33,340 nt of DNA from NCBI GenBank assembly GCA_029565675.1, contig JAKQNP010000039.1, positions 1-33,340 of the forward strand, given 5' to 3'. Positions 1 through 33,340 of this stretch are shown here, piece after piece. The stretch is from a bacterium (GTDB lineage: Bacteria > Zhuqueibacterota > Zhuqueibacteria > Residuimicrobiales > Oceaniaggregativiventaceae). The position numbers and the translations under genes were made by a program. The notes under the pieces were generated by a model that was not told the DNA's origin, ran no database searches, and was given only the letters and a program-made list of their open reading frames with translations. How positions within the stretch are numbered: position 1 is the stretch's first letter; the number at the start of each line of letters is the position of its first letter.

Positions 1-26
1 ATGGCCCGGAGACGGAAAACTGAGTG

Positions 27-101
27 TGGGCCGTACTGGGTTCGAACCAGTGACCTCCTGCTTGTAAGGCAGGCGCTCTGAACCAGCTGAGCTAACAGCC
101 C
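27..101 (-). tRNA. tRNA-Val (anticodon UAC)
   Basis: Read on the minus strand this folds into a full cloverleaf. The 7-bp acceptor stem pairs GGGCTGT with ACGGCCC with one G-U wobble. The D arm contains AGCTCAGCTGG, the anticodon stem CCTGC/GCAGG closes loop CTTACAA, and the T arm carries GGTTCGAACC. The anticodon TAC (complement of positions 64-66) reads valine GUA codons. The CCA tail is not encoded, so it would be added after transcription. The gene starts 5 bases after the stop codon of the small membrane-protein gene on the same strand, so the two are probably co-transcribed from the promoter near 355-383. Confidence 0.96.
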
Positions 102-106
102 GTCGG

Positions 107-346
107 TCAGGATTCTTTGGATCCGGATTTCCGCCGCCAAATAATGGCCAGCGGAATCAGGATGCAATATCCCAACACCAAAACAATCGGCGCTGCCGTC
201 AGCGACGTCGGCCCTTCGGCCGGTCCAACGCGCAATAGCATATAGCCGATAACCAGCGCGATGAACGCCAATCCGAACAGCAGATAATTGATTCTGGAAA
301 AGCCTAAAGGCTTTTCAGCTCGTTTTTTTGCACTCTTTTTATTCAC
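107..346 (-). CDS. Small two-helix membrane protein (DUF3098-like)
   Basis: This encodes 79 residues: a very basic N-terminus (lysines and arginines in the first 12 residues), a hydrophobic helix at about 21-39, a short Gly/Pro-rich loop and a second helix at about 51-69, then a charged tail. The length, the Asn-Tyr before the first helix and the loop resemble the DUF3098 family of small inner-membrane proteins, whose function is unknown. The start is GTG; no other in-frame start precedes the first helix. A very strong promoter lies directly upstream, with its predicted transcript start only about 1-3 bases before the GTG, so the mRNA may be leaderless. The tRNA-Val gene follows 5 bases downstream. 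The family match is by pattern only. Confidence 0.75.
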   Translation of the reverse strand: MNKKSAKKRAEKPLGFSRINYLLFGLAFIALVIGYMLLRVGPAEGPTSLTAAPIVLVLGYCILIPLAIIWRRKSGSKES

Positions 347-354
347 AGCATGGA

Positions 355-383
355 AATATACATAAAATGGTACTTTTTGTCAA
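355..383 (-). promoter_or_regulatory. Sigma-70-type promoter for the small membrane protein and tRNA-Val
   Basis: On the minus strand a perfect -35 box TTGACA (378-383) is separated by exactly 17 bases from the -10 box TATATT (355-360; one mismatch to consensus). The predicted start of transcription is near 347-349, practically at the GTG start codon at 346. Confidence 0.8.
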
Positions 384-467
384 GCTAATTTTGCCACCCC
401 CTGTTCGCCCGTTTTCGTTCTTTCTTGTCTTGCTTTTGAACCGACGATTTGTTACTTTTTTGTCAAT

Positions 468-497
468 TCGATACCGCTGGCAGTCGCAAAGTATAAT
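468..497 (+). promoter_or_regulatory. Putative selD promoter
   Basis: A perfect -10 hexamer TATAAT lies at 492-497. The matching -35 region at 468-474 is weak, and a better TTGTCA at 460-465 sits too far away (26 bases). The predicted transcript start near 503-505 is just ahead of the TTG start proposed for selD at 516, which supports that start and gives a short leader. It is divergent from the promoter at 355-383. Confidence 0.45.
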
Positions 498-515
498 CGT
501 TTTCTGGAAAAAAAG

Positions 516-1571
516 TTGGAAAATCCACAACTGAAAAAATTCAAGCGCTTGACGGAAACCGTCAAGTGCGCCGGCTGAGCGTCCAAACTCGCGCCAACCG
601 AGTTGGCCGCAGCTTTGGAAAAGCTGCCTCCTATTACCGATCCCCGTTTGCTCGTCGGCGCCAATCAGGCCGACGACGCCGGCGTGGTGCAGATCCGCGA
701 CGACCTGGCCCTGGTGCAGACCGTGGATTTCTTTACCCCGATCGTCGATGATCCCTATACCTATGGCCTGATCTCCGCCGCCAATTCGCTGAGCGATGTC
801 TATGCCATGGGCGGCAAGCCGCTGTCGGCGCTCAACATCGTCGGGTTTCCCAAGGATCTCTTTCCCATCGAGGTCCTCACTGCCATTCTTCAGGGCGGCC
901 AGGACAAGTGCGCCGAGGCCGCGACCCTGATCGTCGGCGGCCACACGATCAGCGACGACGAGCTCAAGTACGGCCTGGCAGTCACCGGCCTGATTCATCC
1001 CAAAGATGTGATCACCAACGCCGGCGCCTGCCCCGGCGATCTGCTCTATCTGACCAAGCCGATCGGCACCGGCACCATCACCACCGCTCTCAAGGCCGGC
1101 TTGGGCTCGGCAGAGATGGAGCGCCGCGTTTGCGAGGTGATGGCCCGCCTGAACCGGGATGCGGCGGCGGTCTGCAACCGCATAGGCGTGCACGCCTGCA
1201 CCGATATCACCGGCTTTGGCCTCATGGGCCATGCCCTGGAACTGGCCAGAGCCAGCCGGGTCGGGCTGGTCTTTGAATTTCACCGCATTCCCATCCTGCC
1301 CGATGCGCTGATCACCGTGGCGCAAGGGGCTGTGCCAGGCGGCAGCCGCGCCAACCGGCTGTTCGTCGCTCCGGATGCCGACTACAGCAGCCGGCTCAGC
1401 GAAGAACAGATTCTGCTCCTCTGTGATGCCCAGACCTCGGGCGGACTGTTCATCGCAGCGGCGGAAAACAAACAGAAAGCGATTGAGTCGGCATTCATCG
1501 ACGCCGGTGTCGAGGCCGTCTGCATCGGCTGGACCGTCGCCGAACCCGTCGGGCGAATCGCCGTGCGCTAG
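516..1571 (+). CDS. selD: Selenide, water dikinase (SelD), itself a selenocysteine protein
   Basis: SelD makes selenophosphate from selenide and ATP, the selenium donor for selenocysteine synthesis and tRNA modification. The conserved body is clear: a DDAG near the ATP site, the stretch TVDFFTPIVDD, ANSLSDVYAMGG, then DITGFGLMGHALE and PGGSRAN. A conventional call would begin at TTG 603 and lose the N-terminus. Reading the same frame upstream through TGA at 576-578 gives RLTETVKCAG-U-ASKLAP, the catalytic motif of SelD. Sec21 aligns with E. coli Cys17 and Lys24 with Lys20. From TTG 516 the protein has 351 residues, the normal family length (about 345-350). The Shine-Dalgarno (TGGAAAA) is weak, so the exact start is less certain than the Sec. 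The host must therefore decode UGA as Sec. Confidence 0.93.
576..610 (+). promoter_or_regulatory. Sec UGA codon with candidate bacterial SECIS hairpin
   Basis: The in-frame TGA at 576-578 is followed immediately by a hairpin. Strand 579-591 pairs with 599-610: three pairs at the base, one mismatch (582/607), two G-C pairs, a bulged A at 585, then six uninterrupted pairs closing the 7-base loop at 592-598. Placement directly after the UGA and a bulge in the stem are as expected for a bacterial SECIS that binds SelB. The loop begins C-G and lacks the E. coli GGUCU loop, so its fit to the consensus is partial. Confidence 0.6.
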
Positions 1572-1709
1572 CCATGCTCGCGGTTTGCGATGCGACGAAT
1601 GCTGCGAAGCCGCTGAAATTCTTTTTACCTGGTTGCACGGCAGCATGCTTTCGGTCTTGTTTGCGTTCCGGCCCTTTTTTCAACCCTTGATCAACGAGGA
1701 AGCTGATCT

Positions 1710-2723
1710 GTGAAACCTCTCGTGCCACTTGGGACGCTCGGCCTTTCGTGTTTGCCCATCCTTTTCAGCGGCTGCAGTGAGGCAGATGATCATTTTGTCC
1801 CCTGGCGTTTTGCGCACGTCGCCGATATTCAGGTGGGATCGCCGCGATCGTTTCGCTTTGCGCCGGCGTGGAACGAGAACTGGCGAACCGCCCGCGGCCA
1901 GATCATCGCGCTTGAACCCGAATTTCTCCTCGTCGGCGGCGACCTCAGCCGCGACGGCTCCATCCATGGCTTTGAACTCGAAGCGATCAAGGCCGATCTC
2001 GATTCTCTGCCTTTTCCTTGCCATGTCATCCCCGGCAATATGGATACCGGCAACAAACACGCCGATCGGCAAGGCGCCCGAGGCGACCGCGATGATCTGC
2101 TGCTGAATGTCACCTCGGAACAGCTCGAGCAATTCTCTTCAGTGTTCGGTCCCTTGTGGTGGAGTTTTGTGCAAAAAAACCTGCGCGTCTCGGCCTTTTG
2201 CGATATGATCGTCGGTTCTGGCTTGCCTGAAGAAGCCCAACTCTGGGAATGGCTCGGAGCCCAAAAGAAGGCGGTGCCGGCTGCACATCATATCTGGATG
2301 ATGCACTATCCTCTGTTTGTCGATCGCCCGGACGAGGGGAATTGGGACATCGCGGATTCGAACCATTATCTCGACTGGTATTTTACGATCGACGAGCCGG
2401 GGCGCAGCCGGTTGCTGCAGCTTTTTATCGACACCCGCACGGATCGCGTCATCACAGGACACGTGCACTGCCGAAAAGATCACCATGCCCACGGAATCGC
2501 CTTTGACCTGGCACCGGCGACGTGCTTTGCTCAATGGCAGGATCGTTGGCCGGACGGCGATCCGACTCTGGGATTTTATCTCTACACGGTCTATAGCGAT
2601 TACATCGAAAAAACTTTTGTGCCTTTGGAAAAGGTCTCCTCTCGGCCGGGCTACGGTCCGGGAGGACACCCCAAGCCGGCAGAAAGAGACTACAGCCGGG
2701 CGTGGGAGAAAGAGGGCGACTGA
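1710..2723 (+). CDS. Lipoprotein metallophosphoesterase (calcineurin-like)
   Basis: This 337-residue protein has a lipobox ending LFSGC (Cys22), so it should be a lipid-anchored envelope protein. Calcineurin-like metal-binding motifs follow in order: ADIQ (Asp39), GGDLS (Asp78), GNMD (Asn110), MHYP (His199) and GHVH (250-253). Two usual histidines are altered: DxH reads DIQ, and the catalytic His of GNHD is replaced by Met111. Activity may therefore differ from ordinary phosphodiesterases, and the substrate is unknown. The start is GTG, preceded by GAGGA at about 10 bases. It lies 138 bases after selD and 54 bases before a second metallophosphoesterase lipoprotein, probably in the same transcript. 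Confidence 0.82.
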   Translation: MKPLVPLGTLGLSCLPILFSGCSEADDHFVPWRFAHVADIQVGSPRSFRFAPAWNENWRTARGQIIALEPEFLLVGGDLSRDGSIHGFELEAIKADLDSLPFPCHVIPGNMDTGNKHADRQGARGDRDDLLLNVTSEQLEQFSSVFGPLWWSFVQKNLRVSAFCDMIVGSGLPEEAQLWEWLGAQKKAVPAAHHIWMMHYPLFVDRPDEGNWDIADSNHYLDWYFTIDEPGRSRLLQLFIDTRTDRVITGHVHCRKDHHAHGIAFDLAPATCFAQWQDRWPDGDPTLGFYLYTVYSDYIEKTFVPLEKVSSRPGYGPGGHPKPAERDYSRAWEKEGD

Positions 2724-2777
2724 ATGTTTTTGCATTCGGTTAACAGCAAATCGGGTTCAAGATGCAGGAGAATAAGA

Positions 2778-4625
2778 ATGAAACGAAAGAAACGGCTCTT
2801 TGCGCTGGTCCTGTTGGTTTTGGCCGCCTGCGCATCGCACCAGCCTGCTCAGATTCAAATCGATCGATCGGCTGCGGTTAATCCCTGGACCCATCTGCAG
2901 TTGAACAACGATCCCGATAATTTTCAGTTTATCATCGCTTCCGATCGCACCGGCGGCAAACGGCCCGGAATTTTTAGCCGCGCGGTGGAAAAGATCAATC
3001 TGCTGCAGCCCGAACTGGTCATGTGCGTCGGCGATTTGATCGAAGGTTATGCCGAAGATGAAACCCTGGTCAATGAACAATGGGATGAATTCGACGCGTT
3101 GGTCAAACGGCTGCAGATGCCTTTCTTCTATCTGCCGGGCAATCACGATCAAACCAACTCTGTCATGCAAAAAATCTGGGCGAGCCGCCGCGGCCGTTCT
3201 TTCTATCACTTTGTGTACAAAAACGTTCTCTTTCTCTGCCTGAACAGCGAATCCAATGTCAGCAATCCCCAGGCCATAGGCGGATTGTCGGCCGAACAGC
3301 TGGGCTATTTTCGCAGAGTGCTCGCCGAGAAGCAAAATGTTCGCTGGACTCTGGTTTTCCTCCACAAACCGCTGTGGACGATGGACGATCCTTCCTGGCT
3401 TGAATTCGAAAAGATGTTGCCCGGGCGACAGCTCACGGTTATTGCCGGCCATGAGCACGCTTATAGAAAGTTTGATCGAAACGGCAATGACTATTACATC
3501 CTGGCCACCACCGGCGGTGTGAGCAACCTGCGCGGGTTGTCGCACGGCGAATTCGATCATATCGTCTGGGTCACCATGACCGACAACGGTCCTGTTATGG
3601 CCAACTTGATGCTCGACGGCATCTATGCCGACGATATGCGCCATGCCGATATGGGCAATTTGCTGACGAAACAGCCCTTTACGATTGCACCGCTCTTTGT
3701 GGACAGCGACCTCTTTACCGAGCCGGCAGCTCTGCAAATCCAATTGATCAACGATGGTTCTGCACCCCTGGATGTGCAGGGTGTGTTTCATCCCAATAGC
3801 CATATCTTGCCGGAGCTGACCACCCTTGAGCGAACTTTAACGCCCCGTTCGTCCGAAAAGATCACCGTCGATATGCGCAGCAAAGAACCGATCGCAATCG
3901 AGGAGATCGAACCGCTGCGGATTTCCTGGACTTTGAAAAGCGAGCTGCCGAACAATACGGATTTTATGATCGAGGTGGAAAACACCGCCCGGCCGGTGCG
4001 GCGCTATCCATGCCGCCGCCGCCAAACGCCGGTACAGGTCGACGGTCATCTGGACGAGTGGAGCGCTCTGCCGTTTGTCGTGACCAAGCCCGCCCAGATC
4101 CAGTTCGATCGCCGGTGTTATCTCGGCCCTGAAGACGGCTCGTTTGCCTTCGCGGTTGAATACGATGACGAGAACCTCTACCTCGCCGTGCAGGTTCAGG
4201 ATGAGGTTGCCTATGCCGGTCCGACCGCAGCGCCCTGGCAACAGGACGGTATCGAAATCCGCCTGGATGCGCAACCGGCTGAAGTGAGAGATTACGGCAA
4301 AAACATCACCGAAAACATCGAGATTCTCTTTATCGGATTGACCCCGGAATTGCCGGAGCGAGAGATGCTCTTCTACGATCGTGACCACATGCCCGTCGGA
4401 TTGCAAGCCAGATGCATTTTGACTGCGCAAGGCCACAACACCGAGATCGCTGTGCCCATCGCTTATTTGCATGAAAAGCAGGGAGAGCCTTGGAGCGCCT
4501 TCCGCCTGAACATCACGGTCGATGACTTTGACGGTCCGGATGAAGCCGGCACCCAATTGTGGTGGCAGCCCGACTGGCGCTGGCCGATCAGCGTGTCGGG
4601 ATCCGGAACCTTTATCAAAGAGTGA
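2778..4625 (+). CDS. Lipoprotein metallophosphoesterase with C-terminal CBM9-like domain
   Basis: The start ATG at 2778 has the ribosome site CAGGAG 7-8 bases upstream and places the signal peptide first, with lipobox LAAC (Cys18). An upstream in-frame ATG at 2724 lacks both. The 615-residue product has a calcineurin-like phosphoesterase domain (about 50-280) with SDRT (Asp56), GDLIEG (Asp86), GNHD (121-124), FLHKP (His196) and GHEH (224-227). A beta-rich linker (about 300-405) leads to a module at about 420-613 resembling carbohydrate-binding family 9: VDGHLDEWSAL, then DDENLYLAVQVQDE and WQQDGIEIRLD. CBM9-like modules often sit on exported sugar-active proteins, so it may act on phosphorylated or teichoic-like glycans. 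That substrate is inference. Confidence 0.85.
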   Translation: MKRKKRLFALVLLVLAACASHQPAQIQIDRSAAVNPWTHLQLNNDPDNFQFIIASDRTGGKRPGIFSRAVEKINLLQPELVMCVGDLIEGYAEDETLVNEQWDEFDALVKRLQMPFFYLPGNHDQTNSVMQKIWASRRGRSFYHFVYKNVLFLCLNSESNVSNPQAIGGLSAEQLGYFRRVLAEKQNVRWTLVFLHKPLWTMDDPSWLEFEKMLPGRQLTVIAGHEHAYRKFDRNGNDYYILATTGGVSNLRGLSHGEFDHIVWVTMTDNGPVMANLMLDGIYADDMRHADMGNLLTKQPFTIAPLFVDSDLFTEPAALQIQLINDGSAPLDVQGVFHPNSHILPELTTLERTLTPRSSEKITVDMRSKEPIAIEEIEPLRISWTLKSELPNNTDFMIEVENTARPVRRYPCRRRQTPVQVDGHLDEWSALPFVVTKPAQIQFDRRCYLGPEDGSFAFAVEYDDENLYLAVQVQDEVAYAGPTAAPWQQDGIEIRLDAQPAEVRDYGKNITENIEILFIGLTPELPEREMLFYDRDHMPVGLQARCILTAQGHNTEIAVPIAYLHEKQGEPWSAFRLNITVDDFDGPDEAGTQLWWQPDWRWPISVSGSGTFIKE

Positions 4626-5279
4626 AGGGCAACAACCGGCCTTTGAAAGAAAAAAACAACCCTCACTCTGTCAGGTTAGAAAAAAAATTGAGACAGCGAA
4701 AGCAGCGAGCGGTGAAGGGATGCTCACCTGTTTCGCTTTGCCGCCTTAAGTTCCATGTTAACAGGCTTGAATTTTTTTCAGGATTCGGGTGTTCTGACCG
4801 TGCATAGGTGGATGTCCGTGGTGATGGGCAAAAATGCATTTTTTTCTTGCAAGAAACCGTAATTTTTTGTATTTACCCTTAGTTCATTGTTCGCCCGACT
4901 CGATTGGCTATGCACCGGCCGTCCCGATATGGAAGATCGAGTTACAGCGATACTCCGCTTTTCTCCATTTGGTGAGGAGAGCCTGACCGTTCGATGGTCT
5001 GTTTGTTCAAGTCTCGCAACTCGTCGTACGAAAAGCGACCGCTGGGGGATGGCGCAATGAGTACCACCCGGGGAAAGACAAAGCGACTATTTTTCTCGGG
5101 CACAATGTTACCGGCTTTGTTCTGTGGGCTAAAAAACGTTCAGAAGCCGCCCTTTACACCTGATGCACCCGGCGGGAAAGTTTTACCCGCGTGGAAGAAG
5201 GAGAACAGGCTCTGCACCGGCGCTGAACAGGCGACTGATGTTATGGCGAGCTGCTGAGGAAACAAAAAGGAGGTATCGT
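4626..5279 (+). other. 650-base gene-free stretch with scattered inverted repeats
   Basis: I find no convincing coding sequence here. An open frame at 4994-5257 has no ribosome site and low-complexity, unfamiliar composition. The stretch holds a long-range inverted repeat (4798-4807 with 4908-4918), two short self-complementary blocks near 4831-4855, a TTCTCC/GGAGAG hairpin around 4960-4980 and a GCGGG/CCCGC hairpin (5172-5176 with 5186-5190) ahead of the zinc-ribbon gene. I tried to match known riboswitches, 6S, RNase P, SRP and tmRNA by eye and recognised none. It may be a long 5' leader of the zinc-ribbon gene or an RNA gene. Confidence 0.5.
4797..4918 (+). ncRNA. Candidate structured RNA (long hairpin)
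   Basis: CCG-TGCATAG at 4798-4807 pairs with CTATGCAC-CGG at 4908-4918, about ten pairs with one bulge enclosing 100 bases. Inside, GGGC (4826-4829) can pair with GCCC (4893-4896). The interior is AT-rich and contains the self-complementary runs AAAAATGCATTTTT and TTCTTGCAAGAA. The overall shape, a closed outer stem with a mostly open interior, is loosely like 6S RNA. No conserved sequence signature was recognised and the strand is a guess. Confidence 0.2.
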
Positions 5280-5441
5280 ATGGATTTTCAAGGGTATTGT
5301 GTCAAGTGCCGGAAAAAACAAGACATCAAAGGTGCTGCAGTTACCAAGACCACAAAAGGACGTCCGATGGCCAAGGGCAAATGCCCGGCTTGTGGCACCA
5401 CGGTTACCCGTTTTCTATCTGACAAAGAAGCCAAGAAATAG
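5280..5441 (+). CDS. Small zinc-ribbon protein (DUF5679-like)
   Basis: This 53-residue protein has two CxxC knuckles, Cys7-Val-Lys-Cys10 and Cys35-Pro-Ala-Cys38, separated by a basic linker (KKQDIKG, TKTTKGRPMAKGK). This fits the DUF5679 family of single zinc ribbons related to topoisomerase-type ribbons, which may bind nucleic acid; their role is not established. The ATG follows the strong ribosome site AAAGGAGG at 7-8 bases. A long untranslated stretch precedes it and a textbook terminator follows, so it is probably its own transcription unit. Frames open further upstream, but the perfect ribosome site fixes the start. Confidence 0.85.
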   Translation: MDFQGYCVKCRKKQDIKGAAVTKTTKGRPMAKGKCPACGTTVTRFLSDKEAKK

Positions 5442-5469
5442 CCATTACCATCTATTTGTATTCATGCAA

Positions 5470-5505
5470 CCGCGCTGTCGCAACCACGACAGCGCGGTTT
5501 TTTTT
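5470..5505 (+). terminator. Intrinsic terminator after the zinc-ribbon gene
   Basis: A perfect 11-bp GC-rich stem (5470-5480 with 5487-5497) with a 6-base loop is followed by eight T residues (5498-5505). Confidence 0.95.
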
Positions 5506-5531
5506 CACCACCCGTCAATTTGAGGCTTCCA

Positions 5532-6515
5532 GTGCGCTATACAATTATCGCCACCCTGGGTCCTGCCAGCGCACAGGCGGAACAGTGGTCCGCGCTGCTC
5601 GATGCCGGCGTCTCCGCCTTTCGGCTCAACACTTCACACCTGACTCTTGACGCTCTTTCCCGCTGGCTGCAATCGCTCGATGATTTTTCCCGGCGGCGCG
5701 GCGAGCAAACACCGCTGATCCTCGATCTGCAGGGCAGCAAATGGCGGTTGGGACGATTCGAGCCTTTGGTTCTCAATCCAGGAGATTCCGTTGTCCTGAT
5801 CCACAGCGCCGAGGCGATCGAGCCGGGCACCTTGCCGGTGCCGCACGCCGATTTTTTCCGCGCTGCTCTGCGCTCGAGCGGCCGCATCTCGATCAATGAC
5901 GCCCGTTCCGTTTTGGCTGTGGAATCGGTCGGCGACGATAGGGTGGTTGCCCGGGTGGTGGCAGGGGGGACCGTCTCGCCGCGCAAGGGCATCACCTTTG
6001 TCGATTCCGATTATCGCCTGGAAGTACTGAACGAAGCGGACCGGCTCGCGGTCGATTTGACCGCTTCTTTGGACGAGATCCGCTATGCGGTTTCCTATGT
6101 CCGCGATGGCCATGAGATGGAGCGCTATCGCGACCTGCTCGGCAAAGATCGCCATCTGATCGCCAAGTTGGAGCGGCCGCAGGCGATCGCCGAAGCCGAC
6201 AGAGTGGCTGCTGCCAGCGATGAGCTGTGGTTGTGTCGCGGTGATCTCGGCGCTGAAATCGGATTGCGCGCCATGGCCGAAACCGTGCACCGCTTTGCCG
6301 CCGGCTTGTCGTCTCTATCGGTTCCGGCGCTTCTCGCCGGCCAGGTCCTGGAGCACATGAACGATCACCCGCTGGCGACCCGCGCCGAGCTCTGCAACCT
6401 CTACGACGCACTGGCTGCCGGCTTTAGCGGCGTCGTGCTCTCCGATGAAACCGCAATCGGCCGCTTTCCGGCGGAGAGCTGCCGCATGGCGGCGCTGTTT
6501 CGCCGGTCGAACTGA
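5532..6515 (+). CDS. Pyruvate-kinase-like protein lacking the C-terminal domain
   Basis: The GTG start at 5532 has GAGG 6-7 bases upstream and gives MRYTIIATLGPAS, the usual pyruvate kinase opening. The 327-residue product keeps family landmarks: FRLNTSH (Arg31, Asn33, Ser35, His36), a small B-like domain (about 75-150), AKLE (Lys212, Glu214), CRGDLGAEI (Asp238), TRAE and SDETAIGRFP. It ends there, so the C-terminal domain of normal kinases (about 470 residues) is missing. Some active-site segments are changed: DTKGPEIRTG reads DLQGSKWRLG, the ATQ threonine is Gly270, and LSGETA is SDETA. It may be a specialised or catalytically altered kinase acting on another enol or 2-oxo acid; that is inference. 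No frameshift is apparent. Confidence 0.82.
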   Translation: MRYTIIATLGPASAQAEQWSALLDAGVSAFRLNTSHLTLDALSRWLQSLDDFSRRRGEQTPLILDLQGSKWRLGRFEPLVLNPGDSVVLIHSAEAIEPGTLPVPHADFFRAALRSSGRISINDARSVLAVESVGDDRVVARVVAGGTVSPRKGITFVDSDYRLEVLNEADRLAVDLTASLDEIRYAVSYVRDGHEMERYRDLLGKDRHLIAKLERPQAIAEADRVAAASDELWLCRGDLGAEIGLRAMAETVHRFAAGLSSLSVPALLAGQVLEHMNDHPLATRAELCNLYDALAAGFSGVVLSDETAIGRFPAESCRMAALFRRSN

Positions 6516-6587
6516 TCTTGTGGATATCGCGCTGTGGGTTGCCGCAAAAGTCCGGAACAGCTTTTTACAATCTTCAAAGAGAAAAAA

Positions 6588-7448
6588 ATGAATCGAATGA
6601 TCTTGTTGATTCTTTGCGGTCTCGGCACGGCGGTTTTCGCCCAGCCCTTGACCTGCCCGTGGCTGGACGAGCCGTCGGTTGTTGTCACCAAGCGGGTCAG
6701 CGATATCGATCTTCCTTGCGGCTATCGACGCATTGCGGTCGGCGATAGCAGTTTTGCCGCCTGGCTGCGCAATTTGCCGCTTAAGGCAGTCGGCGAACCG
6801 GTGCGCCTCTACGACGGCCGATTAAAGTTCGATCAATCGGTTCACTATCGCGTGCTCGATATCGACATCGGCCGGCATGACCTGCAGCAATGCGCCGATG
6901 CGGTCATGCGCCTGGCAGCCGAATATCTCTACAGCCGCAAACGGTGGAACGACATCGCATTTGACTTTACCAGCGGCGATCGCGCTTGTTATGCAGACTG
7001 GATCCGCGGCAAACGTCCGCAGGTGCGCGGCAATTCGGTGACCTGGTCGTTTCGGTCCGTTCCCGATTCGAGCTATCAGAATTTTCGTGCCTATCTGGAG
7101 ATGGTGTTTCGCTATGCCGGCACTTATTCCCTTGCCCGCGAAACCCTCCCGGTCGCAGACTTGACCCGGATCCAGGCAGGCGATCTCTTTATTCAAGGCG
7201 GATTCCCTGGCCATGCGATTTTGGTCGTGGATGTCGCTGAGCACATGCAGAGCGGTGAAAAGCTCATGCTGCTCGCACAGAGCTATATGCCGGCGCAGAA
7301 CATCCACATCCTCAACAACCCGTGCGAAACCCAGGTGCACCCCTGGTACACCATCGGCAGGAGAGCGGAGCTGTCGACACCTGAGTGGCGGTTCAAGTGG
7401 AGTGACTTGCGGCGCTGGAACAGTGCATTCGATCATGGCAGCGATTAG
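6588..7448 (+). CDS. Exported DUF4846 protein
   Basis: The ATG at 6588 directly precedes a signal peptide (hydrophobic 4-17, AVFA-QP cleavage near 18-19); the ribosome site AAAGAGAAA is moderate. The 286-residue product carries DUF4846 hallmarks: LYDGRLK (75-80), the segment around W120-D135, GGFPGHAILVVD (204-215), LLAQSYMPAQNIHILNNP (228-245) and WYT...TPEWRF. The GHA...AQSYMPAQ pattern resembles papain-fold/NlpC-like hydrolase sites, with His209 as a possible catalytic residue and Cys101, Cys134 or Cys246 as nucleophile candidates. That reading is inference; the family has no assigned function. It lies 72 bases after the pyruvate-kinase-like gene and 201 bases before the glycosidase; that later gap shows nothing notable. 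Confidence 0.82.
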   Translation: MNRMILLILCGLGTAVFAQPLTCPWLDEPSVVVTKRVSDIDLPCGYRRIAVGDSSFAAWLRNLPLKAVGEPVRLYDGRLKFDQSVHYRVLDIDIGRHDLQQCADAVMRLAAEYLYSRKRWNDIAFDFTSGDRACYADWIRGKRPQVRGNSVTWSFRSVPDSSYQNFRAYLEMVFRYAGTYSLARETLPVADLTRIQAGDLFIQGGFPGHAILVVDVAEHMQSGEKLMLLAQSYMPAQNIHILNNPCETQVHPWYTIGRRAELSTPEWRFKWSDLRRWNSAFDHGSD

Positions 7449-7649
7449 CTTTTCGATGTGTGACGCTATTGCAGGATTTTCCACCTTCCGGGGTTCATGG
7501 TGCTTCTTGCTCCCATTCCAGCCGATTTCCCTTGTCTTTTTGCCGAAAAATGGTTTTGTTTAACCGGGCTGTTTCGCCTCGTGACGCAACTGCATGTTGG
7601 CTATCACAAAGAAGGGCTGTTCGCCGTTAATCCAAAGAGGGAGTGATCT

Positions 7650-9182
7650 ATGCGTTGGCGATCCTGGTTATACCTCTCGCTCGTTGTGCTCTCAGTGTTG
7701 ATGGTTTTGAATTGCGCCGGTTCCCGATCTGAAAAGCCGGCCGAACGGCCGCGCGAGTTGCCGGTCGTTTCCCGCGAATTCCGCGCCGCCTGGGTTGCCA
7801 CTGTGGCCAACATCGACTGGCCGAGCCAACCGGGACTGCCCGTGGAAGTGCAAAAGCAGGAGGCGTTGGCCATCCTCGATACCGCTCAGGCGCTGAATCT
7901 CAATGCTTTGATTTTTCAGGTCCGACCGCAATGCGATGCCTTTTATCCGAGTCCCTATGAACCCTGGTCGTTCTATTTGACCGGCCGGCAGGGACAGCCC
8001 CCCACGCCTTATTATGATCCCTTGAATTTCTGGATCCAACAGGCACATGACCGCGGCATCGAGTTGCATGTCTGGTTCAATCCCTACCGCGCCCACCATC
8101 CGGCCGGGGGTGAGATAACCGACGCCTCGATTGTACAAAAACGACCGGATCTGGTGCGAAGCCTGGAGAACGGCTATCACTGGCTCGACCCGGCTGAACC
8201 CGGCACCCAGGAACACTCTTTCAAGGTGGTTATGGATGTGGCGCGGCGCTATGACATCGACGGTGTGCACTTTGACGACTATTTCTACCCTTACGGCGAC
8301 GGCTCTTTTCCCGACGATCGCGCCTGGCAGGCTTATCAGCGGTCGGGCGGCAAACTGGGGCGCGACGACTGGCGCCGCGAGCAGGTCAACCGTTTTATCC
8401 GCCAGGTCTATGCGGCGATCAAGAAAGAAAAGCCGACTGTCAAATTCGGCCTGAGCCCTTTTGGCATCTACCGGCCCAACCATCCGGCATCGATCCAGGG
8501 ATTCGATCCCTATGCGGTTCTCTATGCCGACGCCCGTCTGTGGCTCAATGAGGGCTGGATCGATTACTGGTCGCCGCAGCTCTATTGGCCGACCACCCAA
8601 ATCCCGCAGAGCTTTCCGGTTCTCCTGGGTTGGTGGGTGCAGGAGAACAAACGGCAGCGCCACCTCTGGCCGGGGCTCTTCACCAGCCGGGTGGGCGACA
8701 GTCTTGGTGTGCGCGAGAATTTCAGCCAGATCATGATCGAGCGCGGATTCGTCCCCGACAATCCGGGCCACATCCATTTCAGTTTCAAGGCTTTTTTGCG
8801 CGACAGCCTCGGTCTCAACGCCACCCTCAAATCCGGCCCTTATCAGCAACCGGCGCTCGTGCCTGCTTCACCCTGGCTGGACAATGAGCCGCCGTCGCCG
8901 CCGACCCTGGCGATCAGCCGAGAGAACGACACGCTGCTGGTAGCCTGGAACCATGCGGCCGGCCATGACGTCTTTCGCTGGCTGGTCTACACAAACGCCG
9001 GCAATGGCTGGAAAGTGCAGATTTTTAACCGCAATGACCGGCAATGCCGGTTAAGCTTGCGCGATCTGCTCGGCGAGTCCGACAAAACGCCGGGCCGTAT
9101 CTCTGTCGCCGTCAGCGCAATAGATCGCAGTGGCAACGAAAGCGCGCCGGCACGCAAGAACGCGACCCTGGTGCTGCCGTAA
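7650..9182 (+). CDS. Family-10-like glycoside hydrolase (GHL10/DUF187) lipoprotein
   Basis: This 510-residue exported protein has a hydrophobic signal ending VLNC (Cys22), a probable lipoprotein although Asn before Cys is unusual. Residues about 42-360 form a GHL10 TIM-barrel domain: FRAAWVATVANIDWP, ALIFQVRPQCDAFY, HVWFNPYRAHH (140-150) and VHFDDYFYPYG (206-216), with Asp209/Asp210 as likely active-site acids. Residues about 410-510 look like a fibronectin type III domain, with SPPTLAISRENDTLLVAWN and a closing AIDRSGNESAPA. The family includes YngK-like proteins presumed to cut glycans, possibly peptidoglycan-related. The ATG follows GAGGGAG. Confidence 0.9.
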   Translation: MRWRSWLYLSLVVLSVLMVLNCAGSRSEKPAERPRELPVVSREFRAAWVATVANIDWPSQPGLPVEVQKQEALAILDTAQALNLNALIFQVRPQCDAFYPSPYEPWSFYLTGRQGQPPTPYYDPLNFWIQQAHDRGIELHVWFNPYRAHHPAGGEITDASIVQKRPDLVRSLENGYHWLDPAEPGTQEHSFKVVMDVARRYDIDGVHFDDYFYPYGDGSFPDDRAWQAYQRSGGKLGRDDWRREQVNRFIRQVYAAIKKEKPTVKFGLSPFGIYRPNHPASIQGFDPYAVLYADARLWLNEGWIDYWSPQLYWPTTQIPQSFPVLLGWWVQENKRQRHLWPGLFTSRVGDSLGVRENFSQIMIERGFVPDNPGHIHFSFKAFLRDSLGLNATLKSGPYQQPALVPASPWLDNEPPSPPTLAISRENDTLLVAWNHAAGHDVFRWLVYTNAGNGWKVQIFNRNDRQCRLSLRDLLGESDKTPGRISVAVSAIDRSGNESAPARKNATLVLP

Positions 9183-9341
9183 ATCAATCGATGGCAAGCA
9201 TCACAAAAGCAATCGGCAAGAAGCTCATAACCTCGCATTCCGGCATCCTGATCGACAAGAGGGGCGGTTGTCGAACGCGAATCCAGGCCGACACCAGAGT
9301 CGGACAATCAAATCGAAATCATCCCTTCAGGAGGCTGGATA

Positions 9342-10085
9342 ATGAAACGGTTTTTGTTGTTCAATCTGTTTCTGCTGTTTGCATTCTCATCGCCGGGTCT
9401 GGCGTTGGTCGGCAATTTGATCCTCGGTTTGTCTGCCCCGCAAGGCAGTTTTGGCCAGGCTGAGCTGGACAACGAGCAGGCCGGCTTTGCCAGGATGGGC
9501 TTTGCCGGCGGCCTGGAATTCTCGTTGCCTGTTGCTGCACCCGGCATGTACGTGACTGCCTCGGTCCTCTATGTGCAGAACAAGTTGGGCAGCGAAAAAT
9601 CGGAAGATGATTTTGCCGGAATGCTCCAGGAAGTCGATCTTGGCTTGTCGCCCTACAGCCTCACGAGTGTTGATCCGTGGTTGAATGTCCCCCTGTTGGC
9701 CGGATTGAAATATGAAATAGGGGTCACTGAGAACACAGCTGTCCACCTGACAGGTATGGCGGGAGTCAGCATGATCAGCGCCGGCAAACGCATCGTGCAA
9801 GCGGCTTATGAAAAGCCGGTACAAACAGAGGTGATGTTGCAAAGCGATATTCAACGTGCCATTGCGTTTTGCTGGGGTCTCAACTTTGGGATGACATTCA
9901 ACAATCACTATAACATCGGCATCCGCTATCTCAATATGGGTAAACCCGAAATCGAGGAAAAATACCTCTTTTCTGTTTATCGCAATGATCCGACGCTTGG
10001 TGAGTCTCTGAATGAGACGGCCGCCAGTGTGAACACAAAAATTCCAATTTCCCTGCTCTTGTTTACGGTCGGTTATCAGTTTTGA
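9342..10085 (+). CDS. Putative outer-membrane beta-barrel protein
   Basis: This encodes 247 residues with a signal peptide (hydrophobic 4-20, cleavage near LALVG). The mature part alternates hydrophobic and polar residues in strand-sized blocks (GMYVTASVLYVQNKL, NYNIGIRYLNM-like segments) and ends in the terminal aromatic pattern FTVGYQF, typical of barrels inserted by BamA. It resembles the small PorT/OmpW-sized barrels common in FCB bacteria, but I recognise no specific family. The ATG has the ribosome site CAGGAGG at about 7 bases. A 159-base gap with no clear promoter separates it from the glycosidase. Confidence 0.72.
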   Translation: MKRFLLFNLFLLFAFSSPGLALVGNLILGLSAPQGSFGQAELDNEQAGFARMGFAGGLEFSLPVAAPGMYVTASVLYVQNKLGSEKSEDDFAGMLQEVDLGLSPYSLTSVDPWLNVPLLAGLKYEIGVTENTAVHLTGMAGVSMISAGKRIVQAAYEKPVQTEVMLQSDIQRAIAFCWGLNFGMTFNNHYNIGIRYLNMGKPEIEEKYLFSVYRNDPTLGESLNETAASVNTKIPISLLLFTVGYQF

Positions 10086-10163
10086 TCGGAAATCTCTGGT
10101 CTAGTTCAAAGTATTGGCACCATATAAATTTTGTGCTCAAAAGGGTTGCTTTAAGTCAAGATT

Positions 10164-10225
10164 TATTGTATCTTCTTTGTAGATACAATATCACCCGGAT
10201 TCGGTGCGCAGCACCGGATCCGGGT
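10164..10225 (+). promoter_or_regulatory. mazEF promoter and operator palindromes
   Basis: Two inverted repeats sit back to back. The first has 9-base arms TATTGTATC (10164-10172) and GATACAATA (10182-10190) around a 9-base spacer; a -10-like TACAAT (10184-10189) lies in its right arm. The second has 15-base arms (10193-10207 and 10211-10225, one G-U mismatch) around GCA and ends 16 bases before the antitoxin start. Type II antitoxins of this family bind such palindromes to repress their own promoter, so these are probable operators. The second could also form an mRNA hairpin. Confidence 0.65.
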
Positions 10226-10241
10226 ATCAATGAGGACAACA

Positions 10242-10484
10242 ATGGAAACAAAAATTAAAAAATGGGGAAATAGTCTGGCTGTGCGGCTGCCAAAAGCATT
10301 TGCGGAACAAACTGGAATTGAGAATGGCTCGGATGTTCAAATCTCTATACAGGATGGAAAAATAATCCTCATTCCAGTCAAGGATCGTGCAAAATTGCTC
10401 GATGTTTTGTTAGAAAAAATAGACGAGTCCACCATTCAAGGCGAAGTCAATTTTGGCAAACCGGTTGGAAAAGAATTGTTATGA
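10242..10484 (+). CDS. mazE: MazE-type antitoxin (AbrB-fold)
   Basis: The ATG at 10242 has GAGG at 6-7 bases; an in-frame ATG four codons earlier is less well placed. The 80-residue product begins with the MazE/AbrB swapped-hairpin DNA-binding domain: KIKKWGNSLAVRLPKAF (4-20), then GIENGSDVQISIQDGKIILIP (25-45). The acidic C-terminal tail (51-80) would wrap the toxin. It overlaps the toxin gene by 4 bases (ATGA), the classic coupled arrangement. The two genes are visibly richer in A and T than their neighbours, which suggests acquisition by transfer. Regulation is probably by binding of the MazE-MazF complex to the palindromes just upstream. Confidence 0.93.
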   Translation: METKIKKWGNSLAVRLPKAFAEQTGIENGSDVQISIQDGKIILIPVKDRAKLLDVLLEKIDESTIQGEVNFGKPVGKELL

Positions 10485-10831
10485 ACTATGAACCGGAATG
10501 CGGCGATATCATTTGGATAGGATTAACTCCACAAAGCGGCCATGAGCAAGCAGGCCGTCGTCCTGCAATCGTAATCTCCCCCATAAAATACAATTCGAAA
10601 ACGGGGCTCCTGATCTGTTGTCCCATCACTTCTCAGGAAAAAAATTATCCATTTGAAGTTCACATCCCCAAAGGTTTTCCTGTTTCCGGTGTTATCCTGG
10701 CGGATCAAGTCAAAAATCTTGATTGGCACGTACGCGAAGCGCAATTCATCTGTAAAATGCCTCACTCAGTAATAGAGCAGGTTGTCGAGAAAATTTCCCT
10801 GCTTTTGGAATTTTTAGTCAGCGATCAATAA
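10481..10831 (+). CDS. mazF: MazF/PemK-type mRNA interferase toxin
   Basis: This 116-residue toxin of the PemK/MazF fold cleaves single-stranded mRNA at short recognition sequences and halts growth when the antitoxin is lost. The family pattern is complete: GDIIWIGLTPQSGHEQAGRRPAIVIS (8-33) with Arg26-Arg27-Pro, CPITS (47-51) with the conserved Thr-Ser, and VILADQVKNLDW (71-82). The start ATG overlaps the mazE stop, so translation is coupled. Length is normal and no lesion is visible, so the pair looks functional. Its cut sequence cannot be read from the protein. Confidence 0.94.
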   Translation: MNYEPECGDIIWIGLTPQSGHEQAGRRPAIVISPIKYNSKTGLLICCPITSQEKNYPFEVHIPKGFPVSGVILADQVKNLDWHVREAQFICKMPHSVIEQVVEKISLLLEFLVSDQ

Positions 10832-10993
10832 TCAAGTGCCAACCCTAACTTGCAACGGATGCGCACTTAATTTGCGCCTCGTTCTCTTTTGGTTTTCGTC
10901 CATCATACCAGGTGCACAAAGCAAATCTCCAGTGCGCACCGTTATGGTTTTTCGTTCTGTTTTTAATCTTTGTCTGCCAAAGGATAGGATCCG

Positions 10994-11602
10994 ATGAACA
11001 AAGATGACACGTTTCTCCGCTGTCCCTGGGTTGATATTCAAAAACCGGACTATGTGGCCTACCACGATCAGGAGTGGGGGGTGCCGGTGCGCGATGACCG
11101 CAAATGGTTCGAGTTTTTGTTGCTGGAATCGGCGCAGGCGGGATTGAGCTGGTATACCGTCCTGCGCAAACGCGAGAACTATCGCGCCGCCTTTGCAGGG
11201 TTTGACCCGGAAAAAGTCGCCCGTTTTGACACTGATGCGGTATCGCTTCTGCTCGGCAATGCCGGCATCATCCGCAATCGCCGCAAAATCGAGGCGGCGA
11301 TCAACAACGCGCAAAAATTTCTCGCTGTGCAGCAGGAATTCGGCAGCTTTGACGCGTATATGTGGCGTTTTGTCGACGGCTATCCGCAGCTCCATGAAAT
11401 CCGTACCCTGGCGGATTATCCGGCCACCTCGCCGGAATCCGATCGGATGAGCCTCGATCTGAAAAAACGCGGTTTTCGCTTTGTCGGCTCCACCATCTGT
11501 TATGCCCATATGCAGGCAACCGGGATGGTCAACGACCATGCCGTCGGCTGCTTTCGCCGCGAAATGATTATCCGCTCGTACCCGGCGCTTTTTCGCCGTT
11601 GA
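10994..11602 (+). CDS. tag: DNA-3-methyladenine glycosylase I
   Basis: Tag excises 3-methyladenine from alkylated DNA, starting base-excision repair. The 202-residue product is full length: CPW with Cys10, DYVAYHDQEWGVP (His24), FEFLLLESAQAGLSWYTVLRKRENYR in the helix-hairpin region, and GMVNDHAVGCFRR at the end. Cys10, His24, His182 and Cys186 match the zinc-binding set of the family. The ATG follows AAAGGATAGG. The 162 bases before it show no clear promoter. It is likely a housekeeping gene, not part of the toxin-antitoxin insert, because its composition returns to that of the surroundings. Confidence 0.96.
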   Translation: MNKDDTFLRCPWVDIQKPDYVAYHDQEWGVPVRDDRKWFEFLLLESAQAGLSWYTVLRKRENYRAAFAGFDPEKVARFDTDAVSLLLGNAGIIRNRRKIEAAINNAQKFLAVQQEFGSFDAYMWRFVDGYPQLHEIRTLADYPATSPESDRMSLDLKKRGFRFVGSTICYAHMQATGMVNDHAVGCFRREMIIRSYPALFRR

Positions 11603-11611
11603 ACGAATCCA

Positions 11612-11645
11612 CGCCATGCAGATGCAAATTCATGGCGATCTGCAT
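11612..11645 (+). promoter_or_regulatory. Two mutually exclusive hairpins ahead of the acetyltransferase
   Basis: CGCCATG (11612-11618) pairs perfectly with CATGGCG (11631-11637). The overlapping ATGCAGAT (11616-11623) pairs perfectly with ATCTGCAT (11638-11645). The two stems share bases 11616-11618 and cannot both form completely. They lie about 37 bases upstream of the acetyltransferase start, in the leader. No T-run follows either one. Confidence 0.3.
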
Positions 11646-11681
11646 CGATGCTGACAAAGATGAAAAGGAGAATCTGCTGCG

Positions 11682-12143
11682 ATGCAAGACGACATCGCTG
11701 TTCGCCAGGCACAGTTGGACGACGCCGAGACCATCACCGAGTTCAATATCGCCATGGCGCAGGAGACCGAAAACAAAAAGCTGGATCCGCGGACGATTCT
11801 CGCCGGCGTGCACGGCCTGCTGAACAAACCGGAATATGGTTTTTATCTGGTCGCCGAAAGCGGCGGGCGCATCGCCGGCTGTTTGCTGATCACTTTCGAA
11901 TGGAGCGATTGGCGCAACGGCCTGTTCTGGTGGATTCAAAGCGTTTATGTCCTTCCCGAGTTCCGCCGTCAGGGTGTCTACCGGCGTCTCTACAATGCGG
12001 TTCAGGAACGCGGCCGCAAAGAACGGGTATGCGGTTTTCGCCTTTACGTGGAAAAAGAAAACCTGGCCGCCATGCAGACCTATTGTCGCCTGGGCATGTT
12101 TGAAACTCCCTACCGCATCTATGAAAGAGAGACTTGCAGCTGA
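11682..12143 (+). CDS. GNAT-family N-acetyltransferase
   Basis: This 153-residue protein has the GNAT fold: strand and helix at the N-terminus (VRQAQLDDAETITEFN), FYLVAESGGRIAGCLLI (54-70), then the acetyl-CoA motif WIQSVYVLPEFRRQGVYRRLY (84-104), where RRQGVY corresponds to the Q/RxxGxG/A loop, and LYVEKENLAAMQTYCRLGM near the end. The acceptor is unknown; small-molecule or protein N-terminal acetylation are both possible. The ATG is preceded by AAAGGAGAA at about 11 bases, slightly long. It lies 79 bases after tag and may share its transcript. Confidence 0.88.
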   Translation: MQDDIAVRQAQLDDAETITEFNIAMAQETENKKLDPRTILAGVHGLLNKPEYGFYLVAESGGRIAGCLLITFEWSDWRNGLFWWIQSVYVLPEFRRQGVYRRLYNAVQERGRKERVCGFRLYVEKENLAAMQTYCRLGMFETPYRIYERETCS

Positions 12144-12221
12144 ACGCCGTCTGCTCAGGTGCGCAAATCCTTTTTTTGCTCGACCCCCGCAACTGCCGCT
12201 CCGGCCTTCCTCGCTTTTGCC

Positions 12222-12250
12222 TTGAATATGTGGCGATTATTTGCTATCAT
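12222..12250 (+). promoter_or_regulatory. Sigma-70-type promoter for rlmI
   Basis: TTGAAT (12222-12227) and TATCAT (12245-12250) are separated by exactly 17 bases; the -10 box has one mismatch to consensus. The predicted transcript start near 12257 is 43 bases before the ATG chosen for the methyltransferase. It lies inside the longer reading frame, which supports the later start. Confidence 0.65.
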
Positions 12251-12299
12251 TACAGAAAATCAGAACCAGCTCGGCTCATGTCGATCAAGCGAGACAGAT

Positions 12300-13481
12300 A
12301 TGGCGGTTTTAACTCTCAGACGCGGTCGTGATGAATCCCTGCGGCGCCGGCATCCGTGGATCTTTTCCGGGGCGGTCGAACGGGTTCTCGATAATCCGGC
12401 GCTGGGCGACACGGTGGATGTGGTCTCGGCCGAAGGCGAATGGTTGGCTCGAGCGGCTTATTCGCCGCACTCGCAGATCCGTGCCCGGGTGTGGACCTTT
12501 TTGCAATCGGAAACGGTTGATGCCGGTTTTTTTGCGCAACGCCTGCAGCGGGCAATCAGCCTGCGCGGCGATATCGACAGCACCGGGCTGCGGCTGGTCT
12601 TCAGCGAATCGGACGGATTGCCCGGATTGATCGTCGATCGCTATGACCGGCATTTGGTATGTCAGTTCCTCGCCAGCGGTGTGGAACGCTGGAAATCGGC
12701 GATTGTCGCGGCTCTGCGACAAGTGCTCCCGGATGCTGTCGGCATCTATGAGAGGTCCGACAGCTCGGTGCGGCAGAAAGAGGGATTGCCCATGCACACC
12801 GGTGTTTTGAGCGGCATGGAACCGCCGGAGCGGATCCGCATCCGCGAGGGCGAACTCGACTACGCGGTCGATATACGCAGCGGACACAAGACCGGTTTTT
12901 ACCTCGACCAGCGCGCCAACCGCGCTGTTGTTGCCGCGCAGTGCCGGGGAGGTGCCGTGCTCAACTGTTTCTCTTTTACCGGAGCTTTTGGAATCGCGGC
13001 CCTGGCAGCCGGCGCTGAACGGGTTGTGCAGGTCGACAGCTCGGAAAGCGCTCTGAATATGGCCAGAGAAAATACCGAACTGAACGGATTCGAGCTGTCG
13101 CGCTGTGAGTTCATCCGCAGCGATGTGTTTCAGCTTTTGCGCGGTTATCGCGATAGCGGCACATCTTTCGACGTCGTCATTCTCGATCCGCCCAAGTTCG
13201 CCGAATCGCAGGCGCAGCTCCACCGCGCCGCCCGCGGTTACAAAGATATCAACTTGTCGGCCATTCGCCTGCTCAAACCAGGCGGATGGCTGGCCACTTT
13301 TTCTTGTTCCGGCTTGCTGGCGGTCGAGCTGCTGCAAAAAATCGTTGCCGATGCCGCGCTCGATGCCGGCCGACAACTGCAAATCGTGCAGCGGCTTTTT
13401 CAGGATCGCGATCACCCGACCCTGGCCAGTTTCCCTGAAGCCGCTTATCTCAAGGGATTTCTCTGCCGGGTGCTGGACTGA
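12300..13481 (+). CDS. rlmI: 23S rRNA (cytosine-C5)-methyltransferase, RlmI family
   Basis: The product is a 393-residue cytosolic SAM-dependent methyltransferase that in E. coli (396 residues) makes m5C1962 of 23S rRNA. The N-terminal PUA domain starts LRRGRDESLRRRHPWIFSGAV. The central segment has RLVFSESDGLPGLIVDRY (98-115). The catalytic domain has the SAM motif NCFSFTGAFGIAALAAGA (222-239), the acidic VDSSES, DPPKFA (296-301) and the catalytic cysteine region FSCSG (334-338). The frame is open 47 codons further upstream, but homology begins at this ATG and a promoter lies inside the extension. The ribosome site is weak (GAGACA). The MFS gene follows 33 bases later. Target-site assignment is from the family. 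Confidence 0.92.
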   Translation: MAVLTLRRGRDESLRRRHPWIFSGAVERVLDNPALGDTVDVVSAEGEWLARAAYSPHSQIRARVWTFLQSETVDAGFFAQRLQRAISLRGDIDSTGLRLVFSESDGLPGLIVDRYDRHLVCQFLASGVERWKSAIVAALRQVLPDAVGIYERSDSSVRQKEGLPMHTGVLSGMEPPERIRIREGELDYAVDIRSGHKTGFYLDQRANRAVVAAQCRGGAVLNCFSFTGAFGIAALAAGAERVVQVDSSESALNMARENTELNGFELSRCEFIRSDVFQLLRGYRDSGTSFDVVILDPPKFAESQAQLHRAARGYKDINLSAIRLLKPGGWLATFSCSGLLAVELLQKIVADAALDAGRQLQIVQRLFQDRDHPTLASFPEAAYLKGFLCRVLD

Positions 13482-13514
13482 TTTTCTGTTGACGAGTTTA
13501 CGATCCAGGATGCG

Positions 13515-14831
13515 ATGAAAATTATGCCGCCGTCTTGTCCCCGATTTGCGCCCAAATTGCCGCCGGAGAGTTACCGTGCGATGCGTTTCGCTGTTCTTGC
13601 CCAGTGCGCAGGCGTTCTGGCCAGTCAGCTGTTTTCCAGCGGTTTCATGCTTTCCTATTTGTCGCTGCTCGGCGCCACCAGTGCGGCCATTCTCTTCTTT
13701 CTATCGCTGCCTAACTTGATGTCATTTTTTCTCACTTTGCCGTTTGCCTATATAGCCGACCAATTCGGCAAAAAACGGTTTGGCTCTTATGGGCTGCTGG
13801 GCACAGTGCTGGGATTCGCATTGATCGCCAGTGCCGGCTTCTTGCCGACAGAGAAAAAATTGGGGCTCGTTGTATTGGGTATCGGTTTTTTCAGCATCAG
13901 TCTGACCTTTTTCTCTGCCGGCTGGTTTGCTTTGCTCGAACCCATCGTCCCCGCTGCAATCCGCGGCCGCTTTTTCGGCACTTTGCGCTTTTCCTGGCAA
14001 GCCGTCTCCATTCTCTTCAATGGTCTGGTCATTTATGTTTTGCATCGATATTCCGCTTTGTCTATCTATCAGTCGATCCTGGTCAGTGTGACTGTGTTTC
14101 TGGCGGTTCGTCTCTATTTTTATCGCCGGATTCCCGAGATCGAAAGCACCCGCGCGGGCAAATCTTCTTTTGCGCAGGCCTTGTGGCACAGCCTCAATTT
14201 GCCAGGTTATTTGCCTTTTTGTTCCTATACCTTTTTGCTGATGTTATTTACCGGCGCTGCCCCATGGCTTTTCGGGCTGGTTGAAAAAGATGTCCTGCAC
14301 TTTAGCGATTACCAGATCGTGCTGATGGGCAACCTGTTGTTTGTCGGCTCTCTGCTCGGTTTTTTCCTGGGCGGAGCGGCGGTCGATCGCCTGGGAACCC
14401 GAATGGTTTTTTTGCTCTGCCATTTCTCGTTTTCCGCTGTTCTGTTCGCATTTTTGTTGCGCCAATCGCTGCCTTTTTCGCTGCCGGTTGTGACGGGAAT
14501 TCTGAATGCGCTCTTTGGTCTGGCGCAAGCGGCTTCGGGGATTGCGATTACCACCGAGATGCTCGCCTTGATTTCGGTCGAAAACAAATCGCTCGCCAGC
14601 GCTCTCAGCCTGACCCTGATCGCTGCCGGCAACGCGCTCTCCGGCATTCTCAGCGGCAAAGCCCTTCAACTCGGCATCCTGGCGCCCAGCTGGACATTGG
14701 GCCAGCAGACCCTGAGCGGGTATGACGGTCTCATCGCCATCGCTGCGGTCATGATTCTTTTGCTGGTGGTGACGCTGGGACTCATTCCGTCAGTCATGCG
14801 CAAGGCTCGTTGGGTGCCGCAGGGAAACTGA
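13515..14831 (+). CDS. MFS transporter
   Basis: This 438-residue inner-membrane protein has about 12 hydrophobic helices, in two sets of six split near residues 195-235. The loop after helix 2 reads YIADQFGKKRFGSYG, close to the MFS motif A (GxxxDRxGRR), and the equivalent loop in the second half reads GGAAVDRLGTRMVF. These fix the superfamily. The substrate is not deducible. It lies directly after rlmI (33 bases) and 84 bases before a sugar-isomerase-like gene, which suggests but does not prove sugar or sugar-acid transport. The ATG start is preceded by CCAGGATG, a modest ribosome site. Confidence 0.88.
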   Translation: MKIMPPSCPRFAPKLPPESYRAMRFAVLAQCAGVLASQLFSSGFMLSYLSLLGATSAAILFFLSLPNLMSFFLTLPFAYIADQFGKKRFGSYGLLGTVLGFALIASAGFLPTEKKLGLVVLGIGFFSISLTFFSAGWFALLEPIVPAAIRGRFFGTLRFSWQAVSILFNGLVIYVLHRYSALSIYQSILVSVTVFLAVRLYFYRRIPEIESTRAGKSSFAQALWHSLNLPGYLPFCSYTFLLMLFTGAAPWLFGLVEKDVLHFSDYQIVLMGNLLFVGSLLGFFLGGAAVDRLGTRMVFLLCHFSFSAVLFAFLLRQSLPFSLPVVTGILNALFGLAQAASGIAITTEMLALISVENKSLASALSLTLIAAGNALSGILSGKALQLGILAPSWTLGQQTLSGYDGLIAIAAVMILLLVVTLGLIPSVMRKARWVPQGN

Positions 14832-14915
14832 TTTATGATGCAAATTGGTGCAATGTTTTTTCATCGATAACCATCAGCTCCAGGCTGCTTGCGGCCGGAG
14901 CAACAGGAGGAAGTC

Positions 14916-16325
14916 ATGGCAAGATATCTGTATGGCAATCCACCGGATTACCTAAAACGGCCGCCGGCGCGGTTGCAGCCAATTCTGGCCAAACAGGGCA
15001 AACCCAATATCGATATCGATCGTCTGCGCCGCGATCTGGCCGGCGTGGCGGTCATCGAAGAAACGCTGGTGGTGCAGTCGCCGGAACACTGGCAGAAGAT
15101 GATCGCCGGCCTGGACAAGTCGATCGATGCCATTTTGCCGGTGAGCATCACTGCCTATCCCACCGAAGTCTGGAATTCGCATCCCCAGCCGCTGGTCGAG
15201 CGCAAACTGCCGGTGCTGTTCTGGTGTCTGCAGGATCACGACGAACCCGATTTTTGGCGCTGGTCGGCACGGGATCTCCTGCGCACACTGGGAATCGAAG
15301 TTTATCTGGCCCGGAATCACCGCGACGGCATCGAGCGGGTCAAAGCCCTGGCCATGCGCCGGTTCCTCTGCAACAGCCGGCTGATCGTCTTTGGAAAACA
15401 AAATTTTCCCTGGAATGCCGATGCGGTCGGCGACCGGATGCGCAAGCCATTAGGCACAGAAATCCTCGTGCGGCCGCTCGAGGCATTCCGCCGGCATTAT
15501 CCTGCTGTCAAAGATCGGGAGATCCGCGAGGTGATCGACCAGCGGCTGAACCAGCGCTATCGCCTCGGTACCGTAAAAACCGACGAGCTTTTGCAAGCCG
15601 TGCGCACCTATCTCGCCATCCGCGCGGTTTTGCGGGAAGAGAAGGCGCTTGGATTTGGTGTCAATTGTTTCGGCGATCTCGTCATCGGCAACGGCCGCGA
15701 TGTGCCTTGCCTGGCGCAATGCCTGTTGCGCGAAGACGGCTATATCGCCGCATGCGATGGTGACTTTGCCGCCATGATGACCATGGTTTTAACCTCATTC
15801 TTTACCGACGAGGCAGCCATGATGTCCAATCTCTATCCGGTCTCCTATGTCGGTGCGTTGACCGATCACTTTGGTGACCCGCTGTCGCCCAATGCGCGGC
15901 GCTATGCCCGCAAACGCTGGCCCAACATCGCCCGCCTGGCGCATTGCGGCTATATCGGTGTGATCTCGCCGGAAATGACCCCCGGCGGCAGCGTTGTGCT
16001 CAACGATTGGGGCGGTACCTATGAAATCAAACGCGATGGCCTGGGGTGCGGAATCGATGCCGAACTCGTCGCCGGCCGGCCCTTGACCGCCGCTGAACTC
16101 TATTTCGACGGGCAGCGGTTCCTGCTCGGTCGCGCCCGGGTCCTCGAAACCACCCGGCATGCCGGAATGCCGCACTGCGAATCTTCCGCCTTGCTCGAAT
16201 TCGACGACCTGCCCGGGTTCGTTGAGCTGATCTCCAGGGAACACGCGGTTTTTGTCTATGGCGATCATATCGAAAGCCTGAAATTGCTGGGCGAAACTCT
16301 GGGACTCACCTGCAAGGTTGTTTGA
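14916..16325 (+). CDS. L-fucose isomerase-like (sugar isomerase fold) protein
   Basis: The ATG at 14916 follows a perfect AGGAGG. The 469-residue protein has the layout of the L-fucose/L-arabinose isomerase-like group. The N-terminal half resembles the nucleotide-fold domains. Then come LGFGVNCFGDLVIG (245-258), PCLAQCLLREDGYIAACDGDFAAMMTMVL (264-292), and a C-terminal barrel with GGTYEIKRDGLGCGIDAEL (366-384) and HAVFVYGDHIESLKLLGETLGL (443-464). In relatives the two motifs usually read CFPE and CEGD; here they are CFGD and CDGD, so two candidate active-site glutamates are aspartates. It could be a ketol-isomerase for an unusual sugar or an enzyme with shifted chemistry. The assignment to the fold is by pattern. 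Confidence 0.7.
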   Translation: MARYLYGNPPDYLKRPPARLQPILAKQGKPNIDIDRLRRDLAGVAVIEETLVVQSPEHWQKMIAGLDKSIDAILPVSITAYPTEVWNSHPQPLVERKLPVLFWCLQDHDEPDFWRWSARDLLRTLGIEVYLARNHRDGIERVKALAMRRFLCNSRLIVFGKQNFPWNADAVGDRMRKPLGTEILVRPLEAFRRHYPAVKDREIREVIDQRLNQRYRLGTVKTDELLQAVRTYLAIRAVLREEKALGFGVNCFGDLVIGNGRDVPCLAQCLLREDGYIAACDGDFAAMMTMVLTSFFTDEAAMMSNLYPVSYVGALTDHFGDPLSPNARRYARKRWPNIARLAHCGYIGVISPEMTPGGSVVLNDWGGTYEIKRDGLGCGIDAELVAGRPLTAAELYFDGQRFLLGRARVLETTRHAGMPHCESSALLEFDDLPGFVELISREHAVFVYGDHIESLKLLGETLGLTCKVV

Positions 16326-16378
16326 TGGAACCGCTGTTGATGTGGACATCAAAGACCGCTTGACGCCCTCTGCTGCTT

Positions 16379-16429
16379 CTGCGCTCGCTTCGACTTTCCC
16401 GGGGCGAGCGCAGTGGTACATTTTGTACC
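16379..16429 (+). promoter_or_regulatory. Inverted repeats upstream of the sigma-54 promoter
   Basis: CTGCGCTCGC (16379-16388) pairs with GCGAGCGCAG (16404-16413), a perfect 10-bp stem with a 15-base loop. Immediately after it is the perfect palindrome GGTACA-TTT-TGTACC (16415-16429). The first could end transcription of the isomerase-like gene, but no T-run follows. The second lies about 130 bases upstream of the -24 element, the usual distance for a sigma-54 activator site. Apart from these and the promoter, the 349-base gap holds nothing I can identify. Confidence 0.45.
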
Positions 16430-16556
16430 GGGGTGGGGGAATCGTACCAGGTCCACCTGCCCAATCCTCATGACTCCCGCCGCACAGAAGATTTTTAAGA
16501 AATTGAATTTTAAGGACTAAAGCCGGAAATTTTCTCCGCATGTTTTCAGCAACTCC

Positions 16557-16572
16557 TGGCATGCCTCTTGCT
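16557..16572 (+). promoter_or_regulatory. Sigma-54 (RpoN) promoter
   Basis: TGGCATG-CCTC-TTGCT matches the consensus TGGCACG-N4-TTGCW with one change. The invariant GG (16558-16559) and GC (16570-16571) are correctly spaced 12 bases apart. Transcription would begin near 16583, about 92 bases ahead of the HEAT-repeat gene. Sigma-54 promoters need an ATP-driven activator, so expression is expected to be tightly conditional. Confidence 0.78.
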
Positions 16573-16674
16573 TGAGGTGTTATCGTAAAGAAAGGATAAC
16601 CACGATATTCACTGCTATCCAACAGTTGGAACAGGGGATGTCGGGCTAACATCAGGAAACATGAGGAGATCAAA

Positions 16675-17073
16675 ATGAAACGCAGTGCATTTTTATCTTT
16701 CCTTTTGCTGTCGCTCTTTGCAGTTGCTCTCACCGCTTTTGCCAGCGTGAACACCAACGAAGCTGCATCCCAGTTGAGCGAGAAAGATCAAAATTTGTTG
16801 AAAGACCTGCAGGATCCGGAATTGTCTACCCGCACCAAGGCTGCCAAAGCGCTGTGCAAGCACTGTTTGCCGCAGGCGGTTGATCCGCTGATCGAAATGA
16901 TGAAGAATGACGATTCCTATCAGGCGCGCATTCTCGCCGCCATGGCTCTCTATGAACAGGGCGATGCGAAGGGCTTCCAGGCCATCAAGGAACAAGCTGA
17001 TAAAGATCCGCGCCAGACGGTTCGCACGACCCTGCGCGGCCTTTGCCAAAAGATCGATCAAAGTGCATCCTGA
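16675..17073 (+). CDS. Small exported HEAT-repeat protein
   Basis: This encodes 132 residues with a signal peptide (MKRSAFLSF..., cleavage near AFA-S at 23-24). The mature part is alpha-helical with two to three HEAT-like repeats: LLKDLQDPELSTRTKAAKALCKH (41-63), AVDPLIEMMKNDDSYQARILAAMALYEQG (69-97) and FQAIKEQADKDPRQTVRTTLRGLCQK (101-126). Such helical repeats usually mediate protein-protein contacts; here it would act in the periplasm. Three cysteines (61, 64, 124) are present. Its unit is well bounded: a sigma-54 promoter upstream, the ribosome site GAGGAGA 5-7 bases before the ATG, and a strong terminator just after the stop. The function is unknown; a stress or nutrient response is inference from the promoter type. 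Confidence 0.85.
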   Translation: MKRSAFLSFLLLSLFAVALTAFASVNTNEAASQLSEKDQNLLKDLQDPELSTRTKAAKALCKHCLPQAVDPLIEMMKNDDSYQARILAAMALYEQGDAKGFQAIKEQADKDPRQTVRTTLRGLCQKIDQSAS

Positions 17074-17091
17074 TTCTGTCTGGTTCGACAG

Positions 17092-17124
17092 AAAGGGCAG
17101 GCCGCTCGGCCTGCCCTTTTTTTT
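17092..17124 (+). terminator. Intrinsic terminator after the HEAT-repeat gene
   Basis: A perfect 12-bp stem (17092-17103 with 17108-17119) with a GCTC tetraloop runs into eight T residues (17117-17124). Confidence 0.96.
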
Positions 17125-17257
17125 GTCCCGATGCATACAGGCTTAAGGAATAGCCGTTTGGCTGACAGTGTTTTATGAATTAAGCACGTTAGCGAGACAG
17201 GGCGGTAGCGGATTGGGAAAAGGTTCAGATAACAAATCGAGAGAGAAAAAACGGATC

Positions 17258-18034
17258 ATGAAAGCAGGTTGGAACTTTTTGATTTTTTTGGTGATTCTGG
17301 CTGCTGTGCCGTCCCGGGCACAGAACTGGAGCCTTTATGTCGGCAGTTGGGTGGGCTCCTGGAACAACCAAACCGCAGGCACCACCGGCCCCATCGACGC
17401 CGAAATCAGCGGAAAAAGCGATTCCGATACCTTTCAGGTCTTTATCAAGACCTTTGGCGTCTTTGGCTATGCCGATACTTTGCGTTTGAACACCACCGGG
17501 GTTTTGGATCGCGAAATGGGATTGGCGCAGTTGACCATTCCGTCGCCGATTACCGGCATGATTCTCTTCAGCGCCACTCAGGTCAACGGCGGGCTGGCAG
17601 GTTATGGGGTGAATGTTGCTCTCAACGGCACCCACAGCGACAGTGCCATGTCGATTCAATATACCCTCTCCGGTCTTAAAAAGGGCAACGGTACCATCGA
17701 GTTGAAGAGAGCAAAGCCGACGTCGGTTCACGATCGATCGGTTTCTGCAATGCCTCTGGAGTTCAAACTGGAAGCCAATTATCCCAATCCGTTCAATCCA
17801 CACACCACCATTGAATTTGCTCTTGCCCTTTCCGGGCCGATCGAGCTGACGATATTCAATTTGATCGGCCAGCCGGTGCGCGTGTTGGTCGCAGCGGATT
17901 TGCCGGCCGGCCGCCATGGTTTTTCCTGGGACGGCCTGGATGAAAGGGGAGTTGCCGTGCCTTCCGGGATCTATTTTTATCGTCTCGAGCACCCCGATTT
18001 TTCCCGAACGCGGCGAATGCAGTTGATCAAATAG
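17258..18034 (+). CDS. Exported protein with type IX secretion C-terminal sorting domain
   Basis: The ATG at 17258 gives a signal peptide (hydrophobic 6-17, SRAQ-N cleavage near 22). Residues about 23-150 form a small beta-rich domain of no known family (NWSLYVGSWVGSWNNQ...). Residues about 167-258 are a Por/type IX sorting or FlgD-Ig-like domain: FKLEANYPNPFNPHTTIEF, ELTIFNLIGQPVRVL, LPAGRHGFSWDG and GVAVPSGIYFYRLE. Proteins with this tail cross the outer membrane through the type IX machinery and may be attached to the surface. A further in-frame ATG at 17168 would put 30 residues before the signal and is unlikely. It has 258 residues. No secretion-machinery gene is in the window. Confidence 0.88.
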   Translation: MKAGWNFLIFLVILAAVPSRAQNWSLYVGSWVGSWNNQTAGTTGPIDAEISGKSDSDTFQVFIKTFGVFGYADTLRLNTTGVLDREMGLAQLTIPSPITGMILFSATQVNGGLAGYGVNVALNGTHSDSAMSIQYTLSGLKKGNGTIELKRAKPTSVHDRSVSAMPLEFKLEANYPNPFNPHTTIEFALALSGPIELTIFNLIGQPVRVLVAADLPAGRHGFSWDGLDERGVAVPSGIYFYRLEHPDFSRTRRMQLIK

Positions 18035-18144
18035 AGATCAGATATACAAAGGCTGTAGTTTCCGATCGTCGAGACTGTTGTTTTCTGCAGGTACTTTTTT
18101 TACGTCAGAATGATTTGAACTCTGCTCTTCAGGTACGCTGTCTT

Positions 18145-20439
18145 TTACCACCGCTGATACTGAAATTTCCAATCCCGCGCAAAACGCAAATTAACCGAGT
18201 ATTGCACATTTCGCGCATAGGCAGAGTGTCCGTGCGGCAGATAGACAAAGACATCTAGCCGGGGGGTGAGTTTGATGTTTTGCGTCAGCGGTACCTGGAT
18301 CCCCTCGGTCAATTCAAAGGAAAAGCGTTCATCGTCCGCCAGGGTGGTGCTGTTGCTGAACAGATAGCGGCTGCGCACTTGCGGATCGAGATAAAAGTTG
18401 GCGATGGGAATTCGCAACCGCGCAGTCATTTCAAATCCGCTGTTGGTCACGCTTTTTACCAGGTCGGTTTTGGCCAAAAAACCGAGACGCAGGGTGTTGT
18501 TGTTTTTGCCGATCGAACTGTAGCCCACCGAAGCATAGAGATCTTGTTGGATGAATTTGTGATTGGTGTCGAAGCGCAAGCTGGCAAACGGGTTGTGAGC
18601 GCGCGATCGGGTCAGGTGGAAATCCATGACCGACTCGAATTCAATATTGGTTTCCAGGGTTGACAGGGATGCGAGATCACCCTGAGCGGCGATACGGGTC
18701 AGATCATAGCGATACGTGCCGCTGTTTTCCCAGCGCATTTTGCTCGATTCTCGCAGCAGACGCAAAATGGCATGTGCGGCGAATGAGTCGGCCCCGCGGG
18801 TTGTGGACTTGATGCGCGATTCTTTCGCCCCGGTCAGGCGGGTATGGTTGGCGATGGCGATTTTTTTCAGTCCCAGATCCAAACGATCGATCTTTAAGCG
18901 CCAAAGAGGCCGATTCAGGGAAGGGTGATTGGTCACCCAGTCCGACAAATCAATGGTTTCTCCGTGTTTCTTGAGCGGGACCAGCTCTGTGAGATAAAGC
19001 CCGCTGATCGACCATTCTTTGCCGACACTCTCATCTGCTTTGAGCGGATAGGTGCCGGTAAAACGCATTTTCCGCTGACTGGTCGTGAAAATGCCGTAAT
19101 TGTCGCCGCCTTCAGCCAAAAATTTGCTGGTGGCAACCCGATAAGGTTCATCGTTTTGAAAGTCGCGCGAGTTGATCTTCCAATCGGCAGACAGCCCTTT
19201 GTCTGAGCTTTGCATGGACAAGGCGTACAGGTGCTCGCGCACATCCCTGGCATAGGTTTTCGATTGTGCGTTCAAGGCTTTGATCTGTTTGCCGCTCATC
19301 TGCACAAGGGCGACCTGGTCGTAGGACCAGAAAATTTTGTCGATATCCCGTGCGGTCAGGGTGTTCTGCAGGTCAGTGGCGTCAAAGCGAAAAAATCCTC
19401 GATTGATGATGGCGATCTCGGCGCGCATGCGCTGCAAAAGGACGGCCAGCAGGGATCGCACCACCTCGTCCTCAGGAATCGGTTTGTCCTGCGAGATCAG
19501 CGGTTCATCCGGCGAAAAACCCCATTGATGTTGAAAGCGGGCGATATACTCCTGGTCCAGCCGGCGATAGATCTCACTCGATTGCGCATCTTCGGCTTGC
19601 TGCAACGCCAGGGACTGATACTGAACATCTTGCAGTCGGCCGCTTTGATCCAAGGCACCGCTCAGGCGACCGATGTGCATGGCTTTCACCGGCGCCGTGA
19701 TCACGACGCCGCGCAATTCGCCATTCTGAGCGGAAACCTGATAAAGATAGTCGGTCAATGAACCGGGCTTGGCGATCCACACATCGATGCCGGTGATTTT
19801 GTGCGCCAGTTCCAGGCACTTTGAGGTCTCCAGGTGGGTCAGCGCGACCAGGATGTCGCACTGCATTCGCAAAGAATCCGCCAGATTTTGTACAACCTTG
19901 GCAGGCTCTGCAAGGGTCAGCTTGCCGAGATTTTGCGCGGCAACAGTCTGCCGATAGGATGGATCGATGAGGCCGATCACACCAAAGCGCACACCTTGTT
20001 TTTCGATCACACTGAAAGGCGGCAGGTAAGTGCTGTCGTTGAGAAAAAGATTTGCCGCCAACAGGCGCGGTCTTTGCGGCTGGCGGGCAAAATGATGCAG
20101 CATCTCATGGCCATAGCTGAAATCGAGGTTGCCCACCACTCCCGCGTCGTAGCCGGCCCGCTGCAGCAGGGAAAAAACGGTGCGCCCGCTGTCGACCCGC
20201 GCCAGATAGTGATAGGCCAGCACGTCGCCGGTATCGAGAACAAGGGTCGCCTCATCGGCAAGGGCGGCTCTTTCAGCCGCCAGGGTTTTTTCGATCGACA
20301 ACAGATCGCCATGCGATTCAGATTGATCGCAACTGATCAGCCCTTGAACATCGCCGGTGATGAACAGATGAAAAGAAGTTGCACTCGCAGACAACGAACA
20401 AGCGAACAAAACAATTGCCAAGATTTGCCGTGCTTTCAT
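18145..20439 (-). CDS. 5'-nucleotidase-like metallophosphatase fused to a C-terminal outer-membrane-type barrel
   Basis: This encodes 764 residues with a signal peptide (KARQILAIVLFACSLSASA). Residues 22-290 are a UshA/5'-nucleotidase metallophosphatase domain: ITGDVQG (Asp30), LDTGDVLAYH (Asp72), VVGNLDFSYG (103-110) and FGVIGLIDPSY. The usual DxH and GNHE histidines read DVQ and GNLD. Residues about 310-510 match the 5'-nucleotidase C-terminal substrate-binding domain (IINRGFFRFDA, DKIFWSYDQVALVQMSGKQI). From about 520 to the terminal Trp the chain is amphipathic beta (YASVGYSSIGKNNNTLRLGFLAK, ARLRIPIANFYLDPQVRSRYLF), resembling a DUF481/DUF3078-type barrel. The enzyme would thus be tethered to the outer membrane. 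The ribosome site AAGGAGAAG supports the ATG. It is convergent with the preceding gene, and no terminator is seen in the 110-base gap. Confidence 0.82.
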   Translation of the reverse strand: MKARQILAIVLFACSLSASATSFHLFITGDVQGLISCDQSESHGDLLSIEKTLAAERAALADEATLVLDTGDVLAYHYLARVDSGRTVFSLLQRAGYDAGVVGNLDFSYGHEMLHHFARQPQRPRLLAANLFLNDSTYLPPFSVIEKQGVRFGVIGLIDPSYRQTVAAQNLGKLTLAEPAKVVQNLADSLRMQCDILVALTHLETSKCLELAHKITGIDVWIAKPGSLTDYLYQVSAQNGELRGVVITAPVKAMHIGRLSGALDQSGRLQDVQYQSLALQQAEDAQSSEIYRRLDQEYIARFQHQWGFSPDEPLISQDKPIPEDEVVRSLLAVLLQRMRAEIAIINRGFFRFDATDLQNTLTARDIDKIFWSYDQVALVQMSGKQIKALNAQSKTYARDVREHLYALSMQSSDKGLSADWKINSRDFQNDEPYRVATSKFLAEGGDNYGIFTTSQRKMRFTGTYPLKADESVGKEWSISGLYLTELVPLKKHGETIDLSDWVTNHPSLNRPLWRLKIDRLDLGLKKIAIANHTRLTGAKESRIKSTTRGADSFAAHAILRLLRESSKMRWENSGTYRYDLTRIAAQGDLASLSTLETNIEFESVMDFHLTRSRAHNPFASLRFDTNHKFIQQDLYASVGYSSIGKNNNTLRLGFLAKTDLVKSVTNSGFEMTARLRIPIANFYLDPQVRSRYLFSNSTTLADDERFSFELTEGIQVPLTQNIKLTPRLDVFVYLPHGHSAYARNVQYSVNLRFARDWKFQYQRW

Positions 20440-20657
20440 TTAGGGGCTCTTCTCCTTGCCAAGAACATTCCTGTCTGATCCTCTAACCCCCCATGTCCCA
20501 AAATCATCTGCCCCCCGGTTCAACCTACCGAAATGATCAGGATTGCGGCAAATTCAGTCGCTCATTCCGGCTCTTTTACATTAACAGAACTGATCAATCC
20601 ATGCAAGACTTTTTTTGCCCCCATTGTTCTTTCACGCCCGAATCGATGAAAATGTTC

Positions 20658-20686
20658 TTGAAATCCTTTTTAATTTGTCATATAGT
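20658..20686 (+). promoter_or_regulatory. Sigma-70-type promoter of the first GxGYxYP gene
   Basis: TTGAAA (20658-20663) and TATAGT (20681-20686) are separated by exactly 17 bases, each with one mismatch to consensus. Transcription would start near 20693, the first base of a perfect hairpin, giving a leader of about 150 bases before the ATG at 20844. Confidence 0.72.
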
Positions 20687-20692
20687 ATAGAT

Positions 20693-20793
20693 CACTGGTG
20701 TCCTGTCATTCGACCGGACACCAGTGAGTATGGATCCATGTTGGTCGGATTCGGTTTGCTCGTATTTCAGTATCCGGTCGGCAGACCGGATAC
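20693..20793 (+). repeat. Two related hairpins in the leader of the first GxGYxYP gene
   Basis: Hairpin one: CACTGGTGTCC (20693-20703) pairs perfectly with GGACACCAGTG (20716-20726) around a 12-base loop. Hairpin two: GTATCCGGTC (20770-20779) pairs perfectly with GACCGGATAC (20784-20793) around GGCA. Their right arms are near copies: GACCGGACACCAG (20713-20725 region) and GACCGGATACCAG (20784-20796) differ at one base. They could be a leader control structure or a pair of short dispersed palindromic repeats. Confidence 0.6.
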
Positions 20794-20843
20794 CAGGGCG
20801 CGCATTTAAAAATTCAATCTTGCTTGATGGAGGATAGGATACG

Positions 20844-22907
20844 ATGAAATCAATTGTTTTGCGTACATGGTTATGGTTTTTTGTGGCAACATCCGTTTTG
20901 GCTGCCGGCAACTCTGCTTTTAACGGCGAGTGGGTGCTGGTGCCGCAAAAGAGCACGGAGATCGATCTGTACGGATCGCTCGAACTGTCTTTTACACTCG
21001 CGGGCGACCGCGTCACCGTGATTGAGAAATGGGGCGGCAACAGATCCTTTGCCGATACTTTGAACCTCAAGGCGGACGGCTCGACCAACCGTCTCGCTTT
21101 TCGCGATCGGGTCTGGCCGACCAATGTGTTCATGGGAATCGCTCTGAATCCCGGCACTGAGCGCAAGATCAAAGCCTACTGGTCTGCCGACGGCAACACC
21201 CTGACTCTCGATTCCGATTACCCTCTGCGCGGATCACAAGGCCTTCGCACGGTCAGCTCAAAGCACCGCTATCAGCTCAACCCGCAAACCGGGATTCTGC
21301 GCTACCGCATCGACCGCTCGACCCGTCCCGATGCCGCGCCGATCGAATATGTGCTGAAGCGCAAAGGCACACGGGAAGCGTTTGTCATGCAGCTGGCTGA
21401 TGAGTGGCAGGTCGAGGGCAAACTGGATGAGAATGCCTTTTTGATCAGCTTGCAGGGAGTCGCCAACAGCCAGGGTCCGACTCTTTATTTCATCTATCCG
21501 CCGAATTGGGCTTTCAACTATACCCCGGCGATCTATGATTTTTATCACAATGAACGCCACTATACCTTTACCCGGCTGAACAGCAAAGAAGAAGCGATCG
21601 ATCGGCTCAAAGATCGCGTACAAGGCTATGTGGTATGGGATCCGCAGGTGCGCACGTCGCTGATCGTTGCCTTTACGGCGGCGGGTTTGGAGCGGGCGGT
21701 GGTGGTGAGCCCGCGGTTGATTCCGTTGGCGGAAAAAGCCGGCTTGAAAAAGGTCGAGGATCTGCGCAACATTTTTGTCGGCAAATCCGATTACGAGATC
21801 TATTCCTGGGCCTACGATCGCTACTGGCCGCGCTGCAACAAGGAGCTGATCATCTGGCTCGGCGGCGAGTACGGCGATGTGATGAAACCCGGCGTGGCCG
21901 ATTGGGGAATCTACAAAAAAGCCTTTTTCAATGACCTCTCCAGTGTCGAGAGCGACACCCTGGAATACGGTTTGGCGCGCAAGCTGCTTGGCGAGATGAC
22001 GCCGATGTCGCTGGTGATGGGGTGGCACTCTTACAAAAAAGACAAAGAGCGCGACCATGTCAAATTGACTTCCAATTTCGGCCATACCGTGGAAGGCTTG
22101 CATACGCTGCCCAACATGAGCTTTAACAGCCAGGTGCCGGCGACTCCCGGCTTCCAATTCCGCAACAACCACCATCTGCGGCCGGACAGCACCTACAAAG
22201 TGGAAAAAAAGGTCTATATCACCTGCGTACAAACCGATGGTCTGGGCATCGGCGCCTGGACCAAACCCGGGCGCGGCGAGATTCCCTATGCCTGGGAAGT
22301 GATCATGAACTATCACTGGCTGGCGCCGGCGGTGATCGAATTTTGGTACAGTCAGGCCACGCCGAACGATTATTTTATCGGCTGTCTCTCCGGACCAGGC
22401 TATATGTACCCCAAAGCCGTACCGCCCAAATTCATGCCCACTCTGCTCACTCGCGCCTATGAGCTGATGCAAAAACTCGATCTCAAGGTTTTTGAGACCA
22501 TGGATTATTCCGAGGGAGCCACAGTCGAGGGCAACAGCGATCTGCCCAAAGAAATCGTCGATTTCTATTATGACGCCATGCCCGGGGCGATCGGTTTTGT
22601 CAACGGTTACGCGCCGTCCTATACCTTTAGCCATCGCGATGGCCGGCCATTCATTTCCTATGACTACTATCTGTCGCCAACGCGCACCGAAACCGACGCA
22701 GTGGCCGATTTGCATGAACTCGCAGCGATCAACTCGGACCGGCCCTATTTTCTCCTTATGCACGTGCGCGAAGCGAGCGACGTCAAACGGGTCAAGAGCA
22801 TTCTCGATCGATTGGGACCCGAGTTCCAGTTGGTGCCGCTGGACGTTTTTCTCCATCTGGCCGGCAAAAAGCCGACATTCAAGGAGCGCTATTTGACCAG
22901 GCCTTGA
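20844..22907 (+). CDS. GxGYxYP-family exported protein, putative glycan-active enzyme (paralog A)
   Basis: The 687-residue product has a signal peptide (hydrophobic 5-20, VLAAGN). Residues about 25-165 form a lipocalin-like beta domain (GEWVLVPQKSTEIDLYGSL..., ending IEYVLKRKGTR). Residues about 180-420 match the GxGYxYP N-terminal region, and about 430-687 the GxGYxYP domain with its name motif GPGYMYP at 517-523. Other conserved blocks are WHSYKKDKERDHVKL, QTDGLGIGAWTKPGRGEIPYAWE and MDYSEGATVEGNSDLP. The family is a predicted glycoside hydrolase of unknown specificity, often near polysaccharide genes. The ribosome site is GGAGGATAGG. It is the paralog of the gene at 28385, with the same length. 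The hairpin at 22936-22975 may end its transcript. Confidence 0.86.
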   Translation: MKSIVLRTWLWFFVATSVLAAGNSAFNGEWVLVPQKSTEIDLYGSLELSFTLAGDRVTVIEKWGGNRSFADTLNLKADGSTNRLAFRDRVWPTNVFMGIALNPGTERKIKAYWSADGNTLTLDSDYPLRGSQGLRTVSSKHRYQLNPQTGILRYRIDRSTRPDAAPIEYVLKRKGTREAFVMQLADEWQVEGKLDENAFLISLQGVANSQGPTLYFIYPPNWAFNYTPAIYDFYHNERHYTFTRLNSKEEAIDRLKDRVQGYVVWDPQVRTSLIVAFTAAGLERAVVVSPRLIPLAEKAGLKKVEDLRNIFVGKSDYEIYSWAYDRYWPRCNKELIIWLGGEYGDVMKPGVADWGIYKKAFFNDLSSVESDTLEYGLARKLLGEMTPMSLVMGWHSYKKDKERDHVKLTSNFGHTVEGLHTLPNMSFNSQVPATPGFQFRNNHHLRPDSTYKVEKKVYITCVQTDGLGIGAWTKPGRGEIPYAWEVIMNYHWLAPAVIEFWYSQATPNDYFIGCLSGPGYMYPKAVPPKFMPTLLTRAYELMQKLDLKVFETMDYSEGATVEGNSDLPKEIVDFYYDAMPGAIGFVNGYAPSYTFSHRDGRPFISYDYYLSPTRTETDAVADLHELAAINSDRPYFLLMHVREASDVKRVKSILDRLGPEFQLVPLDVFLHLAGKKPTFKERYLTRP

Positions 22908-22935
22908 ATCGATGATCACCATGCAGAGAAAGGCG

Positions 22936-22978
22936 AACGGACGGGTGGCCAAGCTGTTGGCGCCTTCCGTCCGTTTCC
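22936..22978 (+). terminator. Possible terminator after GxGYxYP paralog A
   Basis: AACGGACGG (22936-22944) pairs with CCGTCCGTT (22967-22975), and GCCAA (22948-22952) pairs with TTGGC (22957-22961) inside it, a strong nested stem. Only a short TTTCCTT tract follows, so termination may be weak, and the next gene may be partly read through. Confidence 0.45.
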
Positions 22979-23005
22979 TTGACCCATCAAATACGGAAGG
23001 CAATC

Positions 23006-25405
23006 ATGGAAAATTATGAAAAATTGGGATCGTTCTATCTTGGCAAAGAGGTGGACAGCAAATCCCAGGCAGTTACAGACCGTCTGTTGCTCTACGATTC
23101 CAAGGATTTGACCACCCATGCGGTCTGTGTCGGCATGACCGGCAGCGGCAAGACCGGTCTTTGCATCTGCCTGTTGGAAGAGGCGGCGATCGACGGCATC
23201 CCCGCGATCATCATCGATCCCAAGGGGGATATGGGCAACCTGCTGCTGACTTTTCCGGAGCTGCGCGGTACCGATTTTCTGCCGTGGATCGATCCGGCTG
23301 AGGCAAGCAAGAAGAATCTTTCTCCGGCCGAATATGCCGACCAGCAGGCGGCACAATGGCAGAAAGGGCTGGCCGAATGGGGACAGGACGGCGAGCGGAT
23401 TCACCGATTGCGCGAGGCGGCCGAATTCACTCTGTTCACTCCGGGCAGCAGCGCCGGGGCATCGATTTCCATCCTGCACTCATTCGATGCGCCGGCTGCA
23501 GAAGAGCGGGAAGACGTTGATCTCTATCGCGAACGCATTTCGGTCACCGTCACTTCTTTGCTCGGTCTGATCGGCACGGATGCCGACCCGATTCAAAGCC
23601 GCGAGCACATTCTGCTTTCATCATTGTTCGAACACTATTGGTCGGCCGGCAAGACCCTCGATCTGGCGGCATTGATCCAGGCGGTGCAGACGCCTCCTCT
23701 CAAGCGGATCGGCGTCTTTGAAATGGAATCGTTCTATCCCAGCAAGGAGCGTTTTCAGCTGGCCATGGCGCTCAACAATCTCCTGGCTGCACCGGGATTC
23801 AGCGCCTGGTTGGAGGGTGAACCGCTGAACGTCGACCGTCTGCTCTACAGTGAAACCGGCAAGCCGCGCGTAGCGATATTTTCCATCGCTCATCTGTCGG
23901 ACAGCGAGCGCATGTTTTTCGTCTCTTTGTTGCTCACCCAGATCATCGGCTGGGTCCGCCGTCAGCCGGGCACCGGCAGTCTGCGCGCCATGCTCTACTT
24001 CGACGAGATCTTTGGCTATTTGCCGCCGATCAGCAATCCGCCGGCCAAAGCGCCGCTGTTGACTCTGCTCAAACAGGCGCGCGCTTTCGGCCTTGGGGTG
24101 GTGCTGGCAACCCAGAATCCTGTCGATCTCGACTATAAAGCGCTGTCCAACACCGGGACCTGGATGATCGGCCGCCTGCAGACCGAGCGCGATCGCGACC
24201 GTTTGCTGGACGGGCTGATGACCGCCGCCAATCCGAACCTCGACCGCGCCCAACTCGGCCGCATGATCTCCGGATTGAACAAGCGTGTTTTTTTGTTGCA
24301 CAACGTGCACGAATCGGCGCCGGTGCTCTTTAACACGCGGTGGGCGCTCTCTTATCTTTGCGGTCCCCTGACCCGCAATCAGATCAAGCAGTTGCGGCCC
24401 AGCCGGGAAACCGCGGTTCCCGCTCCGCAAAAAGCGGTTCGCAACGACGCCGGCACCCCTCCAGCTCTGCCGCCTGAAATCGCTCCCCTTTATCTGCCGG
24501 TCCGCAAACAAAAGCCTGCCGACGCCGTGTTGGTCTATCAGCCGCTTTTGTGGACACAGGCGAGGGTGCACTATTTTGACCAGAGCAAAAAAGTCGACCA
24601 TGTGCAAGCGACGCAGCTGGCGGCGGAATTGCGCGAAGGGCCGGTGCCCATAGACTGGACATTGGCACAGAGAGTGGAGTGGGTGGCTGAAGACATGCAA
24701 AATCAGGGCGAAAGCAGTGCTGACTATGCGCCGCTGCCGTCTGCAGCTGCGATCGCGAAAAACCATACAGCCTGGCGCAACGACGCAGCAGAACATCTGT
24801 ATCGCACTGCCCGCCTGACGCTGTTCAAGAACAACCGTCTGAACGCCTACTCGCTGCCGCAGGAAGATGAACGCGATTTTCGTATCCGCCTTGCGCAGGT
24901 CGCGCGCGAAGGCCGGGATCAGTGGAGCGATGAGCTGCGCAAAAAGTACGGCGTGAAAATCGACCGTTTGAAAAGCAAAATTCAAACAGCGGAAGAGCGA
25001 GTGGACCGCGAAAAGAATCAAGCGCAGCAACAGAAATTGCAGTCGGCAATTTCAATTGGCAGCACCGTGCTCGGCGCTTTTCTTGGGCGCAAACGGCTGA
25101 GCAAGACTTCGGTCAGCAGGGCGGGTACGGCGATCAAAAACGCCGGCCGAGCTTCCAAAGAAGCAACAGATGTCAAACAGGCGGAAGAAAATCTCGCTCG
25201 CCTGCAGCTGGAATTGCAGGAACTGGAAAACGAATTCCAGCAGGAACTCGAGAGCGGTGCAGACCGCTTCGATGCGCTGAAAGAACCGCTGGAATCCTTT
25301 GATCTGCGGCCGCGCAAAACCGATATCCAGCTCGATGGTTTTGGTCTGGTCTGGGTGCCCTATTGGCGGCAAAAGGACGGCAAAGAGCTGCCGGCATCCT
25401 TCTGA
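23006..25405 (+). CDS. HerA/FtsK-like P-loop ATPase (DUF853-type ATP-binding protein)
   Basis: The ATG at 23006 follows CGGAAGG. The 799-residue cytosolic protein starts with a short beta part, then Walker A GMTGSGKTG (43-51), IIIDPKGDMGNLL (68-80), a Walker B strand MLYFDEIFGYLP with Asp333-Glu334, and VVLATQNPVDLDYKALSNTGTWMIGRLQTERDR, a sensor/arginine-finger-like stretch. This is the HerA-like DNA-pumping ATPase pattern with a DUF87-type N-terminus. Residues about 640-760 hold a two-part coiled coil rich in Glu, Gln and Lys, interrupted by a hydrophobic Gly/Ala hinge (SAISIGSTVLGAFLGRK). No NurA-type nuclease or restriction partner is adjacent, so its role (DNA repair, defence, or conjugation-like) is open. 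Confidence 0.85.
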   Translation: MENYEKLGSFYLGKEVDSKSQAVTDRLLLYDSKDLTTHAVCVGMTGSGKTGLCICLLEEAAIDGIPAIIIDPKGDMGNLLLTFPELRGTDFLPWIDPAEASKKNLSPAEYADQQAAQWQKGLAEWGQDGERIHRLREAAEFTLFTPGSSAGASISILHSFDAPAAEEREDVDLYRERISVTVTSLLGLIGTDADPIQSREHILLSSLFEHYWSAGKTLDLAALIQAVQTPPLKRIGVFEMESFYPSKERFQLAMALNNLLAAPGFSAWLEGEPLNVDRLLYSETGKPRVAIFSIAHLSDSERMFFVSLLLTQIIGWVRRQPGTGSLRAMLYFDEIFGYLPPISNPPAKAPLLTLLKQARAFGLGVVLATQNPVDLDYKALSNTGTWMIGRLQTERDRDRLLDGLMTAANPNLDRAQLGRMISGLNKRVFLLHNVHESAPVLFNTRWALSYLCGPLTRNQIKQLRPSRETAVPAPQKAVRNDAGTPPALPPEIAPLYLPVRKQKPADAVLVYQPLLWTQARVHYFDQSKKVDHVQATQLAAELREGPVPIDWTLAQRVEWVAEDMQNQGESSADYAPLPSAAAIAKNHTAWRNDAAEHLYRTARLTLFKNNRLNAYSLPQEDERDFRIRLAQVAREGRDQWSDELRKKYGVKIDRLKSKIQTAEERVDREKNQAQQQKLQSAISIGSTVLGAFLGRKRLSKTSVSRAGTAIKNAGRASKEATDVKQAEENLARLQLELQELENEFQQELESGADRFDALKEPLESFDLRPRKTDIQLDGFGLVWVPYWRQKDGKELPASF

Positions 25406-25488
25406 CAGAGCCTGCGCCGAGATGATCAACACCACCTGCGGTTTAGACAGCAGCGCGCCCTGACAACAGTCGCCGTTCGCACTCGTGA

Positions 25489-26925
25489 ATGATTCAAATC
25501 GTGAGATACCGGTTTAGTATGGCGGATAGAAAAACTGATTGCCCACAGGTGTGGGGGACCCGGATTCACAACTGTCTGACACCACCACGCCTGTTCCTTT
25601 TCTTTGGCATCATCTTCGGCATGGTCTGGTCGATCATCACACCGCCGTTTCAGGCACCGGACGAAGACCGCCATTTTTGCCGGGCCTATCAGTTGTCAGA
25701 GGGCCGGTTCTTTCCCGTCGATTTTGATAACACCCAGGGCGACTCGCTTCCGATCAGCGCCATCGAAACGATCGAACAGGTCAATCCCGGAATGCGCTAT
25801 GATTCGTGGGGTGCGCGTCAGGAGCTGACGCGGGTTTGGCACTATCTCTCGCTTCCCCTCGAACCCGAAAAAAAGGCCTTTCACGCTTTTCCGACCCATG
25901 TGATCTATCCACCACTTGCTTACCTGCCGCAAATCATCGGTATTTTCATCGGTAAAAGCTGCGGTGCCTCTCCCTTGTTGTTGATGTATTTCAGTCGCTG
26001 GTGCAATTTGATTTTCTGGTTGATCATGATTCACGCTGCTTTGCGGCTGATGCCTGCAGGGCGTTGGATTCTGCTGATCGTCGCTTTGATGCCCATGAGC
26101 CTCTTTCTCGGCGCCTCGTTGAATCAGGATGCCGTGATCAACAGTCTGGTTTTTTTGGCACTGGCTTTTGTTCTCAACCGGGCCCGAACACCCGGCCGCC
26201 TTGCGCACCAAGATCTGCTGGTCATCGCGCTTTTGCTGATGGCTTTGGCGTGCTCAAAACCGGGATACGCGATCTTTTCTCTGATTTTTTTGCTCTTGCC
26301 CGTCGACAAAATGCCATCGCGTCGTTTCTACATCCCGACTGCACTGTTTTTATTCACCTCAGGTTATGGCCTGGCTCTCTTTTGGAACCGGCTCATCAGA
26401 GCCAACCTGAACTGGTTCGAACCGTTTGCCTCATACCCGGATCAACTGCAGTTGGTGCTGCACAATCCCCTCCAGTTTCTCAAGGCGGTGGCCTTTTCGC
26501 TCTGGAATTATAAAGGTTTCTATCTGCGTTCGCATATCGGGCAATTGGGATGGCTGGATACGGTATTGCCCCGGCATGTCATCCTTACCTATTTGTTTAT
26601 GTTGGTGGGAGTGGCTGTGCTGGAACGCGGCGCTACCGTTTCAGGGCGCCAAAAGGGGATTATGGCGCTGATTATCGCCGGACTGACCTTACAGACCCTG
26701 CTGGCGCTCTATCTGGTCTGTTCACCGGTGGGCTCTCTGCAGGTCGTCGGCATGCAAGGCCGGTATCTCATTCCGGTCGCGCCGATGTTCTGGCTCTTGT
26801 GGCAAAACCGCAGAGTCGGCCGACCCAACTTCGCCTGGAACACGGCTGCCAAACCGGCCATCGTTCTGACTCTGCTGTTGACGCTGGCCGAAACGACGCG
26901 AGTTCTTCTGCAACGCTATTATTGA
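25489..26925 (+). CDS. Polytopic membrane protein (DUF2142)
   Basis: This encodes about 478 residues with roughly ten hydrophobic helices (first at about 33-50). The extracytoplasmic loop after helix 1 has PPFQAPDEDRHFCRAYQL (52-69), the DUF2142 signature, which resembles the acidic first loop of GT-C-fold glycosyltransferases. Further family features are THVIYPPLAYLPQ, LGASLNQDAVINSL and a final GRYLIPVAPMFWLLW. The family is membrane-embedded and frequently tied to cell-surface polysaccharide synthesis; a lipid-linked sugar transferase role is a reasonable inference. No good ribosome site marks the start: ATG 25489 and ATG 25519 are both possible. It lies 83 bases after the ATPase gene. Confidence 0.82.
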   Translation: MIQIVRYRFSMADRKTDCPQVWGTRIHNCLTPPRLFLFFGIIFGMVWSIITPPFQAPDEDRHFCRAYQLSEGRFFPVDFDNTQGDSLPISAIETIEQVNPGMRYDSWGARQELTRVWHYLSLPLEPEKKAFHAFPTHVIYPPLAYLPQIIGIFIGKSCGASPLLLMYFSRWCNLIFWLIMIHAALRLMPAGRWILLIVALMPMSLFLGASLNQDAVINSLVFLALAFVLNRARTPGRLAHQDLLVIALLLMALACSKPGYAIFSLIFLLLPVDKMPSRRFYIPTALFLFTSGYGLALFWNRLIRANLNWFEPFASYPDQLQLVLHNPLQFLKAVAFSLWNYKGFYLRSHIGQLGWLDTVLPRHVILTYLFMLVGVAVLERGATVSGRQKGIMALIIAGLTLQTLLALYLVCSPVGSLQVVGMQGRYLIPVAPMFWLLWQNRRVGRPNFAWNTAAKPAIVLTLLLTLAETTRVLLQRYY

Positions 26926-26969
26926 CCTGCGGCTTTCAGCTCCGATCACGAACAAGAGTGGCCTGCAAT

Positions 26970-27003
26970 AAAAAAACGGGTGATCCCTTGTGGAACCACC
27001 CGT
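26970..27003 (-). terminator. Intrinsic terminator of the BON-LysM gene
   Basis: Read on the minus strand, ACGGGTGGTTCC pairs along all 12 positions (two G-U) with GGGATCACCCGT around ACAA, followed by seven T residues. It sits 23 bases beyond the stop codon. Confidence 0.92.
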
Positions 27004-27025
27004 CGTTATTTGGATCCTATTTGCC

Positions 27026-27466
27026 TTAGATCTTGGGGATGCGCAGCTTCTGTCCGGGGTAGATCAGATCCGGATTTTTGATCACTTCGCGGTTGGCTTC
27101 GAAAATAACAGGGTATTTCATCGCATTGCCATAGTATTTTTTGGCAATCTTGGAAAGAGAATCACCCGGTTTGACTTCGTAATAATCGAGCACCTGCTCT
27201 TTGTCAGTAGCAGGGGCTGTAAGATTGTCGGCGACCACTTTCGCCACGCCTTTGACATTGCCAGCCAGCAGGATGGCTTTTTCGCGGGTGGCGATCGAAT
27301 CGCATACACCGCTCAATGTGACGACACCGTCTTTAAAATCGGCTTTCAGATTGGTGATTTTCCCAGCCAGATCTTTGTTGAGCATTTCTTCGATTGCTTT
27401 TGCTTCTTCTTTGCCTGCACCGAAGACATTGGCCCCCACATTCTTGATGAAATCAAATAACCCCAT
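27026..27466 (-). CDS. BON and LysM domain protein (Kbp/YgaU-like)
   Basis: This 146-residue protein has no signal peptide. A BON domain (about 22-83; DLAGKITNLKADFKDGVVTLSGVCDS, then KVVADNL) is followed by a LysM domain (about 94-146; YYEVKPGDSLSKIAKKYYGNAMKYPVIFEANREVIKNPDLIYPGQKLRIP). The order and length match the E. coli K+-binding protein Kbp (YgaU, 149 residues), a soluble protein that binds potassium. The ribosome site AAAGGAGA precedes the ATG. It is the second gene of a minus-strand operon, 41 bases after the DUF4332 gene, and ends in a strong terminator. Potassium binding is inferred from the family. Confidence 0.92.
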   Translation of the reverse strand: MGLFDFIKNVGANVFGAGKEEAKAIEEMLNKDLAGKITNLKADFKDGVVTLSGVCDSIATREKAILLAGNVKGVAKVVADNLTAPATDKEQVLDYYEVKPGDSLSKIAKKYYGNAMKYPVIFEANREVIKNPDLIYPGQKLRIPKI

Positions 27467-27507
27467 TTTAATCTCCTTTTTTTGAATGGATTCGAGGTTT
27501 CAGGCGA

Positions 27508-27921
27508 TCAATAAGTCACCATAGGATCCAGTTTTTTTGCCGCTTCGACCCAGCGTGTAACCATCGACAAGCTCGGCAACTGGCGAACCAGTGCTCTTCC
27601 CTTGCTGTTCACTTCCACCATTTTGGCATGCAGATTTGCCGGCACCCGGTTGCGCAATTCTTTTACTGTGTCGACGCCCGCTTTTTCCAACAATTCGGCA
27701 TATTCACTGCCGATGCCTTTGACGCGATAAAGATCCGCCATATTGACCCATTTCAGGATCAAAGTTTCGTCGACACCCGATTTCTCCGCCAATTCCTTGC
27801 GATCTTTGCGGGTGGCGCCTTTTTTCAGCAGATTGGCGACACTGCGCACTCCCACTGCACGCAATTTCTGTTCATAAGTCGTCCCGATTCCCTCAATCGA
27901 GCTGATTCGATAAGTCGTCAT
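27508..27921 (-). CDS. DUF4332 helix-hairpin-helix protein
   Basis: The ATG at 27921 has the perfect ribosome site GAGGAGG, which rules out the longer frame starting at 28038. The 137-residue protein has two helix-hairpin-helix-like units: ISSIEGIGTTYEQKLRAVGVRSVANLLKKG (6-35) and LYRVKGIGSEYAELLEKAGVDTVKELRNR (64-92), with a connecting helical part. The Gly-Ile-Gly turns are typical of non-specific DNA-binding HhH motifs, and the whole resembles the DUF4332 family, whose role is unknown. It is the first gene of an operon with the BON-LysM gene. A promoter candidate lies at 27971-28000. Confidence 0.88.
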   Translation of the reverse strand: MTTYRISSIEGIGTTYEQKLRAVGVRSVANLLKKGATRKDRKELAEKSGVDETLILKWVNMADLYRVKGIGSEYAELLEKAGVDTVKELRNRVPANLHAKMVEVNSKGRALVRQLPSLSMVTRWVEAAKKLDPMVTY

Positions 27922-27970
27922 TGTTCTCCTCCTCGTTAGATTAATCGTTCCCCACCGACAGAAAAAAGTA

Positions 27971-28000
27971 TTTATACTTACTACAAAACAAACCGCGCAA
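27971..28000 (-). promoter_or_regulatory. Promoter candidate for the DUF4332-BON-LysM operon
   Basis: On the minus strand, TATAAA (27971-27976) is preceded by TTGCGC (27995-28000) at 18 bases. The -10 box is good and the -35 moderate. It would give a leader of about 45 bases. Confidence 0.5.
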
Positions 28001-28319
28001 ATATTCCTCAAATAAACAACACGTTCGGTGATGAACAAAACCGATAAAAATACACAACCATTTTACATTCTTATAATTGTTTGACTCCCCCGGGAGAGGA
28101 CCGTCCAATGTTATGACGATCGTGTGCTAGGCCCCTGTTGTGAAATGCGATATCCCTGACACGTTATCAAATATAGAAAATTAATCACTAGATACAAGGT
28201 TTTTTTTGCGAATTGTCTCTATCTTCGCGGTCACCTCATCTTGTGTGTCGATCAACTGACAGGTCCCAAACCTTTTGCACCATTTGCCTGGCGCCGCAGA
28301 GTGCACAGGCATAAAATGC

Positions 28320-28348
28320 TTGAATCGCACGGCAAAAAGCCGTATTGT
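28320..28348 (+). promoter_or_regulatory. Weak promoter candidate for GxGYxYP paralog B
   Basis: TTGAAT (28320-28325) and TATTGT (28343-28348) are 17 bases apart, each matching consensus at four of six positions. The spacer contains the small hairpin ACGGC-AAAAA-GCCGT... at 28328-28342. This differs from the strong promoter and long structured leader of paralog A. Confidence 0.3.
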
Positions 28349-28384
28349 TTAAAGTTCGAACCGAGAATCCAACAAGGAGGTAAA

Positions 28385-30448
28385 ATGAAAACAATCCATA
28401 TCAGCATTATGTGTGCTCTGCTGCTCTTGATTTCGTTATCATTGGCTGCCCAGGACCACAATTCTTTGCAGGGCAATTGGACGCTGGTACCGCAAAAAAG
28501 CAGCGAGATCGATCTCTACGGCACCCTGCAGCTCGATTTTCAGCTCAATGCTGATGAAATCCGCTTGATCCAGCAATGGGGGCGTGGGCGCAGTTTCAAC
28601 GACACTCTCCTCCTCAAAACCGATAAAGCAGTGGAACAGGTGATCGCCGATCGTGTTTTCCCCACCAATGTCTTTATGGGTCTGATGATGCCGGTGGGAG
28701 CCAAACGGAGCCTCAAAGCCTCCTGGCAGCAAAAGGACCTAAAGCTTGTGGTCGATGAGAGTTTCCCCCTGCGCGGCTCGCAGGGCGCGGTTCCGGTCCA
28801 GGTTCAGCATACCTATACCCTGTCGCCGCAAGAGGATATCCTCACCTACACCATCAACCGCACCAGCCGCAAAAGCGGTCCGCCGATCCAATACGTGCTG
28901 AAACGCACCGGCAGCCGCATTGCCTGGACCATGGAGCTTGAGGATGACTGGGCAATCGACAGCAAGCTGCCCGAGCAGGCCATGTTGATTTCGCTGCAGG
29001 GCCTGGCCAATGCCGAGGGACCGAATCTCTATTTCATCTATCCCAAGACCTGGGATTTTCGCTTTACCCCCAACGTTTTTGATTTCCTCCAGAACGAGCG
29101 CCATTATACTTTTACCAAGCTGAGAAACGCCGAACAGGCGCTCAATACTTTTCGCAATGCGATCAAGGGCTATGTGGTCTGGGACAAGGAGGTGCGCACC
29201 TCGCTGATCGTCGCCTTTACTGTGGCCGGACTGGAACAGGCGGTGGTGGTGTCAGAAGAATTGATCCCGCTGGTTGAAAAATTGGGAGTGCCCCTGGTCG
29301 AGGATTTTCGCGGCAAATTCACCGGCCAAACGGATGCGCAGATCTACAGCTGGGCGATCGATCAGTACTGGGATCGATGCAGCAAAGAGTATATCGTCTG
29401 GATGGGCGGCGAGCACGGCACCATCATGAAACCCGGTGTGGCTGACTGGGGCATCACCAAAAAAGCCTTTTTCAACGACCTCTCCACAAAAGAAACCGAC
29501 AGCGAAGAATATGCCCTGGCCAACCGCTTGCTGGCAGACATGAAACCCCTCTCCTATGTTTTTGGCTGGCATTCCTACAAAAAAGATAAAGAGCGCGATC
29601 ACGTCAAACTGACCTCCAGCTATGCGCTCCGCGTCGAGGGCCTGCACACCCTGCCGAATATGAGTTTCAGCAGCCAGGTGCCTGCATCGCCCGGTTTTGT
29701 CTTTAAAAACAACCACAACCTGGTGCCGGGCAAGACCTACAAGCCGAAGAAAAAAGTCTATATCTCCTGCATCCAGACCGATTGTCTCGGCCTTGGCGCC
29801 TGGACGCAGCCCGGTCGCGGCGAGATCCCCTATGCCTGGGAGGTGACCATGAACTGGTCCTGGCTGGCGCCGGCGATGATGGAATATTTCTATTCGCAAG
29901 CCACACCCAACGACTATTTCATCGGCTCGCTGGGCGGCCCCGGCTATATGTATCCGAAAGCCATCCCGCCGCACTATCTCCCGCAAATCGTCGACATTGC
30001 CTACGATCTCATGCAGAAACTCGATCTCAACGTTTTCGAGATCATGGATTACTCCGAGGGCGCCACTGTCGAAGGCAATTCGGATCTGACCCGTGAAGTG
30101 GTGAACACCTATTACGAGCGCATGCCCGGCGCCATCGGTTTTGCCAACGGCTATGCACCATCTTACACCTTCACGGCTAAAGACGGCCGACCGTTGTTGT
30201 CCTTCGATTACTACCTCTCTCCCAGCCGGCCGGAAGCCGATGCCGTCGCCGATCTGCTCGAACTGGCGGCCATCAATGCCGAGCGTCCCTACTTTTTGCT
30301 CATGCATGTGCGGCAGTGGAGCGACATCACCCGGGTCAAGTCCATTCTCGACAAACTGCCGGCCGAGTTTGAACTCGTGCCTCTCGATATTTTTCTCAAG
30401 ATGGCCGGCCAAAAACCGACTTTCGAAGAGCGATTTTTGGAGCGCTGA
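28385..30448 (+). CDS. GxGYxYP-family exported protein, putative glycan-active enzyme (paralog B)
   Basis: The ATG at 28385 has the ribosome site AAGGAGG at 5 bases and starts a signal peptide (hydrophobic 6-21, SLAAQ). The 687-residue product follows paralog A from end to end: N-terminal beta domain (GNWTLVPQKSSEIDLYGTL...), GxGYxYP N-region, and the C-terminal domain with GPGYMYP at 518-524. By eye the C-terminal half is clearly more conserved between the two copies (long identical runs such as WHSYKKDKERDHVKLTS) than the first 160 residues. It is followed by a GC-rich hairpin and, 170 bases on, by a heparinase-type lyase, so the two may serve the same substrate. The family activity is predicted, not known. 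Confidence 0.86.
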   Translation: MKTIHISIMCALLLLISLSLAAQDHNSLQGNWTLVPQKSSEIDLYGTLQLDFQLNADEIRLIQQWGRGRSFNDTLLLKTDKAVEQVIADRVFPTNVFMGLMMPVGAKRSLKASWQQKDLKLVVDESFPLRGSQGAVPVQVQHTYTLSPQEDILTYTINRTSRKSGPPIQYVLKRTGSRIAWTMELEDDWAIDSKLPEQAMLISLQGLANAEGPNLYFIYPKTWDFRFTPNVFDFLQNERHYTFTKLRNAEQALNTFRNAIKGYVVWDKEVRTSLIVAFTVAGLEQAVVVSEELIPLVEKLGVPLVEDFRGKFTGQTDAQIYSWAIDQYWDRCSKEYIVWMGGEHGTIMKPGVADWGITKKAFFNDLSTKETDSEEYALANRLLADMKPLSYVFGWHSYKKDKERDHVKLTSSYALRVEGLHTLPNMSFSSQVPASPGFVFKNNHNLVPGKTYKPKKKVYISCIQTDCLGLGAWTQPGRGEIPYAWEVTMNWSWLAPAMMEYFYSQATPNDYFIGSLGGPGYMYPKAIPPHYLPQIVDIAYDLMQKLDLNVFEIMDYSEGATVEGNSDLTREVVNTYYERMPGAIGFANGYAPSYTFTAKDGRPLLSFDYYLSPSRPEADAVADLLELAAINAERPYFLLMHVRQWSDITRVKSILDKLPAEFELVPLDIFLKMAGQKPTFEERFLER

Positions 30449-30502
30449 TCGGCAGGCGGTCCATACCGCACATCGTGTTCGATTGCCTGATTTTTAGAGA
30501 TG

Positions 30503-30537
30503 AAACCCCCGGAGACGGCCGAGCTCCCGGGGGTTTT
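30503..30537 (+). terminator. Terminator after GxGYxYP paralog B
   Basis: AAACCCCCGG (30503-30512) pairs perfectly with CCGGGGGTTT (30527-30536), with a 14-base loop able to add two more pairs, and four T residues at the end. The short T-run makes it moderate. Confidence 0.65.
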
Positions 30538-30618
30538 CACTTGCTGCCGGAATAAGGCTGAAAATTGTGCCGGTCTCCTCATTAAAATGTTCGACTCTTG
30601 ATCCGGAGAATCTTGCTG

Positions 30619-32970
30619 ATGAACAACAAAATTTGGCTGTTGCTGCTGTTGCTGCCGGCTGTGCTTGCGGCTGACCCGGTGCTGGACGTCATGCCGGACA
30701 ATTTTCGCACCTCCGCCCATCTCATGCCGATCAACGCCGCCGAAGCGATTATCGAACCGTTCTGGGATCCCACACTCTCCGGTTTGGCGGAATGGCAAGT
30801 TGTGCCGGCCAGCGAACGAGGGCTAAAAGTCTGGCAGAACTGGTGTTGGGCGGCATACGAATGGCAAAGACTGCCGCAAACCGGGCCTGCCCTCGAGATG
30901 TCGCGGTCGTGCGATCTCGACTGCAGCGATTACGACTATCTGCTGGTTTCAGCAACCCTTCCCCGGGGAGCTCGATTGACCATCACCGCTCGAACTGACC
31001 TCGGCCTGCGCAGCGCCAGCGAAAATGCCGGCAGCGAAGGCATGCAGGAATATCTTTTAGACCTTGAAAATGCATCCCGGTTGCATACCCTGACGCTGAA
31101 AATCGATAGCGATCACACCGGCATTCAGCACGGCTGGTTCAACTGGATCGGCCTGCAGAATTCTGAAAGGTTGCCCGCGGTTCTGGCGCAGTATTCCCAC
31201 TTTGATTCGCAATGGGAAGGCTATCTGGTTCCCGATTCAGCAGAAATCGGTTTTACACCGCGGTACGGATTCCTGATCTCCGCTCAGGAGCTGATCGCAC
31301 TGCGCCAGGCCCATAAACGGCTGCTGGCAAAGACCGGCTCTTCACCTTTTCTCGAAATCGCCGAAATCGAGGGCCAAAACGAGCCGGAAAAACAGATCGG
31401 TGAATACGTCGGCCGCGACAATTTTCGCTGGAACCGCACCCGCGATCACCGCCGCCTGCTCTCCACCGGCCCGGGAACCAGCTACCAGCTGGCGCTTGCC
31501 GGTCTGGTGCTCGAGGATTCCCGGCTTTTGCGCCTGGCCGCGCGCCACATGCTCTCCATCGCCGCCTGTCCGAGCTGGAAGGAGGGCATGACGGAAAATT
31601 TCCCCGGCAGCATCTGGAACCACCGCGCCTTTGCCCAGTCGCAGTACGCCTTTGAGGCGGCCCTGGTGCTCGACCTGGCCGGCGACTGTTTGACCTGGTT
31701 GGGCCGCGAATGGATTCTGCGCCGGATGGCCGAAGAAGTCATGGCCACCATCGATTGGGTCTCGTGGAAATACGACTATATTCACCACACCAATCAGCTC
31801 GCCTGGTTCAGTCAGGGCCGCATCGCCGGGGCTCTGGCGCTGGAAAAATCCTTTCCGCGCGCTGGCCAGCGGGTCGAATACGCCTATCGCGAGCTGACGG
31901 AAAGCCTGGAGCGCGTCATTTTACCGGATGGCGGCTATGAAGAGGGGCCGACCTATTTCCAGGTGGTTGCCGGTCGCGGCGGCATGGGCCTGTATCTCTA
32001 TGCCCGCAGCCGCGGCAAAACCCTGAACGATATCCTGCCGCCTGCCATGCGCCGCACCACCGCCTTTGCCGCTGCGCTGTTGTCGACCGATGAATCCGCG
32101 GATGTCATTCCGATCTGCGATGCCAGACCGGTGCTGGATGAACAAATGCTGGCGTTGATGGCCAGCGCCCTGCCCAACAGCGCCTGGGGAAAAATCTGGC
32201 AAAACCACGTCGCCCGCAACGATCAGATTCCCACCGCCCTGTTGAGCTGGCTGCAGGAAGAGCATCTGCGCAATCAGACCTGCTCCGTCACCCAACCCGT
32301 TGTGCACCTGCCGGATCTCGGTTTGATGGCATCCACCCGCATGATCGGCGATCAAGCGGTCAAGTTGCTGATCCCGGGCAACAAAGCCGGCGCCACTCAT
32401 ACCCATGAGGACAAGGGCAGTTTTGTGCTCGAATTCGCCGGCGACACTTTTGCCATGGATCCCGGTGTCAGCGATTACGGCAATCCACTGCATCTGCTGC
32501 TCAAACAGGCCCAGCGCCACAACATGCTGTTGCCCACGGGAATCGACGAGCGGCCTGCCCCGGCCAATCCGATCATGAGCGATGTCAAGCCCCGGGGCAA
32601 GGGCGACGGGCAGGCATTTCACGCCGAAATCGATGCCACTCCGGGCTGGGAATCCTATTATAAACATTGGCAACGGAGCTGGGAATCGGATGCGCCGGAC
32701 CAGCTGACGATCCGCGACCGCTATGAATTGATCAAGGGAGAAGGGGTTCAGTTTCTGTGGAACACCCGGCTGCCGGTCACCATCGACGGTCGCACTGCCG
32801 TCATTCGCGGCAAACGCGGACACCTGATCCTGCAGGCGCCGAAAGACTGCACACTGCGGTTGCAGCTCCTGCCTCTGGTCGGCGACGACATGCAGAACCA
32901 GCTGGTGATCGAACGGCAGGGAAAAGAGGGCGAGCTGGCGATCGAGGTGCAACTTGTTGTAAAATCCTGA
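30619..32970 (+). CDS. Heparinase II/III-family polysaccharide lyase
   Basis: The ATG at 30619 (GGAGA about 10 bases upstream) begins a signal peptide (IWLLLLLLPAVLAA). A TTG at 30598 is a weaker alternative. The 783-residue exported product has an N-terminal beta domain (about 20-200), an alpha/alpha toroid (about 210-560) with WNHRAFAQSQYAFEAAL, HHTNQLAWFSQGR (near 389) and LPDGGYEEGPTYFQ (near 437), and the C-terminal heparinase II/III beta domain starting at THTHEDKGSFVLEFAGDTFAMDPG (His594, His596). Enzymes of this family cleave uronic-acid-containing glycans (heparin, alginate and similar) by beta-elimination; which one is not readable here. It ends at the right-hand repeat region. Confidence 0.88.
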   Translation: MNNKIWLLLLLLPAVLAADPVLDVMPDNFRTSAHLMPINAAEAIIEPFWDPTLSGLAEWQVVPASERGLKVWQNWCWAAYEWQRLPQTGPALEMSRSCDLDCSDYDYLLVSATLPRGARLTITARTDLGLRSASENAGSEGMQEYLLDLENASRLHTLTLKIDSDHTGIQHGWFNWIGLQNSERLPAVLAQYSHFDSQWEGYLVPDSAEIGFTPRYGFLISAQELIALRQAHKRLLAKTGSSPFLEIAEIEGQNEPEKQIGEYVGRDNFRWNRTRDHRRLLSTGPGTSYQLALAGLVLEDSRLLRLAARHMLSIAACPSWKEGMTENFPGSIWNHRAFAQSQYAFEAALVLDLAGDCLTWLGREWILRRMAEEVMATIDWVSWKYDYIHHTNQLAWFSQGRIAGALALEKSFPRAGQRVEYAYRELTESLERVILPDGGYEEGPTYFQVVAGRGGMGLYLYARSRGKTLNDILPPAMRRTTAFAAALLSTDESADVIPICDARPVLDEQMLALMASALPNSAWGKIWQNHVARNDQIPTALLSWLQEEHLRNQTCSVTQPVVHLPDLGLMASTRMIGDQAVKLLIPGNKAGATHTHEDKGSFVLEFAGDTFAMDPGVSDYGNPLHLLLKQAQRHNMLLPTGIDERPAPANPIMSDVKPRGKGDGQAFHAEIDATPGWESYYKHWQRSWESDAPDQLTIRDRYELIKGEGVQFLWNTRLPVTIDGRTAVIRGKRGHLILQAPKDCTLRLQLLPLVGDDMQNQLVIERQGKEGELAIEVQLVVKS

Positions 32971-33340
32971 TCACTGCCATTTCTTGATGGGGTTGCTTTT
33001 GAAATGGTTGATTGGGCTCTTACAGGGTTGGTTGGCATTTGCTTTTTGGGGCCGCTCTGCGCGATTTCCTGATGGGATGGTTCTCGTTAAAGTTGAGTCT
33101 GCTCTTCCAGCGGTCATCGATATTTGTTTTTTTGGGGCCGCTCCGGCTCCGGCCCCGCTTCTGTGTCGTGACCGGGAATTGGGGGAAATGATTCAGATCG
33201 TTCGTTTTTGATTGTTTGCGTTGCGGGGCCGGGATCCTGCGCGGGCTCCGCGCGATTTCCTGAGATTGAGGATCTCGAAGCAGTCGATTGCGCTCATCCA
33301 ATTTCCACCTGCATTTGCTTTTTGGGGCCGCTCCGGCTCC
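32971..33340 (+). repeat. Intergenic cluster of short GC-rich repeats
   Basis: No gene is supported in this 370-base tail. A 23- to 30-base unit, TTTGCTTTTTGGGGCCGCTC with CGGCTCC added in two copies, occurs at 33035-33057, 33121-33150 and 33311-33340 (the last runs to the window end). A second unit, GCGCGATTTCCTGA, occurs at 33059-33072 and 33250-33263. GGGGCCG (33134-33140) pairs with CGGCCCC (33150-33156). In one frame these would read as FAFWGRSA/CFFGAAPAPAP-like strings, a typical spurious translation of such repeats. Confidence 0.75.

Follow-up and report, generated by a model that had tools for sequence, protein, structure and literature searches.

A predicted selenocysteine-containing SelD and its pairing with a Cys-type NifS-SelD fusion in a Residuimicrobiales genome

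The selD locus

The window studied here (33,340 nucleotides) is one entire contig (C9) of a draft genome of 4.43 Mb in 64 contigs. It encodes selD on the forward strand at positions 516-1571, with a TTG start, one in-frame TGA and a product of 351 residues, as delimited by the translation, by the TIGR00476 profile and by the alignment of start codons. The frame has no stop from 366 to 1571 other than the TGA at 576-578. Under translation table 11, the longest ORF of this frame begins at TTG 603. Both Sec21 and Lys24 lie upstream of this codon, so that a protein started there would lose the active site, as originally predicted.

We searched the read-through product with protein profiles. It matched the NCBIfam profile for SelD (TIGR00476) with 378.5 bits (cut-off 125), and residues 11-319 of the protein corresponded to positions 1-310 of the 311 of the profile. 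Since the match covers the protein from residue 11, it starts 5' of the TGA, i.e., of Sec21, and reading through this codon does restore the full N-terminus of SelD. The alignment of starts placed TTG 516 at the same codon as the ATG of the same-genus genome G014 and of loci L120 and L111, and the remaining relatives start within a few codons of this position. The proposed start at TTG 516 is thus borne out, and the Sec is numbered residue 21.

The original prediction called this gene a hidden selenoprotein. The TTG 603 ORF is indeed truncated under table 11, but Sec-SelD belongs to the textbook families of selenoproteins, and the gene is therefore hidden from naive gene callers only. The effect of the truncation has also to be qualified. 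This copy loses Sec21 and Lys24, but a SelD fused to NifS and free of UGA (see below) stays in the annotated genome. Hence, truncating the copy of the window alone still leaves an annotated SelD.

The contig also carries other genes. A pyruvate kinase-like ORF of 331 residues (5520-6515) matched only the barrel domain of this family; the search reported no match to the C-terminal domain of pyruvate kinase within this ORF. Two putative glycoside hydrolases of the GxGYxYP type (20844-22907 and 28241-30448) are encoded in the same 33 kb, together with other carbohydrate-related genes.

Conservation of the active site and of the TGA

Residue 21 of the read-through product aligns on the catalytic Cys of the solved SelD chains 3u0o and 2yye. 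The codon for Cys18 (TGC, 567-569) precedes the TGA and gives a CxxU motif (C-A-G-U), and Lys24 (AAA, 585-587), a conserved residue, follows three residues past the Sec in the translation and in the alignment with relatives. The expected arrangement, with Sec at the catalytic Cys position and Lys at +3, was therefore recovered against both the solved chains and the relatives.

We surveyed 22 genomes of the same order. Thirteen of them carry stand-alone SelD genes of the Sec type, 15 loci in all, each with exactly one TGA and always at this column. The encoded proteins range in identity to SelD of the window between 85% and about 48%. The motif KCAG-U-ASK, including the Cys of CxxU, was found in 14 of the 15 loci; the distant L115 has KAAG-U-AAK. 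The other relatives found in public genomes, of many phyla, have TGA at the same column in most cases and Cys in the rest. The maintenance of the TGA across loci and phyla rules out a sequencing error.

One further locus (L113, genome G019), a Cys-SelD cut by the end of a contig, was excluded from these counts. It has the N-terminal motif typical of the fusions described below, yet in the tree it is placed beside the Sec-SelD of G020, and its sequence is possibly chimaeric or recombinant.

SECIS-like hairpins downstream of the TGA

Two hairpins follow the TGA. The better candidate (609-627, GCAGCUU-UGGAA-AAGCUGC) has a stem of 7 bp and a G at the second position of the loop. The model of bacterial SECIS elements requires a loop of 3-9 nt with a G in the first two positions, a stem of 4-16 bp and a distance of 16-37 nt from the UGA to the loop (PMC13188914). 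The hairpin satisfies this model, at the upper limit of the published spacing (37 nt). Across 14 loci, 95.9% of the pair cells were paired, with compensatory changes on both sides in two of the seven pairs. The covariation score was matched by six of 500 shuffles, and slid controls scored much worse. When the stretch was recoded synonymously 5000 times, only 83 of the versions had a hairpin of this strength. The second hairpin (593-607, GCCAAC-CGA-GUUGGC) is a weaker candidate, in which relatives conserve the outer pairs well and the inner pairs poorly.

We also compared Sec- and Cys-type genes. Hairpins of the bacterial SECIS type at or below -7 kcal/mol were found after 61 of 83 Sec-SelD codons and after none of the 24 Cys-SelD codons, counts that are not independent because the sequences are related. 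The evidence for the 609-627 hairpin as a SECIS element is good, if not decisive. Taken alone, we grade it as moderate, given that it stands at the far limit of spacing and that, within selD itself, 52 of 330 codon positions are followed by an equally strong hairpin. A scan of positions 1-3000 of the window with Rfam matched no SECIS family, and its sole credible match was a tRNA-Val. Structures from a fold of 50 nt (576-625) and other early alternatives, which missed or cut the 609-627 hairpin, were discarded for lack of convincing covariation.

Selenocysteine machinery and other selenoproteins

The use of Sec in SelD implies a complete Sec machinery elsewhere in the genome, and this was found. 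Profile searches identified selA (553.8 bits, curated cut-off 267.9) and selB (375.9 bits, curated cut-off 242.25), and tRNA-Sec (selC; L001, 1501-1592) matched its full model with 73.2 bits (gathering score 47) and has the anticodon TCA. All three genes are on contigs other than that of selD. Within the order, a search for selB identified it in 17 of the 22 genomes; of the 13 genomes that have a Sec-SelD, 11 are among these.

Further selenoproteins had also been anticipated, and one was identified in a search for AhpC-TSA proteins: a peroxiredoxin of the PrxU type with an in-frame TGA, encoded on the minus strand (L138, 1303-1914; C62, 442111-442719). When read through, it has 203 residues, with Sec at the peroxidatic Cys position (DFTFV-U-ATE), and it matched NF040737 with 381.8 bits (cut-off 270). 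All 13 matches found in the order, in 13 genomes and including this one, have a single TGA.

The selenoproteome was sampled by searches made family by family. In this genome they gave no match for the alpha subunit of formate dehydrogenase or for AhpD-like CMD proteins, and no selenouridine synthase (ybbB) above the cut-off. The search for GrdB/PrdB had zero matches in the genome, and likewise zero in the controls, so that it carries no weight for or against these proteins. Since neither formate dehydrogenase alpha nor selenouridine synthase was found, these searches narrow the use of Sec, and with it the reason for keeping the system, to SelD, PrxU and any family outside the searches made.

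A second SelD fused to a cysteine desulfurase

The genome encodes a second SelD, in a protein of 737 residues without internal stop, on the minus strand (L019, 1486-3699; G000:C56:146646-148859). Residues 392-700 matched TIGR00476 with 395.8 bits, and the active site has a Cys (GLG-C-ACK), free of UGA. Residues 4-376 had their best match with TIGR03402 (495.1 bits), below the equivalog cut-off of 530.75; this N-terminal half is therefore described as a cysteine desulfurase of the NifS/IscS type, rather than with certainty NifS. We refer to the protein as a NifS-SelD fusion. In the tree, the SelDs fused to NifS form a clade separate from the Sec-SelDs of the order. This clade also holds fusions from single genomes of Eisenbacteria and Bacteroidales.

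The two types of SelD occur together or apart. Both were found in this genome (G000) and in G007, G010, G011, G013, G015, G016 and G021. Sec-SelD was found alone in G001, G004, G005, G014 and G020, all five with selB. Three genomes (G003, G006 and G018) gave the fusion as their sole SelD match, and two of these, G003 and G018, also have selB. These are draft genomes, in which absences are unsure. selB occurs under all three patterns. Given the genomes with just one type, Sec-SelD and the fusion are probably each able to act alone. Some genomes have more copies: G013 encodes two distinct Sec-SelDs (L103 and L120) besides a fusion, i.e., three SelD genes, and G007 also encodes two distinct Sec-SelDs (L129 and L115).

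Comparison with known systems

Compared with known bacterial Sec-SelDs (TIGR00476; surveys in PMC1794560 and PMC4561486), the gene of the window shares the catalytic Sec, the Lys at +3 and a match over the full length. The Sec machinery and a hairpin similar to bacterial SECIS elements are likewise present, and we found no essential difference. Its particular traits are the CxxU motif, present in about 5.6% of the single-domain Sec-SelDs in marine data (PMC2398784), and a contig separate from those of selA, selB and selC.

In the literature consulted, prokaryotic NifS-SelD fusions are described for only two cases, one of them in Geobacter sp. FRC-32, and also for protists (PMC4561486, PMC2398784). 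In the fusion of this genome the domains are arranged as in that of Geobacter, with NifS N-terminal and SelD C-terminal, but the SelD half has a Cys where that of Geobacter has a Sec. Unlike in the two reported cases, the fusion is common across the order studied here, often alongside a Sec-SelD. Photobacterium profundum has a pair of selD genes, one with Sec and one with Cys (PMC1273633), and thus resembles this genome in encoding both types. The Cys copy of P. profundum lies beside ybbB (selenouridine), whereas here it is fused to NifS, in a genome with no ybbB above the cut-off.

Interpretation

The UGA is in frame and conserved, homology extends on both of its sides, and selA, selB and tRNA-Sec are in the genome, as expected of a bacterial selenoprotein. 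We are nearly certain that the gene of the window encodes a selenophosphate synthetase (selenide, water dikinase) that contains Sec, decoded from the UGA.

A TGA that arose by sequencing error or by mutation from TGC or TGT, in what would truly be a Cys-SelD, or that marks a dead gene, might be suspected in a draft assembly of 64 contigs with an intact second SelD of Cys type. But 13 genomes of the order, with 15 loci, have the identical TGA, as do relatives in distant phyla, and apart from this codon the frame is unbroken and conserved over its full length, which makes this extremely improbable. We give just as little credit to a UGA reassigned throughout the genome, or read as an amino acid other than Sec: no point in its favour was found, the genome has SelA, SelB and a tRNA-Sec whose anticodon is TCA, and TGA terminates ordinary genes, e.g., the one that follows selD (1710-2723). 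Moreover, the codon falls on the catalytic Cys in both of the TGA-bearing genes studied (selD and PrxU).

Somewhat less remote, though still very unlikely, is that the gene of the window is a paralogue that does not synthesise selenophosphate, with the NifS-SelD fusion as the working enzyme. The fusion does contain an intact Cys-SelD, which matched the SelD profile with 395.8 bits, and it is the only SelD match in three genomes, two of them with selB. However, five genomes carry selB with a Sec-SelD alone, and the U-A-S-K of the active site is conserved.

The working of such an enzyme can be outlined from what is established for the family. The UGA at 576-578 would be decoded as Sec by SelB and Sec-tRNASec, with the hairpin just downstream directing this step. 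SelD would then produce selenophosphate from ATP and reduced selenium, by means of Sec21 and Lys24 in a mobile N-terminal loop, and SelA would use selenophosphate to convert Ser-tRNASec into Sec-tRNASec. Since SelA consumes the selenophosphate made by SelD, SelD would help to make its own active-site residue.

Sec-SelD is among the commonest selenoproteins of bacteria (PMC1794560, PMC13188914). The gene of the window is therefore judged to be of a well-known type, to which it adds another case. It illustrates that a selenoprotein truncated by a plain gene caller can be spotted from the sequence alone. A survey of KSB1 found selA, selB and selD and reported selC as absent (PMC9012183). The order studied here appears to be a lineage that falls within the KSB1 phylum or near it. 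In contrast to that survey, we have a full Sec-decoding system, including tRNA-Sec, in an uncultured lineage near KSB1.

The less ordinary part is the pairing with the Cys-type NifS-SelD fusion, which might be of interest to specialists. We tentatively consider a system of two enzymes, although we think it rather doubtful. In such a system, the fusion would mobilise selenium, perhaps from Sec, and make selenophosphate without need of Sec, and would in this way prime or rescue the synthesis of Sec-SelD once selenium is again available after a period of starvation. If true, this would be a conserved answer of the order to the problem of an enzyme that needs Sec to make its own Sec. The pairing of Sec-SelD with Cys-type NifS-SelD across the order makes the question of how Sec-SelD starts up testable.
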